In this document: piece after piece, positions 1 through 64,000 of the stretch
How positions within the stretch are numbered: position 1 is the stretch's first letter
Layout: each line of letters opens with the position of its first letter
Made by a program: the position numbers and the translations under genes
Notes under the pieces: generated by a model
What the model was told of the DNA's origin: nothing
Database searches by the model: none
The model's input: the letters and a program-made list of their open reading frames with translations, nothing else
Virus record (IMG/VR): IMGVR_UViG_3300036829_000104
Location: 1 to 64,000 of that record
Length of the DNA stretch: 64,000 nt
Direction: 5' to 3' (one strand)
DNA from: a virus

Positions 1-287
1 TTGCCGGCCCGGTCGCGCCCGAACCGGCTGAACTTCCAGACGATGATCTCCTCGGCCTCGCCAGCCGCAACCCGGTTAATCGCGTTCGTGATCTTGCGCT
101 TGTTGAAGCTGCGGCCTGTCTGGTCAAGATCCTCGATCCAGTCGATGACCCGCCGGCCGGTGCGCTCGGCGCACGCCTCGATCGCCGCCCTCTGAGTCTG
201 AGGGCTGATCATTTCATCCCGCGCCATCGATACGCGGATGTACCCGATCGCGTCGACCAGCTCGGCGGGAGGGAACTCAGGAGGCAT
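1..287 (-). CDS. Serine recombinase, N-terminal part (cut by window edge)
   Basis: The 95 visible residues form the N-terminal catalytic domain of a serine recombinase/resolvase. IGYIRVS carries the likely nucleophile Ser20, and a QTQ segment with helix E follows. The end reads VWKFSRFGRDRAG, the conserved Arg-rich active-site strand. The gene runs out of the window at base 1, so it cannot be classed as a large integrase, an invertase or a small resolvase. Its ATG overlaps the end of the upstream ribbon-helix-helix gene by 11 bases, suggesting coupling. It is the second recombinase type in the element, next to the tyrosine recombinase at 767. Confidence 0.85.
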   Translation of the reverse strand, partial: MPPEFPPAELVDAIGYIRVSMARDEMISPQTQRAAIEACAERTGRRVIDWIEDLDQTGRSFNKRKITNAINRVAAGEAEEIIVWKFSRFGRDRAG

Positions 288-423
288 TGGCGGGCACCTC
301 CGCCTCGTCCTCGCCGAGTGCCGCCGCGGTGGCCTCGATGATGATCTTGCTCATCGGGCGGCGCTGGTCGAACGACGCGCGGCGCAGCGCCTCGTAAACC
401 TCGTCGGGGAAGCGGATCGTCAT
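277..423 (-). CDS. Small ribbon-helix-helix DNA-binding protein
   Basis: A 48-residue protein starting MTIRFPDEVYEALRR, typical of Arc/CopG-type RHH domains: one beta strand then two helices (MSKIIIEATAAAL). An in-frame GTG eight codons upstream is an alternative start. It precedes and overlaps the serine recombinase and lies next to two inverted repeats, so it may autoregulate this divergent region. No toxin partner is visible. Confidence 0.6.
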   Translation of the reverse strand: MTIRFPDEVYEALRRASFDQRRPMSKIIIEATAAALGEDEAEVPANAS

Positions 424-488
424 CGCGTGCAGGGACTCGTCCACACCGGAATGGTATCGCGGTAGCGCGGCGCACAGATGTTCACGCA

Positions 489-514
489 GGTGAATGACAC
501 AGATGTAATTCACC
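489..514. promoter_or_regulatory. Inverted repeat GGTGAAT-N12-ATTCACC
   Basis: Perfect 7-bp arms (489-495 and 508-514) lie in the gap between the minus-strand RHH gene and the plus-strand gene at 564. Candidate operator for the divergent promoters; the binding protein is unknown. Confidence 0.45.
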
Positions 515-534
515 GCCGGCGCGCCTCCGGCAGG

Positions 535-560
535 TACACCATAATGACTGTTATGGTGTA
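535..560. promoter_or_regulatory. Inverted repeat TACACCATAA-N6-TTATGGTGTA
   Basis: Perfect 10-bp arms end three bases before the ATG at 564. A repressor bound here would block initiation of the small-protein/tyrosine recombinase pair. The AT-rich arms contain TTATGGTGTA, which could serve as a -10 region for a leaderless transcript. Confidence 0.55.
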
Positions 561-563
561 TCC

Positions 564-770
564 ATGGATTCACTTGAGCGCGCGGCCGAGCGCGCCGGAA
601 TGGGTGCCAACGAGTACACCGACCGGCTCGACCGAGGCGATCTCTACTGCTACAGATGTCAGGCCTTTCACCCGGCCGGCGAGTTCGGCAGCGACCGATC
701 GCGCATCGGCGGGAAGGCGGGATCATGCCGACGCTCGCTAGGGGACGCGCGAAAGGCGCGCCGCCGATGA
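564..770 (+). CDS. Small Cys-rich (treble-clef-like) protein
   Basis: 68 residues. The segment LYCYRCQAFHPAGEFGSDRSR resembles the short zinc-knuckle module found in actinophage HNH-associated proteins, but no HNH core follows. Its stop overlaps the ATG of the recombinase (ATGA), so the two are probably co-translated. It could act as a directionality factor or DNA-binding helper for the integrase; that is inference from position only. Confidence 0.6.
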   Translation: MDSLERAAERAGMGANEYTDRLDRGDLYCYRCQAFHPAGEFGSDRSRIGGKAGSCRRSLGDARKARRR

Positions 771-1732
771 GCGAAATCCAGCCATACGGGCCGGGCGCGA
801 TCGACGGCCGGGTCATCACCCCGCAGATGGAACTCGCCGCCCGGCTCACCACCGAGTGGTACGGAACTCTCGACGAAGGCAACACCGCAGCCGCTTACGC
901 GAACGACCTGAACCTCTGGCGCACCTGGTGCGAGGCGAACGGCGTTGACCCGCTCGCCGCACGCAAGAGCGACACTGGAAGGTGGATCCGCGACCAGCAG
1001 GCCCGCGGGTTCGCCAAGCGGACCATCGCGCGCCGCGTCTCGGCGGTCGCCGCCTGGTATGAGTTCCTCCACGAGGAGACGGCTGACTCTCCCGTCGTAC
1101 TGGCCGCCGAGAATCCAGCACGGACCCGGAAGCGCCCGAAAGTCGCCAGGGACGACTCGCCCACACTCGGCCTGAGCAAGGCCCACGCGCGCCAGCTCGT
1201 CCTCGCGGCCGACGCCGACAGCCTCCGCAGCGGCGCGCTGATGCGCTTCCTGCTCGGCAACGGCCTGCGGGTCGGGACCGTCGTCAGCGCCCGCATCGAG
1301 GACATCGCCGAGGACGACGGGCATCACGTGATCTTCCTGCGCGGCAAAGGTGATGTCCGGCGCAAGGCCCCTATCCCCCCGCCCGGCTACAACGCGATCA
1401 TGAAGATGCTGGCCGAGCGCGGTCACCCTGCCGAGGGCCCGCTTTTCGCCACCCGGACCGACCGGCCGGTCGACCGCCACTACATCTTCCGTCTCGTCCG
1501 GCGCCTGGCCGGCCGCGCGGAGATCCCGTCCGCCGCGCACCTGTCCCCCCACTCGCTGCGTCACTCGTTCGCCACCGAAGCGCTCAAGCGCGGTGTGTCC
1601 CTGCACCAGCTCCAGGACGACATGTGGCACGCCGACTCCCGGACGACCGAGATCTACAACCGGTCCAGGAACCGGCTGGACAAGAGCGCCGCCTACGTCG
1701 TCGCCGGAGAATTCGAACCAATCACCGACTAA
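767..1732 (+). CDS. int: Tyrosine recombinase / phage integrase
   Basis: 321 residues with an N-terminal SAM-like core-binding domain (about 20-115) and a C-terminal catalytic domain. Active-site residues are visible: Arg168 (NGLRVGT), a Lys near 194 (LRGKGD), His262 and Arg265 (SPHSLRHSF), His288 (MWHADSRTTEIY) and Tyr297 as nucleophile. The start was chosen at the ATG overlapping the upstream TGA; an ATG at 725 is possible. Length fits XerC/D-type phage and AICE integrases. It stands convergent to the large minus operon. No att core could be identified by eye. Confidence 0.9.
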   Translation: MSEIQPYGPGAIDGRVITPQMELAARLTTEWYGTLDEGNTAAAYANDLNLWRTWCEANGVDPLAARKSDTGRWIRDQQARGFAKRTIARRVSAVAAWYEFLHEETADSPVVLAAENPARTRKRPKVARDDSPTLGLSKAHARQLVLAADADSLRSGALMRFLLGNGLRVGTVVSARIEDIAEDDGHHVIFLRGKGDVRRKAPIPPPGYNAIMKMLAERGHPAEGPLFATRTDRPVDRHYIFRLVRRLAGRAEIPSAAHLSPHSLRHSFATEALKRGVSLHQLQDDMWHADSRTTEIYNRSRNRLDKSAAYVVAGEFEPITD

Positions 1733-1745
1733 GACGCGCACGAGT

Positions 1746-2006
1746 CTAGATAGCGGCTACCGCGTCCGCGTCGTGCACGTACCACCCGTCCCGGATGACG
1801 CCCCAGTCTCCCCAGGCGAGTTGCACGAGCCAGCCGCCCGGACTCTGCTGCCATGCCAGCACCCAGCACGACTGCCAGGTGCCGTCGGTGCGGCGGACCA
1901 TCAGCCGCGGCGTGCGAGGCGGGACGAGCGGGACGCCCTGGTCCGGCTCCGCAGGCGCAAGGTCCGGGACGACTCGGCGCGGCGACCGCGAGACGATGGA
2001 GTGCAC
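1746..2006 (-). CDS. Hypothetical Trp-rich protein
   Basis: 86 residues from a GTG start; an internal ATG at 1901 is an alternative. The body (DGTWQSCWVLAWQQSPGGW, then WGDWG and DGWYVHD) is rich in Trp and shares a pattern with the next gene (DG.W, AW, GW.VQ), suggesting paralogues. It is the last gene of the minus operon and converges on the integrase with 13 bases between them. Function unknown. Confidence 0.55.
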   Translation of the reverse strand: MHSIVSRSPRRVVPDLAPAEPDQGVPLVPPRTPRLMVRRTDGTWQSCWVLAWQQSPGGWLVQLAWGDWGVIRDGWYVHDADAVAAI

Positions 2007-2040
2007 CCGCTGATTATGCGCGTCCTCCTCGCGCTGCCAG

Positions 2041-2337
2041 CTATCGCCACGGAGACCACGCCGGCGGCTCGTCCTCGAACGCCCTCATCCGCTCCGGGTC
2101 GGCGAGGTATGTCTCGCCGAACGTCCCCTCACCGCGGACGTGGTACTCCACCTGTACGACCCAGCGGCCGTGCCGGTCGGTCCACCATGCGCGGGCCTCG
2201 ACTGTGCGCCAGGCGCCGTCCCCGAACCGGATCTCCCAGAGGTCGCGGACGGAACGGTGCGTGCCGGAGTCGCCGGGAGAGTCCGCGGGGATGGCGTGCT
2301 CGAGGGCGGGGTTAAGCCTGGCGTTCCAGTGCGGCAT
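2041..2337 (-). CDS. Hypothetical Trp-rich protein, likely paralogue of its neighbour
   Basis: 98 residues; the C-terminal half (FGDGAWRTVEARAWW, then GRWVVQVEYHV) matches the spacing of aromatic residues in the 86-residue neighbour. Its start codon overlaps the stop of the upstream gene (TGATG). Function unknown. Confidence 0.6.
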   Translation of the reverse strand: MPHWNARLNPALEHAIPADSPGDSGTHRSVRDLWEIRFGDGAWRTVEARAWWTDRHGRWVVQVEYHVRGEGTFGETYLADPERMRAFEDEPPAWSPWR

Positions 2338-2639
2338 CAGGCAGCGCCGAGCAGGTGCGCGGGCGGCAGCTCGCCGAGGATCACTGTGACGGGCTCGTCT
2401 TTCGCCGGGCCGTCGGTGGCCGGGTCGTAGTAGATGTGGCCGTCAGTGTTCTCTCGGTAGCGGTAGAGGACGGCGAACGGTGCGTCGATCAGGTAGAAGT
2501 CGACTCGGTAGACGCGGTTCACGTCCGGGATGTGCTCGCGCGCCCATGCGGTGCGCTCTAGGAGCTGCTCCGCTGAGCTGCACCACATCAGCGCGGCGGA
2601 TGCGTCCCACACGGCGAGCGGTGCGGGTTCCGTGGTCAC
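2337..2639 (-). CDS. Hypothetical protein
   Basis: 100 residues. The GTG start is chosen because GTGA overlaps the stop of the upstream gene, the recurring junction in this operon. Aromatic C-terminal half (VYRVDFYLIDAPFAVLYRY, then HIYYDPAT). No family recognised. Confidence 0.6.
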   Translation of the reverse strand: MTTEPAPLAVWDASAALMWCSSAEQLLERTAWAREHIPDVNRVYRVDFYLIDAPFAVLYRYRENTDGHIYYDPATDGPAKDEPVTVILGELPPAHLLGAA

Positions 2640-2962
2640 TGGTCGCTCAGCGCCTTCATGGGCCGGGTCTCGTGCGGGTGCTGGACGCCGGTGGCGTCGC
2701 TCCACGCGCCAAGCTGCCGGTCCTGCGCGGCGAGTCTCCTGCGCAGTTCGGTGTTCACGTCCTCGGCGCGGGTCAGGAGCGCCTGGAGTTCACCGGCGTG
2801 CTGCTCGGCTGCCTCGGTGGCCTTGGCGGCTTCGGCGCGGGCCTTATCGGCGAGCGGGACGGCGAGCTCGGCGGCACGCCGCTCGATGTAGCCCTCGAGG
2901 TCGGCGATCATCCCGGCCAGCTGACCGAGATCGGTCGTTCCGCTCACGTGCACTTCGGTCAC
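2636..2962 (-). CDS. Coiled-coil hypothetical protein
   Basis: 108 residues from a GTG in a GTGA junction. Residues about 10-85 are Ala/Glu/Arg-rich heptads (ARAEAAKATEAAEQHAGEL) predicting a long coiled coil; it ends MKALSDQ. The next gene ends WKALSEQ, so the two C-termini look related. Function unknown. Confidence 0.6.
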   Translation of the reverse strand: MTEVHVSGTTDLGQLAGMIADLEGYIERRAAELAVPLADKARAEAAKATEAAEQHAGELQALLTRAEDVNTELRRRLAAQDRQLGAWSDATGVQHPHETRPMKALSDQ

Positions 2963-3192
2963 TGCTCGCTCAGCGCCTTCCAGTCGATGCGCGGCGGTGG
3001 GTTGTCCGCCTCGGCGTGCGCCCGCTCGAAGTCGGCGTCGCCGTAGTACCAGAGTCGGCAGCCTTTCCCGTCCTCGCGGAACCGGATGCCCTCGTGCAGC
3101 TCGAAGGTGAACGTCCAGTGCATGGCCTTCGGTGCGCCTTCCCGGTCGATGCGGTCGGCGACGGCGCGGAGCCTGCGGGCGAGGCGCTTCAC
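2959..3192 (-). CDS. Hypothetical protein
   Basis: 77 residues starting at the GTG that overlaps the HIT gene's stop. An upstream ATG at 3261 would overlap HIT by over 70 bases and is less likely. The sequence has a short basic N-terminal helix, then a strand-rich part (MHWTFTFELHEGIRF) and the WKALSEQ tail. Confidence 0.6.
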   Translation of the reverse strand: MKRLARRLRAVADRIDREGAPKAMHWTFTFELHEGIRFREDGKGCRLWYYGDADFERAHAEADNPPPRIDWKALSEQ

Positions 3193-3713
3193 GCCGCGCT
3201 CCGGAGTATCTTCGCCCACCGCCGCAGGTCCTGTTGGACCTCGTTGCCTCGCGTCGGCCATGTCTCCGGGAACATCGTCGTCTTGAACTCGTCGTCCGTG
3301 TCGAACCAGTCGGCGAGCTGCTCAAGCCTTTCCGGCGGGATCTGCTCGCGGATGGACTGCCGTTCCTTCTGCCCGGTCCACGGGAGCGCCAGGCCGTCAC
3401 CATCCCGGCGAGGCAACAGGTGGACGTGAAGATGCTGCACGGTTTGCGTAGCCGGGGCACCGGCGGACGTGATCAGGTTGAACGACTCGATGCCGTTGCG
3501 CTGCGCGTACCACGCGGCCATGTCGACGGCGTTAGACGCCTCGAAGGCCCCGTGCTGCGGGTCGGCCGCGCTGGTGACGTGGCGGACGGGGACGAACAGC
3601 ATGTGGCCGGGCGTGACCGGGTTCAGCGGCTCGAACCACACGACCCGGGCGTCCCGGCCCGCGGAGTCGAACTCGTTCCGGGCAATCCGGCCGCAGAACG
3701 GGCAGCCGCTCAC
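3189..3713 (-). CDS. HIT-family hydrolase
   Basis: 174 residues. The histidine triad HLHVHLLP (His94, His96, His98) and the N-terminal CPFCGRI zinc-type motif mark a HIT protein; such enzymes hydrolyse nucleotidyl phosphoramidates or adenylated nucleotides. The C-terminal 45 residues are an extension. The start overlaps the upstream stop (ATGA). Possible roles are clearing adenylylated intermediates or nucleotide salvage; the substrate cannot be read from sequence. Confidence 0.9.
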   Translation of the reverse strand: MSGCPFCGRIARNEFDSAGRDARVVWFEPLNPVTPGHMLFVPVRHVTSAADPQHGAFEASNAVDMAAWYAQRNGIESFNLITSAGAPATQTVQHLHVHLLPRRDGDGLALPWTGQKERQSIREQIPPERLEQLADWFDTDDEFKTTMFPETWPTRGNEVQQDLRRWAKILRSAA

Positions 3714-3910
3714 CGGCTCGGCTCCGGGTCACCGAACCGTACCGCGGACGCCTTCAGCTCCTTCACCCATCCGCCCCACGAGACGCGGGCGGTCACCGGG
3801 GTGGTTTCCGCTGCCCCGGCCTGGTCCATCTCGGCGATGAACGCGCGGAGCTCGCCGAGGGTCATCTTGCCGTCATGGGCGGTCGCGGTGACGGTGCGGT
3901 CAGTGGGCAT
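3710..3910 (-). CDS. Hypothetical protein
   Basis: 66 residues starting MPTDRTVTATAHDG. It has an amphipathic helix (LGELRAFIAEMDQAG) followed by a strand (VTARVSWGGWVKEL). The downstream ATG is preferred over a start 19 codons earlier because it limits overlap with the upstream gene. Unknown function. Confidence 0.55.
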   Translation of the reverse strand: MPTDRTVTATAHDGKMTLGELRAFIAEMDQAGAAETTPVTARVSWGGWVKELKASAVRFGDPEPSR

Positions 3911-4136
3911 CAGTGACCGCCTCGCTGACCTTGGCCAACCATTCGGCGGCGATCTCCTCAAGCTCATCGCGACCAGTGTCGTACGAACTGCCGCGCGTCA
4001 TGGGCTCGCGGTGGACTTCCCGGCCGTTGAGTTTGATCACCGCGAAACCGTGCGGCTCGTCCGACCATGTGAAATCGGCGGGGTCAAAGTCGCGCTCTTC
4101 GTATTCAACGGTCAGTGTCAACGGATACGTGCTCAC
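3900..4136 (-). CDS. Hypothetical protein
   Basis: 78 residues, beta-rich N-terminus (YPLTLTVEYEERDF, then FAVIKLNGREV) and a C-terminal helix. ATGA junction with the gene upstream. No family recognised. Confidence 0.6.
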   Translation of the reverse strand: MSTYPLTLTVEYEERDFDPADFTWSDEPHGFAVIKLNGREVHREPMTRGSSYDTGRDELEEIAAEWLAKVSEAVTDAH

Positions 4137-4423
4137 AGTTCCCTATCCTCCCGTACTTCCGGCGTCAGCCCGCGCAGGAACGCCTCGGCCTTCCGCTCCC
4201 AGCCGTGCCAGTTTTCGGTGCCTCCCGGCGCGTACTCGCCGTTCATGCGGAGGTGCAGGGCTTCCTCGAGCAGCTGGCGGCCGGGGTCCTGATCGCCGTA
4301 CGCCTGCATGATCGCGTCTGCCATCTGCTCGGCGACGATCTTCCCGGCCAGCGGTCCCGTTGCCGGGACGCGGACCTCTATCTGTGTCAGGGCGTCGGCG
4401 AGGCGCTCGCGGTCAATCGGCAC
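4133..4423 (-). CDS. Hypothetical helical protein
   Basis: 96 residues, mostly helical, with a WHGWERKAEAFLRGL segment near the C-terminus. Typical of small early proteins of actinophages. Function unknown. Confidence 0.65.
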   Translation of the reverse strand: MPIDRERLADALTQIEVRVPATGPLAGKIVAEQMADAIMQAYGDQDPGRQLLEEALHLRMNGEYAPGGTENWHGWERKAEAFLRGLTPEVREDREL

Positions 4424-4724
4424 TGCCGCTCCCGGGCATCAGCGGGCCGTGGCCCGTCCGTCCTGCCTCGTGGGCGCGGGTGATCAGGTCAGCGATCACG
4501 GCGACCACGGATGTCTCGTAGTTGGCGAGCCACCGCAGCGTCCCGCGTTCCCACTCGCCCAATTCGACGCCAGCCCGTTCGCAGGCGTCCGTGAGGAACT
4601 CCAGCGATGGCATGACGTGGGAGCCGGGACCGTCCCATGCGGCATCCCGCATGGCGTTCAGCCGCTTGGCCGGAGCACTGGCGAGCACCTCTCGTTCGGT
4701 CTCCCACGGACCATGGTCAGCCAC
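4413..4724 (-). CDS. Hypothetical helical protein
   Basis: 103 residues, acidic and helical, with a central segment VELGEWERGTLRWLANYE. It overlaps both neighbours by about 10 bases. Function unknown. Confidence 0.6.
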   Translation of the reverse strand: MADHGPWETEREVLASAPAKRLNAMRDAAWDGPGSHVMPSLEFLTDACERAGVELGEWERGTLRWLANYETSVVAVIADLITRAHEAGRTGHGPLMPGSGSAD

Positions 4725-5175
4725 GGCGCGCCTCCAGTTCTGCCCGCAGCCGCGCCACTTCGGCTAGTGCCTCGTCCCGCTCACGCTCGGCTTTGCGCCG
4801 CATCTCGTGAGGGGTGAACTTGCCGACCTTCTGGCACACGAACGCGTACCGCTGCCAGTCCCCGGCACCCCTGAACTCCATGGAGATCTCCGAGTAGTTC
4901 TCGGCACCCTCCAGCAGCCCGCGTGCCGCGCCGACCCATAGGGCGGCCGCCTCGCGGGCAGGCTCCATCTTCATGGACACGCCGTTCTGGAAGTCCATCG
5001 ACTTGAGTTTCGTGTTCGCGATGAACTCGTCAGCGAGGCGGTTGACGCCTTCCTCGTCGATGACGCCGAGGATCGCGTCCGTCACCTGCTCGGCCAGGTC
5101 GTCGCCGACCACCTCGCGGGCGGCGCGCATGGCGTCGGAGCGGAGGGTTTCCCAGTCGCGGGACTCGTCAGCCAT
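4717..5175 (-). CDS. Hypothetical protein with C-terminal coiled coil
   Basis: 152 residues. The N-terminal two thirds are globular and helical; residues about 125-152 (RKAERERDEALAEVARLRAE) form a coiled coil that recurs in several genes of these operons. The start at MADESRDWE was chosen over longer upstream frames because it gives only a short overlap with the neighbour. Confidence 0.6.
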   Translation of the reverse strand: MADESRDWETLRSDAMRAAREVVGDDLAEQVTDAILGVIDEEGVNRLADEFIANTKLKSMDFQNGVSMKMEPAREAAALWVGAARGLLEGAENYSEISMEFRGAGDWQRYAFVCQKVGKFTPHEMRRKAERERDEALAEVARLRAELEARRG

Positions 5176-5410
5176 CGGAAGCCTCTCCGTTCTTCTGTGC
5201 CTCGTCCGCGCGGCTCTGCGCCTCGTACCGCGTGTCCAGCGCGTCCCGTATCCCGTCGTGGTGACCTTCGTCGTAGCGTTCCCAGCCGTGGGCATCCAGC
5301 GCCTTCCGCAGGACGAGTCGGCGGCTCAGGAGGTCCGAGGCGCTGTCGCCGGGGCACTTGGTGAGGTCATGCTCAAGCTGCTCCAGGACGTCAGTCAGCC
5401 GAGTTGCCAT
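5168..5410 (-). CDS. Hypothetical protein
   Basis: 80 residues, helical, with a His-rich centre (YDEGHHDGIRDAL). No recognised family. Confidence 0.55.
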   Translation of the reverse strand: MATRLTDVLEQLEHDLTKCPGDSASDLLSRRLVLRKALDAHGWERYDEGHHDGIRDALDTRYEAQSRADEAQKNGEASDG

Positions 5411-5699
5411 CGCTACCCTCCCTGGTTAGTTCGCGGGTGATGGCCTCGCGGATCTTCCCGGCACACGCCGCCCTCACCCATCCCCGGTCTTCGTCAAGAG
5501 CCGAACCGGTGCCGTAGGAGCCTTCGGCCCACTCGTCGGCGAGATTGAGGACCGCGTCCACCACCCCCAGGAGCCGGTGCGCATGACACGGCCACGCGCG
5601 ACGGTCGGACACGCAGACAGGCTCCCCGGGCGGGAGGGTGACCGGGTAGTGGCGGGAGCGGATCTCCGCCAGCTCGGCGGACAGCGCGTCGTCAGGCAT
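5391..5699 (-). CDS. Hypothetical Cys/His-containing protein
   Basis: 102 residues with CVSDRRAWPCHAHRL near residue 30, a possible metal site seen in other small actinophage proteins, then a helical C-terminus. Function unknown. Confidence 0.6.
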   Translation of the reverse strand: MPDDALSAELAEIRSRHYPVTLPPGEPVCVSDRRAWPCHAHRLLGVVDAVLNLADEWAEGSYGTGSALDEDRGWVRAACAGKIREAITRELTREGSDGNSAD

Positions 5700-5995
5700 C
5701 AGTTCACCGGCCCCAGCACCACGACACGCTCGGCGTCATCAGGAGCGGCATCGTCCTCGCTCCAGCCCTGCTCGTTGTCGCCCGCCATGAGTTCGGCGAG
5801 TTCCTCGGGCAGTACGTATGTCTCGCCGCTCCATGTCGAGTCGGCCTCGTACATGGCCTCCCACGCGTCGGCGAGGGGCGAGTGCCCGTTGCCCTCGGCG
5901 TCCTTGCGGAGGATCACCTTGCGGTCCCTCGGCTGCGTGGCGAGGTAGTCGATGAGGTCACCGACAGTGGATATGGTCTTCGGCTCGTCAGACAT
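5699..5995 (-). CDS. Hypothetical acidic protein
   Basis: 98 residues. The opening ISTVGDLIDYLATQPRDRKVIL resembles short phage proteins that pair a helix with the phrase DRKVIL before a regulatory-like C-terminus. Strongly acidic C-terminal third. Unknown function. Confidence 0.65.
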   Translation of the reverse strand: MSDEPKTISTVGDLIDYLATQPRDRKVILRKDAEGNGHSPLADAWEAMYEADSTWSGETYVLPEELAELMAGDNEQGWSEDDAAPDDAERVVVLGPVN

Positions 5996-6458
5996 TGGCT
6001 ATCTCCAGCAGCACATCGGCGTGACACGGAGCGTCCAGGGCGCACCAGCAGGCAAGGTCCTTTCCGGCCAGATCGCGGCGCACATCGTCGACCGTGACCC
6101 GGAGGAACTTTCCAGAGGGGGACGCTGACCGCATCGCGGGCGTATAGTCCCCGGTTAGCGCCCGCCGGTAGGTCTCCACGATCTCCGGGAGGGTCATGTA
6201 GCGGACGTGGCAGGCGGTGACGTGTCCGTCCGGGTGGAAGTAGTCGTGACGTGCACCATCGGCGCTAATGCGGCCTTCGTACTCCCAGTCGCCGTCACCG
6301 AGTGCGGCGGGGACGCGGGCAAGAGCGCGGTCCGTCCGGTAGGCGAACGGGTTGCCCCACTTCGTCGGCCGGGCGACGCTGACCGCGTTCGACGGGAGAC
6401 GCCAGCCCTTCACGCGCTTGAGTTGGATGCGCTCAGCCATCGTTGTGTCACTGATCAT
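5988..6458 (-). CDS. DUF4326 domain protein
   Basis: 156 residues. The N-terminal block (LPSNAVSVARPTKWGNPF) and the C-terminal block (LAGKDLACWCALDAPCHADV) are the two hallmark segments of DUF4326, a small family common in phages and often considered nucleotide- or base-related; its reaction is not established. AGGGA eight bases upstream supports this ATG. It may take part in nucleotide or DNA-base metabolism with the HIT and MazG-like proteins; that link is inference. Confidence 0.8.
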   Translation of the reverse strand: MISDTTMAERIQLKRVKGWRLPSNAVSVARPTKWGNPFAYRTDRALARVPAALGDGDWEYEGRISADGARHDYFHPDGHVTACHVRYMTLPEIVETYRRALTGDYTPAMRSASPSGKFLRVTVDDVRRDLAGKDLACWCALDAPCHADVLLEIANV

Positions 6459-6462
6459 CGGT

Positions 6463-6714
6463 TTATCCCTTCCTCGCCGCCGCAGCAGCGTCCTTGGCGG
6501 CCACCAGCCGCCACCGGAAATTCCCGTTATGCGCCTGCATGCCGTTCCGCTTCCAGAACGAGATGACCGCGCCGTTCTCCAGTACCGCCAGCACGTACAC
6601 GTTGCCGACCTTCTCGACCACCGCGCGAAGCACGGCGCCGCCCCGCTTCGGCCGGCGGTTCACGCCGTTCAGCTCGATGACGAGGCAACGCTGGTCCTTG
6701 TGCCACTCGGTCAC
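6463..6714 (-). CDS. Hypothetical small basic protein
   Basis: 83 residues with alternating beta strands (VVEKVGNVYVLAVLENGAV) and a basic C-terminus, compatible with a small SH3-like or nucleic-acid-binding fold. Not assigned to a family. Confidence 0.6.
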   Translation of the reverse strand: MTEWHKDQRCLVIELNGVNRRPKRGGAVLRAVVEKVGNVYVLAVLENGAVISFWKRNGMQAHNGNFRWRLVAAKDAAAAARKG

Positions 6715-6717
6715 CGG

Positions 6718-7191
6718 TCAGCCCTCCTTGTCCGTCTCGCCCAGGTAGGCACGGGCCACGGCGAGCGGGTACTTCTCCATTGCCGGGTCTGACTGCGGGA
6801 AGACCTGCGCGTCCAGCAGGGAAGCCTCGCGGTCCAGCCAGTCGGCGACCGCCAGCCCGACGAGCGGGTTCATCGCCGCGATGTACTCCAGGTCCCGGCC
6901 GTTGCGCTTCCGGTCGTGGGTGCCGTCGCTCCAGGTGTTGCACTGCACGACGGAGACGCGCTCACGCTGCCCGGCGTAGCGGTTCGTGTAGCCGGGGTAC
7001 TGCCCGAAGGTCTCGGGGATGATCCCGTTTTGCCACTCGCGGGGAGCCTCGTCCTCGGGCAGGGCCGCGCCGACGATGGACTTGGAGCGGGTGTCGAGCG
7101 GCCGCTCCCACGGTCCGGGCGTAGCCTCGCTCGCACGCTTGCGCATCAGGGCGGCGGCACGGCGGATCAGGTCGGCGGGAGGCTCAGCCAC
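6718..7191 (-). CDS. Conserved actinophage-type hypothetical protein
   Basis: 157 residues. The N-terminal DLIRRAAALMRKRASEATPG and the C-terminal YIAAMNPLVGLAVADWLD are a pattern I recognise from small actinobacteriophage proteins of unknown function; the second looks like a helical cap over an aromatic core. Confidence 0.65.
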   Translation of the reverse strand: MAEPPADLIRRAAALMRKRASEATPGPWERPLDTRSKSIVGAALPEDEAPREWQNGIIPETFGQYPGYTNRYAGQRERVSVVQCNTWSDGTHDRKRNGRDLEYIAAMNPLVGLAVADWLDREASLLDAQVFPQSDPAMEKYPLAVARAYLGETDKEG

Positions 7192-7399
7192 GGTCGCCCC
7201 TCTCCAGTTCCCGCATCTTCGCCAGCGTGCTCCGGTTGGCGCTGACGAGCCCCCCGAAAGGCGCGGCGGTGGCCATGTCCCCGGCGTCGAGGAAGGACTT
7301 GTGCACTGCGAGATCCTGCTCGATCAGGCGGCTCAGGTAGTCCTTGAGTGCGTCCCAGCGTTGGCCGGGCGTCAGCGGAGCGGACGTCTGCTCAGTCAT
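7184..7399 (-). CDS. Hypothetical protein
   Basis: 71 residues starting MTEQTSAPLTPGQRWD. Helical; no motif recognised. The first ATG giving a short overlap with its downstream neighbour was used. Confidence 0.55.
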   Translation of the reverse strand: MTEQTSAPLTPGQRWDALKDYLSRLIEQDLAVHKSFLDAGDMATAAPFGGLVSANRSTLAKMRELERGDRG

Positions 7400-7416
7400 G
7401 GTCGTTGCTCCTGTTC

Positions 7417-7848
7417 TCAGAACGCGGACCGGCCGAACCGCTGCCGGTCGCGCCCGCTGTCGTCGTCGTTGTCGCCGTACTCGCGGACGATGGCCATGGC
7501 CTGGGTACGGCCGGACGCCTTCCACTGCCGCGCCGACTCGTCCGGGTCACGGTTCGGGCCGAACGGGTCGTCGTTCGCGTCGTCCTCGGCCGGCTCGCCG
7601 TCGTCCTCCCCGTCGCGCCATGCTTCGTGAGCCAGGCGCTCCGCCTCGTCCTCGGCTTCCTCCGCCTTAGCGGCCACCATCTGCGCCCGCAGACCCGGCA
7701 GGATCGCGGCGAGCTGGTCGACCCCGGCGATGTCCAGCTCAAGCGCAAGGATGTGCGCGTGGCTGTAGTCGCGGAACACCGTGACCGGAGTGCCCTCGTG
7801 GTCGGCGATCGTGCCGACCGGGACGTGACGGTGCCCGGCGTGGATCAC
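7417..7848 (-). CDS. Hypothetical acidic protein
   Basis: 143 residues from a GTG in a GTGA junction. The N-terminal part (HRHVPVGTIADHEGTPVTVF) is strand-rich, the middle is Ala/Glu-rich helix, and the tail is very acidic (DGEDDGEPAEDDANDD). Function unknown. Confidence 0.6.
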   Translation of the reverse strand: MIHAGHRHVPVGTIADHEGTPVTVFRDYSHAHILALELDIAGVDQLAAILPGLRAQMVAAKAEEAEDEAERLAHEAWRDGEDDGEPAEDDANDDPFGPNRDPDESARQWKASGRTQAMAIVREYGDNDDDSGRDRQRFGRSAF

Positions 7849-8039
7849 CGGGTTACCTCGCGCACGTCGTAGGCGCACAGCCAGTCGCGGTTCCCGTCGG
7901 GGTCGGTGACCTGGTACTGCTGGTGCGGCTCGGGGCGCGTGCCGTCGGTCTCGCACGGCTTCGCGTCGAGGACGGTCATGGTGAAGCCGGGCATGAGCGT
8001 GTGCTCGATGCGGGCTCCGGGCTTGACGTTGGTGGGCAT
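7845..8039 (-). CDS. Hypothetical protein
   Basis: 64 residues. A clear AAGGAG lies seven bases before the ATG, deciding the start over an upstream one. Strand-rich, with a C-terminal DWLCAYDVREV. Confidence 0.6.
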   Translation of the reverse strand: MPTNVKPGARIEHTLMPGFTMTVLDAKPCETDGTRPEPHQQYQVTDPDGNRDWLCAYDVREVTR

Positions 8040-8050
8040 AGATGACTCCT

Positions 8051-8533
8051 TTACCTTGCGCAGCCGCACGGCTGCTGGGTCCTGTACTCGCCGCGCGACA
8101 TCGCGATCATGTCTGCGTCAACGCACGCGTCGTACATGAGGTCGTCGAGATCATCGCGGTAGCGGTCGATGCCGGCGAGGCGCTGCGCCCGGACCATGTC
8201 CACCAGCGCGCCCGGCACCGCGTCCCCGGCCGGGCCGATGCGGTCCCCGGGGCCCTCCGGGCGCCCGTCCGGGCCCCAGCGGACCACCAGGTACACCTGC
8301 GAGTGCTGTGTCAGCCACGACACCCCGGACGCGCCGTCAGCAGCCGTCCAGTGCACCCGGGCGAACCGGTCAGTACCGGTGCCGGGAGTCACCGCGTCCA
8401 CGCGGACCGGGAACGGCCAGAACGGGGCGAGGATCTCGTCGCCGACATCGGCCTGCCACAGTTCCGGCGGGCCCGGGACGTGCAGCTCGCGGAGCCGGGC
8501 TAGGTCCGCGTCGTCGCGGGTGTTGAGTGCCAT
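8051..8533 (-). CDS. Hypothetical protein
   Basis: 160 residues. The N-terminal half has a beta-barrel-like strand pattern (DEILAPFWPFPVRVDAV, then VYLVVRW); the C-terminal helix ends in a Cys-containing tail (QQPCGCAR). Unknown function. Confidence 0.6.
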   Translation of the reverse strand: MALNTRDDADLARLRELHVPGPPELWQADVGDEILAPFWPFPVRVDAVTPGTGTDRFARVHWTAADGASGVSWLTQHSQVYLVVRWGPDGRPEGPGDRIGPAGDAVPGALVDMVRAQRLAGIDRYRDDLDDLMYDACVDADMIAMSRGEYRTQQPCGCAR

Positions 8534-8535
8534 GG

Positions 8536-8751
8536 TCAGCTCTCCCCGCCCCGCGTGACCTCGGCCAGCAGCACCGGAAGGCAGCCGCATTCCTCGTTCG
8601 CGCCGTGGTGGTAGTTGATGCAGTGGTCATCCGGGCATCCGCAGGCGTCCCCGCGCCAGCGGCCGTCACGGAAGCCCTGCGAGCGCGCGTACGCGGCCTG
8701 GGTGATCCCGGCTTCGCGCAGCTTGTCCTTCGCGGCCTCGTTCAGCTTCAT
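8536..8751 (-). CDS. Hypothetical Cys/His-rich protein
   Basis: 71 residues. Residues about 37-55 (CGCPDDHCINYHHGANEECG) make a compact Cys/His cluster likely to bind zinc, after an N-terminal helix with a QAAYARSQG turn. Possibly a small DNA-binding or adaptor protein. Confidence 0.6.
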   Translation of the reverse strand: MKLNEAAKDKLREAGITQAAYARSQGFRDGRWRGDACGCPDDHCINYHHGANEECGCLPVLLAEVTRGGES

Positions 8752-8753
8752 GG

Positions 8754-8963
8754 TTACGCCGCCTTCCGGGCCAGGTGCCTGCCGAGCAGTTCCGCCGGAG
8801 TCCTCCACGGCTGCTCCCGGGTCTGCCGGGGAGGGGTGCCGTTGACCGTCAGCCGGTGGCTGCACCCAGGGCAGCGGTACAGGCCGAGGATGAGGACGAA
8901 GCCGCCGCCGCATGCCGGGTGCTCGGCGATGGCCGTTCCGGCGGTGATTGCGGCGTTGCTCAT
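8754..8963 (-). CDS. Hypothetical zinc-ribbon-like protein
   Basis: 69 residues; C19 with the later CPGC pair suggests half a zinc ribbon. It is the first gene of the 1.7-9.0 kb operon, and its ATG lies eight bases from the TTGTACAA box, so it shares a divergent regulatory region with the Phd-type gene. Confidence 0.6.
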   Translation of the reverse strand: MSNAAITAGTAIAEHPACGGGFVLILGLYRCPGCSHRLTVNGTPPRQTREQPWRTPAELLGRHLARKAA

Positions 8964-8970
8964 GGCAAAA

Positions 8971-8996
8971 TTGTACAACGCGACTACTTGTACAGG
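8971..8996. promoter_or_regulatory. Repeated TTGTACA boxes, likely antitoxin operator
   Basis: TTGTACAA (8971-8978, palindromic) and CTTGTACAGG (8987-8996) stand 17 bases apart in the 66-bp gap between the minus operon start and the Phd-type gene. Type II antitoxins usually bind such palindromes to repress themselves. Further on, TTACCAT at 9017-9023 could be the -10 of a leaderless transcript starting at the 9030 ATG. Confidence 0.5.
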
Positions 8997-9029
8997 CAAG
9001 CGCGAACGTGACTCAGTTACCATGTACTC

Positions 9030-9251
9030 ATGGACACGATTCCCGGCACGATGAACGTCAGCGACGCGCGGGCGAACCTCACCGAAGTCGTCAACACGGT
9101 GCGCCTCCAGGACCGCACCGTGCGCTTGATGCGACGGGGAACGCCACAGGCGGCGGTCATGCCGGTCGACCTCCTCGACCTCGTTGAGCAAGCCGGGGGC
9201 CTCGATGCCGTCCGCGAAGTGCTCCGCAGTCACATCAAGAAGTCCCGCTAG
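9030..9251 (+). CDS. Phd/YefM-type antitoxin, apparently orphan
   Basis: 73 residues; MNVSDARANLTEVVNTV and RRGTPQAAVMPVDLLDLVEQAGG are the two conserved blocks of the Phd/YefM fold. The gene is plus-strand within a minus-strand gene region. No RelE, Doc or PIN-like gene follows: the next gene converges from the other strand six bases away. It may act as a free regulator, or as an anti-addiction antitoxin against a host or plasmid toxin. Confidence 0.8.
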   Translation: MDTIPGTMNVSDARANLTEVVNTVRLQDRTVRLMRRGTPQAAVMPVDLLDLVEQAGGLDAVREVLRSHIKKSR

Positions 9252-9256
9252 CCCGC

Positions 9257-9559
9257 TCACGCCGCCGCCTTCCGCCGCCGGTCCTCGCCGACTGGTTTCG
9301 GGTCCGCCTCCCGCAGCTCGTCGAGGATCTCCAGGAACCTTGCCGGGTACTCCCTGGCGAGCTGCTGAAGCGCCTTTGCGCGGGTGCGCGTGTACCAGGC
9401 GGCCACGGCGGCGACAGCCGGGTCGGACCGGTACTCGTTCGTGTACTTCCGGTGGCCGTCCCGGCACGGCTTGCAGGGCTCCTCGCCGTTGTCGACGTGG
9501 AGCTTGTAGCCGTAGTTGGTGCCGCACTGGTCACGGACGGGGAGGCTCGCGGCGGTCAT
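9257..9559 (-). CDS. Small Cys-rich actinophage protein
   Basis: 100 residues. CGTNYGYKLHVDNGEEPCKPC is a recurring actinobacterial phage motif with three cysteines and one histidine, likely a zinc knuckle. A helical tail follows. Last gene of the 9.3-16.8 kb operon. Confidence 0.65.
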   Translation of the reverse strand: MTAASLPVRDQCGTNYGYKLHVDNGEEPCKPCRDGHRKYTNEYRSDPAVAAVAAWYTRTRAKALQQLAREYPARFLEILDELREADPKPVGEDRRRKAAA

Positions 9560-9639
9560 CGTGTTCCTTCCGGGGTTTGGGTGGTCTCGGGCCCCGGCCA
9601 GCCGGGCGGGATGACGGCTGGCCGGGGGCGGTCGGTCAC
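9556..9639 (-). CDS. Putative 27-residue microprotein
   Basis: The GTG start overlaps the stop of the next small frame and its own TGA overlaps the following ATG. It therefore continues the ATGA/GTGA chain that links every neighbour. Proline-rich (IPPGWPGPETTQTPEGTR). It may be a genuine peptide or only a translational bridge. Confidence 0.35.
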   Translation of the reverse strand: MTDRPRPAVIPPGWPGPETTQTPEGTR

Positions 9640-9713
9640 GCTTCGGGTATCTCGATGCCGGCGCGGGTGCGGATGACGGCGGCGTGCGCCTGGTCGAGGT
9701 CGTCGCAGTTCAT
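9636..9713 (-). CDS. Putative 25-residue microprotein
   Basis: MNCDDLDQAHAAVIRTRAGI, joined to the upstream coiled-coil gene by an ATGA overlap and to the downstream microprotein by a GTGA overlap. A Cys-containing helix is the only visible feature. Confidence 0.35.
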   Translation of the reverse strand: MNCDDLDQAHAAVIRTRAGIEIPEA

Positions 9714-10222
9714 GACGCGGCCAGCTTCCGCAGCGCGGCGGCGTGCTCTTCGTGGACCGCGTGGCGGATGTTCCACTGGCCGGCGCGCTCCCAGTCCTCT
9801 TCGCGCTCGGCGGTGCCACGGAACTGTGCGGCGCTGGCGGCCTCAAGCCCGCATCTGTCCGCGAGCGCGGTGATGCCGTCGTGGAGCCTGCTCACGCGCT
9901 TCCGGAGTTCGTCGCGCTGGCGGGTGACGTTGTCGTACGCGCGGGCGGTGCCGTCTTCCTGCTCGTTCGCCTCGTCGCGTTCGCGCCGGACGGCAGCGAG
10001 CTTGCCTTCCATCTCGCCGATGCGGGCGGCGAGCCGCTCGTTCTCCTCAAGCGCTCCCTTGAGCCGGTCGCGTTCCGGTCCCCACGCGGCGGCTACGCCT
10101 GCCTCGATCGCGGCGCGGTTGTCGTCGGCGAGGCTGCTGTAGGACTCGAAGTCGCGCCCGTACGGGTGGGCGGCGATGTACGCGTCCCAGAACGCGCGGC
10201 CCGGTGTCTTCGTGTCGCTCAT
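9710..10222 (-). CDS. Modular coiled-coil protein, family A
   Basis: 170 residues in three parts. The N-terminal MSDTKTPGRAFWDAY module is shared with the next two paralogues. A long Glu/Arg-rich coiled coil follows (about 60-115). The C-terminal ADRCGLEAASAAQFRGTAER...WNIRHAVHEEHAAALRKLAAS block is shared with the gene at 12353. Role unknown; the layout suggests adaptor or oligomerising proteins built by module shuffling. Confidence 0.65.
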   Translation of the reverse strand: MSDTKTPGRAFWDAYIAAHPYGRDFESYSSLADDNRAAIEAGVAAAWGPERDRLKGALEENERLAARIGEMEGKLAAVRRERDEANEQEDGTARAYDNVTRQRDELRKRVSRLHDGITALADRCGLEAASAAQFRGTAEREEDWERAGQWNIRHAVHEEHAAALRKLAAS

Positions 10223-11034
10223 GACTGGGTCTCCTTGGTGCGCCAGAACCACTCGCCGCCGGTCTCGGTGCCGTTCCACTGCTCGTCCGGCTCGTTGTCG
10301 TCCACGTCGGGCAGGACATTCAGCACCCGCTCGCGGACAGCGTCCATGTCGCCGCGAGAAACGTCGATCCACATCGCATACAGGTCGCGCGCTTGGTGCA
10401 CGACCACGCGGCCGAGCGTCTGGCATGCTCGCTGGATCTTGTCCCGCTCGGCGGTGACGGCGGCGAGCTGGTACGCGAGAGCGCTTGGCGCATCCCCGGC
10501 GTAGTCGCTGATGAGCGCGGCTTCGTCGATGACTAGCAGCGCCGCGTGCTTCCGGTCGCGCTCGGCCTCAATGTGGCGGACGTAGCGGACGGCGATGACG
10601 TCGGCTGCCTCGTCGCCGTCGAACTCGTCGCCCGCGTTGAGCAGGATGCCGTTGATGGTCTCGGCGTGGTAGCCGTCCATCTCGGCCGCCTCGGCGCGGA
10701 CCCTGGCGAGCTCCGACTCCAACTCGTTGATGCGGATGGCGTGCTGGTCACGTTTGCGGTCGGCGACCAGCGCCCGCTTCTGCGCGGCGGCGAGATGTGC
10801 CTCCAGTTCGCCGATGCGGGCGTCCCGCTTGGCGCGCTCGGCAACCAAGCGGCCGTCCATCCGGTCTCGTTCGGCGTGGACAGCGTCGATGGCCGCATTT
10901 GCCGCAGCTTCCCACGCGGCGCGCTGCTCGTCGGTGAACTCCTGCCACGCCAGGTCGGCGCGGTCTAGATGCGGGAAACGGGCATCAACGAAGGCCGTGT
11001 GCGCGGCCTGCCCGGGTGTCTTCGCGTCGCTCAT
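10219..11034 (-). CDS. Modular coiled-coil protein, family A (long form)
   Basis: 271 residues. The N-terminus MSDAKTPGQAAHTAFVDA matches its paralogues, then about 100 residues of coiled coil and a distinct C-terminal domain ending in an acidic/Trp-rich stretch (DEQWNGTETGGEWFW). ATGA junctions on both sides. Confidence 0.7.
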   Translation of the reverse strand: MSDAKTPGQAAHTAFVDARFPHLDRADLAWQEFTDEQRAAWEAAANAAIDAVHAERDRMDGRLVAERAKRDARIGELEAHLAAAQKRALVADRKRDQHAIRINELESELARVRAEAAEMDGYHAETINGILLNAGDEFDGDEAADVIAVRYVRHIEAERDRKHAALLVIDEAALISDYAGDAPSALAYQLAAVTAERDKIQRACQTLGRVVVHQARDLYAMWIDVSRGDMDAVRERVLNVLPDVDDNEPDEQWNGTETGGEWFWRTKETQS

Positions 11035-11318
11035 CGCGTGCCGCCTTCCAGGCACTCAACCCACGAGGCGGCCATGGCGGCGACCTGGATGAGTTCCTTG
11101 ACGAGCTTGTCGCGGTCGCCGTCCTGGTCATAGGTCAGCTCATGGGCGACTTCGCCGACTTCCTCGACGAGGATGGCGAGTCGCTCGTGGGCGGTGTACT
11201 GCGGGCCGAGCATCGAGTGCTCGCCGTGCTTGAGGTGGGCGCGCGTGGCCTCGGCCTGGATGGCGCTGAGCGTCAGGCCTGAGAGGACTAGCTGCGGCGC
11301 CGTAACGGTGTCTGTCAT
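11031..11318 (-). CDS. MazG-like nucleotide pyrophosphohydrolase
   Basis: 95 residues. ILVEEVGEVAHEL with the later DKLVKELIQVAAMAASWVE gives the EExxE...helix pattern of the all-alpha NTP-PPase fold. Such phage enzymes hydrolyse NTPs, dNTPs or alarmone-like nucleotides. GGAGCAA before the ATG supports this start. Its place among DNA-metabolism genes fits nucleotide-pool control. Confidence 0.75.
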   Translation of the reverse strand: MTDTVTAPQLVLSGLTLSAIQAEATRAHLKHGEHSMLGPQYTAHERLAILVEEVGEVAHELTYDQDGDRDKLVKELIQVAAMAASWVECLEGGTR

Positions 11319-11368
11319 TTGATTTGCTCCTATCGCCTGAGTGCGGCACGGTCGAAGGTGGTAGGTGG

Positions 11369-11824
11369 TCACAGGTCCGCTGTCGGTTGCGGTCCGTACA
11401 GGCCGCTGGCGACGGTGCGGGTCAGCCTGGCGAGCCGTCGGTATTTCTCCTCGGTCGTGTGACCGTCCCACTCCACGCTGCCGCCCGGGATGTGGTCGAA
11501 CGCGTCCAGGTCGCCGAGCGCGATGTGCCAGGTCATCTGCCCCGATGGCGTGGTGATCGCGATGACGGGCCAGTCCGGGTCGTGGTCGTCGCCGTCGTCG
11601 ATCGCCGACGGATAGCAAGCGGCGAGGTAGGCGACCAGGTGAGCGCGCTCACCGTAAGCCTTGTCGCGCTCAGCGGCGACGGGATCGATAGCGGCCTGTG
11701 CGGCGGCGTCCCAGGTGGCTCGCGTGTCCTCGGGAAGCTGGCCCCACGGCCGCGTGATTGGCGGCGTGAGGCGCTGCGCCCATACTTCGTACGCGGCCTG
11801 CCCGGGTGTCTTCTTCTCGTTCAT
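11369..11824 (-). CDS. Modular protein, family A (short form)
   Basis: 151 residues. The N-terminus MNEKKTPGQAAYEVWAQRL is the shared module; the C-terminal half is different (SGQMTWHIALGDLDAF). An AGGAGCAGCAC Shine-Dalgarno region, identical to that of the next gene upstream, precedes the ATG. Confidence 0.65.
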   Translation of the reverse strand: MNEKKTPGQAAYEVWAQRLTPPITRPWGQLPEDTRATWDAAAQAAIDPVAAERDKAYGERAHLVAYLAACYPSAIDDGDDHDPDWPVIAITTPSGQMTWHIALGDLDAFDHIPGGSVEWDGHTTEEKYRRLARLTRTVASGLYGPQPTADL

Positions 11825-11851
11825 GTGCTGCTCCTGGGTTTGAGTGCGGCG
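11821..11851 (-). repeat. 31-bp intergenic direct repeat, copy 1
   Basis: Exact copy of 12305-12335, covering the start codon, Shine-Dalgarno region and 20 bases upstream of the 11369-11824 gene. A related, shorter version lies near 11330-11350. The copies probably arose when a gene with its leader was duplicated. Confidence 0.8.
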
Positions 11852-11876
11852 GCGCGGTCGAAGGTGTCGTAGACGG

Positions 11877-12308
11877 TCACAGCGGGCCCATGCCGAGCTG
11901 CTTGCGCCAGTGGTTGACGATGGCGCGCTGGTCGATGGCCTGCGAGCTGGAGCCGACGGGCCTGATGAAGCCGACGGCGTCGCGGGCGATGGTGCGGTAG
12001 TGGTCCCGCTCGGCGCGGGCCTCGTCGCGTTCGCGCTCCAGCTCGCCGATGCGGGCGCCGTGGTCGCAGCAGGTGCCGTTGACCTGGGCTCGCAGAGCGT
12101 CGTTGCGTTCGCGGGTGACGGTCTCCAGTTCGTCAGCGGCGACGTCGTCCGCCTCAGTCGCGTTCATGGCCGCCGTGGCTTCCTCCATCAGCGTCTCGGC
12201 CTGGCTGCGGGCGTAGGTCTTCCCGCAGTCGCACGGGCCGGGATTGAACCACGATCCTTTCGGCGGCTGGACGGGGAACGAGCACTTGTGGGCGGGCTGC
12301 GTGGTCAT
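11877..12308 (-). CDS. Coiled-coil protein with N-terminal Cys motif
   Basis: 143 residues. The N-terminal CSFPVQPPKG...CDCGKTYARS suggests a small zinc site. Then a coiled coil with a central CCDHGARIGELERERDEARAE and a basic C-terminus. Start chosen by AGGAGCAGCAC; an upstream ATG would lack it. Confidence 0.65.
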   Translation of the reverse strand: MTTQPAHKCSFPVQPPKGSWFNPGPCDCGKTYARSQAETLMEEATAAMNATEADDVAADELETVTRERNDALRAQVNGTCCDHGARIGELERERDEARAERDHYRTIARDAVGFIRPVGSSSQAIDQRAIVNHWRKQLGMGPL

Positions 12309-12335
12309 GTGCTGCTCCTGGGTTTGAGTGCGGCG
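12305..12335 (-). repeat. 31-bp intergenic direct repeat, copy 2
   Basis: Same 31 bases as 11821-11851, again spanning start codon and Shine-Dalgarno region of a coiled-coil gene. Confidence 0.8.
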
Positions 12336-12352
12336 GGGTGTCTCGTCGTGGT

Positions 12353-12655
12353 TCATGAGGCGGCCAGCATGCGCAGCCACCCGGCGTGGATGGCGTGGAG
12401 CTCGTGGCGGATGTTCCACCGGCCGGCTAGTTCCTCGTTGCCACCGTCGATGGCGTCGTCACGGAACCGTGCGGCGCTGGCAGCCTCAAGTCCGCTCTTG
12501 TCCGCCATGGCGGTGATGGCCTCGCGCAGCTGCTTGCGTTCCGCCTCCAGCTCGGTGATGCGGGCGCGGAGGACGTCGATCTCGCGGTATGCCCGGCCAA
12601 GCTCCTTGCCCATGTCGCCGAGCGGGGTGCGCTGCCGGGGTGTCTTCTCGGTCAT
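12353..12655 (-). CDS. Modular coiled-coil protein, family A (minimal form)
   Basis: 100 residues: coiled coil (REIDVLRARITELEAERKQL) followed by the C-terminal block ADKSGLEAASAARFRDDA...WNIRHELHAIHAGWLRMLAAS, nearly the same as in the 9710-10222 gene. It lacks most of the N-terminal module. Confidence 0.65.
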   Translation of the reverse strand: MTEKTPRQRTPLGDMGKELGRAYREIDVLRARITELEAERKQLREAITAMADKSGLEAASAARFRDDAIDGGNEELAGRWNIRHELHAIHAGWLRMLAAS

Positions 12656-12912
12656 CGTGTTCCTTCCAGTGTTTGAGCGGTCTCCGCCGCGGCGGACTTG
12701 ACGGTGTGCTCGGCTGCCTGCACTGCGAGTGCCTCGGCGACGGCAGCGGCCACGAGGGCCTCGGCGGCGTCCATCACCTGCGTGACGCCCGGCCCGGTGA
12801 TGCGGTCGATCTCGGCCTCGTCGCTGACCGGGGTGCGGAACAGGGCGTTCCCGAGGCAGCGCGTCACCGTGGAGTTGAGCGCCATGCGGGCGGCAGCGGA
12901 TGCGGTTGACAT
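12652..12912 (-). CDS. Hypothetical Ala-rich protein
   Basis: 86 residues, helical and Ala-rich (AAEALVAAAVAEALAVQAAEH). ATGA junction with the family A gene. Function unknown. Confidence 0.6.
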   Translation of the reverse strand: MSTASAAARMALNSTVTRCLGNALFRTPVSDEAEIDRITGPGVTQVMDAAEALVAAAVAEALAVQAAEHTVKSAAAETAQTLEGTR

Positions 12913-12923
12913 GGGGGGTTGTC

Positions 12924-13298
12924 CTAGCTGCGGGAATGGGTTGGTTGCGCGGGAAACTCGGGAGAGGCGGCCAGTGCCGCCAGGTGCGCGTGCCACCGCT
13001 CGTGGTGGCCGCCAGCGTTGACCGGGACCGTCGGCTGCCAGCTCCAGCCGCAGGCGCAGCCGATGCCGCACATGCCCGGCTCCGCGCCGGGATTCAGCCA
13101 GTGCGGCAGGTGGCCGCCGTCCGTGACCAGCGGGGCATGGGCGGGGCACAGGTAGCCAGAGGCGACCCGGTTGAGCTGGCACCAGCCGGGCGCCTTGGCC
13201 AGGCCGCTGTAAAGCTCGCCGATGTTGAACGACTCGCCGCAGTCCGGGAGCATGCAGTGGCGCAGGTAGCCGGGATCGGTGAAGTCCGCCGCCGTCAC
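12924..13298 (-). CDS. Hypothetical multi-Cys/His protein
   Basis: 124 residues from a GTG in a GTGA junction. Three clusters (CMLPDCGES, CPAHAP, CGIGCACGWSW) plus HHERWHAH suggest at least two zinc sites. Common style among small actinophage proteins; function unknown. Confidence 0.6.
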   Translation of the reverse strand: MTAADFTDPGYLRHCMLPDCGESFNIGELYSGLAKAPGWCQLNRVASGYLCPAHAPLVTDGGHLPHWLNPGAEPGMCGIGCACGWSWQPTVPVNAGGHHERWHAHLAALAASPEFPAQPTHSRS

Positions 13299-13507
13299 GC
13301 CGCCACCTCCAGCGCGGCCGGCGGGTTCAGCGGCCACTGCGCCGCCGCCGCGTCCCACCACACCGGCCACGACGTCCCGCACGCCTCATGCGTGTAGTCG
13401 GCACGCAGGGAGCCGTTACCGGCCGGGGTGACCTTGGACGGGAGGACCGCGGGGTGGTCACCGGGATGGCAGGACGGGCACGAGTCGGCCAGGAACTGGG
13501 CGGTCAC
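13295..13507 (-). CDS. Hypothetical Cys-rich protein
   Basis: 70 residues from a GTG in a GTGA junction. CPSCHPGDHP and HEACGTSWPVWWD look like a zinc-ribbon pair, as in proteins that recognise nucleic acid or partner proteins. Confidence 0.6.
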   Translation of the reverse strand: MTAQFLADSCPSCHPGDHPAVLPSKVTPAGNGSLRADYTHEACGTSWPVWWDAAAAQWPLNPPAALEVAA

Positions 13508-13794
13508 GACGCCAGCCGCCGTCCACGCGCAGCCTCGGCGATGAGAATGCAGCCGAGGCGCTCCGCCTGGTCTGGGGTGAGGTCCAGCCGGACACCCGCG
13601 TCCGGGATCGTCAGGTTCACGAGCTCCAAGCCGGGCGCGTAACCCCCGGCCCACACGTCGATCAGCGTCTCCACCCCGTCGTGATCCGGAGGATGGGTAA
13701 GCCCGTCGAACCGCTCGGTGGTGTTGCGGGTGTAGGCCGCGTCGAACTCGCAGGACACGAAGTGGGCCGGATCTGGCGCAGGGGAAGTCATCAC
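13504..13794 (-). CDS. Hypothetical protein
   Basis: 96 residues; strand-rich centre (LELVNLTIPDAGVRLDLTPDQ) and a C-terminal helix. The phrase LDLTPDQAERLG resembles short actinobacterial proteins of unknown function. Confidence 0.6.
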   Translation of the reverse strand: MMTSPAPDPAHFVSCEFDAAYTRNTTERFDGLTHPPDHDGVETLIDVWAGGYAPGLELVNLTIPDAGVRLDLTPDQAERLGCILIAEAARGRRLAS

Positions 13795-14195
13795 GCCGCC
13801 TCCCTCGCGGCGACCTGGATACGCGAAGACGGGCTATCGCCGGACACCTCGCGGAGCAGGCTGTCCCAGTCCGACAGGTCGAACCAGTTCTTCTCCATCA
13901 GGTGCGCAGTCCAGCGGCACAGGGCCGACCAGGTCGCGATCCGAGGCACGTCAATCTCATAGCATCCCTGGTCGCGGTCATCGCGGCATTTGTCGTGCGC
14001 CGAGCGCCAGCGGACATCCTCCGGGTGCGTCAGCAGCTCCGTGATGTCGATCGCCGTACCGGACGGGTGGCGCTCCTCCCAGTCCGCTCGCGCCGCCTGC
14101 GCGGCGGTGACCTCGCCGAGGCGGACATACAGGCTGCCGGTGTCGCCCTGGATCGGGAACGAGCAGGTCTGGCAGATCAGGGTCAGGTCGCTCAC
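13791..14195 (-). CDS. Hypothetical Cys-containing protein
   Basis: 134 residues. Starts LICQTCSFPIQGDTGSLYV, a probable zinc ribbon start, then a helical body with WTAHLMEKNWFDLSDWDSLL. Overlaps dnaB by ATGA. Confidence 0.6.
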   Translation of the reverse strand: MSDLTLICQTCSFPIQGDTGSLYVRLGEVTAAQAARADWEERHPSGTAIDITELLTHPEDVRWRSAHDKCRDDRDQGCYEIDVPRIATWSALCRWTAHLMEKNWFDLSDWDSLLREVSGDSPSSRIQVAAREAA

Positions 14196-15583
14196 TTGGC
14201 ACCATCCATGGCTGAAGAGGGGGACCAGTCGCGGGACAGGGAGACCATCCGCCCGTAGTGTCCTTGGAATTGGAGGGTCACGGTCGTCTGAGCCCCCTGC
14301 CTGTTCTTGGTGATCAGAAGGTCGATTTCGCCTGCCCGCGGCGACTCCGGGTTCTGGGCGTCGTCCCGGTGCAGGAGGATCACGATGTCTGCGGACTGCT
14401 CGATCTCGCCCGACTCGCGAAGGTCGGCGCTGACCGGCACCTTGTCGGCGCGTGTCTCCGGGTTCCGGTTGAGCTGGGCGAGGAGGACGATCGGCATCTC
14501 GAACTCGCGGGCCATGATCTTCACGCCGCGGGCGAGCGCCGCCACCTGCTGCTGCCGCGACTCGGCCCTCGGCGCCCCCATGAGGCCGAGGTAGTCGATC
14601 ACCAGCAGCCGCGCCGGGTCGCCGGAGCGTGCCATGGCTCGCAGGCGCCCGCGGATGTGTGCGAGCGTCTGCTCTGACGTGTGGTCGATGAACAGCCGGG
14701 TCTCCATCAGCCGGTCATGCACCCGTGAGATCAGGTCCCATTCGGGGTCGGTCACCTGGTGGCGGACGATGTGCTTCAGCGGCACCTTCGACGCGGCCGA
14801 AATGCGCCGCTGGGTCAGCTGCTCCTCGGTCATCTCCAGGCTGGCGAACAGCACCGGCAGGCCGAGGCGGCTGGCCACGTGGTCGGCGAGCCCGAGGCCC
14901 GCGAGGGACTTCCCGACCCCGGGCCTCGCGCCGATCACGATCACCTCGTGCGGCCTCATGCCGCCGATCGCGTCGTCAAGGTCAGGGAATCCGGTGGACA
15001 GCCCCGGGTCAACATCGTTCTCGAGCGCGTCCAGCACCTCGCGGACCGTCTCCGAGTTCGGGCGCAGCGCGGTTGTCCCGGCGAAGGCTGTCGCGTCCTC
15101 GACGATCTTGCGGATCTGGTCGAGGTGGACGTCCGAGTCGAATCCGGGGCCGCCGGCGATCTGCCCGCAGGTGGCGAGCGCGGCGCGGATGTTCCGCTGC
15201 TGCGCGGCTGCGATGACCTGCGGGGCGTGGTAGCCGATGTTCCCGGCGCGCTCCATCAGCGAGTGCAGGAACACGCCGCCGTGGCCGAGGCCCTTAGCGC
15301 CAACCTTGGATAGCAGGCCGACGCGGGACAGCTCGCCGAGCACCGAGGAGGGATCCACCTCGGTACCCGCGTCGAGCAGCTGCTCCACGGCCTCGAGCAC
15401 GACGCGATTCGCGTTCGCGGCCAGGAACTCTGGGCGGAGGACGGCGAGCGCCTCGGTCGCGCCGGCAGATGACTGGATCGCAGTGCCGAGGACGGCGCGC
15501 TCGGCAACCACCGCGGGGCTTTCGTCTTCCGGCTCGTCCCAGTCGTCAACAGGGGCGAGGTGGCGGGGCGTGGGCTCGGTCAC
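14192..15583 (-). CDS. dnaB: Replicative DNA helicase, DnaB family
   Basis: 463 residues from a GTG in a GTGA junction. The N-terminal helical domain (about 25-165) is followed by the RecA-like motor: Walker A GARPGVGKS (218-226), the EMTEEQL block, Walker B LLVIDYLGL, a QLNR motif and the Arg-finger region near IVILLHRDD. It unwinds the fork of the element's own replicon. Two downstream-reading partners, a putative loader and an initiator, are encoded immediately upstream and coupled to it. Full length; no key residue is missing. Confidence 0.95.
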   Translation of the reverse strand: MTEPTPRHLAPVDDWDEPEDESPAVVAERAVLGTAIQSSAGATEALAVLRPEFLAANANRVVLEAVEQLLDAGTEVDPSSVLGELSRVGLLSKVGAKGLGHGGVFLHSLMERAGNIGYHAPQVIAAAQQRNIRAALATCGQIAGGPGFDSDVHLDQIRKIVEDATAFAGTTALRPNSETVREVLDALENDVDPGLSTGFPDLDDAIGGMRPHEVIVIGARPGVGKSLAGLGLADHVASRLGLPVLFASLEMTEEQLTQRRISAASKVPLKHIVRHQVTDPEWDLISRVHDRLMETRLFIDHTSEQTLAHIRGRLRAMARSGDPARLLVIDYLGLMGAPRAESRQQQVAALARGVKIMAREFEMPIVLLAQLNRNPETRADKVPVSADLRESGEIEQSADIVILLHRDDAQNPESPRAGEIDLLITKNRQGAQTTVTLQFQGHYGRMVSLSRDWSPSSAMDGAK

Positions 15584-15963
15584 GACGCCTCCAGCTCGCG
15601 CCGCGCCTGCCGCGCAACCGCCTGGACGGCGGGAGCGGGGTCGCGGCCGTCCGCGATGGCGACCGCGGCGGCACGCAGGGCGGCGCCGTAGGCGACCGGG
15701 TTGTCGAGCAGCTCGGGCGGCGGCGGCGGGATCTCGGTGCGCTTCAGCCGCTCCGCGCGGATCTCGCGGACACGTTCCCGGACGTGCGCCGGCATGAGCC
15801 AGTCCGTCGTCTCGGTGTAGTGGGCGACGACCGCCGCCTCGCAGTCCGCGAACCGCAGGTCGCCGACAGCGGCGTGCCAGGCGGCGGCATCTGCCCTGCC
15901 GACTGTGCGCCGATCGAATGCGGCAGCGGCGGTAAGCAGGTCGATGGTTTCCTCGATCGTCAT
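15580..15963 (-). CDS. Putative helicase loader/inhibitor (G39P-like)
   Basis: 127 residues. The N-terminal helical bundle (MTIEETIDLLTAAAAFD, then AAWHAAVGDLRFADCEAAV) and the MPAHVRERVREIRAER segment match the pattern of small phage loaders of DnaB-type helicases such as SPP1 G39P. The position between initiator and helicase supports this. The C-terminal Pro-rich linker and helix are variable in the family. Assignment is by pattern and context. Confidence 0.65.
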   Translation of the reverse strand: MTIEETIDLLTAAAAFDRRTVGRADAAAWHAAVGDLRFADCEAAVVAHYTETTDWLMPAHVRERVREIRAERLKRTEIPPPPPELLDNPVAYGAALRAAAVAIADGRDPAPAVQAVARQARRELEAS

Positions 15964-16832
15964 CGTGGCTCCTGGCTGCGGAGGCTGGCCTTGAGCGCCT
16001 GGGCATCGGCGACTCGCTGATCAGTGGTGGAGGGGCGCGGCGCGCCGGCAGGCCGCTGCGGATTCGGCGAGAAGCCCTGAAGCTCAGTCCGCAGGCTGTC
16101 GACGGTGACGGAGCGGTTTTCGGCAGCAAGGCGGAGCAGGGCGGCTCGGATCTCGTCATCGGTGAAGCGCCTGGAGCGGATCGCCTTGAGGACGACGCCG
16201 TTGACGGCCGGCCACTTGCACAGCGGCTCGGCTTCGGCGTAGGCGTCGGTCAGCCGCTTGGAGCGCTGAGTCTCGCTGAGTTCGCCAGCCGGCTCGCCGG
16301 CAGACACCGTAGGTGTCTGTACGTCTCTGTCGTCTGTAAGACCGTTAGGTCTTACAGAGACAGAGACAGCGTTGCTGCTCGTTTGCTGAGCATTTTTGTT
16401 AGCAACTTGCTTACCGGTCGTCTTAGACGTGTGTTGACCTGGTCGTTTGCGGCTCTTGGTGCCCCCTGCGCGACCAGCCTCGGCGCGTACTTTCGAGAGC
16501 TCCTCGACGTCCTGTTTGGTGCCGTTGCGCTTCAAGTAGGCGCACACTTGCCAACCCTGTGCTTCGAGGTTGCTTACCTCTTTGATTAGCCCAACGGAAG
16601 CAAGTTGCTTAGCAAGTTGGTTAGCGTGGTCGAGAGGTACCGGGTAGGCCAGCAGGCCGATCTGTTCATCTGGGACGAATCCGTCCGTGAGAAGCCGCTT
16701 GCAGTGCAAGATCATCTGCACGTACAGGTCGCGGGCGAGGATGCCATCAATCCCGTAGCGGGCAAGCGCACGGACCTTAGGGTCATCAGCGAACGTCACC
16801 GAGAGCTTGATGTAGATCTCGCTAATGGGCAT
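15960..16832 (-). CDS. Putative replication initiator / replisome organiser
   Basis: 290 residues. The N-terminal winged-helix-like domain (about 1-110: KLSVTFADDPKVRALARYG, then LYVQMILHCKRLL) resembles the N-terminal domain of phage replisome organisers. A basic low-complexity linker with markedly lower GC follows, and a C-terminal helical domain (about 190-250). First gene of its operon, ahead of the loader and helicase. As with lambda O, the linker DNA carries repeats that could be the origin. Confidence 0.75.
   Translation of the reverse strand: MPISEIYIKLSVTFADDPKVRALARYGIDGILARDLYVQMILHCKRLLTDGFVPDEQIGLLAYPVPLDHANQLAKQLASVGLIKEVSNLEAQGWQVCAYLKRNGTKQDVEELSKVRAEAGRAGGTKSRKRPGQHTSKTTGKQVANKNAQQTSSNAVSVSVRPNGLTDDRDVQTPTVSAGEPAGELSETQRSKRLTDAYAEAEPLCKWPAVNGVVLKAIRSRRFTDDEIRAALLRLAAENRSVTVDSLRTELQGFSPNPQRPAGAPRPSTTDQRVADAQALKASLRSQEPR
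16323..16367. repeat. Long inverted repeat with 4-base loop
   Basis: Left arm GTCTCTGTC-G-TCTGTAAGACC, loop GTTA, right arm GGTCTTACAGA-GACAGAGAC: 20 paired bases with one unpaired G at 16332. It lies in the linker-coding part of the initiator gene, so it is not a terminator of this operon. Confidence 0.85.
16599..16622. repeat. Tandem 12-bp iteron-like repeat
   Basis: AGCAAGTTGCTT followed directly by AGCAAGTTGGTT; a third copy, AGCAACTTGCTT, is at 16401-16412. The tandem copy encodes QLAKQLA, so part of the similarity may be codon-driven. Confidence 0.6.
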
Positions 16833-17147
16833 AAGGCACCCCGCTCGAGCGCGTCGCGTCGCTGCCCGCGGCCGCCTCGTCGGCCCCGGTATCGGTGCCG
16901 TCCCGTCGCCGCGGATCAGGCCATACGGCCCGGACGCGTCCTCCCGGCTTCAATGCCGGGGCCGTGGTGGCGGGGGGGTTGTGGGCCACGGAAGGCCGCC
17001 TTCCTGGTCAATGTCGTAGTTGGGATATTCGGTGCGTTATTTACTTGATCCACACACTACACGTGTAGGCGAGTTCACGGCAACAGTTGCAAACGACCAG
17101 TAGATCAGGCATCATGACGTGAGAACGTGTTCTGGCATCATGAAGGG
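16833..17147. promoter_or_regulatory. Divergent control region of the replication operon
   Basis: No convincing gene in these 315 bases. The right half is AT-richer and holds the perfect 12-bp palindrome CTACACGTGTAG (17057-17068), AGAAC-GT-GTTCT (17122-17133) and two copies of GGCATCATGA that flank the latter. Promoters for the leftward replication operon and for the rightward HTH gene are expected here. Confidence 0.5.
17057..17068. promoter_or_regulatory. 12-bp palindromic operator CTACACGTGTAG
   Basis: Perfect palindrome 90 bases before the HTH gene and 225 bases before the initiator; good candidate for the binding site of the adjacent HTH protein. Confidence 0.5.
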
Positions 17148-17396
17148 ATGTCGACAGAGGTGCCTGAGGTCCTGGAAGCCCGAGAGGCGTACAAGCAGGC
17201 GGAAGCCGATGCGCTGCTGCTGCGTGCCCGCGCGAGGGCACGCCTGGGACGCGCCGTCGAGGATGCCAACAAGCAGCGCGGCGTGAGCATCGAGAAGATC
17301 GCCCGTGAGCTGAAGGTCGCGGCCGAGCAGGTGCGCCGGTACCGGGACGCGTACCGCAACTGGGACCGGGATCACCCGGGCGTCCCGCTGGACTGA
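17148..17396 (+). CDS. Small HTH regulator
   Basis: 82 residues; a coiled-coil N-terminus (VLEAREAYKQAEADALLLRA) and a C-terminal helix-turn-helix (SIEKIARELKVAAEQVRRYRDAY). Start at MSTEVPEV; a GTG seven codons upstream is possible. It diverges from the replication operon and likely controls it through the palindromes between them. Confidence 0.65.
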   Translation: MSTEVPEVLEAREAYKQAEADALLLRARARARLGRAVEDANKQRGVSIEKIARELKVAAEQVRRYRDAYRNWDRDHPGVPLD

Positions 17397-17402
17397 CGGC
17401 GC

Positions 17403-17525
17403 TCACCCCCGCTCACCTCCCGCCGCGTTCCCGCGTTCCCGCCGCACAGGCACGAGCAGCGCGGCCAGCGTGATGGCGGCGCACCCGGCGACCACGACGG
17501 CGTACAGGACCCATGCGAGGCTCAT
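17403..17525 (-). CDS. 40-residue single-span membrane protein
   Basis: WVLYAVVVAGCAAITLAALL is one membrane span, followed by a basic tail (VPVRRERGN). ATGA junction with the upstream gene supports it as real. Last gene of the recombination operon. Confidence 0.55.
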   Translation of the reverse strand: MSLAWVLYAVVVAGCAAITLAALLVPVRRERGNAAGGERG

Positions 17526-17905
17526 GCGATGCCTCCCGGGTCTTTCGGCGCGTTGATCCGGGTGAGCTTCCACCTGCGCGCCCCGCAGCCTCCTGCCGGG
17601 CTGAGGAACATCAGCTCCGGCTGGGGCTGACCTCGTCGCATCTGCGCGTAGAGCACGCCGCCGTGAGGCGAGCTAAAGCGGACGGTGATGCTCTCCGGGG
17701 TGTCGTCGGATGCGGCGGCGCCGAGGATCTGTCCTGTTGCCAGCCGGGCCCAGGCTTTCGCCCGTGCGGCCGCGGGGCTGCCGGGGGCGGATGCGATCCG
17801 GTCCCCGAACGTGGCCCCGCGGCCCTTGCGGCGGCGTTCCAGCTCGGAGCGGGCGAGGTACCCGGCGGCGAGGGAGGACGCGGCGAGGAGGGCGGGGCGG
17901 ATCAT
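17522..17905 (-). CDS. Hypothetical protein with N-terminal hydrophobic helix
   Basis: 127 residues; the opening ALLAASSLAAGYLARS may anchor it in the membrane. The C-terminal half is strand-rich (SITVRFSSPHGGVLYAQM). ATGA junctions on both sides. Confidence 0.65.
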   Translation of the reverse strand: MIRPALLAASSLAAGYLARSELERRRKGRGATFGDRIASAPGSPAAARAKAWARLATGQILGAAASDDTPESITVRFSSPHGGVLYAQMRRGQPQPELMFLSPAGGCGARRWKLTRINAPKDPGGIA

Positions 17906-18543
17906 GCGGCACCGTCCGCGGGGAGTTCCGTCACGTGCAGGACGATCCGGCCGCCGGGATGCCGCAGCCCGATGATCCCCTTGACCGACGCAACGTAGCG
18001 TTCGCTGTCATCAGGCAGCACTTTCGCCGCTACCAGCCCGTCGATACACGGCTTCCCGCTCGCCGGCGGAACATTATCGGGGTCGGTGTCACGGCTGTTG
18101 CCGGGCTGGTACTCGACGACGATCTCGGCGCGCTCGAGGCGGGGTACCTTCCGGCTGATCGCCGTCGCCCACGCGGCCTTCTTGAGCGCCTGGAAGCGGC
18201 GGTGGCGTTCCATGTGGTGCAGGCGCCCGTTCTGGGACAGCAGTTTCATCCCGGCGGGGAGCTCGATCACCCACTGTGGATCGGCCGGGGCGGCTGCGTG
18301 CGTACGCTCTGCCGCCCCGGCCGTGTCTGCGCGGCTCCCGGTTCCCCTCCTCCTGGCACCGGGAGCCGGGCCCCTGTCTGCGCCGGTGGGGGCTGGCGCA
18401 GACAGGGACGGTGAGGTGCTCCGGGCACCGTCAGGACGGGGGGCGACGGTGCCCGGAGCGGCGGCGCGAGTGTCCTCGAGCGCCACGGTTCCCCGGCCGG
18501 CTGATGGCGGGACGGCCGGGGAGCTTTCAGGGGTGCGGGTCAT
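17902..18543 (-). CDS. rusA: RusA-family Holliday-junction resolvase
   Basis: 213 residues. A Pro/Ala-rich N-terminal extension of about 90 residues precedes a RusA-like core. The core has the acidic DPDN motif (DTDPDNVPPASGKPCIDGL), the conserved Lys, and LPDDSERYV near the C-terminus. Such enzymes cut four-way junctions. Context with ERF fits late recombination or packaging of concatemers. The long N-terminal arm is unusual. Confidence 0.8.
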   Translation of the reverse strand: MTRTPESSPAVPPSAGRGTVALEDTRAAAPGTVAPRPDGARSTSPSLSAPAPTGADRGPAPGARRRGTGSRADTAGAAERTHAAAPADPQWVIELPAGMKLLSQNGRLHHMERHRRFQALKKAAWATAISRKVPRLERAEIVVEYQPGNSRDTDPDNVPPASGKPCIDGLVAAKVLPDDSERYVASVKGIIGLRHPGGRIVLHVTELPADGAA

Positions 18544-19616
18544 GCCGTCGCCACCTCAGCGGCGCGCGGGAACTCGGACCATTCGCGGCCGTCCAGTTCG
18601 CGCCCGGCACGCTTCTTTCCGACTCGGGTCGCAAACGCCCAGCCGTCAGGCAGTCCGCGTGTCCAGTTGGTCAGGTGATCCTCATTGCCGGCCACCCAGC
18701 CGGTGCTGCCATCCGGGTAGACGACAGTTGCCCCCTTGGGCTCCGAGAAGTCCTCAGGTGCCCACGGCGCATACTCGCCCCATTGCTTGAAGAAGAACGG
18801 GACGCCAGACTCCGCGCACTGGTCGCGCAGGGATCGTGCCCAGGCGGGATGCATCGGCCGGGCACCGGGACCGCTCTCTCCGCCGGCAATCACCCAGTCG
18901 AGCGACGGGCCGACGGTCAGCTCTTGCGTTATCAGCCCGGTCGGCTCGCGGTGCTCTGGTCCCCACCCCGGACGCCCGTCCAGCCAGTAGGTCAGGCGCG
19001 GCCGGTGCCCGTTCACGACCGGCCCGTGGAGGTCGATCGGCCCGAGCAGCGGCTCCGCCGAGATGAAACGGACCGCCGCCGGAGTCTCCAGCAGCGCCGG
19101 GATGCGGATGTCCGCCCAGTGCTGGTCCTCGGTGCTGACGCCAAGCCAGACGTTCGGGAGCGGCCACGGCGTCCCCTCAAGATCCCAGCCGCGTGCCGTC
19201 GCCGCAGCGAAGCACATCACCTGGAACTCCGGGGACGGCAGAAGCGACCGCATCCGCGCGTGCCGTTTCGTGAGTACCTGGAACGTGTGCTGTGACGCTC
19301 TTGCCATCACCGTGAACACGCAGGCGATGTACTCGTCCGGGACGTCCTTGTGGAACAGGTCGCTCATCGAATTTACGAAGACGCGCCTCGGCCGCTTCCA
19401 TCGCAGCGGCTGGTCCAGCTTGTCCGGCCGCAGCTGCACGTCGAAGCCGCGCTCGAAGTAGTGGCCGGGCGTCCCGCGCCAGCGCTCGGCGAACGTGGAC
19501 GCATAGCAGTGGTCACACCCGGGTGAAATCTTCTCGCAGCCAGTGACAGGATTCCAGGTCGCCCCGGCTGTCCCGTCGTCGCCGCGAGTCCATTCGATGC
19601 CGGTCTTGTCGCTCAT
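18540..19616 (-). CDS. Phage Gp37/Gp68-type protein (DUF5131)
   Basis: 358 residues. IEWTR...TWNPVTGCEKISPGCDHCYA is the signature of the family; Cys27, Cys34 and Cys37 resemble a radical-SAM-type cluster. The body contains VNSMSDLFHKDVPDEYI, WLGVSTEDQ, FISAEPLLGP and WVIAGGESGPGARPM, all characteristic. The biochemical role is not settled. Full length, all three cysteines present. Confidence 0.9.
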   Translation of the reverse strand: MSDKTGIEWTRGDDGTAGATWNPVTGCEKISPGCDHCYASTFAERWRGTPGHYFERGFDVQLRPDKLDQPLRWKRPRRVFVNSMSDLFHKDVPDEYIACVFTVMARASQHTFQVLTKRHARMRSLLPSPEFQVMCFAAATARGWDLEGTPWPLPNVWLGVSTEDQHWADIRIPALLETPAAVRFISAEPLLGPIDLHGPVVNGHRPRLTYWLDGRPGWGPEHREPTGLITQELTVGPSLDWVIAGGESGPGARPMHPAWARSLRDQCAESGVPFFFKQWGEYAPWAPEDFSEPKGATVVYPDGSTGWVAGNEDHLTNWTRGLPDGWAFATRVGKKRAGRELDGREWSEFPRAAEVATA

Positions 19617-19858
19617 CACAGAACCCCGTTCGCAAGGTCGTCTTCGATGGCCGCTTCGATCCCGGCTATCTCCGGGTCGTCGGGCAGGTAGTAGGTGCGC
19701 GCGGTGGCGCAGAAGATGATCAGATCGCCGGCGGTGAGCGGTGCGCCGGACCCGTCCACCGGGCCGAGCGGCTTCCGCGCCAGGCGCAGGTCGATCCGGC
19801 ACACCAGGGCGACGAGGGCGCGGCTGAGGATGCCGAGGGCGGTGAATGCGAGGCTCAT
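19616..19858 (-). CDS. Hypothetical membrane-associated protein
   Basis: 80 residues; N-terminal hydrophobic helix (AFTALGILSRALVALVC), then a soluble acidic tail with LIIFCATARTYYLP. TGATG junction with the DUF5131 gene. Confidence 0.6.
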   Translation of the reverse strand: MSLAFTALGILSRALVALVCRIDLRLARKPLGPVDGSGAPLTAGDLIIFCATARTYYLPDDPEIAGIEAAIEDDLANGVL

Positions 19859-20352
19859 GCTGCTGCCTCCGGCGGGATCTCGTACGTGCCGTCAGCTGTC
19901 AGCAGCATCAGCGCGCCAGCGCCGTGCGCGGACATGACCATGACCGGGACTTCGGCGGGGTCCTGCCACGACCGGACCGTGTAGCCGCGTGCCTCGTCGT
20001 GAGGGTCGCGGCGAGAGTCGATCCGCTCGTGGCATCCGGTTGTCCCGGTGCCCAGGACCGTTATCAGGTTCGACGGGCTGTTGCCGCCGCCCTGGGAGCG
20101 CCTCTTGCGATGCTGGAGGCTGTACGGCCGGCCTATGACGCTCACGCCGCAGCAGACGCAGCGGTGGTCGTCACGCTCGAGCACGAGCGCCCGGGTCTTC
20201 GCGTCCGGGCCCGTGTAGCGCGCCGCCTTCGGCCTCGCCGCGGTACGGACGGTCTCGCCGCCGCGTGCCATCGGCGACGGCCGGGACAGGCCCTTGCCGC
20301 GCGCCAGCTCCGTCTTGCGCTGCAGTCCTCCCGAACGCTTCAGCTCAGCCAT
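19855..20352 (-). CDS. HNH endonuclease
   Basis: 165 residues. The core VLERDDHRCVCCGVSVIG, SLQHRKRRSQGGGN and LITVLGTGTTGCHERID has the CxxC pair, catalytic His and the third zinc-side Cys of an HNH/HNN nuclease. Basic N-terminal arm. Could act in recombination or as a free-standing homing-type nuclease. Start selected at MAELKRSGG, overlapping the upstream stop slightly. Confidence 0.85.
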   Translation of the reverse strand: MAELKRSGGLQRKTELARGKGLSRPSPMARGGETVRTAARPKAARYTGPDAKTRALVLERDDHRCVCCGVSVIGRPYSLQHRKRRSQGGGNSPSNLITVLGTGTTGCHERIDSRRDPHDEARGYTVRSWQDPAEVPVMVMSAHGAGALMLLTADGTYEIPPEAAA

Positions 20353-20512
20353 GGTCGATGACCTCACCCTCCAGGTAGACGACCACGTTGCCGGGGCCCT
20401 GGCGGGACGGCTTCTTCGACGACTTGCCGGGGACGTCGAGCACCATCTGCTGACGCCGCACGGCCTCGGCGACCTCGGCGGGCGGGCCGTCGATGCGAAT
20501 GCGGACGCTCAT
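20345..20512 (-). CDS. Hypothetical 55-residue protein
   Basis: Strand-helix-strand pattern (MSVRIRIDGPPAEVAEAV, then NVVVYLEGEVIDHG). TGATG overlap at its start and an 8-base overlap with the HNH gene at its end. Confidence 0.55.
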   Translation of the reverse strand: MSVRIRIDGPPAEVAEAVRRQQMVLDVPGKSSKKPSRQGPGNVVVYLEGEVIDHG

Positions 20513-20880
20513 CACCGCACCCCCGCCGCGTTGTACATCGCCCGGACACTGTTGAGGATCGACTGCCACGCGAACAGTTCCTTGTCCAGCGCGCTCGCAG
20601 TCCGGATCGCATGCTTGTAGGACAACTCCGCGTCTTCGGCCTTCGACCGCTGCTCCAGCGTCTGCAGCGTGGCCTCGGCCTTCCGCAGGTACTCCGGACC
20701 TTCGGTGCGCTTGATGACGTGAGCCTGCGCGCGGTCGAACTCCAGCTTCGCGGCGTTCATGGCGCGCTCGGCCCCGGTGACGATCGACACCCCGGCGGCG
20801 ATGCGGTTCTTCGTTTCCACGATCTTCCGCTCGACGTCCACCGGGTTGTGGATGTCTCCGGAGACGTCGTGGCCGGTCAT
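20512..20880 (-). CDS. Helical phage protein
   Basis: 122 residues, all helix (AAKLEFDRAQAHVIKRTEG, then LQTLEQRSKAEDAELSYKHA), similar in style to small proteins next to single-strand annealing genes in actinophages. ATGA junction. Confidence 0.6.
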   Translation of the reverse strand: MTGHDVSGDIHNPVDVERKIVETKNRIAAGVSIVTGAERAMNAAKLEFDRAQAHVIKRTEGPEYLRKAEATLQTLEQRSKAEDAELSYKHAIRTASALDKELFAWQSILNSVRAMYNAAGVR

Positions 20881-21482
20881 GACTCGCCGCCTGTCGGCAG
20901 CGCGAGCGCGTCCAGGGCGATGCCCTGCAGATCGCCGCGCTGCCATGCCGCGATCACCTCGTCGCGGGCGTTCTTCGCCGGCCGGTAGCTGAACGCCCCG
21001 GTCGGCTTGACGTCCGCGACCGCGGCGACCTGCTCCTTGTCGCCGCTCTCCTTGTCGACCAGGTAGCCGCCGGTCTCCTCGATCTCCTTCAGCAGCGCCG
21101 TCCGGACCTCGGCCCGGATGCGGGTGCGGACCAGTTCGGGGAACACGGCGCGGATCACGTCGAGGAGTTCGGTGTTCGTCACCGCGGACGGGTCAAGGTA
21201 GTCCTCGAGCCCTTCCGGGTTGTGCTCTTTCAGCCAGCCGGTGAGCGCGTCCTCGGTGACGCCGACGTTCTTGCCGCCGGCCTTGATCGAGATCAGCCCG
21301 ATCTCGGTTCCGTTCGGCATCATGACCTTCTGCTGCGGCGTGCCGTCTGCGCGCAGCGGCCCGAATGCCGCCTCGGCGTCCTTCCGCGCGCCCTTGTAGG
21401 CGCCGCTGATCTCCTTGCCGATCACGTCCAGCACGGCGACGCGCAGGGCGTGGTCTCGTGCCGACATGCTCCCGTCCGTCAT
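20877..21482 (-). CDS. Conserved protein linked to ERF
   Basis: 201 residues. The N-terminal half carries the strand pair KVMMPNGTEIGLISIKAG. A DUF-like helical region (LTGWLKEHNPEGLEDYL) follows, then FPELVRTRIRAEVRTALL. Often found beside recombinases in actinophages; a DNA-repair accessory role is inference from position. Confidence 0.65.
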   Translation of the reverse strand: MTDGSMSARDHALRVAVLDVIGKEISGAYKGARKDAEAAFGPLRADGTPQQKVMMPNGTEIGLISIKAGGKNVGVTEDALTGWLKEHNPEGLEDYLDPSAVTNTELLDVIRAVFPELVRTRIRAEVRTALLKEIEETGGYLVDKESGDKEQVAAVADVKPTGAFSYRPAKNARDEVIAAWQRGDLQGIALDALALPTGGES

Positions 21483-22465
21483 GCCGCGCTCCTCAGCTCG
21501 TTCTGGCGGTTCTTCAGCACGTCGCCGAGCTCGTTGGCGATCTCGGGGGTGACGGTCTTGTCCTTGACGGCGCGGGCCAGTTCGAGCTTCAGCCCGCGGA
21601 TGTCCTCGTAGCTCCCGGCGCCGCCGGCACGGCCGGTGAAGTCGACAGCCCAGGCGGACTCGCCGTCGCCGGCGTCCTGCGCGGGTTCCGCGCCGTCCGC
21701 GGGCTGCTGCTGCGCCTGCCGTGCCCGGCCGCGCAGTTCCGCGACGCGGGCGTCGATCGCCCGGCGGATCTCGTTAGCGCGCTCCGCCTCGAGCGCGCCC
21801 CGGTCGTAAAGCTGAGTCACCTCGTCCTTGATGGCGATCACGTCGTCCGGTGTGGCGATCTCCGCGACCTTCACGTCCCAGTCGCCGAGGTCTTGGCCTG
21901 CCGGGCGCTTCGGCTCCTGTCGGCGTTCCTGCTGCGATCCGGCACCGTCCGCGGCCTTCTCGCGGGGCTTCCACTGCCGCTGCTGCCCGTTGCCGTCCGG
22001 GCGCGGCCCCGAGGCGTTGTCGAACGCGCTGGATGCCGACTGCTGCCAGCCCTGCTGCGCCGCGCCGGCGTCATCATCCTCGCCGTCCGGGTGGACTCCC
22101 GTGGCCGCACAGAGGCAGTACCGGCGGGCGTAGGTGATCGCGGATCCGACTTCCCGCGGCCCGGTGCTGCGGGGATCGGGCAGCGGGTAGAACCCCTCGT
22201 CAGACTCGCCTGACTCGTGCCGCAGCGTGTACACCAGGACGAAGGCCCCGTCCGCCATGGTCGGCTTGCTGGTGAACGACAGCCCGAACGACCCGAGCAG
22301 CGGTATTACCACCTGGCTGATGTCGGCAAGGTCGGCGTACTTGTAGCTGTAGCCCTGCGCCCCGTTCTTGCCGGGGATCTTCGCGGTCTCGCCCTTGGTG
22401 ATCCTGGGCAGCTTCGCCTGCAGTTTCGCCAGCGCCGCGTTCAGTTCCGGTGTTCCGTCGCTCAC
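21479..22465 (-). CDS. erf: ERF-family single-strand annealing protein
   Basis: 328 residues from a GTG in a GTGA junction. The ERF core is at 1-150: ALAKLQAKLPRITKGETA, SYKYADLADISQVVIPLL, GLSFTSKP and the GSAITYARRY motif. A disordered Gln/Arg/Gly-rich linker and a helical C-terminal domain (about 200-328) follow. ERF proteins anneal homologous strands during circularisation and recombination. The operon with HNH, DUF5131 and RusA forms a complete recombination set. Confidence 0.85.
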   Translation of the reverse strand: MSDGTPELNAALAKLQAKLPRITKGETAKIPGKNGAQGYSYKYADLADISQVVIPLLGSFGLSFTSKPTMADGAFVLVYTLRHESGESDEGFYPLPDPRSTGPREVGSAITYARRYCLCAATGVHPDGEDDDAGAAQQGWQQSASSAFDNASGPRPDGNGQQRQWKPREKAADGAGSQQERRQEPKRPAGQDLGDWDVKVAEIATPDDVIAIKDEVTQLYDRGALEAERANEIRRAIDARVAELRGRARQAQQQPADGAEPAQDAGDGESAWAVDFTGRAGGAGSYEDIRGLKLELARAVKDKTVTPEIANELGDVLKNRQNELRSAA

Positions 22466-22812
22466 AGCGCACTCCCCGATGTCGTGAGGCCGGTAAGGTC
22501 CGCGACGATCCGCCGCTCGGCGTCGTCGGGGGCGGCGTAGGTGATCGCGGCCCAGGTGTCGTCCCGGTCTCCGGCGTCCCGGACGAGCCCGGCGAATGCG
22601 TTCATATAGATCGCGAATGCGGTGGCGTCGTCCGGAGCCTGCTCGACGCGGCGGAACGCGTCGCCGAGGTTCACCGAGATCTCGTCGCGGAGCGACATCT
22701 CCTCCGGATCGGCCCCGTCGGCGACGAGCGCCCCGTAGACGGCGGTGTCGATGATGGCCTGCAGCCGCTGGACGAGCGCACTGCGGCGGCGAGGGGCGGT
22801 CGTGACGGTCAT
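22462..22812 (-). CDS. Hypothetical helical protein
   Basis: 116 residues from MTVTTAPRRR; helices include LVQRLQAIIDTAVYGALV and ISVNLGDAFRRVEQAPDD. Function unknown; possibly a partner of the annealing protein. Confidence 0.6.
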   Translation of the reverse strand: MTVTTAPRRRSALVQRLQAIIDTAVYGALVADGADPEEMSLRDEISVNLGDAFRRVEQAPDDATAFAIYMNAFAGLVRDAGDRDDTWAAITYAAPDDAERRIVADLTGLTTSGSAL

Positions 22813-23348
22813 GCGGCACCCCCGATCGGCATGGCCCACATGGCGGGCTGCTCGAACCGGCTGGTGGTGCCGGTGATCCGGCCCATGCGGCGCAGCAGCT
22901 CGGCGTAGTCGGCGCCGGTGGCGCTGCCGTCGCATGCCGGGTAGGCGAGCTTCTCGATCCGCGCCCCGGCCGCCTCAGCGCGCCGTTCCCGGACCTGCGG
23001 GGAGGCCATCGGGATCTCGCGGGGCAGCGGCCGGATGCGCGGGCCCGGCGCGTCCTCGCGGACCCGCTGCGTCTCGGTGTGCGCGGGGCCGTCGAACGGG
23101 TGCTGGCCCTTCAGCGCGGTGCGCAGCCTCGCGAGCACCTCGGGCGTGGCCTTCGCCCACTCCGGGGCGGAGGGTCCGAACACGGCCTGCGCGTCCGCGA
23201 GGCCCGGGATCTCGCCCGTGTCGCGGAGCGGGTCCGGCTGCGGCCCGTCGGGAACATTCCGGAGATCGTCCGCGATCGTGAGCGCGGTGTCCGGGTCGAA
23301 CTGGTGGCGGCCGCGCCTGCAGCTGCGGGGCAGGAGCGAGATGGTCAC
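22809..23348 (-). CDS. Hypothetical protein
   Basis: 179 residues from a GTG in a GTGA junction. A basic start with two cysteines (LLPRSCRRGRHQFDP), a disordered Pro-rich centre and a C-terminal block YAELLRRMGRITGTTSRFE. Unknown. Confidence 0.65.
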   Translation of the reverse strand: MTISLLPRSCRRGRHQFDPDTALTIADDLRNVPDGPQPDPLRDTGEIPGLADAQAVFGPSAPEWAKATPEVLARLRTALKGQHPFDGPAHTETQRVREDAPGPRIRPLPREIPMASPQVRERRAEAAGARIEKLAYPACDGSATGADYAELLRRMGRITGTTSRFEQPAMWAMPIGGAA

Positions 23349-23716
23349 GCGGCGGCCCTCCGCTCCGTGATGAAGCGCCGCCACTCGGCGGTCAGGGTGT
23401 CATACTCGCCATCGGATCGGCCCCATGTGGCGGCAGCGGCCTGAAATCCGAGATCCGCCGCCCAGGCATCGATCGCATCCTCCTCAAGGAGACCGCTGAT
23501 CGCGGCGGCGCGAGCGTGGTAGGGCGCCTGCCCGCAGTCGTGGGCCCCCTCGGCGTCCTCCAGCGGGCAGCGCTGTCCGAGGATGCACATGCCGCCGTGG
23601 CCGAGGTCCAGCGCCTCCAGGTCGATCGCCCGCTCGACGCCGGGCTTCCACCAGTCCGGGTCGTGCTCGTCGAGGAACTGCGCGCCCTTCGCGACGCGTT
23701 CGGCGATGGTGATCAT
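23345..23716 (-). CDS. Conserved actinophage hypothetical protein
   Basis: 123 residues. FLDEHDPDWWKPGVERAIDL and GMCILGQRCP form a pattern I have met repeatedly in actinophage genomes without a known role. Confidence 0.65.
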   Translation of the reverse strand: MITIAERVAKGAQFLDEHDPDWWKPGVERAIDLEALDLGHGGMCILGQRCPLEDAEGAHDCGQAPYHARAAAISGLLEEDAIDAWAADLGFQAAAATWGRSDGEYDTLTAEWRRFITERRAAA

Positions 23717-24078
23717 GCCGCCACCGCCGTCTCCGGCCGGATGTTCCCGAGGTAGGACATGACGGCGCTGTGCTCGTCCATCACCTTGCTGCTGACCGCG
23801 GTGGCGGCGTAGGTGACGCCGCCGCCGAAGTGGCGCACCGCCTTGTAGACGCCGCCGGCGCCGGTCGGGTCCAGGGCGGTGACGCCGAGGATGTCCGCGA
23901 TCCAGTCGACCTTGGCGCGGTTCTCCTCGTCGGTGCCGTCGTAGACGCGGTAGTCGAACGCGCTGCCGGTCTTGCTGAGCGGCAGGTCCGGGTGCGTTTC
24001 GAGGAACGCGGCGAGGTTTTCCAGGCCGCGGATGGCGTCGGCGTGCCGTATGCCGATGCCGATGGTCGCGAGTGTCAT
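23713..24078 (-). CDS. Hypothetical protein
   Basis: 121 residues. A helical start (HADAIRGLENLAAFLETHPD) and a wing-like C-terminus (YKAVRHFGGGVTYAATAVSS). GGAGAGATACCGC precedes the ATG and overlaps a short leader frame. Confidence 0.65.
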   Translation of the reverse strand: MTLATIGIGIRHADAIRGLENLAAFLETHPDLPLSKTGSAFDYRVYDGTDEENRAKVDWIADILGVTALDPTGAGGVYKAVRHFGGGVTYAATAVSSKVMDEHSAVMSYLGNIRPETAVAA

Positions 24079-24107
24079 CGCGGTATCTCTCCTGTCTCGG
24101 TTACCAT
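24075..24107 (-). CDS. Possible 10-residue leader peptide (MVTETGEIPR)
   Basis: An ATG with its own copy of GGAGAGATACCGC upstream is followed by nine sense codons and a TGA that overlaps the next ATG. The Shine-Dalgarno segment is directly repeated (one copy for the leader, one for the gene). Confidence 0.3.
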   Translation of the reverse strand: MVTETGEIPR

Positions 24108-24154
24108 GTGTGCTGGCGGTATCTCTCCGCCCTGGCCGACTCGTGTCGGCCCCG

Positions 24155-24178
24155 GCCCCGGTGTTCGCCCACCGGGGC
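24155..24178 (-). terminator. GC-rich hairpin between operon genes
   Basis: GCCCCGGTG-TTCGCC-CACCGGGGC, a perfect 9-bp stem in the 75-base gap between two minus-strand genes, without a U-tract. It could attenuate transcription from the XRE promoter into the recombination genes. Confidence 0.5.
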
Positions 24179-24182
24179 CTAC

Positions 24183-24386
24183 TCATGCCGCCCTGTTGAG
24201 GGCGCGGTCTTGCTTGGCCCGGTACTGCCGCTCGATCGCCTCGGCTGACCCGGCCGGATGGCCCGGCCAGTACGCGGCGCCGGCGACGGCCCGAGCGCCT
24301 TCGGAGCAGGCGAGCGCGTCCCGTTCGGCGGAGGCGTCCCGGAGGATCCTCGCCGCGGCGGTGATGGCCTCGTCCCGGGTGATCAT
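24183..24386 (-). CDS. Hypothetical helical protein
   Basis: 67 residues (AARILRDASAERDALACSEG, then EAIERQYRAKQDRALN). Its ATG overlaps the stop of the XRE gene (TGATG). Confidence 0.55.
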   Translation of the reverse strand: MITRDEAITAAARILRDASAERDALACSEGARAVAGAAYWPGHPAGSAEAIERQYRAKQDRALNRAA

Positions 24387-24706
24387 CAGGCGGCCTCGGC
24401 CTCGGCCGGCTCGGGCTGGTCGTCCTCGGCTGCCTCGCCCTGCGCTGCGCCGAGCTCGCGCATGATCGCGCTGACCGGCACGCGGAGGTTGCGGGCGATG
24501 GTGTTGAGTGTGGTGACCCGCGCGCTGGAGACCTCGCGCTCGATGAGCGAGAGGGTTCCCTGCCGGATGCCGACCGCCGCGGCGAGGGCCTGCTGAGACC
24601 AGCCGTCCTTCTCGCGGAGGGCCTTGATCGACGGCCCGTTCTGCCGGGGCGGTCCTGTCCGGCGGAGAGCGGCGCGGGACTTGATGTCCTCTTGTGTCCC
24701 TTCCAT
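24386..24706 (-). CDS. XRE-family repressor, first gene of the recombination operon
   Basis: 106 residues; the HTH is clear (KALREKDGWSQQALAAAVG, RQGTLSLIEREVSSARVTTL). An acidic tail follows. The ATG at 24706 sits inside an inverted repeat; a TTG 12 codons upstream is an alternative. It is divergent from a second XRE-like regulator, the usual layout of a lysogeny or early-gene switch. It probably represses its own operon through the repeat over its start codon. Confidence 0.85.
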   Translation of the reverse strand: MEGTQEDIKSRAALRRTGPPRQNGPSIKALREKDGWSQQALAAAVGIRQGTLSLIEREVSSARVTTLNTIARNLRVPVSAIMRELGAAQGEAAEDDQPEPAEAEAA

Positions 24707-24717
24707 AAAGGACACAA
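24692..24717. promoter_or_regulatory. Operator TTGTGTCC-N10-GGACACAA over the XRE start codon
   Basis: Perfect 8-bp arms (24692-24699 and 24710-24717); the ATG of the XRE gene lies in the spacer. Binding would block transcription start or translation of the operon. Confidence 0.65.
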
Positions 24718-24721
24718 TAAC

Positions 24722-24794
24722 CGTATAGGGATCATTAGGCAAGTGCTACCGGGCCACTGAGGGACATGAAGTGCCAAAGCGTATAGCGATCAAT
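24722..24794. promoter_or_regulatory. Direct repeats CGTATAGNGATCANT in switch region
   Basis: CGTATAGGGATCATT (24722) and CGTATAGCGATCAAT (24780) lie 58 bases apart between the two divergent regulators. Each includes a TATAG element usable as a -10, so each may be a promoter/operator unit. Confidence 0.45.
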
Positions 24795-24923
24795 GCTCTA
24801 CGGCCCTCTGACCTGCGTACGTGCCGCTAGGGGCATTGGTGGTACCGTCGGCATGTCGAAAGTTGACGCGGCGTGAATGCGTCGGTCACGATGAGGATCT
24901 GAGCGGCCATAGACGGGACCCAA

Positions 24924-25532
24924 ATGGACAGCACGTACCCGCCCGAAGCGTGGCGGCGCCTGGGCAAGGACCTGGAACGCCGCCGCGCACAGCTCGGCTA
25001 CGGCTACCGCCAGCGCGAGGACTTCCTCCGCGACCGCGGCGGGCCGCCGCCGTCAGTCAAGACCATCGGCCGGCTAGAGCGCGGAGAGCGCCACGGCTAC
25101 CCTGAATCCACGATCACCCTCCTCGAGCAGATGTACAGCGTCGAGCCGGGATCATTCGAGACCGTGCTGCGCGGCGGCAGCCTCGAGCCGCTGTCCGCCA
25201 CGGAAAGCACCAGCGACCCGTCCCTGCAGGCCGCCCGTGCCCGCGCGGACACCTCCGACCCGGGCACCGCCCCCGACGTGCTGTTCCCCGGCGACCCGGT
25301 CCGCCAGGACATGTGGCGGGTGATCACCGACCAGGCCATGCCCGCGGACGAGAAGCTTGCCGCCGTCGCCGGCCCTGCGCTGTTCCCCCAGGATCGCGCC
25401 AAGCAGGCCATCGTGGCAGCCGACATCATCGGCCGCGAGAAGCCGGCCGAGATGGCGGCGAAGATCCGGGTCCTGGACCGCATGCGCGACCGGACGCGGG
25501 AGAGGGCCGGGCACAGCGAACAATCCGCGTAA
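24924..25532 (+). CDS. XRE-like regulator of the divergent switch
   Basis: 202 residues. The N-terminal HTH (WRRLGKDLERRRAQLGYG, then PSVKTIGRLERGERHGYPEST) is the actinobacterial variant of the Cro/CI fold. The C-terminal half is helical (AAKIRVLDRMRDRTRERAG), perhaps for dimerisation. It transcribes away from the other XRE gene over a shared 220-bp control region. Confidence 0.75.
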   Translation: MDSTYPPEAWRRLGKDLERRRAQLGYGYRQREDFLRDRGGPPPSVKTIGRLERGERHGYPESTITLLEQMYSVEPGSFETVLRGGSLEPLSATESTSDPSLQAARARADTSDPGTAPDVLFPGDPVRQDMWRVITDQAMPADEKLAAVAGPALFPQDRAKQAIVAADIIGREKPAEMAAKIRVLDRMRDRTRERAGHSEQSA

Positions 25533-25703
25533 GTCCCCTTGCCCGGACTGTAGCAAACATGTAACCCTATGAAGATCCGGTAAACCCGGACAACCCCGAA
25601 CACGTCGCTTATGACGGGGAGTATCGCAGGCAAACTGCCAACCATGACGCCGCCCCGGGACCTCGGCGGCAATCCCGCTACCGCGCACGAGGGGACTACC
25701 TCC

Positions 25704-25997
25704 ATGCCCTCCGACCCCGCCGATCCCGCACCCCTCGCCGAGCACGTCGCCTTCGCCGGGGCCCTGTACAGCCAGGCCGTCCGGCTGTGCGGCACGAGTC
25801 CCCAGCCGCAGCCCGTCGAGTTCGCCGTCCTGGCCGATGCGATGAGGACCCTCGCCGACGCGCTCCGCGGCGCCATCCCGTCCGCCGAGGCGCTTGCCGA
25901 GTCGTACGCCTCCGGGTGGGACGGCTGCGAGGAGGCGATCGCCGCGCTCGCCGCCGAGGAGGACCCGCCCGGGCGGCACCTGCGCCGCGTCAGCTAG
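25704..25997 (+). CDS. Hypothetical protein
   Basis: 97 residues from the ATG preceded by GAGGGG; in-frame ATGs at 25611 and 25644 are possible. Helical, Ala-rich (ALYSQAVRLCG, then VLADAMRTLADALRG). Converges with and overlaps the methyltransferase gene by four bases. Confidence 0.5.
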   Translation: MPSDPADPAPLAEHVAFAGALYSQAVRLCGTSPQPQPVEFAVLADAMRTLADALRGAIPSAEALAESYASGWDGCEEAIAALAAEEDPPGRHLRRVS

Positions 25998-26701
25998 AGC
26001 CGGGCGATCATCTCGCCGAGCCCGCCGCCCCCCGGCAGGGGCGCGACCTCCGATGACACCACCCGCATCCCGGCCGCCTCCGCCCACCCCTCCACCGTCT
26101 CGGGCGCGTGCCGGCGCATGGTTATCCCCATCCCGGCGAACGCGTCCGTCGCCGCCTGCGGGGCACCTGGCATCGCCGTGCTGGTGACCAGCCACGACCC
26201 GGGCGGCATCAGCCGTCCGTAGGCGGCGAAGATCTCCGCGCCCTCGTCTGCCGGCCAGAAATGGGCCGCCATCCGGATGTGGCAGCACCATGGCCCCGGC
26301 GAGTCCGCGATCACCGGGTGCGCGAGCAGTTCCCCGGGCCGCGACGCCCACCCCTCGATCGCGTGCACCCGCGGATGGCTGGGCCGCACCGCCTGGCGGA
26401 TCAGGACCGCCTGCGGGTTCGGGTCGGCGAACACGTGCGTGCCGTGCAGCACCTTGCCCCGCGTCGTCACGTGCGGTTCCGGGTCGGCGGGCAGTCCCGC
26501 CGGGGCGTGCACCACCGTGCTGGTCCCGTGCCTGAGCGCGCGGACCGTGGCCTGCCGGTGGAACTCGCGGGCATGCCGCACCGCGGCGGCCGTGCCGGGC
26601 GCCATCGCCTCGATCCGGGCGGCGATCTCCCGGTCCTCGGGGTTAGCCCACCTCGAGGCCGCCCACGCGGCGTACAGGCGGCCGCAGTCGGTCGGCTCCA
26701 T
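25994..26701 (-). CDS. SAM-dependent methyltransferase (Methyltransf_19-like)
   Basis: 235 residues; a GACAGGAG element precedes the ATG. The order of segments (AAAVRHAREFHRQATVRAL, HVFADPNPQAVLI, VIADSP, GSWLVTSTAM, then PLPGGGGL at the C-terminus) matches the actinobacterial SAM methyltransferase family often paired with XRE regulators. The usual N-terminal GGKDNF part seems shortened, so activity is uncertain. Target unknown. Confidence 0.75.
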   Translation of the reverse strand: MEPTDCGRLYAAWAASRWANPEDREIAARIEAMAPGTAAAVRHAREFHRQATVRALRHGTSTVVHAPAGLPADPEPHVTTRGKVLHGTHVFADPNPQAVLIRQAVRPSHPRVHAIEGWASRPGELLAHPVIADSPGPWCCHIRMAAHFWPADEGAEIFAAYGRLMPPGSWLVTSTAMPGAPQAATDAFAGMGITMRRHAPETVEGWAEAAGMRVVSSEVAPLPGGGGLGEMIARL

Positions 26702-26725
26702 CGGCGGATTTTCTCCTGTCACAAC

Positions 26726-26737
26726 ACTGATATCAGT
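26726..26737. promoter_or_regulatory. 12-bp palindrome ACTGATATCAGT
   Basis: Perfect palindrome 25 bases upstream of the methyltransferase ATG, preceded on that strand by TTG to give TTGACT. Candidate operator overlapping the promoter. Confidence 0.45.
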
Positions 26738-26919
26738 CAATACAGCGCTGCCGGGGACACTGGTGTCACACGGTCGCCAGCAGCGCACTAGGGCGGCGGC
26801 AACCGTGCCGTGCCTCGCAAAACAACCCTACTGCCGGGTAATCTCTCGTATCACACCGGCCCCGGCCGGGACCGGAACGCACCGGCGCACACGCCTTACG
26901 CCGCACGGGTTTGGCGAGG

Positions 26920-27021
26920 ATGCGGCGCGAGCTCGGCGTGCTGCAAGACCGGATGGTGCCGTACCCGTTGCAGGGCGGCCAACTGCGTGAGGTCGTGGCA
27001 GGGCTGCGGCGGGGGCGGTAG
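26920..27021 (+). CDS. Possible 33-residue protein
   Basis: MRRELGVLQDRMVPYPLQGG and a basic end. It is followed directly by a strong terminator, which suggests a transcript ends here, but no good Shine-Dalgarno sequence is present. Upstream, 26738-26919 shows no other gene. Confidence 0.25.
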   Translation: MRRELGVLQDRMVPYPLQGGQLREVVAGLRRGR

Positions 27022-27039
27022 GCGGCACCCGGGCACAGC

Positions 27040-27074
27040 GAGGGGCCGCGCACCTGCAAGGTGCGCGGCCCCTC
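27040..27074. terminator. Strong bidirectional hairpin terminator
   Basis: GAGGGGCCGCGCACCT-GCA-AGGTGCGCGGCCCCTC: 16 paired bases and a 3-base loop, no long U-tract, as usual in actinobacteria. It separates the rightward transcript ending near 27021 from the leftward RHH cassette ending at 27087. Confidence 0.85.
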
Positions 27075-27086
27075 CGTCGCGTTCGG

Positions 27087-27497
27087 TCAGGCTCGTTTGA
27101 CCGGGGCATACAGGGCGTTGTCCGCCACGTCCCACTTGCCGGCGATCTGCCAGCCGTGCTCGCGCAGCACGCGCTCGGCATCGGCCTCTATCACGCCGAG
27201 GACATCCTCGTGGTCGGTACGGATCTCGGTCTCGGCCTGCATGACCGCCGTGTCGGTGAGGTTTCCCTCGGCGTCGTTGATGATGACGGACGCGTCGCAG
27301 AATTCGCCCGCGACCACGTCGGAAGCCGTGCCGATTGCTGCCGTGTAGGTCATTTCCCGCTCCAGTTTCTCCTCGATCGCCTGGCTGATGAACTTGTTGA
27401 CCGGCATCTCCGTGCGCTCCAGGTGCGCGGCCAGCCGTTCCCGCACCGCCTCGGGGGGACGGACGCGGAACGGGGGGTGCTTGTGCTGGCTAGGCAT
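27087..27497 (-). CDS. Ribbon-helix-helix protein, cassette 1
   Basis: 136 residues. MPSQHKHPPFRVRPPEAVRE RL...ERTEMPVNKFISQAIEEKL is an RHH DNA-binding head; the remaining 90 residues form a separate domain (ASDVVAGEFCDASVIINDAE). It has a paralogue at 30251 with the same head (MPSKHKHPP) and a different tail. Both are second genes of cassettes with tandem GGTGGT operators, so autorepression is likely. Confidence 0.7.
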   Translation of the reverse strand: MPSQHKHPPFRVRPPEAVRERLAAHLERTEMPVNKFISQAIEEKLEREMTYTAAIGTASDVVAGEFCDASVIINDAEGNLTDTAVMQAETEIRTDHEDVLGVIEADAERVLREHGWQIAGKWDVADNALYAPVKRA

Positions 27498-27798
27498 CGG
27501 CTGTATGAGCATTGCCGGTGATCGAGACCCTGACGTCCCCGGGGAGCGTCGCCTCCACGGTGCCCTGGGCCAGCCAGTCGGTCCAGGAGAACTCGCCGCC
27601 GATGAGCTCGGCCCAGCGCTGCAGCATAGCCCGCATCTTGTCCTCGAAGTCGTCGTGGCGGTACTGGCCGACGATGACCATCTGGCACGCTGCGGGCTGC
27701 CCGACTTTCCTGCCTGACCATCCGATGTCGTCCGCGCACAGCTCCGGGTCATCCTGCTGGAGGGCTTCCGGCAGGTCCGCCATGGTCATGTTGCTCAT
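27490..27798 (-). CDS. Hypothetical protein, cassette 1
   Basis: 102 residues; acidic start (LPEALQQDDPELCADDIGW), strand core (QMVIVGQYRHDDF) and a tail VSITGNAHTADA. Shine-Dalgarno GGGCGGGAA. It overlaps the RHH gene by eight bases. Confidence 0.65.
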   Translation of the reverse strand: MSNMTMADLPEALQQDDPELCADDIGWSGRKVGQPAACQMVIVGQYRHDDFEDKMRAMLQRWAELIGGEFSWTDWLAQGTVEATLPGDVRVSITGNAHTADA

Positions 27799-27816
27799 TT
27801 CCCGCCCCGTTCTCTC

Positions 27817-27853
27817 GGTGGTGGGTCCACCATAACAAGGTGGTAGGACCACC
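27817..27853. promoter_or_regulatory. Tandem 15-bp operators of RHH cassette 1
   Basis: GGTGGTGGGTCCACC (27817-27831) and GGTGGTAGGACCACC (27839-27853), 22 bases centre to centre, two helical turns. The same pair occurs before cassette 2. RHH proteins typically bind such tandem palindromes cooperatively. Confidence 0.7.
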
Positions 27854-27972
27854 GCAAGAGGGAATCCCTCACGGGAGGGAAACAGGCTCCACCGTCACCG
27901 ACGCGCCGGCCGCACCGTCACGCGCACGCCCTTCCCGTCACCGATCGCCCTGCATGATCGCCGCCGCGACAT

Positions 27973-28566
27973 TCATCCCTCCGCCACCCGCAGCCCGACG
28001 GCCGCGAACCCGGCCGCCGACGTGGACCGGAACTCGTTGTCGTCCGCGCCGCCCCGCGCCCCTTCCATCGGGTACACGTCCGCCCACCAGCGGGACAGGG
28101 CGTCACGGACCGCGTCGTCCTGTCCGGGGGTGAGGCTCCGCAGCCACCGGTCCAGTTCGGCCTCGTCGAGGCCGTACCTTGCGGCGTACGTGTCGTCCGG
28201 GTGGCCTGATGCGCGGGCATCGGATGCCGCCACCGCCCATTCGCCCCACAGGGCGGCCCGGAACGTGCCGTCGGCGTCGACGGCGAAGATGCTGGCGGAG
28301 AGCTGCTCACCGCCGACGACCTCCGTCAGCGCGTCCGCCCACGCGAGCGGGACCGGCAGCATGGCTGCCAGTTCGGCGCCCTGGAGCTCCCGTCGCGCGG
28401 TCAGCTCCAGTTTCGCCTGCACGGACAGGCTGCCGGTACCCACGCGGGCGAGAATCGTGCGTTCCCGGCGGGACGCGAGCCATGCGCCCAGCTCTGGGCC
28501 GCTCCAGAACCGGGCGAGGATGCTGCCCGTGTCGGTGCTCGCGGCGTTTTCGCCAGTGTCAGTCAC
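27973..28566 (-). CDS. Hypothetical protein
   Basis: 197 residues. Segments FWSGPELGAWLASRRERTIL, LELTARRELQGAELAAML and WADALTEVVGGEQLSASIF suggest a compact helical fold; the C-terminal part ends EFRSTSAAGFAAVGLRVAEG. No family recognised. The 120-base gap to the operators at 27853 shows no gene. Confidence 0.65.
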   Translation of the reverse strand: MTDTGENAASTDTGSILARFWSGPELGAWLASRRERTILARVGTGSLSVQAKLELTARRELQGAELAAMLPVPLAWADALTEVVGGEQLSASIFAVDADGTFRAALWGEWAVAASDARASGHPDDTYAARYGLDEAELDRWLRSLTPGQDDAVRDALSRWWADVYPMEGARGGADDNEFRSTSAAGFAAVGLRVAEG

Positions 28567-28578
28567 GGTGAAGTCTCC

Positions 28579-28857
28579 TCAGGCGGCGCGGCCGGTGACG
28601 GTGGTCCGCGACGTGTCACCGTCGTTGGTCCACTCGCCGACCGTGAAGCCGAGGATGTCCCGGATGGCCTCGGTGGCGCGCTCCATCCCGAGCTCCTCCT
28701 CGCCCCACGGCTCGACCGAGGTGGCGTTGGAGAGGGAGCCGTCGGCGCCGGTAATGAGCTCCCACCGCGCGTCGTTGTCGGTCCAGTCGCCGGTCTCGAC
28801 CGCGATTTCGCCGGTGATCACGTTGGCGGTGATCTTGATCTCGAGGCTGGTGTTCAT
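28579..28857 (-). CDS. Hypothetical protein
   Basis: 92 residues, two similar strand-rich halves ending VTGRAA. GGAGCGGG precedes the ATG. Probably co-transcribed with the downstream 197-residue gene. Confidence 0.6.
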   Translation of the reverse strand: MNTSLEIKITANVITGEIAVETGDWTDNDARWELITGADGSLSNATSVEPWGEEELGMERATEAIRDILGFTVGEWTNDGDTSRTTVTGRAA

Positions 28858-28914
28858 GTCCCGCTCCTGATGTCGTTCCGTCCTGACATCTCGACTATGG
28901 CATACCTGGAACAG

Positions 28915-28927
28915 TTTGTGCCACAAA
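28915..28927. promoter_or_regulatory. Palindrome TTTGTG-C-CACAAA
   Basis: Perfect 6-bp arms in the promoter region of the 28857 gene; TTGTGG then TATGCC spaced by 16 bases on the minus strand could be its promoter, with the palindrome over the -35. Confidence 0.45.
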
Positions 28928-28965
28928 AATCGGGGAGCGTGACCTACTCGTTATAAATACCGGGG

Positions 28966-29247
28966 CTACACCGGCTGCACATCGAGCCGCGCCCCCGGCA
29001 TTGCCGCCCACTCGCCGCAGGCAGCCAGCCCCAGCACCACGGCCTCCGTCAGCGACGGTGCCCGCACCACCATCCCGACCTCGGCCTTCTCCGCGCTGAA
29101 CGCCGCGATCACGCCCTTGCCCTGCGGCGCGTCCCCGGGGCCCAGCGTCTCACCGGCGTGCGGCACTGTCAGCACCACCTCGAACGCCAGCAGCGGGCGC
29201 GGCACGGCAATGTCGGGGAACAGCGGGGCGAGGGTGTCATCAGCCAT
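28966..29247 (-). CDS. Hypothetical protein
   Basis: 93 residues, strand-helix mix (LLAFEVVLTVPHAGETL, then PSLTEAVVLGLAACGEW). No recognised family. Confidence 0.6.
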   Translation of the reverse strand: MADDTLAPLFPDIAVPRPLLAFEVVLTVPHAGETLGPGDAPQGKGVIAAFSAEKAEVGMVVRAPSLTEAVVLGLAACGEWAAMPGARLDVQPV

Positions 29248-29289
29248 GCCCGCACGGTAGCGCGCACTGCCGACATTCCGGCACCGCCG

Positions 29290-29475
29290 TCATTCTGAGT
29301 CGGGCTGGGTCTTCCGCCGGGGGTCGTCGCCGAGCTCGCGGTCGATGAATTCGAGGAGCGCGCGCCTCACGATCGACGCGAGCGGCACCTCATACCGCTG
29401 CCGCTTCCGGATCGTCTCCAGGTCCTCACGCATGGGCTCGTCGAGGCGCAAATTGAACCCCTTCTTGGGCGGCAT
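29290..29475 (-). CDS. Ribbon-helix-helix DNA-binding protein
   Basis: 61 residues: GFNLRLDEPMREDLETIRKR and LASIVRRALLEFIDREL give a complete RHH fold. A GTTGT-G-ACAAC palindrome lies upstream at 29557-29567. Likely a small repressor. Confidence 0.7.
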   Translation of the reverse strand: MPPKKGFNLRLDEPMREDLETIRKRQRYEVPLASIVRRALLEFIDRELGDDPRRKTQPDSE

Positions 29476-29807
29476 GCGGGAACCTTACAGAAGCCCGCAG
29501 TTACCCCCATCGGCGGGTTACGCAGCGTATCACGATGCACCCGGCGTAGTGCGAAAGTTGTGACAACCCGTGATGTTGTGACTACGCCTCGAAGACTGCC
29601 CCCAAACGCAGCGCCCCCCGGAAGACCGTCATCTTCCGGGGGGCGCGGTTTTAGCGGTGAGAGGGCCGCCTCCGGGCGCGGCCAAGCATGCGCGCCATCA
29701 TGCGCTCACGCCCCCTTCAACTGGTCCTCAACACGCCACCAGAGCCGCACGGAGGGTGCCCGGCTCCCGCAGATCCCGGAGGCGGTACGCACGCACCTGC
29801 CAGCCCC
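29476..29807. other. Non-coding gap with terminator
   Basis: No convincing gene. It contains the GTTGTGACAAC palindrome (29557-29567), a repeated TTGTGAC and the strong hairpin at 29611. The remaining 150 bases up to the HNH gene show no feature I can name. Confidence 0.5.
29611..29652 (+). terminator. Intrinsic terminator
   Basis: GCGCCCCCCGGAAGA-CCGTCA-TCTTCCGGGGGGCGC, 15 paired bases, then GGTTTT. The U-rich tail reads rightward, so it may stop an unidentified rightward transcript. The hairpin also serves leftward transcription from the HNH gene. Confidence 0.85.
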
Positions 29808-30254
29808 CTATCCTGCCGCCTCGGCCTGCAGGCCACCGTGATCGGTAGCACCCCAGATCCGGTACTGGACGTAGTCGTTACACCACAGGCATGACCACGC
29901 GAGATTTTCGACGGCATTCAAGCCGCCGCTGACTCGCATAACGAGATGTTCAAGCGAGCCGATTCGCCTGCCGACAGCGTCCCACGGTAGCGGCCGGCCA
30001 TCTACGCCAGACGGACGCGGTTCAAGAGCCAGCGAGTTGCAGTAGACACAACGTCCCCGTGCTTTCTCCAGCACGCTCCAGACGTCCCCAGCGGTCAGCT
30101 TGGCAGCCGTCTCCGACGGGGAACGCTTACGGTTGGCCGTCTTTGCCTTCCGGGCACACCACGCCAGACGTTCAGCTTCTGCCGTCCGCTCGAGGTAGTC
30201 GGCCCAGCTGGTGAACCCGCTAGCGGGTGCGCCGTCTGCAAGCGTGAACTTCAC
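29808..30254 (-). CDS. HNH endonuclease (CxxC type)
   Basis: 148 residues. CVYCNSLAL, GSLEHLVMRVSGG, NLAWSCLWCN contain the two CxxC zinc pairs and the catalytic His of an HNH domain in the C-terminal half; the N-terminal part is helical and basic. ATGA junction with the RHH gene of cassette 2. Confidence 0.8.
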   Translation of the reverse strand: MKFTLADGAPASGFTSWADYLERTAEAERLAWCARKAKTANRKRSPSETAAKLTAGDVWSVLEKARGRCVYCNSLALEPRPSGVDGRPLPWDAVGRRIGSLEHLVMRVSGGLNAVENLAWSCLWCNDYVQYRIWGATDHGGLQAEAAG

Positions 30255-30721
30255 GGCTCTAGCCCCTCGAACAGGTCCCAGCGGATCAGGCGCTTAGCCA
30301 GCGTCTCGCCCGGGGTCACATGCGCGGCGGCCAGGGCGTCCCGGATGAGCTTGGCGGCGTAGTCCTCGGCCTCACGGGCGCCCGCCGCATCGATGGCGAG
30401 ATCGACGGACAGGGCGTGAGCGTCAAGAGTGCTCTGGCCGACCCCCGCACCGGCCTCGGCGGGGAACAGGCCCTCGATGCGGACGCAGAGGTCCGGACCG
30501 GGGATGTCCACGGTGAGAATGTCAGCCTCGTACTGGAAGGCGGTCATGCCCATCCCCACTCCGGCTTCGCGGTTCTCGTTACGGTCCAAGTAGTCGGCTA
30601 GGGCTTCGGTGATGATGGCGTTCACACGCCGCTCAGTCCGCTCTGCGAAAGCACGAAGCCGCTCGCGCACGTCCTCGGGAGGGCGATACGCGAGCGGCGG
30701 GTGCTTGTGCTTACTGGGCAT
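30251..30721 (-). CDS. Ribbon-helix-helix protein, cassette 2
   Basis: 156 residues; head MPSKHKHPPLAYRPPEDVRE and ERTERRVNAIITEALADYL is the RHH domain shared with the 27087 gene, while the C-terminal domain (about 55-156) differs. Probable autorepressor through the tandem operators at 30951. Confidence 0.7.
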   Translation of the reverse strand: MPSKHKHPPLAYRPPEDVRERLRAFAERTERRVNAIITEALADYLDRNENREAGVGMGMTAFQYEADILTVDIPGPDLCVRIEGLFPAEAGAGVGQSTLDAHALSVDLAIDAAGAREAEDYAAKLIRDALAAAHVTPGETLAKRLIRWDLFEGLEP

Positions 30722-30722
30722 C

Positions 30723-30932
30723 TCAGTTCTCGGACTTCCCGTTGCCGAAGGACGCGGGGCGGACGAGCGACCCGGCAGGTGGGTTGACGATGAAGCGCCC
30801 GCTGGTCTCCGCCGAGATGGCGCGGGCGATGTCGCATGCGTTCCCGTAGTCGGGGACCTGCGCGATGGTGACCGGCTCACTCTTGCGGTAGCAGACTTCG
30901 GCGGTGTGCTGGTCGCTGGTGATGGTGAACAT
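30723..30932 (-). CDS. Hypothetical protein, cassette 2
   Basis: 69 residues, strand-rich start (MFTITSDQHTAEVCYRK), helix YGNACDIARAISAET. The leader TTTCCCGTCCCGTTCTC is nearly identical to that of cassette 1 although the two proteins are unrelated in sequence. Confidence 0.6.
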   Translation of the reverse strand: MFTITSDQHTAEVCYRKSEPVTIAQVPDYGNACDIARAISAETSGRFIVNPPAGSLVRPASFGNGKSEN

Positions 30933-30950
30933 TTCCCGTCCCGTTCTCTT

Positions 30951-30986
30951 GGTGGTAATACCACCTTACTTGGTGGCACTACCACC
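30951..30986. promoter_or_regulatory. Tandem 15-bp operators of RHH cassette 2
   Basis: GGTGGTAATACCACC (30951-30965) and GGTGGCACTACCACC (30972-30986), 21 bases centre to centre; same half-sites as cassette 1. Confidence 0.7.
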
Positions 30987-31028
30987 TGTCAAGCCGGGGA
31001 GTGTCCCTGCCGAAGTTGCGTGATGCAA

Positions 31029-31430
31029 CTAGCGGACGAGAGTCGCATCCACGAAACGCTGCACAGGCTCGAAAAGCCCGTGCGGGACATACTCGGACAG
31101 CTCGCCGATCCGCACGAACTCCACCCGGTCATGCTCCTCCGGGTCGCCGATGTGCGGCGTCCCCGCGATCACGTCGCACGCCACATAGGACATGTGCCTC
31201 TTTGTGGCGGGGTGAATCCTGGAGCCCAGAAGCTGCCGCGCCTCCACGGTCAGGCCCGTCTCCTCCAGCGTCTCGCGGACCGCGGCCTCCTCGACCGATT
31301 CGCCCGGCTCGACACCGCCGCCAGGTAGTGCCCAGAGGACCGTCCCCTCCTGCTCCCGCCGCCGGGCCAGCAGCAGCCTGCCGTCCTGCACGATGACGGC
31401 GGATGCGATCGCGGGCTTGGCTTCAGACAT
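31029..31430 (-). CDS. Nudix hydrolase
   Basis: 133 residues with a complete Nudix box (GGGVEPGESVEEAAVRETLE ETGL, residues 37-59), including the catalytic REUxEE Glu residues. Hydrolyses nucleoside diphosphate-linked substrates; in AICEs, Nudix proteins (Pif of pSAM2) inhibit redundant transfer. Coupled to the HTH-Nudix gene by an 8-base overlap. Confidence 0.9.
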   Translation of the reverse strand: MSEAKPAIASAVIVQDGRLLLARRREQEGTVLWALPGGGVEPGESVEEAAVRETLEETGLTVEARQLLGSRIHPATKRHMSYVACDVIAGTPHIGDPEEHDRVEFVRIGELSEYVPHGLFEPVQRFVDATLVR

Positions 31431-32061
31431 GCTGGCCCTCCAGAGCCTCTAGGACCGGCGGGAAGATGCTCCCGCGCGGGATGTGCTGTTCGATCTCGGC
31501 CGCCGGCGCCCACATGACGCCGGCGTTCTCGTCCTCATCCTTGTTGACCGGCTCGCCGCTCACCCATGAGCATGCGAAGTACTCGCACCGGACGCCCGTG
31601 ACGGGATGAACCCTGCCGCCCAGGTGCTCCGTTACCGAGCATTCGACGCCCGTCTCTGCGAGCGTCTCCCGGACCGCAGTCACCGCCGGGTCGGCGCCGG
31701 TCTTCACAGTCCCGCAAGGGAAGCCCACCCGGATACCGCTGTTGTCGTCCCTCCGCCGCACCAGCAGCACGTCCGGGCCGCGCGTGACGATCGCCATCGC
31801 CACCCGGTACATCTGCGGGCCGACCGGGTTCTCCGGGCTGGACAGCTCCCCGAACCGCGACCGCTCCGCCGGCGACGCGGCGGCGTACGCCCGGTCCAGT
31901 GCCCGCTGTTGCGCGGCCCGCGGCCTGGTGCCAGGCTGCTCGGCCCATCCGGCGACGGTACGCGGGGCGACCTGAAGGCGTGCGGCGAAGCCCTCGGTGG
32001 TCACGCGCAGGGCAATGCGCAGGGCCGTCGCGTCCTGTCCAGTCCACGTCCGGCCTGCCAT
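31423..32061 (-). CDS. HTH-Nudix fusion, Pif-like, with degenerate Nudix box
   Basis: 212 residues. The N-terminal HTH (ALRVTTEGFAARLQVAPRTV AGW, about 15-40) is followed by a Nudix domain. Its box reads GTVKTGADPAVTAVRETLAE TGV: the usual Glu after GX5 is Ala and the first Glu of the EE pair is Ala, so hydrolysis may be weak or lost. This HTH plus Nudix order is the layout known for AICE transfer-inhibition proteins. Confidence 0.85.
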   Translation of the reverse strand: MAGRTWTGQDATALRIALRVTTEGFAARLQVAPRTVAGWAEQPGTRPRAAQQRALDRAYAAASPAERSRFGELSSPENPVGPQMYRVAMAIVTRGPDVLLVRRRDDNSGIRVGFPCGTVKTGADPAVTAVRETLAETGVECSVTEHLGGRVHPVTGVRCEYFACSWVSGEPVNKDEDENAGVMWAPAAEIEQHIPRGSIFPPVLEALEGQHV

Positions 32062-32130
32062 CTGGTTACCGCCTCAAACTGCAATGGTTCCGCATGGTGA
32101 TCATCGCCGCCGCGCGTTTGACTTAGCGGC

Positions 32131-32289
32131 ATGAGCCCGCAAGAACGCCGACGGCTCGCCGCGGCCCTCGATGTCATCGAGACGCGCCTCGAAGCTGTTG
32201 AGCGCGGCGTTGCCGACCTCACTGCCGAGCATGATGCGCCGTCTTCAGTTCGGCAAGCTCCCGCTCGACAGCCAGTAGCCGCTCGCTGA
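32131..32289 (+). CDS. Doubtful 52-residue coiled-coil protein
   Basis: MSPQERRRLAAALDVIETRL EAVERGVADLTAEHDA looks protein-like, but the frame runs antisense through the end of the GntR gene. The 32062-32218 gap shows nothing else. Confidence 0.25.
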   Translation: MSPQERRRLAAALDVIETRLEAVERGVADLTAEHDAPSSVRQAPARQPVAAR

Positions 32290-32560
32290 GGTTTTCCACT
32301 CTCGCGGCGATACCCGCGTCGGACGGGGGCGGCTTGCGCACGAACGTGCCCATGCCGTGAATCGTCTCGGCGATGCCGAGATCCCGCAGCACGCCGAGCG
32401 CCTTGTCGATCGTGCCCTTGGATGCCCCGTAGTGCTTCTCCAGCTCGGCATACGTGGGCATCTGCGCGTCCACGGGCCATTCACCGCCGTCGATGCGCTT
32501 GCGCAGATCGTCGGCGATATGCCGGTACACGGCCGGGTTCCTGCCTCCTCGCTGCACCAT
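32219..32560 (-). CDS. GntR-family regulator (KorSA-like)
   Basis: 113 residues: winged helix YRHIADDLRKRIDGGEW, MPTYAELEKHYGASKGTIDK ALGVL, TIHGMGTFVRK, then a C-terminal coiled coil (RLLAVERELAELKTA). Short GntR repressors of this type (KorSA in pSAM2) silence AICE transfer genes. It is divergent from the Xis-like gene over a repeat-rich region. Confidence 0.85.
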   Translation of the reverse strand: MVQRGGRNPAVYRHIADDLRKRIDGGEWPVDAQMPTYAELEKHYGASKGTIDKALGVLRDLGIAETIHGMGTFVRKPPPSDAGIAARVENLSERLLAVERELAELKTAHHARQ

Positions 32561-32703
32561 AAGGCACAGCGTAGAGGGCGGAACTTAATTAGGAAACCCA
32601 GGGGTGAGTTATCCCTTGACTCTCCTATGACAGTCATGGCAGACTCAAGACTGTCAAGGCGCTGCGGACGCTACCGCAGCAGGAGAGCGTGAGGACGGTA
32701 CGC
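32561..32703. promoter_or_regulatory. Divergent control region, GntR versus Xis-like
   Basis: Contains ATGAC-A-GTCAT (32627-32637), and TTGACT at 32616 that could be the -35 of the rightward promoter. CTTGAC and GTCAAG flank the palindrome, forming an outer inverted pair. Likely KorSA-type operators. Confidence 0.45.
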
Positions 32704-32970
32704 ATGCTTGAGACCCCCGTCAGCGAGTGGGTTGACCTCGGCTACATGGCCGACAAGACCGGCTTCGACGAGGTGACGCTGCGGCGCCTGATCGACTCCG
32801 GGGATCTCCCGGCAATGCAGGTCGCAGGCGCGACGCGCACTTCCCACAAGATCCCGCGCCGCCTGGTCGACGAGGCTTACGCCGCGGTGATGGCCGGCGC
32901 ACAGGTTGAGCTCCGCGCATTCGCCCGCAAGTGGGCCCAGCGCAACTCCGCATCCAAGGCGGTGGCATAG
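32704..32970 (+). CDS. Excisionase-like HTH protein
   Basis: 88 residues. LGYMADKTGFDEVTLRRLID SGDLPA is a MerR/Xis-type HTH, then a basic wing (TRTSHKIPRRLVDEAYA). The ATG has GAGG nine bases upstream; a GTG at 32689 is possible. First gene of the rightward AICE-like operon; may direct excision or activate transfer genes. Confidence 0.7.
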   Translation: MLETPVSEWVDLGYMADKTGFDEVTLRRLIDSGDLPAMQVAGATRTSHKIPRRLVDEAYAAVMAGAQVELRAFARKWAQRNSASKAVA

Positions 32971-33120
32971 ATGACCGCCGACCTCGACATCTGCCCGTCC
33001 TGCTGGCGCGAGCACCCGGACTCCGAGCCGTGCACGAGCCTCGCGCAGCGGGCCGCAGACAACACCGCGCTCCTCGCCCGCGAGGCCGCTGAGCGGCTGA
33101 CAGCGGAGGCATGTGACTGA
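32971..33120 (+). CDS. Small Cys-containing protein
   Basis: 49 residues: CPSCWREHPDSEPC then a helix (QRAADNTALLAREAAERLTA). The ATG follows the previous TAG directly. Possible zinc knuckle. Confidence 0.6.
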   Translation: MTADLDICPSCWREHPDSEPCTSLAQRAADNTALLAREAAERLTAEACD

Positions 33121-33162
33121 CATGGCCCGTTCCGCTGCAACCCCCCGAACCGAAGGAGCGCC

Positions 33163-33258
33163 ATGCGCGCTGACCCCAAGCCCCCGGACCCGGAGGACTG
33201 TGTCCTCTGCAACGTCCGGGGTGCCGGCTGCCCGTTCCACGGGCGCGGCTCCCGCTGA
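33163..33258 (+). CDS. 31-residue zinc-knuckle-like peptide
   Basis: MRADPKPPDPEDCVLCNVRG AGCPFHGRGSR with CxxC, C and H in finger spacing. Good Shine-Dalgarno (GAAGGAGCG) before the ATG. Confidence 0.45.
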   Translation: MRADPKPPDPEDCVLCNVRGAGCPFHGRGSR

Positions 33259-33338
33259 CCCGGAAATGACGAACGCCCCGCAGTGGTGGTGCACCCGGGG
33301 CGCTCTGAGCTATCCCAACCGCCTGGAAAGGAACTCTG

Positions 33339-33479
33339 ATGCGCAACCTAGCACGCCTGTCACTCCTGCGCCCCCTGACTCGCCGGCGCGCCGTCCGGAC
33401 GCTGACCGCCGAGGCGATCGCCGCCGCGGAGCAATCCGGCTACAACCGGGCGAAGGCCGAGATGGCGTCGTCGTCATGA
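33339..33479 (+). CDS. Hypothetical basic protein
   Basis: 46 residues, Arg-rich start (RPLTRRRAVRTLTAEAIAAA). AAAGGAA precedes the ATG and its TGA overlaps the next ATG. A GC-rich hairpin-like stretch at 33270-33305 precedes it. Confidence 0.5.
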   Translation: MRNLARLSLLRPLTRRRAVRTLTAEAIAAAEQSGYNRAKAEMASSS

Positions 33480-33652
33480 CACCCGCCTCCGTCACGCAGA
33501 TCAACACCAGGCAGGACATGTCCCGCTGGACCCGCGACCACGCCGACAAGCCCGGCATCAACTGGTCCACCGAGGCTGGCCCCGGCGGAACGATGATCAT
33601 CGTCGAGCACGAGGCGGACCGCACGACCGCGGGAACCGGGGTGCCGGCATGA
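33476..33652 (+). CDS. Hypothetical protein
   Basis: 58 residues; MSRWTRDHADKPGINWSTEA then a strand (GGTMIIVEHEADR). ATGA overlaps at both ends. Confidence 0.6.
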   Translation: MTPASVTQINTRQDMSRWTRDHADKPGINWSTEAGPGGTMIIVEHEADRTTAGTGVPA

Positions 33653-33885
33653 GCACGCGCAAGCGCACCAGCGGGCCGGACTTCATGGAGACCATGGCCC
33701 ACGGGAACGACATCAACGCGATCCGCATGGCCGCCCTCGACATAGCCCGCGACCTGTACGGGCCGAACGCCCGGCTGGCGATCGAGGACACCGGGACCAT
33801 CCAGAAGGCGGTCGCGACGCACAAGGGCCGCTTCTGTGCCCACGTGACGGTCCGCTGCCTCGACTACCCGGCGGAGGAGCTGTGA
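33649..33885 (+). CDS. Hypothetical protein
   Basis: 78 residues, helical start (NAIRMAALDIARDLYGPNA), then strands with HVTVRCLDYPAEEL. Overlaps the WhiB gene (GTGA). Confidence 0.65.
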   Translation: MSTRKRTSGPDFMETMAHGNDINAIRMAALDIARDLYGPNARLAIEDTGTIQKAVATHKGRFCAHVTVRCLDYPAEEL

Positions 33886-34370
33886 GCGCGAACCGCACAA
33901 GCCTCCAGTTCAGCCCCGGCGCCGCAGGCCCGGTGCTGCGGGAAGACCTGTCGTGGCAGGACGGGGCGGCCTGCCAGTACACCGACCCCGAGATTTTCTT
34001 CATCGAGAAGGGCGGCAGCCCGGCGCCCGCGAAGCGCGTCTGCCGAGGCTGTGACATCCGCGTGACCTGCCTGCAGTGGGCGCTCGACACCCGGGAGCGG
34101 TTCGGGATCCTCGGCGGCATGTCAGAGCAGCAGCGGCGCGGCATTCTCCGGCTCGGCCTCACCGCGGCCGAGGCGATCGCGGAGGACGGCAGCCGGCGCC
34201 TGCGGAATGCGGCGCAGGAAGCCGCACGGCAGGACCAGCGCAATGAACGGGACCGTCAGCAGCGCGCCGGGGCGCGCGCGATGGCCGCCGGCTCGGGTAC
34301 CCCGGCGCCTCAGCTCAGAGACGAGGGCGGCCAGTTCCTCGCTCAGGTATCAGCGGCAAAAGCCGCGTAA
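33882..34370 (+). CDS. WhiB-family iron-sulfur regulator
   Basis: 162 residues. Four cysteines (Cys31, Cys54, Cys57, Cys63) in WhiB spacing bind a [4Fe-4S] cluster. GILGGMS (75-81) is the variant of the conserved G[VI]WGG turn. The long basic C-terminal tail (QEAARQDQRNERDRQQRAGA) could bind DNA. WhiB proteins occur only in actinobacteria and their phages. Starts at the GTG overlapping the upstream stop. It may tune transfer genes or host sigma-factor interaction. Confidence 0.9.
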   Translation: MSANRTSLQFSPGAAGPVLREDLSWQDGAACQYTDPEIFFIEKGGSPAPAKRVCRGCDIRVTCLQWALDTRERFGILGGMSEQQRRGILRLGLTAAEAIAEDGSRRLRNAAQEAARQDQRNERDRQQRAGARAMAAGSGTPAPQLRDEGGQFLAQVSAAKAA

Positions 34371-34384
34371 CGAAAGGAAACCCT

Positions 34385-34582
34385 GTGAAAACCTTTATCG
34401 GCGTCGTCGTGATCGTGGTCGACGCCATCGTGGTGAAGGCGCTGATGATCGCCCAGCATGCCCCGCACGCCGGCAACAAGGTGGCGGAAGCCGCAGTCGT
34501 TCTCTTCGTCGCCAACGTGGTGATCTTCTGGCAGCTCAGCAAGGCGAAGAAGGCCACAACCCCGTTCGGCGGTTCCCGGTGA
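34385..34582 (+). CDS. Two-span membrane protein
   Basis: 65 residues from GTG, with AAAGGAAA upstream. Spans TFIGVVVIVVDAIVVKALM and AAVVLFVANVVIFWQL. Part of a run of small membrane proteins typical of AICE transfer operons. Confidence 0.7.
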   Translation: MKTFIGVVVIVVDAIVVKALMIAQHAPHAGNKVAEAAVVLFVANVVIFWQLSKAKKATTPFGGSR

Positions 34583-34800
34583 AGGCGACCGCCCCGCCGG
34601 AGCGCGTGAACTGGCCGTCGGTCGTCGCCGTGTTCGTCGCGCTGCTGATCCTCATCGCGGGGGTCGCGGGGATGGTCGGCTTCGTCCACGCCCATAACTG
34701 GCTTGGCGTCGCCGACATCATCGGCTCGTGGCTGCTGGCGATCGGCGTGGGATTGGTCGCCGAGCGGATCACGCGCCCCCGCGCGAGGGGGCAGCGGTGA
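34579..34800 (+). CDS. Two-span membrane protein
   Basis: 73 residues from a GTG in a GTGA junction; spans VVAVFVALLILIAGVAGMV and VADIIGSWLLAIGVGLVA, basic tail RITRPRARGQR. Confidence 0.7.
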   Translation: MKATAPPERVNWPSVVAVFVALLILIAGVAGMVGFVHAHNWLGVADIIGSWLLAIGVGLVAERITRPRARGQR

Positions 34801-34928
34801 CACGCGAACTCGTGCTCGCCGCCGCGCACACCGCCGCCGCGCACCAGTCGAACATCCCCAGCTGGATCGCCCTCATCGGGGGCGCACTCCTCATCGCGCT
34901 GATCATCCGCGGGAAGAAGAGGAGCTGA
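34797..34928 (+). CDS. 43-residue single-span membrane protein
   Basis: GTG in a GTGA junction; span WIALIGGALLIALIIRGKKR. Probably a small Spd-type spread component. Confidence 0.65.
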   Translation: MTRELVLAAAHTAAAHQSNIPSWIALIGGALLIALIIRGKKRS

Positions 34929-34934
34929 CCGCTG

Positions 34935-35483
34935 ATGCGCAGGTACCGCTACCCGTACCGCCGCAGCGACGTCAGCCCGCGGGCGGTTGCCGTGGTGCTG
35001 GGCGCGGTCGTGGTGCTGGCGGCGGTGCACGCGCACTCGCCGGCCGGGACCGGCGGCACGCACGCCGGGAAACGGCATGCGGCCTCCCCGTCCCGGGAAG
35101 CCCGGACCGCGGTCGCCTACGCCGAATCCAAGGTCGGCCGGGTGCCGTACGTGTGGGGCGGCGTCACCAACGCCGGGATGGACTGCTCGGGCCTGACGTG
35201 GAACGCGTGGGGCGATGCCGGGGTGCACATCGCCCGCACCTCCCAGGACCAGTGGGCGACCGAGCACCGGGTCTCCAGCCCCGCAGCCGGGGACCTGGTG
35301 TTCTTCGCCGGCGTGGACGGAACCGCCGAGGCCCCCGGGCACGTGGGGATCGTCACCAACCCGTCCCGGCACCTGATGATCGACGCCTACGGCGCCGGAA
35401 CTTACGTCCGCTCCGACACCTACGGACTCGCGTCCTCGGCACCGGGGCTGTCCGCCGTCATCGGCTACACCAGCCCCGCATAA
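34935..35483 (+). CDS. NlpC/P60 cell-wall hydrolase
   Basis: 182 residues. The N-terminal span (AVAVVLGAVVVLAAVHA) suggests membrane anchoring or secretion; the C-terminal NlpC/P60 domain holds Cys84 (GMDCSGLTW), His136 (GHVGIV) and PYVWGG. Such enzymes open peptidoglycan. In AICEs they sit beside TraB and are thought to let DNA pass during mating; in phages they act as endolysins. The membrane-protein context favours transfer. Confidence 0.9.
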   Translation: MRRYRYPYRRSDVSPRAVAVVLGAVVVLAAVHAHSPAGTGGTHAGKRHAASPSREARTAVAYAESKVGRVPYVWGGVTNAGMDCSGLTWNAWGDAGVHIARTSQDQWATEHRVSSPAAGDLVFFAGVDGTAEAPGHVGIVTNPSRHLMIDAYGAGTYVRSDTYGLASSAPGLSAVIGYTSPA

Positions 35484-35519
35484 CCCCCATCCGCCACCAC
35501 TCCCGAAGGAGAGCACATC

Positions 35520-35711
35520 ATGTTCCTCGTCAAGGCGGCTGTCATCGTCGCCATCGGCCTGTTCGTCGCGGCCTACGGGGCCGACCACGTCGCCGCCGCG
35601 ATGAACATCCCGGTTAACAGCGCCCCGATCACCGTGCTTGCGGTCGCAATCGAGGTCGTGTTCAACGTCGCCGTCTACCTGGTCCTGCGTCGCCGCGACG
35701 CCAGGTCCTGA
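35520..35711 (+). CDS. Two-span membrane protein
   Basis: 63 residues; spans VKAAVIVAIGLFVAAYGA and ITVLAVAIEVVFNVAVYLVL. GAAGGAGAG precedes the ATG. Confidence 0.7.
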   Translation: MFLVKAAVIVAIGLFVAAYGADHVAAAMNIPVNSAPITVLAVAIEVVFNVAVYLVLRRRDARS

Positions 35712-35742
35712 CCAGGTTCATCGTGCTGAGGGGCCGCAGCGA

Positions 35743-36030
35743 ATGAGCACCCGCGCCGCGCTGATCTCCGGGACCGTCCTGTCGGTCGCCGTCACCTGCG
35801 CATGGTCGTGGACGGCGGACGCGCTCGCGGGGCCGATTCCGGATCCGCACCTCGGGACTGGGCTGCGCGCGGATTACGCGCAGCTCGCCGACTCGGCCGC
35901 AGGCGGCCCCGGGATCGCGCTGTTCGCCACGATCGCCGCGATCTACACGCTGTGCCTGTTCGTCTCCGGACTGCGGCGGATCCGCCGGGAGCAGGCCGCG
36001 CGGGAGCAGATGGCGGGTGATCGCCGGTGA
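35743..36030 (+). CDS. Membrane protein
   Basis: 95 residues; spans ISGTVLSVAVTCAWSW and IALFATIAAIYTLCLFVSGL, basic C-terminus. GAGGGG before the ATG; GTGA overlap at the end. Confidence 0.65.
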   Translation: MSTRAALISGTVLSVAVTCAWSWTADALAGPIPDPHLGTGLRADYAQLADSAAGGPGIALFATIAAIYTLCLFVSGLRRIRREQAAREQMAGDRR

Positions 36031-36557
36031 GGCGCTACACGACCCATTCCCGGTCGGGCGGCTCGGACTCGGGCGTGACCGCTGTCCTGGTGATCGCCGG
36101 GATCATTGCGGTCGCCGGCGCCGGCAAGGGAGCCGCGGCAGTCGTGACACACCACCACCACTCGGCGCACGTCACCGCCGCCGCGGTCACGTCCGGCAGC
36201 GAGCGGGCGTTCATCCGCGCGGTCCTCGCCGACCTCGGCGCCCCGGTCAACTCGGCGAACACGGCATCGCTGGCCGGATGGTTCACCCGCGAGTTCCCGG
36301 CGTGGCCGCCGTACGCAGCCGAGAACCCTATGTCGTCCACCCAGCGGATGCCCGGCAGCACCACCTACAACAGCGTCGGCGTCCAGAACTACCCGACAGC
36401 CTCCGAGGGCGCGCATGCAACTGCGATAACCCTCGCGAACGGCTACTACCCGCGCGTCGTCGCCGCCCTGCGCTCTGGCCGGGGCCTGTGCGGCAACCCC
36501 TCTATCGCCGGCGAACTACTCACCTGGTCCGGCAACGGCTATTCGGAGGTGTGCTGA
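36027..36557 (+). CDS. Membrane-anchored protein with AICE/phage C-terminal domain
   Basis: 176 residues; one span (VTAVLVIAGIIAVAGAGKGA), a His-rich linker and a C-terminal domain (IRAVLADLGAPVNSANTASL, MPGSTTYNSVGVQNYPTASE, TLANGYYPRVVAALRSG). The phrase NSVGVQNY...NGYYP recurs in actinobacterial transfer and phage proteins and looks lysozyme-like. The last 40 bases are duplicated in decayed form at 37170. Confidence 0.7.
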   Translation: MRRYTTHSRSGGSDSGVTAVLVIAGIIAVAGAGKGAAAVVTHHHHSAHVTAAAVTSGSERAFIRAVLADLGAPVNSANTASLAGWFTREFPAWPPYAAENPMSSTQRMPGSTTYNSVGVQNYPTASEGAHATAITLANGYYPRVVAALRSGRGLCGNPSIAGELLTWSGNGYSEVC

Positions 36558-36560
36558 TTT

Positions 36561-38114
36561 ATGACCGTGACACCGTTCCCTGCACGGCAGCACGCCGACC
36601 GGACGGCTCCGGCGGCGAGTGACTACGCCTCGTACCGAGACCTGTCTGACGACGCGTACCGGGCTCTCCCGGACCACGCCATGCTCAGCGTGTCGGCCGA
36701 GTTCTCCGACGTGCCGCACGCGATCGGCTACGCGGACAGCCCCGCCGGACTGCTGCCTATCATCCGCGGGATCCCGGCCTCGTACCCGGCAGCGACCGAG
36801 GCGGATCTGGCATGGCTGGAAGACGGGATCCAGCACGAGGCGCAGCATGCCGCCGCGGCCACTGTGCTGGGATGCTCCAGCCGCTTCTGCATCACCATGA
36901 CACCGCTCCCGGGCGGCGGCGTGCACGCCAGGCCGTGTTGCTCATGGGTGTCTCGCCGGCCGCTCAGCAAACTCGCCATCGCGTCGATTGCCGCCGCGCC
37001 CTCAGACCCGTCACCGGACGACCTCGCGGACTTGCGCCGCATGGGATACCGCGACGCGGACGACGTGGCCGAGCGCATCCGCAGGTTCAACCGCCGCGCC
37101 CGGTACCCGTTGCCACTGCCGGCCGGCGCGCAAAACGGCTATCGAGGCGGAGCACGCGGCTGGAGGCGCCGAGTTCCTCACCTGATCCGGCGACGACTAT
37201 TCGGAGGTCTAACCATGTCAACCACTGAGAACAGAATCCCTGAGCTGCGGGTGCGCCGCGGGGTAAGCCACGCGGTCACCTCGGCCGGGCTCATCCTCGG
37301 CACGTTCATAGCGGTCCTGGCCATGACGAACGGGCTGCGGCTGCGCCTCGGCGGTATGCCCGAGCTTCCCGGCGTCGTCTTCGGCGCGCTGCTCGTGTGG
37401 GCGCTGTTCGTGGCCGCGGCGTTCCTGCTGGCCGAGATGACCCGCCGCCATCACAAGACGGCGGCCCGGTATGCGGCGCGGCAGGGGAGCCGCGGCGCGT
37501 CCGCTGGCGGCCAGGCCCTCCGCAGGCAGGCGCTGGTGCTCTTTGAGATCGGCGTCGCGTGGGCCGGGCCCCGGTGGCATACCCGGACGACCAGAACCCG
37601 CAGCGCGCCGGATGATGTCACGCCGGCAGCGCCCGTAAGCCCCTCCGCGGACAACGCGGAGGTCAGTCAACCCGAAGGAGAAGACATGACGACACCACTA
37701 TCCGGACGCGGCCGTGTCAGCCGCATCGCCCCTGACCGGCGGGCGCGGCGCGTCGCATCCCGCACCGGCGGCCCGATCTCGACACTGTGGGCCGCACTGG
37801 AACGCCGCGCCTTGGACTTCGACCCTGAAGGCGAAGGCGATTACCTCGACTATCTGAATGAGGACACCGTCGGCATCTCCGCCCTAGCGGAGGCAAATGT
37901 CGAAGTGTACGGAGGCATGACCAACGACAAGGGAGCCGACCCGCAGGCCGTGGCCGCGTTCCACGACTACGCCGACGCCTTGGTGCACGCCGCCGAGATG
38001 GCCACCGCCGCTAAGAAGGCGTGGACCGAGCGCTACGAACTGCCGCGCGAGTCCGCCGCCGAAGGCGTCCAGATGACGCACGACGGCCGGTTCATCACCG
38101 GCGAAGGCGACTAG
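36561..38114 (+). CDS. Composite open frame: HEAxH protein, membrane protein and helical protein in one frame
   Basis: 517 codons without a stop but built like three genes. Residues 1-190 contain QHEAQHAAAATVLG, an HExxH-type metallopeptidase motif as in M41/ImmA-like proteins. Residues 219-300 hold two membrane spans after an internal ATG with GGAGG (37215). Residues 376-517 form a soluble helical protein after an ATG with GAAGGAG (37686). The first part seems to lose its frame near 37120: the natural-looking end KTAIEAEHAAGGAEFLT lies in the +1 frame and stops at 37185. It may be a true fusion, nested starts, or a recent indel. Confidence 0.5.
   Translation: MTVTPFPARQHADRTAPAASDYASYRDLSDDAYRALPDHAMLSVSAEFSDVPHAIGYADSPAGLLPIIRGIPASYPAATEADLAWLEDGIQHEAQHAAAATVLGCSSRFCITMTPLPGGGVHARPCCSWVSRRPLSKLAIASIAAAPSDPSPDDLADLRRMGYRDADDVAERIRRFNRRARYPLPLPAGAQNGYRGGARGWRRRVPHLIRRRLFGGLTMSTTENRIPELRVRRGVSHAVTSAGLILGTFIAVLAMTNGLRLRLGGMPELPGVVFGALLVWALFVAAAFLLAEMTRRHHKTAARYAARQGSRGASAGGQALRRQALVLFEIGVAWAGPRWHTRTTRTRSAPDDVTPAAPVSPSADNAEVSQPEGEDMTTPLSGRGRVSRIAPDRRARRVASRTGGPISTLWAALERRALDFDPEGEGDYLDYLNEDTVGISALAEANVEVYGGMTNDKGADPQAVAAFHDYADALVHAAEMATAAKKAWTERYELPRESAAEGVQMTHDGRFITGEGD
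37170..37208 (+). repeat. Decayed copy of the end of the 36027-36557 gene
   Basis: About 39 bases closely match 36510-36550, which encode the upstream gene's last residues (LTWSGNGYSEV). Here the Trp codon is TGA and the reading frame differs. The copy supplies the Shine-Dalgarno GGAGG used by the ATG at 37215. Confidence 0.6.
37215..38114 (+). CDS. Internal-start membrane protein within the composite frame
   Basis: Starts MSTTENRIPELRVRRGVSHA with GGAGG nine bases upstream. Two spans (VTSAGLILGTFIAVLAMT, VVFGALLVWALFVAAAFLL), then a basic region. No stop before 38114, so translation from here would also include the helical C-terminal part. Confidence 0.4.
   Translation: MSTTENRIPELRVRRGVSHAVTSAGLILGTFIAVLAMTNGLRLRLGGMPELPGVVFGALLVWALFVAAAFLLAEMTRRHHKTAARYAARQGSRGASAGGQALRRQALVLFEIGVAWAGPRWHTRTTRTRSAPDDVTPAAPVSPSADNAEVSQPEGEDMTTPLSGRGRVSRIAPDRRARRVASRTGGPISTLWAALERRALDFDPEGEGDYLDYLNEDTVGISALAEANVEVYGGMTNDKGADPQAVAAFHDYADALVHAAEMATAAKKAWTERYELPRESAAEGVQMTHDGRFITGEGD
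37686..38114 (+). CDS. Helical protein ending MTHDGRFITGEGD
   Basis: 142 residues with the strong Shine-Dalgarno GAAGGAG six bases before ATG. Helical (LVHAAEMATAAKKAWTERYE); the last 14 residues are repeated almost exactly inside the frame at 40581, suggesting an exchanged C-terminal tag. Confidence 0.55.
   Translation: MTTPLSGRGRVSRIAPDRRARRVASRTGGPISTLWAALERRALDFDPEGEGDYLDYLNEDTVGISALAEANVEVYGGMTNDKGADPQAVAAFHDYADALVHAAEMATAAKKAWTERYELPRESAAEGVQMTHDGRFITGEGD
38070..38111 (+). repeat. 42-bp repeat encoding QMTHDGRF(I/V)TGEGD, copy 1
   Basis: Near-identical to 41232-41273. Here a TAG follows directly; at copy 2 the frame continues. Confidence 0.7.
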
Positions 38115-38188
38115 CCCTCACCCACCGTTCCCCGCCGCCGTGCGCTTGCCCGGCGGCGGGGACCTGACCAGAAGCGGAAGGAAGTCCA

Positions 38189-40450
38189 GTGGCCATAAAG
38201 GCGCCGGAGCGATGGGCACCGGAGCGGCCGTGCCAGATCCCCGGGCACCCGCACGACGACGGAGACGACGCGCGTGTGCTGGTCAGGGAGTCGCCGTGGC
38301 AGCGGATGCTGTCATGGCTCCAGGTCGCGCCCGCCGAGCGGCTGCCGCTGCCCGCATTCGTGACTGCGTGGCCCGTCACGGAGATCATGCACGCAGCCGG
38401 CGTCCCCGGCTACGTCCCGGGCTGCGCGACATGCGCCGCCGCCGTCGCGGCGTGGCTGACCTGGTACCGGCATGGGAAGCGATCAGAGCATCCCCGGCTC
38501 GCCGCCATGGAGGCCGCCGCCGTCGCTGCCGCTGCCGGCGGATGGATCACCGCCGCCGACATATGGGGACCGCTCGGCTGGCCCGTCCACATGCTCAGCC
38601 TCATCTACCTCGCCGGATCCGCCGGCGGGTACTGGTGGCTGCGGAGCCACGAGGCTGTCCGCGCCGCCCGCCAGCGCCGCGACGACGCCGCCGCCGCGAT
38701 CGCCGACAGGCGCCGCTGGCATCAGGTCCTGCACCGGGCCGGGCTCGGCGGCTGGCACGTGCAGTGGCGCCGCGACACCAACCTCGGCGAGGAGCGGCTG
38801 ATCACCACCAGCCCGGAGAACGCGTCCGCCAAGCAGATCGCCGCGAACAGCAGCAGGATCGCGGAGAAGCTGGAGCACATCCTCGGCCTGCCCTACAACC
38901 GGGTCGACATCACCACGACCGGCCTTCCGGGCGAGCTGATCATCGGCATCCGCACCGTCGACGTGTCCTCGCGGAGCGCCGCCTACCATCCGTTCACGCT
39001 GCCGTGGCCTGAGTCTAAGCCGTCACCGTTCGCGGACTGGTTCCCCCAGACCGCCAGTATCCGCGACCCGGCCGTCTGGGGATTCTCGCCCGAGGACAGT
39101 TCCCCCCTGGCCGCCCAGCTGCTGTCCGACATCGGCGGCCGAGTCGTCGGCGTGTTCGGCATGACCGGCTCCGGCAAGTCGAACCTGCTCAACGACCTCC
39201 GCGAGTTCGTCACCCGCTGCCCTGACGCCCGCATGGTGCAGCTGAACGGCGCGCACATGGGTGACGAGCTGACCTGGCAGCCGCTGTCCGCGCTGACGCG
39301 ATGCGGCTCGGTCCAGACCAACGAGAACGTCCGCAACGACATCGCCGAGATCCTGGAGGCGCTGTGCCTGCTCGTAACCGAGCGGTCAGCCACCCTCGCG
39401 GAGACCGGGCATTCCACGTTCCAGCCCACCCCGGACAACCCGGCCGTCGTCATCTTCATCGACGAGGTCGACGAGATCGTCAAGTATGTTCCCGGCGCCG
39501 GGGAGAAGCTGGAGTTCCTCGCCAGCAAGCAGCGCAAGAGCGCGGTGTGCCTGATTCTCTCGACTCAGCGTGCCGTGATCAAGGCGATCGGCGGCGGTGC
39601 CGTGCGGGCGAACATGAGCGAGGCCATCGTCGGCGTGGTCGCGCGGGGCTCTGAATCCCGCCACGCCACCGGCGCTGAGAGCGAGATGCCGGACATCCGC
39701 GAGTACAGCGGCGGCGCCCCCGGGTATTTCCAGACATTTGACCCGCATTCAAACTCCATCACCGGCCGGGGCCGGACGTTCCTCCTCGGCGTGCCCCCCG
39801 AGGAACTGGCCTATATCAAGCGTCTCGTCGCGGCCCGCCGGGACCTGCGGGACTGGGGCATCCCCGACATGCCGGAGATGGACCTGGATGGCGGTGAGGC
39901 GGTTGGTGAAGCCGCCGCGGGCGAGACGACGCGGGAAGTTACGGGCCTGCGCGAACGGCTCGCCGCCGCCCGCGACAACGCCGCGGCACAGCCCGCGCCT
40001 GCAGCGCCTGCAGCGGCGAAGCCCGAGACTCCTGCGCCTGCTGCCGCGTCCCCGTTCGTTCTAGGCGTTCCCCCCGCTGCCGTGGCGCAGCTCATGCGGA
40101 TGATGGGCGACGAAGGGCGGGTGTCTGCCGCGTCAGCCGGGCTCGCCCTCGGAGCGTCGAAGACCGTCGCCTTCGAGTACCTGGCCGCGATGCGCGATCG
40201 TGGCCTGGTTGAGCTTGACCGGCGCGGCCGGGCATCCGGCTGGCACCTCGCGCGCCCCACCGCTCCGGAACCAGCCAGCAAGGATGCCCCCGCCGAGGCG
40301 GATGACAGCACGCCCGCGGACAGGCCGGACGGATACCAGACCCTGGCGGATCTCGCGAGCGCGGTACGCGACGGGCTCGTAGACGTTGACGACGAGACGC
40401 GCGAGGTTCTCGCGCGGGCGTGGGCACTCGAACATGGTGACGAGCAATGA
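38189..40450 (+). CDS. traB: FtsK/SpoIIIE-type DNA translocase (TraB-like)
   Basis: 753 residues from GTG with AAGGAAG upstream. The N-terminal region has hydrophobic segments (LAAMEAAAVAAAAGGWITA, LIYLAGSAGGYWWL). The motor domain has Walker A FGMTGSGKSN (about 325) and Walker B VVIFIDEVDEI (about 420). After an Ala/Pro linker, a C-terminal winged helix (SAASAGLALGASKTVAFEYL AAM) is placed where TraB proteins recognise clt repeats. One such protein suffices for double-stranded DNA transfer in actinomycetes. A repeat cluster follows directly at 40507. Confidence 0.9.
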   Translation: MAIKAPERWAPERPCQIPGHPHDDGDDARVLVRESPWQRMLSWLQVAPAERLPLPAFVTAWPVTEIMHAAGVPGYVPGCATCAAAVAAWLTWYRHGKRSEHPRLAAMEAAAVAAAAGGWITAADIWGPLGWPVHMLSLIYLAGSAGGYWWLRSHEAVRAARQRRDDAAAAIADRRRWHQVLHRAGLGGWHVQWRRDTNLGEERLITTSPENASAKQIAANSSRIAEKLEHILGLPYNRVDITTTGLPGELIIGIRTVDVSSRSAAYHPFTLPWPESKPSPFADWFPQTASIRDPAVWGFSPEDSSPLAAQLLSDIGGRVVGVFGMTGSGKSNLLNDLREFVTRCPDARMVQLNGAHMGDELTWQPLSALTRCGSVQTNENVRNDIAEILEALCLLVTERSATLAETGHSTFQPTPDNPAVVIFIDEVDEIVKYVPGAGEKLEFLASKQRKSAVCLILSTQRAVIKAIGGGAVRANMSEAIVGVVARGSESRHATGAESEMPDIREYSGGAPGYFQTFDPHSNSITGRGRTFLLGVPPEELAYIKRLVAARRDLRDWGIPDMPEMDLDGGEAVGEAAAGETTREVTGLRERLAAARDNAAAQPAPAAPAAAKPETPAPAAASPFVLGVPPAAVAQLMRMMGDEGRVSAASAGLALGASKTVAFEYLAAMRDRGLVELDRRGRASGWHLARPTAPEPASKDAPAEADDSTPADRPDGYQTLADLASAVRDGLVDVDDETREVLARAWALEHGDEQ

Positions 40451-40506
40451 GGAGGGGACGCACGCGAGGCGTGTATTCGTTCGCAGACCTTTGTATGGGC
40501 TGGTCA

Positions 40507-40558
40507 GAACGTTCCCGAACGGTTCGGCGCCGATTCCGCGAACGAACCCGCGAACGAA
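40507..40558. repeat. GAAC repeat cluster, candidate clt transfer site
   Basis: GAACGTTC (40507-40514), CCGAAC-G-GTTCGG (40515-40527), and direct repeats CCGCGAACGAA at 40536 and 40548 with a 12-base period, all in the 130-bp gap after the translocase gene. Streptomyces TraB proteins bind short direct repeats in a clt locus near traB. Confidence 0.5.
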
Positions 40559-40580
40559 ACGCACGTGACAGGAGGGACGC

Positions 40581-42512
40581 ATGATGAGCGGATACGAAGA
40601 GACGCTGTACTCGCGCGCCGAGATGCTGGACGAGACCAGCGACCTCGCCGCCGAGGCCACGGAAGTGCTCGACGGGGCGTCCGGGGCCGGGGTCGACCCG
40701 GCAGCCGTCACCAGCCTGCGGGCCGCAGTCCAGGCACTCGACCCAGCCGAAGGCGCCCCCGCCTACGACGCAAACCGGCCCGGCATAGGCTACCGCTCCG
40801 ACGTCGAGTTCCTCGGGGCGGTCACCGACGCCGAGGACCAGGTCCGCGAGCGGCTCCGCGACGCTGGCACGCTCCGGGGCGACGCCGGCGAGGCGATGGA
40901 CAAGGCCCAGGATGACCTGGGACGATCCCGCCGCGACCTGCAAAACGCCCAGATGGCCCTCGCCGCCGCCTGCGCACTGCCCACCAAGGACCCGTGCGAG
41001 GGCTGCCATTCCGCCAAGGCCGCCGCGATCATGCAGGCCGAACAGGAGGTCGCCGACGCCGAGCAGGCCATCGCGGACGCCAGCCGGCGCATCAGCACCC
41101 TCGGCGGCGCCCTGGAGATCCTCGACGCGCTCATCCTCAGGCTCACCGCCGCCGCGCAGGCACTCCGCCAGGTGCCCGCCGACCTGGGCGAAACCTACGA
41201 GCTGATTGCCAACCTCATCCGCGACGGCGGCCAGATGACCCACGACGGCCGGTTCGTCACCGGCGAAGGCGACATGCCAGTCGGTGGCCGCCGCCCAAAA
41301 GACCAGCGGCGGCTGCGGAACACCCGAAGCGATCACGATGACAGGAGCAGCATGAACGGCACGCCGCCGGCCAGCGGCACGCAACTGCCGGCCGGACCGG
41401 AGGCTGCCGCCGGCGGTTCGTCACCGGAGCCCGCCCGCAGGCTACTCGCCGTCCCGCGGCTGACGACAGGTCAGCGGTGGCTCGCAGGCGGAGTGGTCGC
41501 CCTCGGCCTCACGCTCACCCCGATCGCCTTCGGTGTCATGTACGTGAACGTGACCGGGTTGCTGCGGCCCGACCTGCACGGCGGCGCGTGGGCGGTCCCG
41601 GTCGGCACCGAAGTGGGATTCACTGGGCTGTTCCTCGCCGAACTGCTGCTGGAGTGGATCGGTAAGCCGCTGCGCTGGCTGCCCGTCCTTGAGTACCTTC
41701 TCGCCGCCGCGTCCATCGTCCTCAACGCCATCCCCGGCTGGGGAACCATCGCCGGGGTACTCGGCCACGAAGCTCTGCCGATCGTGTTCTTCGGCTACCT
41801 GATCGTCGGGAAGGCGACAGTCCGCCGGCTCGCGGTCAGCGACGAGGCGAAACGACACGAGGTCGCCCTCGCTGACGCGCAGGCCCACGCCCGCGACATG
41901 CTCCGCTCGGCGCTCGGCATCAGATGGCGGATGAAGGCCCCGCTGATGCTGCGTCGCCAGCTCCGCTCCGGACGCCTCCCGGCGCGCGTGCTCGAGGCCG
42001 TGGAGACCGGCTCGGCGACCGAATGGGAGGATGCCGTAGAGACGTGGATCGCCGCCGCCGTGACCCTCCCGGAGCGCACTCGCGAGGTACTCCGCGCGGC
42101 CCGCGCCGAAGCCTCCGCGCGCCCCCTCCCGGACCCCTCGGAGAGCCCCTCCGCAGGCACCCCCGAGACCCCCTCCGGTACCCCCTCGGAAGACGCCTCC
42201 GCGAGTACCTCTGACGCCCCCTCGGCGACCCCTCCGGCGGCACCCTCGCGGACCGCTCCGAAGGCACCTCCGAAGGCACCTCCGAAGCCCCGCCGGCTGA
42301 TCCCCTCGAAGGCGTCCGACGACGACCTCGCGGAGCTCATCATCCCGCTGCTGGCCGACGGTGAAGTGTCGCCGACCAAGGCGGTGAAGGTGATCCGGGA
42401 AGCAGCCGGAGGCAAGGCAAGCATCGGCCACGACCGGGCTAAGACGGTCATCGCGCTCGCGCAGGAACAGGCCAATCGCGTCGTCCCGATAGGGGAGCGG
42501 CGGCAGGCGTGA
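40581..42512 (+). CDS. Composite frame: helical protein fused to DUF2637 (SpdB-like) membrane protein
   Basis: 643 codons, GGAGGG before the ATG pair at 40581/40584. Residues 1-230 form a helical protein with a CEGCHSAK motif and end in MTHDGRFVTGEGD. From residue 258 the frame matches DUF2637/SpdB-like membrane proteins with four spans (WLAGGVVALGLTLTPIAFGV to ALPIVFFGYLIVG). A Ser/Thr/Pro-rich linker and a small basic C-terminal domain follow. An internal ATG with AGGAG is at 41352. Either a fusion, or two products from one frame. Confidence 0.6.
   Translation: MMSGYEETLYSRAEMLDETSDLAAEATEVLDGASGAGVDPAAVTSLRAAVQALDPAEGAPAYDANRPGIGYRSDVEFLGAVTDAEDQVRERLRDAGTLRGDAGEAMDKAQDDLGRSRRDLQNAQMALAAACALPTKDPCEGCHSAKAAAIMQAEQEVADAEQAIADASRRISTLGGALEILDALILRLTAAAQALRQVPADLGETYELIANLIRDGGQMTHDGRFVTGEGDMPVGGRRPKDQRRLRNTRSDHDDRSSMNGTPPASGTQLPAGPEAAAGGSSPEPARRLLAVPRLTTGQRWLAGGVVALGLTLTPIAFGVMYVNVTGLLRPDLHGGAWAVPVGTEVGFTGLFLAELLLEWIGKPLRWLPVLEYLLAAASIVLNAIPGWGTIAGVLGHEALPIVFFGYLIVGKATVRRLAVSDEAKRHEVALADAQAHARDMLRSALGIRWRMKAPLMLRRQLRSGRLPARVLEAVETGSATEWEDAVETWIAAAVTLPERTREVLRAARAEASARPLPDPSESPSAGTPETPSGTPSEDASASTSDAPSATPPAAPSRTAPKAPPKAPPKPRRLIPSKASDDDLAELIIPLLADGEVSPTKAVKVIREAAGGKASIGHDRAKTVIALAQEQANRVVPIGERRQA
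41232..41273 (+). repeat. 42-bp repeat encoding QMTHDGRF(I/V)TGEGD, copy 2
   Basis: Near-identical to 38070-38111; the codon after GAC is ATG instead of TAG, so the frame runs on. Confidence 0.7.
41352..42512 (+). CDS. DUF2637/SpdB-like membrane protein (internal start)
   Basis: 386 residues starting MNGTPPASGTQLPAG with AGGAG four bases upstream. Spans at about 40-60, 72-95, 105-125 and 128-145; then a helical cytoplasmic region (AQAHARDMLRSALGIRWRM), low-complexity linker and C-terminal DDLAELIIPLLADGEVSPTK AVKVI helix pair. DUF2637 proteins accompany TraB in AICEs and conjugative plasmids. Confidence 0.55.
   Translation: MNGTPPASGTQLPAGPEAAAGGSSPEPARRLLAVPRLTTGQRWLAGGVVALGLTLTPIAFGVMYVNVTGLLRPDLHGGAWAVPVGTEVGFTGLFLAELLLEWIGKPLRWLPVLEYLLAAASIVLNAIPGWGTIAGVLGHEALPIVFFGYLIVGKATVRRLAVSDEAKRHEVALADAQAHARDMLRSALGIRWRMKAPLMLRRQLRSGRLPARVLEAVETGSATEWEDAVETWIAAAVTLPERTREVLRAARAEASARPLPDPSESPSAGTPETPSGTPSEDASASTSDAPSATPPAAPSRTAPKAPPKAPPKPRRLIPSKASDDDLAELIIPLLADGEVSPTKAVKVIREAAGGKASIGHDRAKTVIALAQEQANRVVPIGERRQA
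42260..42283 (+). repeat. Exact tandem 12-bp repeat in linker
   Basis: GAAGGCACCTCC twice in a row, inside a longer stretch of imperfect CCCTCNG/ACCCC repeats coding a Pro/Ser/Thr linker. Confidence 0.6.
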
Positions 42513-42578
42513 CTGCCACAGGTAGGGCGGTAGGAACGAGTGAAGCGGCGCGGGTGCCGCAGGTGAGAGGATGAGGGG

Positions 42579-42914
42579 ATGGATAACCTGATCGCGTTCA
42601 TCGCGGCGCGGCTGGACGAGGACGAGGCAATCGCGCGGAAAGCGGCCAGCCTGCAAGCCGACCCCGAGAACGGGTGGGGCATTGACGGGCGCGCGATCAC
42701 TCCGCACATCGGCGTCATCCACGAGGACGAATCCCGCATCCACATCGCCCGCCACAACCCGGCCCGCGTGCTCCGCGACGTCGAGGCCAAGCGGGCGATC
42801 CTCAACGGCCGGTGGGGCGGCCCGGACCATGCAGACATGTGGGAGTCTTGCGTCCAGAACCTTGCCGCCGTCTGGAGCGACCACCCGGACTACCGCGCCG
42901 AATGGAAGCCGTAG
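42579..42914 (+). CDS. DUF6221-like protein
   Basis: 111 residues. NLIAFIAARLDEDEAIARKA, the central HIARHNPARVLRDVEAKRAI L and C-terminal WSDHPDYRAEW are the family's typical blocks, common in actinomycete mobile elements. Function unknown. A terminator follows 31 bases later. Confidence 0.8.
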   Translation: MDNLIAFIAARLDEDEAIARKAASLQADPENGWGIDGRAITPHIGVIHEDESRIHIARHNPARVLRDVEAKRAILNGRWGGPDHADMWESCVQNLAAVWSDHPDYRAEWKP

Positions 42915-42945
42915 CCGCAGCCAGTAGAGCCGGCAGAGACGAGTG

Positions 42946-42974
42946 AAGCGGGGGCCGCTGCGCCCCCGCTTTCG
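42946..42974 (+). terminator. Intrinsic terminator of the transfer operon
   Basis: AAGCGGGGGC-CGCTGC-GCCCCCGCTT then TC; 10 paired bases. Confidence 0.8.
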
Positions 42975-43052
42975 CTATCTGGTACCCGTCGCCCGGTCCC
43001 CTTATCTCGCGTTACGTTGGCACCACTCGCCCCCATCGGTGATGATGTGCCC

Positions 43053-44024
43053 ATGTCCCTCGGTGTCCCTTCCGCGTTTGATCCTGACAGCCAGCGCGAA
43101 TGCGCCCGCGGCACCTGGTGTGCCGCCTCGACTCGCGATCCCGAGGGGGAGTGGCATCCGGCGCTGACGTATCAGCCGTTCTGCCCGGCCTGTACCGACG
43201 CGATCGTGCGGGCAGCCGCCGACCTGCCCCGCGCCTACCGCATGCTCGCCGCCCGCGTCACCGACCCGGTAGCGTCCGGTTCCCGCTCCGGCATCCGGAT
43301 GCCGCCCGGCTCCCGCGTCCTCATCGACGCCACCGCCGAGGCGCTCATGCAGACCGCGGCCGTCACCGCCGGGGGATGGGCGGCACGCGTCCGCGCCGTC
43401 CCGCAGCTGGCCCTCGCCCGCCACGGCTTCGCACATGCCACCCCCGAAGCCGTCGCCGCCGACTGCGGGGTGCTCGCCCGCTTCCCGGGCCCGCTGCTCG
43501 CCCTCCAGCACGGCTACATGACCCGCGAATGGACATGGGCACCGGGGAACCCGATGCCCGACGACCTCGCCGACGACCTCGCCGACCTGGAAATCAGCCG
43601 CATCGGCGACGGCTGGGTCAACGCGGTCACGTACCTGTCAGGCGAAGACGCAGGCCACGAGATCCTCGCACTGTCCCGCCGCATCATCCGGCATCTCGGC
43701 GAGACCCCGGCACCCCCGGCGATGCTGGACGGCATCCCGTGCCGCACCTGCGAGGAGATGGCGCTCGCAGTCGCCGAGCTGCCCGTCGCGGAACGCGGCG
43801 ACGGCGACCCGGAACCTCCCTACTCACGCTGCCTGCGCTGCCGCGCCGAACTGTCCCGCGCCGACCACGACGCCTGGGTGCGCATGTACGAGTCCTGGGC
43901 GAAAGGCGCCGGCATCCTGGTCTGCAAGCGCTGCGAGAACGGCGACTGCGGAGACTGCCAATGGGACTCGTGCGAATGCCGCGCGCACGGGCACGACACG
44001 CGGCGACTCGCCGACGCGGCCTGA
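43053..44024 (+). CDS. Multi-zinc-site hypothetical protein
   Basis: 323 residues. Cysteine pairs CARGTWC, CPAC, CRTC, CLRC, CKRC, CGDCQWDSCEC mark several zinc ribbons, mostly at the C-terminus; the middle is helical with PEAVAADCGVLARFPGPLL. Similar proteins occur in actinophages and AICEs with no known role. Start at MSLGVPSAF; no clear Shine-Dalgarno, so a leaderless transcript is possible. Confidence 0.7.
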   Translation: MSLGVPSAFDPDSQRECARGTWCAASTRDPEGEWHPALTYQPFCPACTDAIVRAAADLPRAYRMLAARVTDPVASGSRSGIRMPPGSRVLIDATAEALMQTAAVTAGGWAARVRAVPQLALARHGFAHATPEAVAADCGVLARFPGPLLALQHGYMTREWTWAPGNPMPDDLADDLADLEISRIGDGWVNAVTYLSGEDAGHEILALSRRIIRHLGETPAPPAMLDGIPCRTCEEMALAVAELPVAERGDGDPEPPYSRCLRCRAELSRADHDAWVRMYESWAKGAGILVCKRCENGDCGDCQWDSCECRAHGHDTRRLADAA

Positions 44025-44032
44025 GTGGCAGC

Positions 44033-44113
44033 ACCCCATAAAGGGGTATAACATGTGGCTCGGTAGGAACAGTTGTCTTCACACGCCCCCGAGCCTCGCG
44101 GCCGGGGGCGTTT
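44033..44113 (+). promoter_or_regulatory. Promoter with operator-like repeat and leader hairpin
   Basis: ACCCC-ATAAA-GGGGT (44033-44047) precedes TATAAC (44047-44052), a good -10. About 30 bases downstream CGCCCCCG-N11-CGGGGGCG then TTTCG (44084-44113) is terminator-like and ends 18 bases before the HTH start. This arrangement suggests attenuation or a short RNA. Confidence 0.45.
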
Positions 44114-44130
44114 CGTGCTTTACGGGGGCG

Positions 44131-44406
44131 GTGGTCGCACTGCCGCGCCCGGACGGTTTCCTCACCACCCGCGAATCGGCGGCCCTCGTCGGCGTCAAGC
44201 CCCCAACCATCCGCGCATGGCGCGCATCCGGGCTGCTTGCCGTACAGGGCCTCGACGAGCGCGGGTTCCCGCTCCACACCGCCGAGGCCGTCCGCGCCGC
44301 TGAGCGCAAGGCTCGCGAGAGCGGGCGCGCCAGAGGCGGCTACGACCCGCGAAGGCTCCGCGGACACGAGGAATGGGAGCGCGGGAGACCCGCTCAGGCA
44401 GCCTGA
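44131..44406 (+). CDS. MerR-type HTH protein
   Basis: 91 residues from GTG; FLTTRESAALVGVKPPTIRA WRASGLL is a MerR/excisionase-like HTH with a wing (GLDERGFPLHTAEAV), then a basic C-terminus. The frame is open further upstream to 44053, but that would run through the leader hairpin. Confidence 0.65.
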   Translation: MVALPRPDGFLTTRESAALVGVKPPTIRAWRASGLLAVQGLDERGFPLHTAEAVRAAERKARESGRARGGYDPRRLRGHEEWERGRPAQAA

Positions 44407-44486
44407 AAACACGGGTGATCCGGTACAATACAAGTGAGCGAATTTACCGCTCTCACCTGCTACTTCTCCCCGGATCGGGTTGTCTC

Positions 44487-44636
44487 GTGCTGCATGCTCT
44501 CGCCATCGCCGCTGTCTTGCTCGCCGGTCCCGGCTGGCTCGGCCTCGTCGTCGCCATCCGCAACTGCGCGGCCCGCGATGCTGAGCAGGCCAGCCCGGAG
44601 CGAGATACGGCACGCGACATGAGGCTCGCAGCCTGA
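44487..44636 (+). CDS. Small single-span membrane protein
   Basis: 49 residues from GTG: LHALAIAAVLLAGPGWLGLV VAI then a polar tail. A TACAAT -10 sequence lies at about 44424, upstream. Another frame over the same DNA is Ser/Pro-rich and less protein-like. Confidence 0.5.
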   Translation: MLHALAIAAVLLAGPGWLGLVVAIRNCAARDAEQASPERDTARDMRLAA

Positions 44637-44649
44637 CCGGGAGGTGCCC

Positions 44650-44985
44650 GTGACCGCCGCGCCCGCGCGCAAGCATCCCCGCACCGTCCTCGCCGTCACT
44701 GGCACAGCCTGGACCCTCCTTTGGGTGACGCTCGGCAGTCTCTCCGACTGGGGCGCCTACTGGATCGCCTGGATCGCCTGCGGTTTTTTGGTCCCCGAGC
44801 TTTACGGGCTCGCCACGAACACGGCCCGCACCCTGTCCCGCAACACCTGGGCGCTGGAACACCTCGACTTCGGGCACCCGCTCGACTTTGCCGAATGGAA
44901 CTGGATCCACTGGGCAGTCGCGATCATCGTCTGGGGACTCGCCGTGTGGCTCAGCGGACACCTGCCGTTCGGCGTCTGGCGATAG
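44650..44985 (+). CDS. Three-span membrane protein
   Basis: 111 residues from GTG with GGGAGG five bases upstream. Hydrophobic segments VLAVTGTAWTLLWVTLGSL, AYWIAWIACGFLVPELYGLA and WAVAIIVWGLAVWLSG. Common in actinophage and AICE genomes next to HTH genes; role unknown. Confidence 0.7.
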   Translation: MTAAPARKHPRTVLAVTGTAWTLLWVTLGSLSDWGAYWIAWIACGFLVPELYGLATNTARTLSRNTWALEHLDFGHPLDFAEWNWIHWAVAIIVWGLAVWLSGHLPFGVWR

Positions 44986-44995
44986 GAACAGGACC

Positions 44996-45169
44996 GTGAA
45001 CGGCCTGTGCGAGTACGACGTGGCCGACACCGGCAGGCTCACCAGCGACGAACGCAAGGCACTGCTGAACGACATGGCCGCCGACGGCTGGCAACTGGAC
45101 CACGTCGACGGCGTCCGCTACATCCTCAAGCGGCCGAGGCATGATCCCCGCGATCCGCGGGAACCCTAG
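44996..45169 (+). CDS. Hypothetical protein
   Basis: 57 residues from GTG; helix (LTSDERKALLNDMAAD) then strands (WQLDHVDGVRYILKR). Converges with the next minus gene, overlapping its end by four bases. Confidence 0.55.
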   Translation: MNGLCEYDVADTGRLTSDERKALLNDMAADGWQLDHVDGVRYILKRPRHDPRDPREP

Positions 45170-45435
45170 TTGTCTCCGCCCTTCCGGCGCGGCTTCGGCC
45201 GGCCTGCCGCACCCTGACCGGGCAGGATCGCCTTCCACTCACGCCATTCCTGCTCCCGCTCAGGGAGCCAGCCCCGGTCGGGGATGCCGTTGCGGCCGGG
45301 CGCAAGCTCAATGTCGGGCTGCGGCCAGTTGTCGTAGCGCGCGAGCCATTTGGTGACGGTCTGAGGCTTGACGTCGAACAATGCCGCTATCCCGGCGACG
45401 CCGAGGTGCCGAACCGGTTTCCGGTTGGTGCTCAT
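45166..45435 (-). CDS. HTH DNA-binding protein
   Basis: 89 residues: HLGVAGIAALFDVKPQTVTK WLARYDNWPQPDIEL is a MerR/AlpA-type HTH with wing. GGGAAGGG precedes the ATG. Its promoter carries one of the six shared operators, so it is either the regulator of that regulon or one of its members. Confidence 0.75.
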   Translation of the reverse strand: MSTNRKPVRHLGVAGIAALFDVKPQTVTKWLARYDNWPQPDIELAPGRNGIPDRGWLPEREQEWREWKAILPGQGAAGRPKPRRKGGDN

Positions 45436-45459
45436 AATCCCTTCCCCGATGCTCCCGAT

Positions 45460-45479
45460 CTGTCCGCTTACACGGACGA
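45460..45479 (-). promoter_or_regulatory. Shared operator, site 1
   Basis: In gene direction: TCGTCCGTGTAAGCGGACAG. The most divergent member of the six-site family, 25 bases before the HTH gene's ATG. Confidence 0.6.
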
Positions 45480-45524
45480 ATCTATCACCCGCCCCCGGCC
45501 GCATCGGGGTTTATCGTTCCCTCT

Positions 45525-47192
45525 TCAGAACAGGGTTGGGGCCGGTTCTTCCGCCTCCACCGCCGGCGCGGCTGGTGCCGGGACCCCGACGGGCGCCACG
45601 CTGACAGGGATAACGGCCATCACGGTCCGGACGCTGGCCCCGGATGCCTTGAACGAGTCGTCGGGCAGCCGCTCGATCCAGCCACCATGGTCGGCGACCA
45701 GCTTGCGGAACTCCTCGGCGGTCTTGTCCTGCCGGAACTCAACGCCGCCCGACATGATCGCGACGACCATTCCTCCGGGCTTGACGAAGCCGAGCGCGTG
45801 GGTGACGTGCCGGATGTCGGCCTGCCTGCCGAACGGCGGGTTCATCAGGACCCGGTCGTACGCCAGTAGCGGGGTCGGCTGAACCTCGAGGAAGTCCGCG
45901 CACCGCACGTCACCGACCTCCGGGGACCAGGTAGCGCGCAGTCGGCCGGCCAGTTGCCCGTTCAGTTCGATGCAGTCAACCGAGGCGACCAGCGGCGCCA
46001 CCTTCGAGGCGATCGCGCCCAGGCCGGCTGACGGTTCAAGCACCGTCATATCGGCCTCAAGTTCGGCAGCGTCGATCATCCGCTCAGTCACGGCGGCCGG
46101 GGTCGGGAAATACTCGGTTGACCCGTCCACGACCACCGCCGCCTCACGCTCAGGCGGCCGCTCGACCGTGACCGGCGCGGGCTTCGGCCGGGCCTCCCGC
46201 TTCGGTGCCGTGACGGTGGTCGTGGTGCCCTGGTGCGGGCACTCGACTGACTTGATCGTCTCGTATGGCAGTTTGTCAGTCCACGTGTACTGGGTTTCGA
46301 CGCTTACGGTCTTGGCGTTGACCCGGACCACCTTCGCGGGCTTGTCGTACCAGTGCGTTGATGTCACCGTGTCGCCGACGTGAACGTTTTCGCGGGACAG
46401 CCGCACGTACCCGTTGGCCTCATGCTCAGCCAAGGCGGCCTTGTCGGCGGCCAGCTGGTGCTCCAGGAACGTCTTTCGCGCCTGCTGCGACTCCAGCCAC
46501 GCACCCTCAGCGGGTTTCGCCTCGGGGGCGTAGTAGGCGCCGCGCCAGTCGTTCGCCGGCCGGGTGCCGTTGATCCGGTGGTTCACCTGGCGTAGGTCCG
46601 CTTCGGTCTTCGCGATCCTGCGGATGATCACTGCCGGGCGCTCCCGGTAGGCGTCGGCGTCGCCGACCACGGCGGCGGCTGCGGCGGCACGCTCAGCCTT
46701 GCCGTACGCGACGTGCGCCGCCCGGTCGTTCTGCTCGATCCGCTTCTGATCGGCGCGGGCACCGCGCTCGGAGTGATGGCCTACCAGGATCGGCTGCCCG
46801 CCCGCGAATCGCTCGGCGATCTGATTGGCGCGTGCCATGCGCGCCCCGGCCTCCGCCGTGTTCCTGGCCGCTTTAGCAGTCAGCCGGTCGTAGCGGGCGT
46901 CTAGGCGGTCCGCCCGGTCAGCCTTGACCTCGCCCACATTGCGGGGCGTGTCGTCAATCTCGACTGTGACCTCGTGTCCGGCCGCCTCCAGCGCCTTGCG
47001 TGCCTGGTCGATCTGCCACCGCTTGGCGAGATGGTCACGGGACTGCGGGATGCCGATCATCTTGATCGACGGGAAGTAGCGGAACCGGGCGGCGGTCCGC
47101 GGGCCGATGAGTTCGTACACCCCGTCGCCCTTGCTGGTGCCGTAGACGAGCGTTCCGTCCTCGTGCGTGTGCTTGATGGTGATCTCTGCCAC
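45525..47192 (-). CDS. DUF3560 domain fused to class I methyltransferase
   Basis: 555 residues from GTG (GAGGAG upstream). The N-terminal DUF3560 region (IKHTHEDGTLVYGTSKGDG, GPRTAARFRYFPSIKMIG, helical arm to about 180) is followed by a linker. The SAM domain has motif I LEPSAGLGAIASKV (about 385) and the amino-methylase motif NPPFG (451-455). The NPPF tetrad points to N6-adenine or N-type modification of DNA, or to RNA or protein glutamine. It lies next to an ArdC-type gene and the base-modification island, so DNA is the likely substrate. Confidence 0.85.
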   Translation of the reverse strand: MAEITIKHTHEDGTLVYGTSKGDGVYELIGPRTAARFRYFPSIKMIGIPQSRDHLAKRWQIDQARKALEAAGHEVTVEIDDTPRNVGEVKADRADRLDARYDRLTAKAARNTAEAGARMARANQIAERFAGGQPILVGHHSERGARADQKRIEQNDRAAHVAYGKAERAAAAAAVVGDADAYRERPAVIIRRIAKTEADLRQVNHRINGTRPANDWRGAYYAPEAKPAEGAWLESQQARKTFLEHQLAADKAALAEHEANGYVRLSRENVHVGDTVTSTHWYDKPAKVVRVNAKTVSVETQYTWTDKLPYETIKSVECPHQGTTTTVTAPKREARPKPAPVTVERPPEREAAVVVDGSTEYFPTPAAVTERMIDAAELEADMTVLEPSAGLGAIASKVAPLVASVDCIELNGQLAGRLRATWSPEVGDVRCADFLEVQPTPLLAYDRVLMNPPFGRQADIRHVTHALGFVKPGGMVVAIMSGGVEFRQDKTAEEFRKLVADHGGWIERLPDDSFKASGASVRTVMAVIPVSVAPVGVPAPAAPAVEAEEPAPTLF

Positions 47193-47272
47193 CGTTACAG
47201 CTCCTCTCGTAACCGGCCGGATGGCCGCGGCACGCGGCGCAGCGGGAGGCGCCGGGCACCGCGGCCAGCCGG

Positions 47273-47842
47273 TCAGCGTCCCGGCTGAAGACGCGCCTTG
47301 GCGTCCTCGTAGCGGGCCCACGCGGCCATGAACTGCTCGGGGCTGCCGCCGCGGTCGGGGTGGACGGCAGCCGCCTCGTTCCTCAGCCGCTTCACTTCTT
47401 CGAGCAGCACCGGGTCAGCGTCCGGGGCGTCGTCGGTGAAGTCACCGATCGGGTCGGTCTGCGCGAAGTCGAACAGCGCCATCCACGACGCGCCGTAGAA
47501 CACTTCACCGTTCGGGTTCTCCGGGGTCATCCGGTCCTCGTCGCGACCGGTTCGGGGATGCATGAGCAGGATCGCGGTTTCACCCTTGCGGACCTGCCGG
47601 CCCAGTTTCCGCCAGGTCTCGTACTTGTGCAGGCAGGTTGCGCGCGGGTACTGGACCCACAGGCGGCGCAGGTTGTTCTCGTTGTACCGGTCACCCCAGC
47701 GGGCGAGGAACGCCGCAACGTCCGGGTCGCTGTCGTCGACCGCCTCGCCGGCCAGTTCGATCTCAGCCTTGCGGGCGTCAAGCTGCTCTTTGCGCTCGGC
47801 TGACATCTTCCGGGCCGGCCTGCGGGTCTTGGTCGCCGCCAT
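47273..47842 (-). CDS. ArdC-like domain fused to a J-domain-like tail
   Basis: 189 residues. Residues 52-130 (YNENNLRRLWVQYPRATCLH, TWRKLGRQVRKGETAILLMH P) match the ssDNA-binding N-terminal domain of ArdC antirestriction proteins. Residues 145-186 (LLEEVKRLRNEAAAVHPDRG GSPEQFMAAWARYEDAKARL) contain the HPD loop and helix of a J domain. That combination could recruit host DnaK to incoming single-stranded DNA. GGAGGAA precedes the ATG. Confidence 0.75.
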   Translation of the reverse strand: MAATKTRRPARKMSAERKEQLDARKAEIELAGEAVDDSDPDVAAFLARWGDRYNENNLRRLWVQYPRATCLHKYETWRKLGRQVRKGETAILLMHPRTGRDEDRMTPENPNGEVFYGASWMALFDFAQTDPIGDFTDDAPDADPVLLEEVKRLRNEAAAVHPDRGGSPEQFMAAWARYEDAKARLQPGR

Positions 47843-47864
47843 GGGTTCCTCCTGAACAAGTGGT

Positions 47865-47883
47865 TTGTCCGCTTACAAGACAA
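47865..47883 (-). promoter_or_regulatory. Shared operator, site 2
   Basis: TTGTCTTGTAAGCGGACAA (19 bp) in gene direction, one base shorter than the other sites, between the promoter and the Shine-Dalgarno of the ArdC/J gene. A further half-site, GTTAAACGGACGACA, lies at 47912-47927. Confidence 0.7.
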
Positions 47884-47940
47884 TCGTCTTCCGCCGGTCC
47901 GTAGAACGTCAAGTTAAACGGACGACATTAGTGGGCAGCG

Positions 47941-47976
47941 GAAAGGACCCGGAGCCTTGAGGCCGCGGGTCCTTTC
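47941..47976 (-). terminator. Hairpin terminator after the 57-residue gene
   Basis: GAAAGGACCCG-N14-CGGGTCCTTTC; 11 paired bases, 17 bases beyond the stop. Confidence 0.7.
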
Positions 47977-47992
47977 GGGGGGGCTTCGGGGG

Positions 47993-48166
47993 TTACTCGG
48001 CGACGCGGGTGAGGACCGGGAAGTTCGGGCGGGCCAGGTTGATCTCGGTGACCTTGTAATCGGTGCCCTCGACGTTCACGACCTGGCCGATCTGGACGAC
48101 GCCCGGGACGAAGACCTTGGTGAGCTGCTTGGCGGTCTTGCTGGTCTTGGCGGTCTTGGTGGCCAT
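47993..48166 (-). CDS. Small basic protein, GTDYKV family copy 1
   Basis: 57 residues. A Lys/Thr/Ala repeat N-terminus (ATKTAKTSKTAKQLTK) is histone-tail-like. The core GQVVNVEGTDYKVTEINLA and the ending RPNFPVL are shared with the gene at 50433. Both genes have the shared operator. A small nucleoid-like or OB/SH3 fold is possible. Confidence 0.75.
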   Translation of the reverse strand: MATKTAKTSKTAKQLTKVFVPGVVQIGQVVNVEGTDYKVTEINLARPNFPVLTRVAE

Positions 48167-48189
48167 CTCGTTTACCCCTGACTGGTGTG

Positions 48190-48209
48190 TTGTCTGCTTA
48201 CAAAGACAA
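48190..48209. promoter_or_regulatory. Shared operator, site 3
   Basis: TTGTCTTTGTAAGCAGACAA read on the minus strand. TTGTCT, 17 bases, TAATGT upstream is a good promoter for the 57-residue gene. The site also stands 62 bases before the ParB-like gene on the plus strand, so it may serve both. Confidence 0.75.
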
Positions 48210-48271
48210 CATTACAAGCTGGCGCAACGGAAGACAACCGAGGAAGCCAGATTTTTACGCATAGGAGTTCG

Positions 48272-49054
48272 ATGCCAGCCAAGTGGATCGCCACCCGGGA
48301 ACTGCCGCTCGCGGACCTCGAGCGGTTCCCCGGCAACGCCCGCCGCGGCGACGTCGACGAGATCCGCAAGAGCATCGCCCGCCACGGCCAGTACCGCGCC
48401 ATCGTCGTCCGCCAGCACGATGACCGCTACACGGTCCTTGCGGGGAACCACACCGCCGACGCGCTCGAGGCCGAGGGCAGCAGCACCGCCCGCTGCGAGC
48501 TGATCGAGTGCAGCGACGACGAGGCCGTCCGTATCAACCTCGCCGACAACCGCACCGCCGAGCTAGGCGGCTACGACAACGAGGCTCTCGCCGCGCTCCT
48601 GTCCACGCTGGATAACGACTACGACGGCACCGGCTGGGCCGAGGAAGACATCACCGCCATCCTCGAAGAGTCCGACGGTGTCTTCGGCGGCGACGGCGAA
48701 TGGGACGGCGGCGACGGGGAGCCTGCCCCGAACCGCGGGGAGCTGCTCGCGCTCGCCGGCGTCACCATCGGGGAACCCCGGCACAAGGTCGAAACCGGCC
48801 AGGTCTGGGCGCTCGGCGACCACCGCCTCGTCATCGCGGACCTGTTCACCGGCTGGGAAGCATGGGCGCCGCTGCTCGACGGAGAGGTCACGTTCCTGCC
48901 GTACCCGACACCGCTCGCCCCGCACGCCCCCGGCTACGGCCCGCTCATCATGGTGCAGCCCGAGGAGTTCCTCGCCGGCCACCTGCTCGACAAGTGGCAG
49001 GACATCACCGGCGGGGCACCCGTCGTCGTCAACGCCGAGGTGGCCGCGGCGTGA
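48272..49054 (+). CDS. ParB/Srx-like protein with decayed methylase tail
   Basis: 260 residues, AGGAG before the ATG. Residues 8-110 are a ParB/sulfiredoxin-like domain (LERFPGNARRGDVDEIRKSI, GQYRAIVVRQ, TVLAGNHTADAL). The tail (about 170-260) aligns in pattern with the DNA methylases often fused to ParB domains (VETGQVWALGDHRLVIADLF), but where the catalytic D/NPPY should be it reads FLPYPTP. This tail is therefore probably only structural or DNA-binding. GTGA overlap with the transglycosylase gene implies joint function. Confidence 0.8.
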   Translation: MPAKWIATRELPLADLERFPGNARRGDVDEIRKSIARHGQYRAIVVRQHDDRYTVLAGNHTADALEAEGSSTARCELIECSDDEAVRINLADNRTAELGGYDNEALAALLSTLDNDYDGTGWAEEDITAILEESDGVFGGDGEWDGGDGEPAPNRGELLALAGVTIGEPRHKVETGQVWALGDHRLVIADLFTGWEAWAPLLDGEVTFLPYPTPLAPHAPGYGPLIMVQPEEFLAGHLLDKWQDITGGAPVVVNAEVAAA

Positions 49055-49839
49055 CGGTCAAGAACACTGGCGGCGGCACGTTCGACCCGTCCGCGAGGCC
49101 CCTGTACTTCGCTGCAGGCACGAACTGGACCGGCAACGCGGTCAGATGGCCCCGCCACGTCCTCGTCGCGGTCAACGACATCCTCAACCCCGCCGACGAG
49201 CAGAAACTCCTCGTTCAGCACCTGGACGATGGCCGTATCGTCCTCCTGGACTCGGGCATCTTCTGGCTCACGAACCAGCACAAGCGCGCCCACGGCGTCA
49301 CGATGGACGAGGCGCTCGCCCTCCCGCCCGAGGAGATCGACGGGTTCGACGAGCTGTTCACCCGGTATGTGCAGGTCGTCAAGCGGTACGGGGACCGCCT
49401 GTGGGGCTGGACCGAGCTGGACCAGGGCGGCGCGGTGAACAAGCGCCGCACCCGCGCCCGCCTCGAGGCCGAGGGAATCACCCCCATCCCCGTCTACCAC
49501 CCGCTGAACGACGGCTGGGACTACTTCGACGAGCTCGCCGCCGGCTATGACCGGATGTGCTTCGGGAACATCGTCCAGGCATCCCGCCCGTCCCGGGTCC
49601 GGCTGCTGCACACCATGTGGGAGCGGCACCGCGCCTACCCGGACCTGTGGATCCACATCCTCGGCCTGACCGCCAACGAGTGGTGCATGTCCGTCCCGCC
49701 GGACTCCTGTGACTCCTCGACCTGGCTGTCCCCGCTGCGCTGGCCCGCGGTCCGCACCGAGACCGCGATGCTCCGCAAGACCCGCGACCTCGGCGCGCGG
49801 TTCTCCTACGACATCGACAACCCGGACACCCCGGCATGA
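49051..49839 (+). CDS. dpdA: TGT-like transglycosylase (DpdA-type)
   Basis: 262 residues from GTG. LYFAAGTNW at the start, LLDSGIFWL (Asp67), LWGWTELDQGG (Asp124), GNIVQ, IHILGLTANEW form the barrel motifs of the small phage tRNA-guanine transglycosylase relatives. These exchange guanine in DNA for a 7-deazaguanine. The presence of queD, queE and folE 850-2500 bases downstream makes this reading strong. Cys212 and Cys220 could bind zinc. Substrate could be preQ0, CDG or a later base. Confidence 0.8.
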   Translation: MTVKNTGGGTFDPSARPLYFAAGTNWTGNAVRWPRHVLVAVNDILNPADEQKLLVQHLDDGRIVLLDSGIFWLTNQHKRAHGVTMDEALALPPEEIDGFDELFTRYVQVVKRYGDRLWGWTELDQGGAVNKRRTRARLEAEGITPIPVYHPLNDGWDYFDELAAGYDRMCFGNIVQASRPSRVRLLHTMWERHRAYPDLWIHILGLTANEWCMSVPPDSCDSSTWLSPLRWPAVRTETAMLRKTRDLGARFSYDIDNPDTPA

Positions 49840-49985
49840 CACGGGCCGACTCGTTCGGCATGTGCTCCGACGCGGTGACAGCGATCAACCTGGTGTGGAG
49901 GCACGCCGGCGCCCGGACAGCCGAACTGCTCGGCCAGCCCGCCCATCCCGCGCACGTCATGAACGAGAGGCCAGCAGCCAAATGA
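49836..49985 (+). CDS. Hypothetical 49-residue protein
   Basis: Helical (CSDAVTAINLVWRHAGARTA), ATGA overlaps at both ends, so clearly in the modification operon. Function unknown. Confidence 0.55.
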   Translation: MTRADSFGMCSDAVTAINLVWRHAGARTAELLGQPAHPAHVMNERPAAK

Positions 49986-50338
49986 CCAGCCCCGGCACCG
50001 TAACCGTGTGGGCGACCGCGCAGCTGCCCGGCTTCCACCGCTGGCCGGACGCACCGCCGTCCCGCGGCTACCTGTGCGACAGGCACCGGCACGTGTTCCA
50101 CGTCAAGGCAACCGCCGCGGTGAGCCACGACGACCGGGACATCGAGTTCCACGACCTGTCCGACATGATCCGGACGTGGTGGGGACCTGGTGCCCGGGAG
50201 TGCGGGAGCGCGTCGTGCGAGTCGCTGGCGAGGGAGCTTGCCGGGTACCTGGGGGATCAGGGGGTCGTCGTGGCGTCGGTGGAGGTGTCGGAGGACGGCG
50301 AGTCGGGGGCGGTGCTCACGCTCCCGCCGGACGTCTGA
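49982..50338 (+). CDS. T-fold (QueD-like) candidate protein
   Basis: 118 residues. HRHVFHVKATAAVSHDDRDI EFHDLSDMI resembles in spacing the HGH...EFxxLK segment of QueD/PTPS proteins. SASCESLARELAGYL lies where QueD has its conserved Cys/Glu helix, and the C-terminal strand VASVEVSEDGESGAVL also fits. Phage genomes contain such proteins without assigned role. It may be a second T-fold enzyme acting on a 7-deazaguanine or pterin precursor. Confidence 0.6.
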   Translation: MTSPGTVTVWATAQLPGFHRWPDAPPSRGYLCDRHRHVFHVKATAAVSHDDRDIEFHDLSDMIRTWWGPGARECGSASCESLARELAGYLGDQGVVVASVEVSEDGESGAVLTLPPDV

Positions 50339-50394
50339 AATGTTGTCCCGCTTCCTTTTCCGGGCTTGTCTTCTGCCGGTCTCATCGGTGAGTA

Positions 50395-50414
50395 TTGTCT
50401 TTGTAAGCGGACAA
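50395..50414 (+). promoter_or_regulatory. Shared operator, site 4
   Basis: TTGTCTTTGTAAGCGGACAA, followed by CACTTCAGGAGG and the ATG at 50433. Upstream CTTGTCTTC with GAGTAT 18 bases later gives a promoter whose -10 touches the operator. Confidence 0.8.
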
Positions 50415-50432
50415 CACTTCAGGAGGCACCCG

Positions 50433-50588
50433 ATGACCAGCACCACGACCACCCCGGCCCAGATCACCGCCCACGTCCCCGCCGCCCGGTACGGTCAGGT
50501 CGTCACGATCGACGGCACGGACTACAAGGTCATCGAGATCAACCTGGCCCGCCCGAACCACCCGGTCCTCGCCCCGATCAGCAAGTAA
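50433..50588 (+). CDS. Small protein, GTDYKV family copy 2
   Basis: 51 residues; core GQVVTIDGTDYKVIEINLAR and ending PNHPVLAPISK match the 57-residue protein at 47993. N-terminus without the Lys repeat. Single-gene transcript closed by a terminator 18 bases later. Confidence 0.75.
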   Translation: MTSTTTTPAQITAHVPAARYGQVVTIDGTDYKVIEINLARPNHPVLAPISK

Positions 50589-50605
50589 CACCAGCCAGGC
50601 CCCGG

Positions 50606-50637
50606 CCCCGGCACCCCGCAGCGGAGTGCCGGGGTTT
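50606..50637 (+). terminator. Intrinsic terminator
   Basis: CCCCGGCAC-N11-GTGCCGGGG then TTT. Confidence 0.8.
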
Positions 50638-50691
50638 CCGCTTGCCCGCACCCGAGCCTTCACGGCCTCCAACCCTGCAGAGGTAGTCCCC

Positions 50692-51114
50692 TTGCACGAA
50701 GTCACCGTGCGCCACAACTTCGAGACCGCTCACCGGCTGCCGCACCTTCCCGGCAAATGCCAGTCCCTCCACGGCCACTCGTGGTGGGCGCACGTCACCG
50801 TCTCCGCCCCCGAGGTCGCCGCCGGGGTGCTGGTCGAGTTCGGCCCGTTCAAGGCCGCGCTCCGCGCGTGGATCGACACCCACCTAGACCACGGGTCGAT
50901 GCTGGGCCCCGACGACCCGCTCGTCCCGCTGCTGCGCGCCGAGGGCTGCAAAGTCCACGAGGTGCCCGGCTGGCCGACCGTGGAGAACGTCGCCGCCATG
51001 CTCGCGGAGGTCGCCGCGGCCGAGCTGGAGAACCTGGTCCGCGCACCGCACGCCACGGTGACCGGCGTGCGGGTCACCGAAACCCACGTGAACGAGGCCG
51101 CATGGCTGGCCTGA
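50692..51114 (+). CDS. queD: 6-carboxytetrahydropterin synthase QueD
   Basis: 140 residues from TTG, with GAGGT nine bases upstream. Zinc ligands His14, His27 and His29 (AHRL...LHGHS), catalytic Cys23 (GKCQSLHGH), the GVLVEFGPFKAAL segment, LDHGSML and the TETHVNEA end are all present. It converts dihydroneopterin triphosphate to carboxytetrahydropterin, the second step of 7-deazaguanine synthesis. It overlaps queE by 13 bases. Confidence 0.92.
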   Translation: MHEVTVRHNFETAHRLPHLPGKCQSLHGHSWWAHVTVSAPEVAAGVLVEFGPFKAALRAWIDTHLDHGSMLGPDDPLVPLLRAEGCKVHEVPGWPTVENVAAMLAEVAAAELENLVRAPHATVTGVRVTETHVNEAAWLA

Positions 51115-51824
51115 CCGTGACCGCGGACACCCTCGTCGTCGCGGAGGCGTTCGGCCCCACGGTGCAGGGCGAGGGCCCATCGGCCGGCCGGCAGGCGTCG
51201 TTCATTCGCCTCGGCGGCTGCGACCTGCACTGCACATGGTGCGACTCGGGGTTCACCTGGGACGCTCAGCGGTTCGACCTGCGCGCCGAACTGGTCCGCC
51301 GTGACGTCGACAGCATGCTCGCCGAGGTGCTGGGGTACGGGACGCCGCTCGTGGTGATCACCGGCGGGGAGCCGCTGCTGCACCAGAACCAGCCCGGATG
51401 GGACCGGCTCCTGACCGGTCTTGCGGCCGCGGACCGCGACATCGAGGTCGAGACGAACGGCACCCGCGCGCCGGGCGAGACCACGGCCCGCCTCGTCACC
51501 AGGTTCAACGTGTCGCCGAAGCTGAGCGGCGCCGGAGACCCGGAGTCCGCGCGCATCCGCCCGGACGCGCTGGCCGCGCTCGCCGCGACCGGCCGGGCGG
51601 TGTTCAAGTTCGTATGCGCCAGCCGCGCCGACCTCGACGAGGCAGCCCGCGTGGCGGCGCTCGCGGGCATCCCGCCCCGGCTGGTGTGGATCATGCCGGA
51701 AGGCACCGACCCGGCAACGCTCACCGCCCGGCTGCGGGAGCTCGCGGATCCCGCCGTCGCCGCGGGCTTCAACCTGACCACGCGGCTCCACGTGCTCGCG
51801 TGGGGAGATGAACGAGGACGATGA
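51102..51824 (+). CDS. queE: 7-carboxy-7-deazaguanine synthase QueE
   Basis: 240 residues. FGPTVQGEGPSAGRQASFIR precedes the radical-SAM cluster motif CDLHCTWC (Cys40, Cys44, Cys47); VITGGEPLL and VETNGT are the SAM-binding strands. It makes CDG, the first 7-deazaguanine of the pathway. The gene starts inside queD and ends in an ATGA overlap with folE. Confidence 0.93.
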   Translation: MAGLTVTADTLVVAEAFGPTVQGEGPSAGRQASFIRLGGCDLHCTWCDSGFTWDAQRFDLRAELVRRDVDSMLAEVLGYGTPLVVITGGEPLLHQNQPGWDRLLTGLAAADRDIEVETNGTRAPGETTARLVTRFNVSPKLSGAGDPESARIRPDALAALAATGRAVFKFVCASRADLDEAARVAALAGIPPRLVWIMPEGTDPATLTARLRELADPAVAAGFNLTTRLHVLAWGDERGR

Positions 51825-52396
51825 CCCACCAGCACGAAACCCACCCGGCCACGGCCCACGCCCGCGCGATGCTGACCGCCCTCGGCGTGGACTGCACGGG
51901 GGAGGACACCGCCGACACGCCGGCCCGCCTGGTCGGCGCACTCGCCGAGCTGACCGCGGGCCTCGAGCTCGACCCGGGCAGGCACCTCGCGGTGACCTTC
52001 CCGCCGCCGTCAGCTGACCCACCGATGGTGGTCGTGCCCGGCATCCCGATCTCCTCGGTGTGTGAGCATCACGTGCTGCCGTTCACCGGCACGGCCACGA
52101 TCGCGTACCTGCCAGCCGGGCGGATCGTCGGCCTGTCGAAGCTCGCCCGGGTGGCACAGGAGTTCGCGGCCCGCCCGCAGGTGCAGGAGCGCCTCGGGGA
52201 CCAGATCGTCACCGCGATCGACAAGCACCTCGACACGCGCGGCGCCGCGTGCATGATCACCGCCGTCCACTCGTGCATGACGCTGCGCGGCGCGAAGGCG
52301 GCCGGCGCGAAGATGGTCACCTCGCACCTGACCGGGCTGTTCCGGGAAGACGCCGCAGCGCGGGCCGAGTTCATCCAACTCGCCCGCACCGCCTGA
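51821..52396 (+). CDS. folE: GTP cyclohydrolase I FolE
   Basis: 191 residues. Zinc and active-site residues are complete: SVCEHHVLPFTG (Cys81, His83-84), GLSKLARV, and VHSCMTLRG (Cys152). It opens GTP to dihydroneopterin triphosphate, feeding QueD. Gene order queD-queE-folE covers the route to CDG, but no QueC is visible. Confidence 0.93.
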   Translation: MTHQHETHPATAHARAMLTALGVDCTGEDTADTPARLVGALAELTAGLELDPGRHLAVTFPPPSADPPMVVVPGIPISSVCEHHVLPFTGTATIAYLPAGRIVGLSKLARVAQEFAARPQVQERLGDQIVTAIDKHLDTRGAACMITAVHSCMTLRGAKAAGAKMVTSHLTGLFREDAAARAEFIQLARTA

Positions 52397-52400
52397 CAGG

Positions 52401-52622
52401 CTACCGGCCAGGATCGTCCAGCACCTTGTCGCCGATACCCGGCTGGTAGAGGTGCAGGCGTTCGGGGCTGATCCACACCGTGAACACGGAGCGCGCGACC
52501 TCGGCGTCACGGCTGCTACGGCCGGCCACCGCCTCCGCCTCAGCCGCCGACTCGTACCCGCTCCAGCGCGAGCCGTCGTTCCACTCGATCGCAAAGGTCT
52601 CGTAACTCCGTTCGATCACCAT
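52401..52622 (-). CDS. Hypothetical protein
   Basis: 73 residues; FAIEWNDGSRWSGYESAAEA and SVFTVWISPERLHLYQPG. It converges with folE (four bases apart). AGGAGGAGCAC precedes the ATG. Unknown. Confidence 0.6.
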   Translation of the reverse strand: MVIERSYETFAIEWNDGSRWSGYESAAEAEAVAGRSSRDAEVARSVFTVWISPERLHLYQPGIGDKVLDDPGR

Positions 52623-52665
52623 CGTGTGCTCCTCCTCGGGATTGCAGTTGGGACGGCCGGGTGCA

Positions 52666-52697
52666 GCGCGGGCCGGGTTTACGGACCTAGCCCGCGC
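52666..52697 (-). terminator. GC hairpin
   Basis: GCGCGGGC-N16-GCCCGCGC just downstream of the minus-strand gene ending at 52713. Confidence 0.6.
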
Positions 52698-52712
52698 CGC
52701 GTAGGTGCTGGG

Positions 52713-52955
52713 TCATATGACGGCCAGCATGCTGGTGTGGACTTTGACCGTTCCGGTGCCGCCGTCGCGGGACAGCGTCGCGATCGAGTCGCGGATGCTG
52801 GCGACGGTCCACTCGGTGCCGGCGAGGTGCCATTCCCGGCCCATGTAGCGAACCCGGCGGCCGGCCCACGGGTGCTGGTTCTCGGGGACGATCCACATGG
52901 CGGGGTCGCTGTAGTCGATGTCAGCGGCCGGGTTCTGGGTGCCGGTGGTGGTCAT
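52713..52955 (-). CDS. Hypothetical protein with shared operator
   Basis: 80 residues, strand-rich (RRVRYMGREWHLAGTEWTV, then GGTGTVKVHTSMLAVI), possibly a small SH3/OB barrel. GAGGAGG precedes the ATG. Member of the shared-operator regulon. Confidence 0.7.
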   Translation of the reverse strand: MTTTGTQNPAADIDYSDPAMWIVPENQHPWAGRRVRYMGREWHLAGTEWTVASIRDSIATLSRDGGTGTVKVHTSMLAVI

Positions 52956-52972
52956 CGGGTCCTCCTCAAGTG

Positions 52973-52992
52973 TTGTCTCCTTACAAGGACAA
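52973..52992 (-). promoter_or_regulatory. Shared operator, site 5
   Basis: TTGTCCTTGTAAGGAGACAA in gene direction, followed by CACTTGAGGAGG. It is the most symmetrical copy (TTGTC...GACAA). Upstream CTTGTCTTC and GATTAT form the promoter. Confidence 0.8.
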
Positions 52993-53026
52993 TAATCATC
53001 GATGGGCCGGGCAGAAGACAAGCGAA

Positions 53027-53055
53027 GCGCGGACCGGATTCAACCCGGCCCGCGC
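53027..53055 (-). terminator. Hairpin terminator of the zinc-repeat gene
   Basis: GCGCGG-A-CCGG / CCGG-C-CCGCGC with a 7-base loop, one mismatch; 12 bases past the stop at 53068. Confidence 0.6.
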
Positions 53056-53067
53056 CCCGCACCCAGG

Positions 53068-53964
53068 TCACGCCGCCTCGCTGGCCGCCCGCTTCGCGTC
53101 AGCCCGGTCCAGCGCCTTCGCAACCTTCCCGGCGAACCGGTCGCTGATCGCCGCAGCGGTCTTCGCGACCTGCTCGCGGGTCATCTCGCCGGCCACGTAC
53201 CCCGCGGTCAGCTTCTTCGCGTACCGCGAGTCGTGACCCCGCACGAACGTCCGGGACGCCGCCTCACCGCAGCACGGGCAGGTGCCGGTACCGGGCCTGC
53301 TCTCCTCGTCCGCCTGCGCGAGGGACTTCACGAGCTTGCCGTGGAACCGCTCGCTCACCTTGCCAGCAGCTTCGATGACCTGCTCGCGGGTCATCTCGCC
53401 TGCCTTGTACGCGGCACGCAGCTTCGATGCGAACCGCGAGTCGTGACCGCGGGCGAACACCCGCGCGGTCAGCTCACCGCACCCGCAGGCGCACTGCTTG
53501 TCGGCCGGCTTCGGCTTGTAGGTGCCCTTCGCCTTCGGCGCCTTGACCTCAGCGGGCTCGTCCGCAGTCTCGGCCTCCGGCTCGCCGGCCTCGTCCTCGG
53601 GCTCGATGACCTCGGAGGCGTCTGCAGCTTCCTGCTGCGCGAGCCAGACGTCGGCGTCGATCATCGTGCCGTTGTCCAGCCCGCGCTGAATCGCGGCAGC
53701 CAGTTCCTCATCGGTCGGGTTGGCAGGGTCGGCCACAAACGGGGACACAGCCTCGCCGGTCTGCGGCGCCTCCTCCTGCACGGTCTCACCCTCGGCGGCG
53801 ACCTGCGCGAGCCGCGCCTCGTGCCGCTTCGCCCGGCCGATCACGGTGGTGCGGGGAACGCCGAGCACCTTCGCTGCCTCGGTGGCGCTGCCGTCGGCTG
53901 CCTGCAAGGCGGCGTACGCCTGCACCTCGAGCTCAACCTTGCTGGTGGCGGTGGTGGTGGTCAT
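53068..53964 (-). CDS. HTH protein with two tandem zinc-binding domains
   Basis: 298 residues. N-terminal HTH (ATEAAKVLGVPRTTVIGRAK, 27-46), a long acidic linker, then two copies of a 65-residue domain. Copy 1 starts CACGCGELTARVFARGHDSR (158), copy 2 CPCCGEAASRTFVRGHDSRY (229). Each is followed by AGEMTREQV and a helix ending KSLAQAD or KALDRAD. The paired CxC/GHDSR motifs look like zinc-stabilised DNA- or protein-binding modules. Member of the shared-operator regulon. Confidence 0.75.
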   Translation of the reverse strand: MTTTTATSKVELEVQAYAALQAADGSATEAAKVLGVPRTTVIGRAKRHEARLAQVAAEGETVQEEAPQTGEAVSPFVADPANPTDEELAAAIQRGLDNGTMIDADVWLAQQEAADASEVIEPEDEAGEPEAETADEPAEVKAPKAKGTYKPKPADKQCACGCGELTARVFARGHDSRFASKLRAAYKAGEMTREQVIEAAGKVSERFHGKLVKSLAQADEESRPGTGTCPCCGEAASRTFVRGHDSRYAKKLTAGYVAGEMTREQVAKTAAAISDRFAGKVAKALDRADAKRAASEAA

Positions 53965-53984
53965 GGCTGGAGCCTCCCAAAGTG

Positions 53985-54004
53985 TTGTCCGTTTACATGG
54001 ATAA
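53985..54004 (-). promoter_or_regulatory. Shared operator, site 6
   Basis: TTATCCATGTAAACGGACAA in gene direction, followed by CACTTTGGGAGG; promoter TTGTCC-N18-TAGTCT directly upstream. Confidence 0.7.
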
Positions 54005-54113
54005 GACTACCGGCGGACCTTCGGATAGGACAAGCCAGAAGACACGATTCGAACTCCCACTCGCTCACCACCGACCACCCATCCGCCAGCCGCGCGAACG
54101 CTGAGGGAGGGCC

Positions 54114-54446
54114 ATGACCACCCCCGGCAGCACAACCGCCCGGGGATACGGCAACAGCCATCAGCGCGAGAGAGCACGCTGGGAACCGGTCGTCGCCGCA
54201 GGCGAAGCATTCTGCAGCGAAACCATTTGCGTCATGCCCGCCCGCTGGATCAAGCCCGGCACTCAGTGGCACCTGGCTCACACGCCAGATCGCACGGGCT
54301 GGCTAGGACCAGCGCACGCCCGCTGCAACCTCGCCGAGCGCAACCGCCGCGTGAACGGAAGCCGCAGGAAATCCGGAAGCCGAAGCCGCGCCATCCGCAA
54401 ACCCGGCCCCAAGACACTGCCGTGGCGCACCTCACGCCAGTGGTAG
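54114..54446 (+). CDS. HNH endonuclease upstream of terminase
   Basis: 110 residues. FCSETICVMPARWIKPGTQW HLAH, then GWLGPAHARCNLAERNRR has the Cys pair, DNA-cutting His and Asn of an HNH domain. In HK97-type phages an HNH protein beside the terminase is needed for specific cutting at cos. Followed by a 370-base region with no firm gene. Confidence 0.85.
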   Translation: MTTPGSTTARGYGNSHQRERARWEPVVAAGEAFCSETICVMPARWIKPGTQWHLAHTPDRTGWLGPAHARCNLAERNRRVNGSRRKSGSRSRAIRKPGPKTLPWRTSRQW

Positions 54447-54816
54447 CCAGCCACCGCCTCACCCGGCCAGCGATGCCAGTCACCCCCGCACGTGCACCGC
54501 AGTACATCTGTCACCGCTACGTACCGTCGTCGAGCCCGGCGGCAGGAGCGTGCCGCACCTCAGGGCCTGACGCTGCGAAAGCGCAAGCAGGAAAGCAGAA
54601 GCGGAGCGCAAGCACGAAAGCGCCCAGCGGCATCCCGGTCAGACCGGAAGTAATCACCGACCGTGACGGTTGCCGTCGCGGACAGTAGCGCACCGCCGCG
54701 ACCGTGGGGGGGCGGGGTCGAAACGGGCAAAACGGGCGCCGCTGACCCCCCCGAGTCAAACTTTTTATCTCCCCCGGCGTGAGGGGGGCTTGTGACTGGC
54801 GAGGAGGTGACTGCGA
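54447..54816. other. Gap before terminase; possible cos region
   Basis: No convincing gene; a frame at 54474-54689 has poor composition and no Shine-Dalgarno. The DNA includes repeated AAAGC/GAAAGC motifs at 54578-54640, G and C runs at 54706-54752, and CCCCC-GGCGTGA-GGGGG near 54773. A cos or packaging site is expected between HNH and small terminase genes, but nothing decides it. Confidence 0.35.
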
Positions 54817-55491
54817 GTGTCCCGGTCGCGTCCCAGTACTGAGGAAGTCACCGCACGCCGCAGCCGGGTCCTCCAGCTGCGCGCGGCGGGCCTGTCTTAC
54901 CAGGAGATCGCGCGGCAGACCGGTCACAAAACCGCCGCCGCGGCGGCGCAGGACGCTACGCGGGCGTTGCGTGACCGGCAGGCGGTAGGGGAGCCGGCGG
55001 GCCTGTTCGGCACGCTTGAGCTCGAGCGGATCGACTCGCTTGAGCGGGCGATGCAGACGGTGCTGCGGACGGCGGCGGGCAAAGGTGACCATGAGACGGT
55101 CCTGAAGTCGGTTGACCGGCTGACGCGCCTGTCGGAGCGCCGCTCGCGGCTCCTCGGCGACGGCGGCGGGAACGCGGGCGGCGGCCATTCGGACGAGACG
55201 CCCGGCCGGTATACCGCGTCGAAGCCCGGCCCCGTGGAGCAGCGGGTGCGTGCCGATATCGGCGCGCTGATGACGAGTCATCCGATGGGCGAGGCGCTGA
55301 CCGAGATGTGTCACACGCTGGCGCGGAACCTGGACAACGGCGCCGGGCTCGCGACGGCGGCGGTGAACCGCGAGCTGCGGGCGAACCTGGCGGAGCTGAG
55401 CAGGCTGGCGGTTGATGACGGCGATGAGCTTGCGGACGAGCTATCCGTCCCTGAGCTGCCCTCCCCGGTTCGGGACTCCGCGGAGTCCTGA
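54817..55491 (+). CDS. terS: Terminase small subunit
   Basis: 224 residues from GTG (GAGGAGG upstream). The N-terminal HTH (SRVLQLRAAGLSYQEIARQT GHKTAAAAAQDATRALR) would bind the packaging site. A helical oligomerisation region (LERAMQTVLRTAAGKGDHET VLKSVDRLTRLSERRSRLL) and an acidic C-terminus follow. Overlaps the large subunit by about 75 bases. Confidence 0.8.
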   Translation: MSRSRPSTEEVTARRSRVLQLRAAGLSYQEIARQTGHKTAAAAAQDATRALRDRQAVGEPAGLFGTLELERIDSLERAMQTVLRTAAGKGDHETVLKSVDRLTRLSERRSRLLGDGGGNAGGGHSDETPGRYTASKPGPVEQRVRADIGALMTSHPMGEALTEMCHTLARNLDNGAGLATAAVNRELRANLAELSRLAVDDGDELADELSVPELPSPVRDSAES

Positions 55492-56923
55492 CCGCCCGAC
55501 GCTGGGCGGGCAGGTCGCGAACGTCGCGGCGAAGCTGGGCAAGCCGTTCATGCCGTGGCAGCGGTATGTCGCCGACGTGGTGATGGAGATCGACCCGGCG
55601 ACCGGGCAGCTCGCGTACTCGGAGATGGGACTGACGGTCCCGCGGCAGTCGGGGAAGTCGACGTGGGTGCTGGCCAAGGCCGTGCACCGGGCGTCGGCCA
55701 CGAAGTTTTTCGGGGCGCGGCAGCACCTGGTGTATACGGCGCAGACCCGGCTGAAGGCGCGGGAGAAGTGGGAAGAGGACTTCCTCACCGAGCTTGAGGC
55801 GTCGAGCGCGTTCAGGCACCGGTTCAAGCCGCACCTGGCGAACGGCACCGAGCATCTGCGGTTCGTGAACGGTTCCCGGTTCGGCCTCGAGGCGGGGACG
55901 GAGAAGGCCGGGCACGGCGGGACGCTGGACGAGGCCTACATCGACGAGGCGTTCGCGCAGTCTGACTGGCGGCTGGAGCAGGCGTTCGGCCCGGCGATGA
56001 TCACGCGGGCGAACAAGCTGCTGGCGTGGATCTCGACGGCGGGATGGCTCGGCGGCTCGCAGTACCTGGCGGACAAGGTTGAGATCGGCCGGGCAGCGGT
56101 CGAGGAGGGCCGGACACGCGGCCTGGCGTACTTCGAGTGGTCGGCGGCGGATAGCGCGGACCCGGGGGACCCGGCAACCTGGTATGCGTGCATGCCGGCG
56201 CTCGGCTACACGATCAGCGAGGACGCGATCCGCGCCGAGTACGAGAAGGCGCGCGACGCCGGGAAGCTCAACGAGTTCGAGCGCGCCTACCTGAACCGGT
56301 GGGTGCCGAAGCAGGTGCAGGCGTCCCGTTCGGCGCTGGACCTGGCCGGGTGGGAGCGGAACGCGGACCCGGCGTCGGAGATCACCTCCCGGGTCGCGAT
56401 CGGGTTCTCGATCGCACCGGACTTGTCGTCGGCGGCGATCGGGGTTGCGGGGCGGCGGGCAGACGGCCTCGGCCACCTCGAGCTGACGGATCACCGCGAG
56501 GGCACGGCGTGGGTGACGGACCGGCTGCTGGAGATGGCGAAGCGGTGGGGCCCGTGCGCGATCGTGCTGAACCCGTCGTCGGCCGCCGCAGCGATCGAGA
56601 AGGACCTGATCGAGCGCGGCGTGAAGCCGAAGCCCGGCCCGGGCGAGTACCTGCTGCACGTGGTGGGCGGCCGGGAGTGGGCGCAGGCGTGCGTTGCGCT
56701 CGCGCGGGACGTGACCGGCGACCGGCTGCGGGTCCTGCCGGCGCCGCCGCTGGACGACGCGGCACGGGACGCGGTGCGGCGGAAGCTCGGGGATTCGTGG
56801 GCGTTCGCGGAGAGGCCTGACGGCGCGGACATCCGCCCGCTCGAGGCCGTGACGCTCGCGAGGCACGGGTTCATGACCCACGGCCTCGCGGAGCCGGCGG
56901 ACCCGTTCGTGATCTTCGGATAG
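55415..56923 (+). CDS. terL: Terminase large subunit
   Basis: 502 residues; ATG at 55415 or 55424 possible. ATPase domain with Walker A VPRQSGKS (75-82), Walker B EAYIDEAF (about 175) and the C-motif region WISTAGW. The nuclease domain begins near VAIGFSIAPDLSSAAIGVAG and includes IVLNPSSAAAAIEKDL. At the first metal-binding position this copy has SIAPD rather than the usual DxSPD. It packages DNA into the prohead. Confidence 0.92.
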   Translation: MTAMSLRTSYPSLSCPPRFGTPRSPDRPTLGGQVANVAAKLGKPFMPWQRYVADVVMEIDPATGQLAYSEMGLTVPRQSGKSTWVLAKAVHRASATKFFGARQHLVYTAQTRLKAREKWEEDFLTELEASSAFRHRFKPHLANGTEHLRFVNGSRFGLEAGTEKAGHGGTLDEAYIDEAFAQSDWRLEQAFGPAMITRANKLLAWISTAGWLGGSQYLADKVEIGRAAVEEGRTRGLAYFEWSAADSADPGDPATWYACMPALGYTISEDAIRAEYEKARDAGKLNEFERAYLNRWVPKQVQASRSALDLAGWERNADPASEITSRVAIGFSIAPDLSSAAIGVAGRRADGLGHLELTDHREGTAWVTDRLLEMAKRWGPCAIVLNPSSAAAAIEKDLIERGVKPKPGPGEYLLHVVGGREWAQACVALARDVTGDRLRVLPAPPLDDAARDAVRRKLGDSWAFAERPDGADIRPLEAVTLARHGFMTHGLAEPADPFVIFG

Positions 56924-56939
56924 GAGGAGCGTGACTGGC

Positions 56940-57176
56940 ATGCCGGCGGTCATCACGGCTGAGGCGTTCGCGAGGGCGCTGGCCGGGGCAGGCGTCATCC
57001 ACGATATCCATCGCGTGCGCCGCGTCGTGGTCGACGCCGAGGCCGGATCCGCGGTCCGCGTCTATGTCGAGCGGTACGGCGACGAGCGGCTGCTGAACGT
57101 CGTCCCGACGCTCAACGGCATTGAGATCATCGGCGTCCCGGCGGGCCCGGCCAACGACGAACGCAGGGAGCGGTGA
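56940..57176 (+). CDS. Hypothetical protein between terminase and portal
   Basis: 78 residues; AEAFARALAGAGVIHDIHRV then strands (VRVYVERYGDERLLNVV). The ATG is ten bases after AGGAG; a GTG at 56931 is close by. Similar small proteins occur at this position in other actinophages. Confidence 0.65.
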   Translation: MPAVITAEAFARALAGAGVIHDIHRVRRVVVDAEAGSAVRVYVERYGDERLLNVVPTLNGIEIIGVPAGPANDERRER

Positions 57177-57412
57177 TGACGGTTCTCGATCACGTCCCGG
57201 TAGAGCGAATCAGCGAGCGGGCCTCGTCGGTGCGGTTCTCCCGGGTCCTCGTCGCGGTGGTCGCCGGCGTCCTGTTCGGGCTCGGCTGGGTCGCGTACAA
57301 GACCCTCGCAGTCGTGTGGTTCGCCGCGGTCTGGTGCGCGATGGCTGTTGCAGAGGGATGGGCTGATGCACGCAGGGGACAGGTGACACGTGGGCCTGCC
57401 CGAGCGGGTTAA
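57173..57412 (+). CDS. Small membrane protein
   Basis: 79 residues starting at GTG 57173 or ATG 57176 in a GTGA junction. Spans VLVAVVAGVLFGLGWVAY and LAVVWFAAVWCAMAVAEG. It overlaps the portal start by 23 bases. Confidence 0.65.
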   Translation: MMTVLDHVPVERISERASSVRFSRVLVAVVAGVLFGLGWVAYKTLAVVWFAAVWCAMAVAEGWADARRGQVTRGPARAG

Positions 57413-59438
57413 CGCCCGCGCGTCCCGAGCCCTGTCGCGGCGAACGGGCGGCGCCCTGTCGTGGGACGAGTACCAGTCGTATTTCGACTTCGGCGGCCCC
57501 GGTGCGCCGCTCCTGCAGACGACGATGGGGTCGCTGGACCGGGAGAAAGTCGCCGCCTCCGCGGTCGCCGCCTACAAGGCGTCGGGGCCGGTGTTCGCGC
57601 TGGTGATGGCCCGGATGCAGGTGTTCTCCCAGGTGCGGTTCCAGTGGACCCGGTTCTCCGGCAGCCTGCCCGGTGACCTGTTCGGCACGCCAGAGCTCGG
57701 GGTGCTGGAGAAGCCGTGGCCGAACGGGACGACCGCGGACCTGCTGGCCCGCATGGAGATGCACAACTCCCTCGCCGGGAACGCGTACGTGCGGCGCACC
57801 CGAGTCGACCAGCTGAACGTGCTGCGGCCGGACCTGGTGACGATCATCCTCGGCTCGCAGGAGAACGAGGCGGACCCGGCGCTGGCCGCCGACACCGAGG
57901 TCGCCGGCTACTTCTACACGCCGGCCGGGGGCAGGCCGCAGATCTTCCTGCCTGACGAGATCGCGCACTTCGCGCCGGTCCCGGACCCGTGGTTCCACTT
58001 CCTCGGCCAGTCGTGGATCACGCCGGTGCTGCGGGAACTACAGGGCGACATGGCCGCCACCGAGCACAAGTGGGCGTTCTTCCAGAACTCCGCAACACCT
58101 AACCTCGCGGTCAAGTTCGACCCCGCGCTGACGATCGACAAGGTGCGGGCCTTCAAGGAACTGATGGAGGAGGAGCACCGGGGAGTCCGCAACGCGTTCC
58201 GCACGCTCTACCTCGGCGGCGGCGCGGACCCGACGACGGTCGGGTCCAGTTTCAAGGACATGGATTACGCGGTGATCCAGGGCCGCGCCGAGTCCCGGCT
58301 CGCCTCCGCAGCGGGCGTGCCGCCGTCCTGGGTCGGGTTCGCTGAGGGCCTCCAGGGCTCCAGCCTCAACGCCGGGAACTTCGACTCGGCTCGCAGGCGG
58401 TTCGCTGACGGAACACTTGTTCACCTTTGGACCAACGCGGCCGCGTCGCTGGGGTCGATCCTCACGCCCCCGGACCAGTTCTCGCAGCTGTGGTATGACT
58501 CGCGTGTCCCGTTCATGCGGGAAGACGCCGGGGACCTCGCGAAGATCCAGGCGCAGCAGGCGCAGACGATCGCGGCGCTGGTGCGGGAAGGGTTCACCCC
58601 GGAGTCGGTAAAGCTGGCGGTCGCGAACAACGACATGAACCTGCTCGAGCACACCGGGATGCTGAGCGTGCAGCTGTGGGAGCCGGGCGCGGAGAGTTCC
58701 GCTCACCCGGAGCCGGGCGCGGAGTCGCCGTCAGTACCGGCGGGCGTTCCCGCAGGACCGCCGGCGCCTGCCGGGCAGCCCGCCGTGGTGAACGGCGCGG
58801 CGAACGGCGCGACTCCGGCGCTGCATGCGGGCGGCGCGGCGAACGGCAAGCCGGTCTCATCCGCGAACGGGAAGGCCGTCCCGGCGCGTAGCATCCGCGC
58901 GATGAACGGCTACCCGGACGGAGAGCAGTCCCCGCAACCGGGCATGATCTCGCTCGACCTGCCCGACGGGACGATCGACCCGCTGCCCGGCGGCGTCACC
59001 GACCATCACGTGACCGTCGTCTACCTCGGCCCCGACGTCGACGACACGGCGTTCACGCAGGCATGCGCACGCGCGCTCCAGGCCGCCACCGACGCGCCCG
59101 GGCCGCTCGCCGGGACGGTCGACGGGCTCGGCACGTTCCCGCCGTCGGATGCCAGCGACGGGAAGACGCCCGTGTACGCGGACGCGGACCTGCCGGGCGC
59201 GCAGGCGCTCCGCGACGCCCTCGCCGACCTGTCGCAAAGCGAGTTCACCGACTGGGTGCCGCACGTCACCTTGTGCTATGCGGGACCGGATGACGAGCTT
59301 CCGCCGCCGGTGCCCTCAACCCCGGTCACGGTCTCGCACCTGTCGGTCCACCGCGGTGATGACGTGATGCGGTTCCCGCTCGGCGGCGCCGCCGCGGCGT
59401 CCGGCGCGAACGGCAAGGTCCCGGCACACGCCGGCTGA
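57390..59438 (+). CDS. Portal protein fused to a 2H phosphoesterase domain
   Basis: 682 residues from GTG. Residues 1-430 are an HK97-family portal (PVFALVMARMQVFSQVRFQW, LAGNAYVRR, GQSWITPVLRELQGDMAATE, VPPSWVGFAEGLQGSSLNAG NF). A Gly/Ala/Pro/Asn-rich linker (435-515) follows. Residues 519-665 carry HHVTVVYLG (about 538) and HVTLCYAG (about 625), the two HxT motifs of 2H/ligT phosphoesterases, which hydrolyse 2',3'-cyclic phosphates or 2'-5' linkages such as cyclic oligonucleotide signals. Confidence 0.85.
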   Translation: MGLPERVNARASRALSRRTGGALSWDEYQSYFDFGGPGAPLLQTTMGSLDREKVAASAVAAYKASGPVFALVMARMQVFSQVRFQWTRFSGSLPGDLFGTPELGVLEKPWPNGTTADLLARMEMHNSLAGNAYVRRTRVDQLNVLRPDLVTIILGSQENEADPALAADTEVAGYFYTPAGGRPQIFLPDEIAHFAPVPDPWFHFLGQSWITPVLRELQGDMAATEHKWAFFQNSATPNLAVKFDPALTIDKVRAFKELMEEEHRGVRNAFRTLYLGGGADPTTVGSSFKDMDYAVIQGRAESRLASAAGVPPSWVGFAEGLQGSSLNAGNFDSARRRFADGTLVHLWTNAAASLGSILTPPDQFSQLWYDSRVPFMREDAGDLAKIQAQQAQTIAALVREGFTPESVKLAVANNDMNLLEHTGMLSVQLWEPGAESSAHPEPGAESPSVPAGVPAGPPAPAGQPAVVNGAANGATPALHAGGAANGKPVSSANGKAVPARSIRAMNGYPDGEQSPQPGMISLDLPDGTIDPLPGGVTDHHVTVVYLGPDVDDTAFTQACARALQAATDAPGPLAGTVDGLGTFPPSDASDGKTPVYADADLPGAQALRDALADLSQSEFTDWVPHVTLCYAGPDDELPPPVPSTPVTVSHLSVHRGDDVMRFPLGGAAAASGANGKVPAHAG

Positions 59439-59527
59439 CCCCATCACATCCCTTTCAGCGGGCCTCCCCGTGCGGGCCCGTTTCTGACGCTGCCCAGCCA
59501 TCGACAAAGGAGAGGCGGCCGCTGTTC

Positions 59528-62500
59528 ATGACGGAAACCGATCGCAGGGTGCGCCGCGCGCTGGACGGCGAGGGCGACGGGCTGCGTTCCCGCGTCCTGC
59601 CGCTGGACGACATCGAGATCCTGTCCCGCTCCAAGGGCGGCGACCCGGACGGGCGCACCGTTGTCGCCTACGCCGCAGCGTTCGGCAAGCCCACCGAGAT
59701 CTGGGACCAGGACGGCCACTACACCGAGGAGAACCATCCGCACTCGTTCAACAAGACGGTCGCCGACCGCGGTGTGCGGTTCGGGGCGTTCTACCACCAC
59801 GGCCGCACCCTGCAAGGTACCCCGTCGGAGCGCGGGTCGGTGCCGATCGGCCGGCCGGCCCTCGTCCAGCCGGACGGCAAGGGCCTGCTGACCCACACCG
59901 TCTACAACCGGACCCAGCTTGCCGACGACGTGCTGGACAGCATCCGCAACGGCGACCCGATGGGCATGTCGTACACCGGCGCCTACCTGCAGTCCGACCC
60001 GGGGAACGGCCCCTTCCGGGCACGCAGCGACGGCTCCTTGCCGCACGTGGTGCGCAAGGAAATCGCCTTGATCGAGTTTGGGCCCACCCCCACGCCGGCC
60101 TACGAGGACGCGGAGATCCTCGGCGTGCGTGCCGCGCAGCTGCGTGAGGCGGCCCGTGCCGCCCGGGCGTCCGGGGCGGAGCCGTACCAGCGTCACGCCG
60201 GCGAAGACGTGCAGTGCCCTGACTGCGGCTGCTTCAACGAGGCGGACGCCAACTACTGCGACCAGTGCGGCATCCAGCTGCCTGATTCAGCGTTCCCGGA
60301 CGGGCGGCAGCCCTACCAGCGGGATCCGGGCGAAGACGTGCAGTGCCCCGCCTGCGAGCGGTACGACATGCCGGACGCGATCTTCTGCGACCAGTGCGGG
60401 GCGCAACTCCCCGCCTCGGCGTACGAGGGCAGCCCGGCGCCGCCCGGCGGGACAGACTCGATGACCGCGGCGGACGGCCCGGTGGCGGACACGACCGCGG
60501 GACGCGCGGCGTCGACCGCGCGGCACGAGCCGGTCAACGGCAGCCACTCCCACCCGCACCCGGCATACGGGGCGCAGGGCGGCGACGCCACCCACAGCCA
60601 CGAGCACGCCCACGACGGCGACGCGAACCACCAGCACTCCCACGACCAGCCGGACCCCGGCGACGAGCCGGCGGGCGGAGACATGCCAGGCCGCAGCAGC
60701 GACCCGGCCACGGTCCTGTCCGCGCACTTCGGCTGGACACCGGAACAGGTCGAGGCGCTCGACGAGCAGGAGCGGTCGCTGCTGCTCGCCAGCATCAGCG
60801 CTGCCCACGGTGGCGGCCCGCACGAGCGCGCCGACGTCGATAACAGCACGTGGGACGGCAACGCCGCGATGGCCGCGTGCAAGACCGCCTCTGATTACCG
60901 GGCGATCTGCGCCGGCGAGAAGACCACCGGCACGCCGGACGAGCGGCAGCACTGGGCTCTCCCGCACCACTCGAAGCCCGATGCTCCGCCGAACGCCAAC
61001 GGGGTCCGCAACAGCCTGTCGCGGCTGCCGCAGACCCAGGACCTCGCGAACAAGCAGGCCGCCGAGGCGCATCTGCAGGCCCACATGAGGACGATCAGCC
61101 CCGGCGGAGACTCCGGCGGGGATGACTCGGGCACTTCCGGCAGAAGCGAGACCACCCCGGCCGCCGCAAGCGGCACCGGGGCCGGAACCGCACCGGAAGC
61201 CGCACCCGCAGTAAGGACCGTGAAGCCGCATGAGCACTCCACGGGTGACACCGAAACCGGAAGTGAAAGGAAAGATGCCGTGGAAGGCATGACGATCGAG
61301 CAGCGGGTCGCCCGGCGAGGGGAAATCGACTCGCGGATCCTCGCGATCAGCGAGGAGCACGGCGAGCGGGCGTTCCCGCCCGAGGTGCAGACCGAGTGGG
61401 ACACGCTCAACACCGAGCTGGACGAGCACTCCCGCGCAATCGACGAGCACGAGCGCGCCCTGACCGCGCGCCGGGAGCGAGTCGCGGCGATCGCCGCCCG
61501 GCAGAACCCGGGCACCGGCGGCACCGCGCCGGGGGAGCGGGTCGACGGCACGGCCACCGGCTACAACGCCCCGTCCGGCACGGGTGAGCGCGGCGCTCCG
61601 GCGCTGCTGCCCGGCCGTACCAGCGACGACATTTACGACGTGACCGCGATCCGGTCCCGTGCTTCCAGCCCCGAGCATCTCGCGGGCCTGTACCGGGACA
61701 ACGCGCTGCGCGCGATCGAGCGGGGCACCTTCCCCGGCTCGGACTCCCGGGAGCGCTCGCAGGGCACCGTGGAGCGCCTGCTGCACCGCTGCGACAACGA
61801 GGAAGGCGTCCTCGCCCGCCGCATCCTGGTCACAGGCAACCCGGTTTACATGCGGGCGTACGCGAAGTACGTGGCCCGTCTCGGCGGGGGCGGGCTGAGC
61901 CAGGAGGAGGCGCAGGCGCTCGAGCGCGGCCGGGCGATGGCGGTCGGCACGGGCGCGGACGGCGGTTTCGCGGTCCCCTTCCAGCTCGACCCGACGGTCA
62001 TCCTCACTTCCGACGGGGCGATCAACCCGCTGCGGCAGATCTCCCGCGTGGAGCAGATCGTGGGCAAGGAGTTCGACCTTGTCACCTCCACCGGGGTGAC
62101 GGTGACCCGGTCCAATGAGGCGACGCCGATGCCGGACAACTCGCCGACCCTCGCGCAGCCGACGATCAGGGCGGAGCGGCTGACAGGCTTCATCCCGTTC
62201 TCGATGGAAATCGAGCAGGACTGGTCGGCGCTGCAGTCGCAGATGATGATGCTGCTGGCCGACGCGAAGGACGTCGAGGAAGCAGAGTCGTTCACCAACG
62301 GCAACGGCACCGCGCCGAACGCCGGCGGTATCGTCGCCACCCTGGCCGCGTCCAGCATCATCACGGGCACCGGCACCACCGGGACCCTCGCCGAAGGCGA
62401 CCTGTACGCGCTCGAGGACGACATGGCGCCCCGGTTCCGCTCCCGGGCGGTGTGGATGGCGTCCAAGACGTCGTTCAACGCCTACCGGCAGCTGTTCACG

Positions 62501-62815
62501 CAGACTGCCAGCGCGGCCGGGGACCCGTGGGTGCGTCCCAGCGCCGGCACCCCGCCGGAGCTGCTCGGCTATGGGGCGTACGAGAACTCGGCGATGGCCT
62601 CCACGCACGCCACCGGCGACAAGCCCATCGTCCTGGGTGACTTCAGCCGCGGCTTCCTGATCATCGACCGCTTGGGCATGAGCACTGAAATCGCCCCGAT
62701 GCTGTTCGACCCGACGACGGGCCGGCCGACCGGCCAGCGCGGTCTGGTCATGTTCTGGCGGAACAACTCCCGGGTCATCGTGGACAACGCGTTCCGGATG
62801 ATCACCGTCCCGTAA
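59528..62815 (+). CDS. Prohead protease-zinc ribbon-capsid polyprotein
   Basis: 1095 residues. 1-205: HK97-type prohead protease with GAFYHHGRT (His90-91) and GMSYTG (Ser148). 226-295: two zinc ribbons (CPDC...CDQC, CPAC...CDQC). 338-373: His-rich stretch. 395-520: domain with STWDGNAAMAACKTASDYRA ICAGE and NANGVRNSL. 585-1095: delta-like coiled coil and HK97-type major capsid domain (GGFAVPFQLDP, FIPFSMEIEQDW, VMFWRNNSRV). An internal GTG start at 61280 could yield capsid alone. Full processing would release protease, scaffold-like middle and capsid. Confidence 0.9.
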   Translation: MTETDRRVRRALDGEGDGLRSRVLPLDDIEILSRSKGGDPDGRTVVAYAAAFGKPTEIWDQDGHYTEENHPHSFNKTVADRGVRFGAFYHHGRTLQGTPSERGSVPIGRPALVQPDGKGLLTHTVYNRTQLADDVLDSIRNGDPMGMSYTGAYLQSDPGNGPFRARSDGSLPHVVRKEIALIEFGPTPTPAYEDAEILGVRAAQLREAARAARASGAEPYQRHAGEDVQCPDCGCFNEADANYCDQCGIQLPDSAFPDGRQPYQRDPGEDVQCPACERYDMPDAIFCDQCGAQLPASAYEGSPAPPGGTDSMTAADGPVADTTAGRAASTARHEPVNGSHSHPHPAYGAQGGDATHSHEHAHDGDANHQHSHDQPDPGDEPAGGDMPGRSSDPATVLSAHFGWTPEQVEALDEQERSLLLASISAAHGGGPHERADVDNSTWDGNAAMAACKTASDYRAICAGEKTTGTPDERQHWALPHHSKPDAPPNANGVRNSLSRLPQTQDLANKQAAEAHLQAHMRTISPGGDSGGDDSGTSGRSETTPAAASGTGAGTAPEAAPAVRTVKPHEHSTGDTETGSERKDAVEGMTIEQRVARRGEIDSRILAISEEHGERAFPPEVQTEWDTLNTELDEHSRAIDEHERALTARRERVAAIAARQNPGTGGTAPGERVDGTATGYNAPSGTGERGAPALLPGRTSDDIYDVTAIRSRASSPEHLAGLYRDNALRAIERGTFPGSDSRERSQGTVERLLHRCDNEEGVLARRILVTGNPVYMRAYAKYVARLGGGGLSQEEAQALERGRAMAVGTGADGGFAVPFQLDPTVILTSDGAINPLRQISRVEQIVGKEFDLVTSTGVTVTRSNEATPMPDNSPTLAQPTIRAERLTGFIPFSMEIEQDWSALQSQMMMLLADAKDVEEAESFTNGNGTAPNAGGIVATLAASSIITGTGTTGTLAEGDLYALEDDMAPRFRSRAVWMASKTSFNAYRQLFTQTASAAGDPWVRPSAGTPPELLGYGAYENSAMASTHATGDKPIVLGDFSRGFLIIDRLGMSTEIAPMLFDPTTGRPTGQRGLVMFWRNNSRVIVDNAFRMITVP
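61280..62815 (+). CDS. Major capsid protein from internal start (nested)
   Basis: 511 residues, in frame with the polyprotein. AAAGGAAAG at 61266-61274 lies eight bases before GTG GAA GGC ATG. The product starts with the coiled coil TIEQRVARRGEIDSRILAIS, the usual delta domain of HK97-type capsids. The large excess of capsid over protease needed in a virion makes such an internal start plausible. Confidence 0.6.
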   Translation: MEGMTIEQRVARRGEIDSRILAISEEHGERAFPPEVQTEWDTLNTELDEHSRAIDEHERALTARRERVAAIAARQNPGTGGTAPGERVDGTATGYNAPSGTGERGAPALLPGRTSDDIYDVTAIRSRASSPEHLAGLYRDNALRAIERGTFPGSDSRERSQGTVERLLHRCDNEEGVLARRILVTGNPVYMRAYAKYVARLGGGGLSQEEAQALERGRAMAVGTGADGGFAVPFQLDPTVILTSDGAINPLRQISRVEQIVGKEFDLVTSTGVTVTRSNEATPMPDNSPTLAQPTIRAERLTGFIPFSMEIEQDWSALQSQMMMLLADAKDVEEAESFTNGNGTAPNAGGIVATLAASSIITGTGTTGTLAEGDLYALEDDMAPRFRSRAVWMASKTSFNAYRQLFTQTASAAGDPWVRPSAGTPPELLGYGAYENSAMASTHATGDKPIVLGDFSRGFLIIDRLGMSTEIAPMLFDPTTGRPTGQRGLVMFWRNNSRVIVDNAFRMITVP

Positions 62816-62897
62816 CAACCCGCCATACCGCAGGTCAGCGTCCGCCGTGCCGCACGGCAGACGCTGCCTGGGCGGCAATCCGCGCGAGGAGGCGCAC

Positions 62898-63161
62898 ATG
62901 GCTGATGGTGCCATCCTGGTGGCCACGAAGAACGTCCTGACCGACTTCGATGGGCGGCGGGTCATCCTCCGGCGCGGTGTCACCACCGTCCGGGAGGGTC
63001 ATCCGCTCCTGAAGGGCCGGGAGTCTCTGTTCGAGCCACTGGTACCCGAGTTCGAGCTCGGGAAGTCCGAGGCCAAGGCCCCGGCGCAGCCGCGCCAGTC
63101 GCAGGGCAGGCCCGGCACCCGGCAGTCCCGGCCAGCGGGGCAGGGCAGCGGGAGTGAGTGA
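62898..63161 (+). CDS. Small head-associated protein
   Basis: 87 residues; strand-rich N-terminus (ILVATKNVLTDFDGRRVILR) and a disordered basic tail. GAGGAGG precedes the ATG. Typical of the small gene following a capsid gene; possibly a decoration or connector accessory protein. Confidence 0.65.
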   Translation: MADGAILVATKNVLTDFDGRRVILRRGVTTVREGHPLLKGRESLFEPLVPEFELGKSEAKAPAQPRQSQGRPGTRQSRPAGQGSGSE

Positions 63162-63333
63162 CGCCGGCGAAGCGGCGGGGGACGACGGCAGCACGCCCGC
63201 CGACCCCGCCGCAGCGCCGGACGCCGGGGACGAGCAGCAGATCCCGCCGGGACTGCTGGTATCCGTGGACTCCAGAGGCGGTTATGCGGTGCCCCGCCAG
63301 CTTGACGGGCACCGGGGGAGGGGAACGCGGTGA
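63154..63333 (+). CDS. Hypothetical 59-residue protein
   Basis: GTG start overlapping the previous gene by eight bases; acidic disordered start, then GLLVSVDSRGGYAVPRQLDG. GTGA junction with the connector gene. Confidence 0.5.
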   Translation: MSDAGEAAGDDGSTPADPAAAPDAGDEQQIPPGLLVSVDSRGGYAVPRQLDGHRGRGTR

Positions 63334-64000
63334 TCGACCTCGGCGCTCCCGTCCCGCTCGCCTTCCCCGTCCTCGACGACGCCGGCAACCCGGCGAACGC
63401 GGACACGGTGACGCTGACGGTCACGCTCCCGGATGGGACCGCCGACCAGCCCGCCGTCACGAACCCGCCCGCCTTGCCCGGCCAGTACCGCTACTCGTAT
63501 GTGCCCGCGCAGCCGGGGCGGCATGTCGTCCGGTGGGTCGCGGCCAGCCCGGCGGCCGCGTACACGGACATGTTCGACGTCGCCCCCGCGAATGTGCCGT
63601 CGATCGTGTCGCTGGCCGACGCGAAGCAGTTCCTCGGCATCGACCCCGACGACACCAGCGAGAACGACGAGCTGCGGGCGTGGCTCGCGGGCGTCACTTC
63701 GGTCATCGAGCGGGAGAAGAACGAGGTCATCGCCCGCCGCCAGATCACCGACACGGACTGGAACGAGCATCCGCGCAGCGTCCGGCTGTGGCATGTGCCG
63801 GTGATATCCCTCGATTCCCTCGCGTCCGCGGACGGCACGAGGACGTGGGACGTCACTGCCGACGTGCGGGTCAATCCTGAGACCGGGCTGGTGCGGCTGG
63901 TGAACGGGCGGCAGTCGCTGTACGGCGACATCACCGCCGTCTACACGGCCGGATACCAGGTGATCCCGTACCACCTCATGCAGGCGTCGCTGGTGCTGCT
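63330..64000 (+). CDS. Head-tail connector protein (cut by window edge)
   Basis: 223 residues visible from GTG. Residues 1-85 form an Ig-like beta domain (VTLTVTLPDGTADQ, GQYRYSYVPAQPGRHVVRWV). From about 92, SLADAKQFLGIDPDDTSEND ELRAWLAGVTSVIER is the helical core of gp6/connector-type proteins, followed by VISLDSLASADGTRTW and DITAVYTAGYQVIPYHL. The Ig-like N-terminal addition is unusual for this family. Confidence 0.75.
   Translation, partial: MIDLGAPVPLAFPVLDDAGNPANADTVTLTVTLPDGTADQPAVTNPPALPGQYRYSYVPAQPGRHVVRWVAASPAAAYTDMFDVAPANVPSIVSLADAKQFLGIDPDDTSENDELRAWLAGVTSVIEREKNEVIARRQITDTDWNEHPRSVRLWHVPVISLDSLASADGTRTWDVTADVRVNPETGLVRLVNGRQSLYGDITAVYTAGYQVIPYHLMQASLVL

What the first reader, a model, noticed from the sequence alone, without database searches (positions are those of the whole stretch)
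48272..52396. Compact 7-deazaguanine DNA-modification cassette without QueC
A ParB-like protein, a TGT/DpdA-like transglycosylase, a 49-residue protein and a T-fold protein form one coupled unit, followed by queD-queE-folE. From known chemistry, FolE, QueD and QueE lead to CDG. QueC, which makes preQ0, is not visible. So the inserted base may be CDG or a derivative, or host QueC supplies preQ0. The ParB-like partner suggests a targeting role.
Basis: partly seen in the sequence, partly recalled or inferred. Interest (0 to 1): 0.85.

Follow-up and report, generated by a model that had tools for sequence, protein, structure and literature searches.

The report
Phage 7-deazaguanine DNA-modification cassette lacking QueC
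This actinobacterial phage carries a gene set for swapping guanines in its DNA for a 7-deazaguanine base; the usual last enzyme, QueC, is replaced by a small QueD-like protein, so the base is probably plain 7-deazaguanine rather than preQ0.

Summary
The cassette is real and correctly placed. The 262-aa protein is a divergent DpdA/TGT (TGT is the top structural match; catalytic motifs invariant), followed by queD, queE and folE. QueC is absent from the whole 83.6-kb record. (1) The "T-fold protein" (49982-50338) is a QueD paralogue that keeps the three zinc histidines and the purine-anchor glutamate but has lost QueD's catalytic Cys, Asp and His. It occupies exactly the slot that QueC holds in Rosebush-type phages. 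In about 220 loci the two never co-occur, and they replace each other several times on the DpdA tree. (2) The "49-residue protein" is the detached C-terminal end of DpdA. (3) The ParB-like partner looks like a ParB-methyltransferase whose catalytic core is gone. Best reading: the T-fold protein acts on QueE's product CDG, most likely decarboxylating it to 7-deazaguanine, which DpdA inserts. Host QueC is unlikely: four actinobacterial genomes carrying the closest prophages have none. The kind of system is known: Bipper was flagged in 2019, and dDG and dCDG in phage DNA were reported in 2023 (recalled, paper not readable here). The T-fold protein may be the predicted decarboxylase DpdL.

The parts
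48190..48209 (+). operator/promoter-like repeat TTGTC-N10-GACAA upstream of the cassette; further copies at 50395-50414 (-) and 52973-52992 (+)
   Evidence: 4 matches in the window with up to 2 mismatches, 0 expected in shuffles; role inferred
48272..49054 (+). ParB-like DpdA partner: N-terminal ParB domain plus a shrunken, catalytically dead remnant of a DNA methyltransferase
   Evidence: PF02195, phrog_723 and phrog_498; alignment A5; remnant versus Gordonia phage Fugax gp85; adjacent to DpdA in 43 of 46 relatives
49051..49839 (+). DpdA-like DNA guanine transglycosylase core (262 aa, GTG start), with D67-S68-G69 and S219-x-D221-S-S
   Evidence: phrog_887 E 1e-19; AlphaFold2 pLDDT 87.4; Foldseek top match TGT; invariant motifs in 42 sequences
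49836..49985 (+). 49-aa ORF = C-terminal segment of DpdA, split off by a frame change with a 4-base overlap
   Evidence: aligns to the C-termini of both Kitasatospora DpdA copies (0 of 2000 shuffles as good) and weakly to L002/L003; relatives are about 290-350 aa and carry this segment fused
49982..50338 (+). T-fold protein (QueD paralogue, phrog_17812) in the slot of QueC; candidate 7-carboxy-7-deazaguanine decarboxylase
   Evidence: hhalign to QueD 97%, E 1e-10; Foldseek E. coli QueD TM 0.79; never together with QueC
50433..50588 (+). 51-aa ORF behind a copy of the repeat; paralogous to the ORF at 47993-48166 (-); probably not part of the pathway
   Evidence: translations; inserted between the T-fold gene and queD
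50692..51114 (+). queD (6-carboxytetrahydropterin synthase), catalytic C23 and D66-H67 present; TTG start
   Evidence: PTPS E 7e-24, TIGR03367 E 2e-17 (below its cut-off), phrog_2389 E 3e-35; invariants
51102..51824 (+). queE (7-carboxy-7-deazaguanine synthase, radical SAM)
   Evidence: phrog_2076 E 2e-59, TIGR03365 E 6e-27; 46% identical to QueE of Mycobacterium phages
51821..52396 (+). folE (GTP cyclohydrolase I)
   Evidence: PF01227 E 6e-57; NF006826 above its cut-off

Best explanation
A phage DNA-modification cassette. FolE, QueD and QueE make 7-carboxy-7-deazaguanine (CDG) from GTP. The 118-aa T-fold protein, which replaces QueC, then acts on CDG, most likely removing the carboxyl group to give 7-deazaguanine (DG). 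DpdA (262 + 49 aa in two overlapping ORFs) exchanges guanines in the phage DNA for that base, helped by the ParB-like protein, which binds DNA or DpdA. The result is protection from host restriction. Shown here: gene content and order, family and fold of each protein, conserved catalytic residues, absence of QueC, mutual exclusion of T-fold and QueC, no QueC in relevant hosts. Inferred: that CDG is the substrate, that the reaction is decarboxylation, that the ParB protein aids DpdA, and that DNA is modified at all.
For: DpdA is TGT-like: phrog_887 E 1e-19, nearly all Foldseek matches below 1e-3 are tRNA-guanine transglycosylase, D67-S-G and D221-S-S invariant in 42 sequences. The T-fold protein is QueD-like: zinc histidines H19/H35/H37 and anchor E104 are invariant, while QueD's Cys is replaced by A/R/S/G and its Asp-His pair is gone. 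Same cassette order as Rosebush-type Laurie (ParB-DpdA-QueC-QueD-QueE-FolE-terminase) and Gordonia phage Sour, with the T-fold gene in place of queC. DpdA-anchored survey: T-fold in 44, QueC in 3 in the same slot, both in 0 of 49. T-fold-anchored: QueC in 0 of 78; QueC-anchored: T-fold in 0 of 79. Whole-record searches: no QueC above cut-off in 77 T-fold records, the window's included. States interleave on the DpdA tree with at least 3 well-supported switches. T-fold homologues in Cellulophaga phage phiST, Acidovorax ACP17, Xanthomonas X1 and others lie among queD/queE/folE. QueC uses CDG as its substrate (PMC13329287).
Against: No biochemical data. T-fold membership does not name the reaction, and other chemistry or a carrier role is possible. 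Loci were sampled by anchors and many are related, so counts are not independent. Bipper and Typha fill the slot with an unrelated 141-aa protein, so other ways of finishing exist. DpdA is split in this genome, so activity is not certain. DpdA structural similarity to TGT is modest (TM 0.44).
Confidence: 0.57

Rival explanations
1. CDG itself is inserted, giving dCDG in DNA. The T-fold protein is an accessory, for example a CDG carrier, or it acts on another step.
For: The minimal set FolE-QueD-QueE-DpdA yields CDG; the 2019 survey suggested CDG for Bipper, which lacks queC (PMC6884629); dCDG in phage DNA was reported in 2023 (recalled).
Against: The T-fold gene strictly replaces QueC, an enzyme that consumes CDG. 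A mere accessory would be expected together with QueC sometimes.
Confidence: 0.18
2. The T-fold protein converts CDG, free or in DNA, into another 7-substituted base not yet described.
For: Slot and exclusion evidence say only that it works at the CDG step. Its invariant R52, E55, S78-C79-E80 and D105 are new relative to QueD and do not by themselves name a reaction.
Against: Amide or nitrile formation needs ATP, for which a 118-aa T-fold has no known site. No cofactor-binding partner gene was seen to be conserved beside it. Decarboxylation is the simplest.
Confidence: 0.12
3. The host supplies QueC, so DpdA inserts preQ0 made jointly by phage and host.
For: Many bacteria have QueC; the Bradyrhizobium genome carrying a related prophage does.
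Against: Kitasatospora and three Amycolatopsis genomes carrying the closest prophages have no QueC above cut-off. In three of these four genomes the only QueE match lies next to the prophage T-fold gene. The T-fold protein would be unexplained.
Confidence: 0.06
4. The cassette is decaying in this genome: DpdA is split and inactive, and DNA is unmodified.
For: DpdA reads out of frame after residue 262 and its last 49 aa sit in another frame.
Against: Catalytic residues all lie in the 262-aa part; the second ORF is open, overlapping and recognisably conserved; all other genes are intact. An assembly error of one base is also possible.
Confidence: 0.07

Closest known systems
Mycobacterium phages Bipper and Typha (L056, L058)
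   Same: ParB - small ORF - DpdA - extra gene - QueD - QueE - FolE - terminase, no QueC; QueE 44% and FolE 48% identical, ParB 40% over 145 aa
   Different: The extra gene (gp4, 141 aa) shows no detectable similarity to the T-fold protein; DpdA only about 24% identical
Rosebushvirus phages (Laurie; Rosebush carries dPreQ0 in about 28% of Gs, PMC6884629) and Gordonia phage Sour
   Same: Same gene order ParB-DpdA-X-QueD-QueE-FolE-terminase
   Different: X is QueC there, the T-fold protein here
Cellulophaga phage phiST (gp036-gp040) and Acidovorax phage ACP17
   Same: queD, queE, folE and a homologue of the T-fold protein, no QueC in the record
   Different: Different gene order; no ParB or DpdA of this subfamily detected nearby
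DpdL, the 7-carboxy-7-deazaguanine decarboxylase predicted in Cui et al. 2023 (NAR, doi 10.1093/nar/gkad657; recalled from its abstract, text not held)
   Same: Would do the reaction proposed here; the T-fold family is the obvious candidate
   Different: I could not verify whether DpdL and this protein are the same family
E. coli QueD (PDB 4ntk)
   Same: T-fold, TM 0.79; zinc histidines and anchor glutamate
   Different: Catalytic Cys, Asp and His of QueD absent
ParB-methyltransferase fusions such as Gordonia phage Fugax gp85
   Same: ParB domain, linker and the first and last pieces of the methyltransferase domain
   Different: About 170 residues with the DPPY and SAM-binding motifs are missing here

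Membership tests
DpdA / tRNA-guanine transglycosylase superfamily | TIM-barrel TGT fold | tested here: met
   Model pLDDT 87.4; TGT (1s39 and others) top Foldseek match, prob 1.0, E 3e-4, TM 0.44, i.e. distant
DpdA / tRNA-guanine transglycosylase superfamily | Catalytic Asp of DSG motif and nucleophilic Asp | tested here: met
   D67-S68-G69 and D221 invariant in 42 sequences; equivalence to TGT D102/D280 assigned from knowledge of TGT
DpdA / tRNA-guanine transglycosylase superfamily | Inserts a 7-deazaguanine into DNA | not testable with these tools
   needs LC-MS
Phage preQ0 cassette (Rosebush type) | DpdA with FolE, QueD, QueE | tested here: met
Phage preQ0 cassette (Rosebush type) | QueC | tested here: not met
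   TIGR00364 finds nothing in the 83.6-kb record
QueD (for the 118-aa protein) | T-fold with zinc histidines and anchor Glu | tested here: met
QueD (for the 118-aa protein) | Catalytic Cys and Asp-His pair | tested here: not met
   Cys position A/R/S/G/K in 40 of 41; Asp-His segment missing
DpdL (CDG decarboxylase) | Sequence homology to DpdL | not tested
   no DpdL sequence or paper held
DpdL (CDG decarboxylase) | CDG to 7-deazaguanine activity | not testable with these tools
   needs enzyme assay
ParB-DNA methyltransferase | ParB N-terminal domain | tested here: met
   PF02195 E 2e-4 (20 of 31 members match), phrog_723 and phrog_498
ParB-DNA methyltransferase | SAM-binding and DPPY motifs | tested here: not met
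   absent; region is about 90 aa; no Pfam methyltransferase match
Bacterial DpdB | ParB/Srx-like ATPase partner of DpdA | not tested
   No DpdB sequence compared; PADLOC gave only a Type II methyltransferase match

The most novel reading that the evidence does not exclude
A widespread small T-fold family (at least 598 viral-contig candidates in one scan) is an uncharacterised CDG-converting enzyme that redirects the phage 7-deazaguanine pathway away from preQ0. It has been exchanged repeatedly with QueC in one slot, with DpdA kept, so that a single cassette type is re-tooled to write different bases. A gutted ParB-methyltransferase serves as DpdA's DNA-targeting subunit.
Probability: 0.35. Interest if true: 0.68.

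Novelty: new variant of a known kind. Interest (0 to 1): 0.52.

Why it matters
Many phage 7-deazaguanine cassettes are annotated as 'preQ0 pathway'. If the T-fold protein is the branch-point enzyme, a single 118-aa marker tells which phages carry 7-deazaguanine instead of preQ0 in their DNA, many in groups where it is now 'hypothetical protein'. It also makes the repeated QueC/T-fold exchange a natural experiment on what base DpdA accepts and which restriction systems it evades, and gives a testable role to the ParB partner that goes with DpdA in both cassette types.

Tried and rejected
Pfam, NCBIfam and PADLOC gave no useful match for DpdA or the T-fold protein; PDB sequence profiles found no TGT and only a weak PTPS match, so structure and profile-profile comparison were needed. 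Bipper gp4 as a divergent homologue of the T-fold protein: rejected, no similarity. The 49-aa ORF as an independent small partner: rejected, although a profile of all relatives' C-termini did not recognise it on its own; only close relatives do. Host QueC: tested and disfavoured. ParB C-terminus as active methyltransferase: rejected. Literature on DpdL could not be read.
Full report
What is there. The window is bases 1-64000 of an 83,597-bp virus record, a high-GC tailed phage or prophage whose terminase gene follows the cassette. On the + strand lie a ParB-like gene (48272-49054), a DpdA-like gene (49051-49839), a 49-aa ORF (49836-49985), a 118-aa gene (49982-50338), then, after a gap with a repeat element and a 51-aa ORF, queD (50692-51114), queE (about 51102-51824) and folE (51821-52396). 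Family searches support each assignment. The queE start is ATG 51102 or GTG 51117, since the codon at 51111 is CTG.

DpdA. The 262-aa protein has no significant Pfam or NCBIfam match but matches phrog_887 (queuine tRNA-ribosyltransferase, E 1e-19). An AlphaFold2 model from 37 relatives (pLDDT 87) finds tRNA-guanine transglycosylase as its top PDB neighbour and in 27 of 28 matches below E 1e-3. TM is only 0.44, so the relation is distant. DSG (D67) and SxDSS (D221) motifs and H150, H202 are invariant in 42 sequences. Relatives are longer, about 290-350 aa. A profile of all C-termini did not detect it alone, though adding it to the DpdA tail raised the score from 25 to 35 bits. So DpdA is split by a frame change at its 4-base overlap, either genuinely or by an assembly error.

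The T-fold protein. The 118-aa protein belongs to phrog_17812 (unknown function; all 41 members tested match). Profile comparison with phage QueD gives 97% and E 1e-10; its model (pLDDT 94) superposes on E. coli QueD with TM 0.79. Invariant are the three zinc histidines (H19, H35, H37) and the glutamate E104 that in T-fold enzymes anchors the pterin or purine (roles from general knowledge of the superfamily). QueD's catalytic Cys and Asp-His are gone, and R52, E55, S78-C79-E80 and D105 are new invariants. It therefore should bind a related ring but do other chemistry than QueD.

It takes the place of QueC. In Rosebushvirus Laurie and Gordonia phage Sour the order is ParB-DpdA-QueC-QueD-QueE-FolE-terminase. 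In 49 viral loci found with this DpdA, the T-fold gene is downstream of DpdA in 44 (nearly always immediately), QueC sits in that slot in 3 (L026, L033, L045), a Bipper gp4-type gene in 1, and T-fold and QueC never occur together. Scans anchored on the T-fold protein (78 new loci; at least 598 candidates) and on QueC (79 new loci) give 0 co-occurrences either way. Among loci with QueE, 108 have T-fold only, 74 QueC only, 0 both, 3 neither. Whole-record searches with TIGR00364 found no QueC above cut-off in any of 77 T-fold records, the window's included. Loci are related and some are duplicates (for example L036/L077, L001/L061), so these are not independent trials, and the Fisher value printed should not be read as a probability. 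But on the DpdA tree the two states interleave, needing 7 changes, at least 3 of them forced by well-supported branches. Exchange in place with the rest kept is what one expects of two enzymes acting on the same metabolite. QueC's substrate is CDG (PMC13329287).

Mechanism. FolE, QueD and QueE make CDG. A 118-aa zinc T-fold without an ATP site can hardly make the amide or nitrile, so the simplest reaction on CDG is loss of the carboxyl group, giving 7-deazaguanine for DpdA to insert. From memory of the abstract of Cui et al. 2023 (cited in the papers, text not held), dDG and dCDG occur in phage DNA and a CDG decarboxylase, DpdL, was predicted. The T-fold homologue in Cellulophaga phage phiST, in a queD-queE-folE cluster without QueC, fits. 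By contrast, phage phi38:2, with QueC and QueF, shows no T-fold gene in that cluster. I could not check whether DpdL is this family.

Host supply. The closest DpdA relatives in genomes are prophages of Kitasatospora humi and three Amycolatopsis species (63-66%). None has QueC above cut-off (the weak matches are short fragments). In the Kitasatospora genome and two of the Amycolatopsis genomes the only QueE match lies next to the prophage T-fold gene. The Bradyrhizobium genome with a more distant prophage does have QueC. So host-made preQ0 is unlikely for this lineage, though the window's own host is unknown.

The ParB-like partner. It precedes DpdA directly in 43 of 46 relatives and is found with DpdA beside QueC too, so it serves DpdA, not the base. 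All 31 members match a ParB-methyltransferase profile (phrog_498), here over residues 9-191 only. The rest, conserved as PYPGP and VQPDxYIAGHxLDRY, resembles the first strand and last strand-helix of the methyltransferase of Gordonia phage Fugax gp85 (12.5 bits against 5.3 for the best of 500 shuffles), with about 170 residues, including the DPPY and SAM motifs, missing. It looks like a methyltransferase targeting protein emptied of its enzyme and reused with DpdA. That ParB domains are often fused to DNA methyltransferases is noted in PMC12783734.

Novelty. The 2019 survey (PMC6884629) already listed Bipper as lacking queC and possibly carrying CDG. Not found described in the papers that could be read: the divergent DpdA subfamily, the T-fold/QueC exclusion and exchange, the origin of the 49-aa ORF, and the ParB-methyltransferase remnant.

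Noticed in passing
L060:7069-8903: The Kitasatospora humi prophage has two tandem DpdA paralogues behind one ParB gene.
   Followed up: partly
window 48190, 50395, 52973 (degenerate at 47865 and 53985): Operator-like repeat TTGTC-N10-GACAA with TTACAA core in intergenic regions around the cassette; 0 expected by chance; not found in the rest of the record or in the relatives checked. May be a repressor or ParB-protein site.
   Followed up: partly
window 47993-48166 (-) and 50433-50588 (+): Two small paralogous proteins (57 and 51 aa, sharing TDYKVxEINLARPNxPVL) near the cassette.
   Followed up: no
L056:2047-2469, L058:2043-2465, L047:8954-9373: Bipper gp4 family (141 aa, H-x-H motif) fills the QueC slot in some phages without queC; unrelated by sequence to the T-fold protein; another candidate CDG-converting enzyme.
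   Followed up: partly
L050:18156-19379 (-): Serine-recombinase-like protein near the right end of the record, outside the window, suggesting a temperate phage (assigned by eye).
   Followed up: no
L241:4657-5831 (Cellulophaga phage phi38:2): A ParB-like gene next to DpdA also in a Bacteroidota phage with QueC and QueF, so the ParB-DpdA pairing is wider than actinophages.
   Followed up: partly

Follow-up and report, generated by a model that had tools for sequence, protein, structure and literature searches.

In phage lambda, the gene for the head-maturation protease C, a protease of the S49 kind, contains a nested in-frame start from which an excess of an assembly protein, the free scaffold Nu3, is made. 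In HK97, the protease (gp4) and the capsid protein (gp5, which includes a delta domain) are encoded by two separate genes. The HK97 Prohead 1 contains 415 copies of the capsid protein and about 60 copies of the protease, while D3 uses about 90 protease copies and has an N-terminal scaffold bound to the inside of the capsid (PMC12749128). Fusions of a protease to a capsid protein are already known from phages that infect Rhodococcus (REQ1, Madraxi and Shagrat), Arthrobacter (clusters AM, AU and AN), Microbacterium (EE) and Gordonia (DJ and DM) (PMC5513430, PMC9671378). We found no description of a conserved internal capsid start in these actinophage fusions, either in those reports or in the other literature searched (PMC5513430, PMC9671378); the internal ATG that is discussed for EpicDab gp9 lies ahead of the protease domain (PMC9671378). 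Likewise, the literature searched contained no fusion of a capsid protein to an S14 protease, and searches on protease–capsid fusions with internal capsid starts, and on DUF6582, returned nothing that describes such an arrangement.

The window analyzed here is a stretch of 64,000 nucleotides taken from the IMG/VR virus record IMGVR_UViG_3300036829_000104, which is 83.6 kb long. The source virus is from soil and is actinobacteriophage-like. Within the window, the genes for terminase (55412–56923) and portal (57390–59438) are followed by a long open reading frame (ORF), and this is the normal site for a head-maturation protease and capsid. A first-pass annotation had read this ORF as a single frame of 1095 codons containing a protease, two zinc ribbons, a His-rich tract, a further domain and the capsid, and comparison with Pfam, NCBIfam and PHROGs confirms that reading. 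In order, the parts are an S78 protease, two zinc ribbons, the His-rich tract, a helical segment, a domain that we call LPHH, a disordered tract and the capsid, with the following features:

59528..62815, plus strand: protease–linker–capsid polyprotein ORF, 1095 aa, about 117 kDa, from the ATG at 59528 to the stop at 62815
59651..60127, plus strand: Peptidase_S78 prohead protease domain, residues 42–200 (Pfam, alignment)
60215..60400, plus strand: two zinc ribbons (PF12773), with Cys 230, 233, 244 and 247 and Cys 273, 276, 287 and 290
60545..60649, plus strand: His-rich tract, residues about 340–374, predicted to be disordered (pLDDT below 35)
60701..60808, plus strand: short helical segment, residues 392–427, confidently predicted (pLDDT 79–89 over most of it)
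60836..61111, plus strand: LPHH domain, an unnamed module of about 90 aa with the pattern W..LPHH..HLxAH
61266..61271, plus strand: internal Shine-Dalgarno (SD) sequence AAAGGA, 8 nt before the GTG at 61280
61280..61282, plus strand: predicted internal GTG start of the capsid protein (sequence and comparison with relatives)
61280..62815, plus strand: major capsid protein including a scaffold (delta) domain of its own, 511 aa, about 55 kDa (PF05065, TIGR01554, phrog_10)
61289..61504, plus strand: scaffold (delta) helices, residues 588–659, predicted as long helices with pLDDT 72–88
61961..62806, plus strand: HK97-fold capsid domain, residues 812–1093 (Pfam)

The two ends of the protein are readily assigned. 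The Peptidase_S78 (PF04586) match scores 31.7 bits, where the cut-off is 21 (E 2e-7, or 5e-9 on the isolated domain), with a sub-threshold match to TIGR01543 in NCBIfam. An alignment of 16–18 fused relatives shows H91 and S148 to be invariant, making them the putative catalytic pair of the S78 domain, and E183 is also invariant in the relatives. At the other end, Phage_capsid (PF05065) matches residues 812–1093 (2.5e-30, 106 bits against 24.2) and TIGR01554 matches the capsid part (8e-48, 163.5 bits against 27.5, NCBIfam); a capsid protein begun at the internal GTG would have the encoded N-terminus Met-Glu-Gly-Met-Thr. Between them, the double zinc ribbon (DZR, PF12773) is found at residues 230–291 (9e-12, 45.4 bits against 27.3 with the isolated piece), and the His-rich tract packs as many as 8 His into 30 residues. 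AlphaFold modelled the whole protein with low global confidence (pLDDT 51, pTM 0.27), and this model is read only for order, disorder and helices; it contains a folded protease, ribbons, segment 392–427, parts of the LPHH domain and the scaffold helices at 588–659, separated by disordered stretches at 300–391 and 525–586. The internal start sits where the second of these disordered tracts meets the scaffold helix.

Comparing this protein with the described systems reveals both kinship and clear differences. As in the known actinophage fusions, a protease is followed by an HK97-type capsid in one frame, and the Rhodococcus fusion proteins are homologous over both protease and capsid (37–39% identity across 54–61% of the window protein); in contrast, the linkers read from the known fusions are short and have none of the zinc ribbons, His tract and LPHH domain. 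HK97 gp4 and gp5 belong to the same protease and capsid families, and gp5 has an N-terminal scaffold of the kind predicted for the window capsid, but the window joins protease, linker and capsid in one frame that also holds a nested start. Lambda C/Nu3 resembles the window in having an internal SD and start in frame with a protease; however, the nested product of the window would be the capsid protein itself and not a free scaffold, and the protease is of the S78 family. In mycobacteriophage Brujita (gp6/gp7), a homologous capsid (32% identity) adjoins a separate protease gene, and there the genes are split, overlap by 4 nt and have no linker modules. The closest solved homologue of the window capsid is the capsid protein of PDB 9lw6, 9lw7 and 9lw8 (9lw6 E 7e-63), a 543-residue chain that matches the capsid part only and is without protease or linker.

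The first-pass annotation had also proposed that an SD and GTG at 61266–61282 would release the capsid separately. The site is present, and its counterparts can be followed across relatives. Using the capsid part as query, we took the best 80 of 425 IMG/VR loci and 41 bacterial-genome loci and added the earlier loci; the loci scanned include 85 in-frame fusions, or 66 once near-copies are removed, of which 54 have S78 and 12 have ClpP-type (S14) proteases. In-frame capsid fusion hence is not peculiar to S78 but occurs with S14 proteases as well. Every one of the 66 has an in-frame start codon where the scaffold domain begins (ATG in 51, GTG in 15). An SD duplex of −5 kcal/mol or lower accompanies 89% of these starts against 13% of 6600 random in-frame windows, and the energy difference between the starts and random in-frame windows of the same genes has a Mann–Whitney p of 1e-40, statistics in which only near-copies were removed and the remaining related sequences count as independent. 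The two remaining frames reach the same threshold in 3% and 0%, and windows moved 17 codons either way do so in 5–9%. The SD is built by rare arginine codons: AGG and AGA make up 50 of the 104 Arg codons near the start (48%) but 298 of 4788 (6%) elsewhere (OR 14, p 6e-31).

Synonymous recoding over the fusion set gives a Stouffer z of −6.4. The window SD alone (−5.9 kcal/mol) does not outperform those of synonymously recoded versions of its gene (p 0.56), and many single genes are not significant in this comparison because the encoded Glu, Arg, Lys and Gly residues are themselves purine-rich. A better-scoring SD is present at another in-frame start between protease and capsid in 24 of the 66 fusions. 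In the window, the ATG at 61289 was considered as an alternative internal start and set aside, its SD reaching only −2.4 kcal/mol. Overall, the comparative evidence strongly supports an internal start from which the capsid would be made alone.

Similar sites exist beyond these fusions. In the split relatives L023, L057 and L104, an SD and ATG occur at the point corresponding to the internal start. The same position is occupied by GAAGGAGGAAGCACA-ATG in L238, a fusion picked up via its zinc ribbons. Three fusion families that lie outside the 66-fusion set and are unrelated to it also have an SD and ATG at or near the capsid start: ScienceWizSam (AU1) at residue 241 (−10.7 kcal/mol), Pondwater (EE) at residue 166 (−5.8 kcal/mol) and Chikenjars (DJ) at residue 278 (−7.0 kcal/mol). 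Judged by sequence, the predicted internal capsid start is a feature beyond what is already known of protease–capsid fusions.

It is informative to consider these observations in light of how HK97-type heads assemble. Building on what is observed, namely the single frame, its domains, the conserved start site and the module exchange discussed below, we think it likely that the gene yields two nested products that co-assemble, a minority of polyprotein carrying the protease into the prohead, where self-cleavage then follows. Specifically, we infer that both products are translated, in unequal ratio: the start at 59528 would give the 117-kDa protease–linker–capsid polyprotein, and the GTG at 61280 would give an abundant 55-kDa capsid protein that has a scaffold helix of its own, the excess coming from the internal ribosome-binding site. 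The two would co-assemble via their identical capsid parts. In HK97-type capsid proteins the N-terminal scaffold faces the prohead interior, so the protease and linker of the polyprotein would be enclosed while remaining anchored to the lattice. Once assembly is complete, the protease would cut away itself, the linker and the scaffold; the linker would be a variable, scaffold-like string of exchangeable modules that is discarded. A separate capsid supply is expected because HK97 and D3 use far fewer proteases than capsid proteins. In the window, the spacing of the SD sequences is consistent with more capsid than polyprotein, since AAGGAG lies a long 15 nt before the ATG at 59528 as compared with 8 nt at the internal start. 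As a counterpoint, it could be that the full-length frame is seldom translated and that the fusion is close to neutral, and the existence of split relatives indicates that the fusion is dispensable.

One alternative is that these are two ordinary adjoining genes, the first of which, for the protease, simply no longer has a stop codon, and that the fused product is a neutral by-product of reading on. Split and fused forms do interchange among close relatives, with at least six changes on a capsid tree, and the capsid gene starts at the same codon in the fused L024 and its close, split relative L032, as this alternative would have it. However, fusion is common in the relatives (at least 66 non-redundant cases) and is found also with S14 proteases and with unrelated capsid families, and the linkers of the fusions, at 30–487 codons, stay open and carry whole in-frame domains; we therefore regard the alternative as unlikely. 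It is more doubtful still that only the full-length protein is made in amount, with autoproteolysis yielding capsid, linker and protease at 1:1:1, for although the frame is uninterrupted, the S78 domain is intact with its invariant H91 and S148, and the linkers have a coding-like GC content by codon position (0.69/0.55/0.81), the internal SD and start, found in 66/66 fusions and enriched in AGG/AGA, would have no purpose, and in HK97 and D3 capsid proteins greatly outnumber the proteases required (PMC12749128).

The linker of these fusions is itself diverse. A quick capsid tree, for which polarity was not inferred, places the window and L002 as the sister of 11 S14-fused members (SH-aLRT 97) within a larger set of S78 fusions. 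It requires two changes of protease type, and module changes number nine for LPHH, three for the zinc ribbon, seven for an acidic DxDxDG-type tract and seven for DUF6582. The first-pass annotation had called for a search for the same domain order, and the five-part order of the window is found again, complete, in L002. In L062 the parts are the same but the His tract follows LPHH; L007 has the window order without the His tract, with the helical segment at 392–427 recognizable there too. L238 and L240 combine S78, two ribbons, a His tract, a DUF6582-like segment and capsid, which is the window order with LPHH replaced; related linkers have DUF6582 or no recognized module at the same place. No recognized module is present in 34 of the 66 fusions, a count that ignores WLxAE repeats (four further members) and any domain the patterns would miss. 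A zinc-ribbon pair is present in only 4 of the 66. Furthermore, the LPHH domain of the window is 69% identical to the copy in L008, which is on an S49 protease, but only 45% identical to that in L002, whose capsid is the nearest relative of the window capsid (68%). Exchange between phages is the simplest reading of this discordance, and the linker modules thus appear to be interchangeable.

The LPHH domain had been described in the first-pass annotation as an unknown Cys/Trp domain. It is indeed a conserved domain, and the Trp holds as part of a signature that also includes the LPHH and HLxAH motifs (33-sequence alignment), but Cys is not strictly conserved. An AlphaFold2 model of 98 residues is confident (mean pLDDT 93). 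The PDB contains no trustworthy match to the fold (Foldseek best E 4; VIA-align 2 best Z 2.6), although this does not prove a new fold, and the viral models that match best are segments of large proteins (437–892 residues). The window copy matches nothing in Pfam or PHROGs, and other copies give only isolated weak matches; against DUF6582 (PF20223) the hhalign probability is 5%, with a shallow second profile. A tblastn search with the window copy found no LPHH domain in annotated phages or plasmids. Thermus phage Riverbug has a divergent copy on a Mu-I-type protease (HMM E 1e-10, PF10123). An LPHH-seeded search of IMG/VR, of which the best 80 of 227 matches were used, yielded 62 distinct ORFs; 56 have an S78, S14 or S49 protease in frame, and the remaining six comprise four that are S78-like by eye and two cut by contig ends. 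The domain therefore travels with four unrelated maturation-protease families (S78, S14, S49 and Mu-I-type). The ChaoS9 prohead protease gave a weak structural match and no sequence match, and we do not claim it as a carrier. Nor is the domain exclusively viral, as stand-alone proteins of about 120–150 aa with the LPHH motif are present on actinobacterial chromosomes in non-phage surroundings.

It is also worth returning to the suggestion, made in the first-pass annotation, that the zinc ribbons and His-rich segment are unusual and hint at metal-dependent head assembly. In fact, both turn up repeatedly among phages, in the tails of numerous head-maturation proteases. A search with the single window sequence of the zinc ribbons gave no match, and one with the five-sequence alignment did; about 27 of 39 zinc-ribbon ORFs in IMG/VR carry a recognizable maturation protease, making the ribbons a recurrent feature of protease tails. 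The two ribbons of the window protein likely bind zinc, given that all eight Cys of their CxxC/CxxC pairs are invariant in the five sequences. In one LPHH subtype (L002, L062, L014 and L217; 4 of 94 sequences), the histidines of LPHH and HLxAH are lost together, a hint of contact or of a shared ligand. That metal bound by the ribbons and His tract gates assembly or protease activity nonetheless seems improbable: the invariant Cys, the joint loss of histidines and the recurrence of zinc-ribbon, His-rich and acidic DxDxDG-type tracts in protease tails speak for it, but with so many fusions lacking any recognized module and so few having a ribbon pair, metal is not needed for the mechanism of the family, and the four sequences without histidines are probably one lineage.

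What lies beyond the known fusions is the conserved internal start, the use of S14 as well as S78 proteases and the interchangeable linker modules. Common as it is to four unrelated classes of maturation protease, LPHH is a candidate general scaffold or docking module. One can imagine a broader generalization, which we advance tentatively, as something that may well prove otherwise: that across the actinobacterial tailed phages it is widespread for the protease to be covalently attached to a minority of capsid subunits, with a conserved internal ribosome-binding site setting the ratio; that the protease fold may be swapped (S78 or ClpP-type) while the fusion and the start are kept; and that the linker serves as a docking bay for interchangeable modules, chief among them LPHH, whose part in assembly would be the same whichever of the four unrelated protease families carries it. 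How tailed phages obtain the right small number of proteases per prohead is an open question of assembly. If true, a nested start within a protease–capsid fusion would be a simple genetic answer to protease dosage, and one that is directly testable in cultured phages of Rhodococcus, Arthrobacter, Microbacterium and Gordonia.

The head-maturation protease joined in one frame to an HK97-type capsid protein is in some of the compared loci of the ClpP type (S14), namely in L028, L033, L040, L055, L056, L064, L067, L070, L074, L086, L087 and L108. An example, with CLP_protease and Phage_capsid matches, is:
L040:3560-6280, S14-capsid fusion

The linkers between protease and capsid are diverse. An acidic DPDGDGDDDSTPEGDTDHSHW-type tract is found in those of L011, L013, L028, L033, L040, L056 and L086; it is calcium-loop-like and recurs in linkers of both S14 and S78 proteases. 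In the Rhodococcus/Nocardia fusions (L016, L017, L018 and L107), repeated, coiled-coil-like “WLxAE” units take the place of folded modules.

The portal protein gene of the window encodes a C-terminal 2′-5′ RNA ligase/2H phosphoesterase domain (PF13563; residues 540-638, E 5e-7 by profile search):
window 57390-59438, portal protein

The same fusion occurs, at 76% identity, in L002; among the other loci compared, only L013 gives a match, a weak one.

Stand-alone LPHH-motif proteins of 122-150 aa, cellular and in non-phage surroundings, lie on actinobacterial chromosomes:
L225:5080-5532 (+), stand-alone LPHH-motif protein
L226:5006-5374 (-), stand-alone LPHH-motif protein

Among the six or seven CxxC pairs of phage proteins in L242 and L259 (860-903 aa) are some that closely resemble the zinc ribbons of the window; these proteins have no protease match with the profiles used in this analysis. 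Within the fusions themselves, one linker combines DnaJ-like CxxCxGxG motifs with a DUF6582-like segment:
L060:3429-6545, fusion with this linker

These motifs are another zinc-type module, positioned as the other linker modules are.
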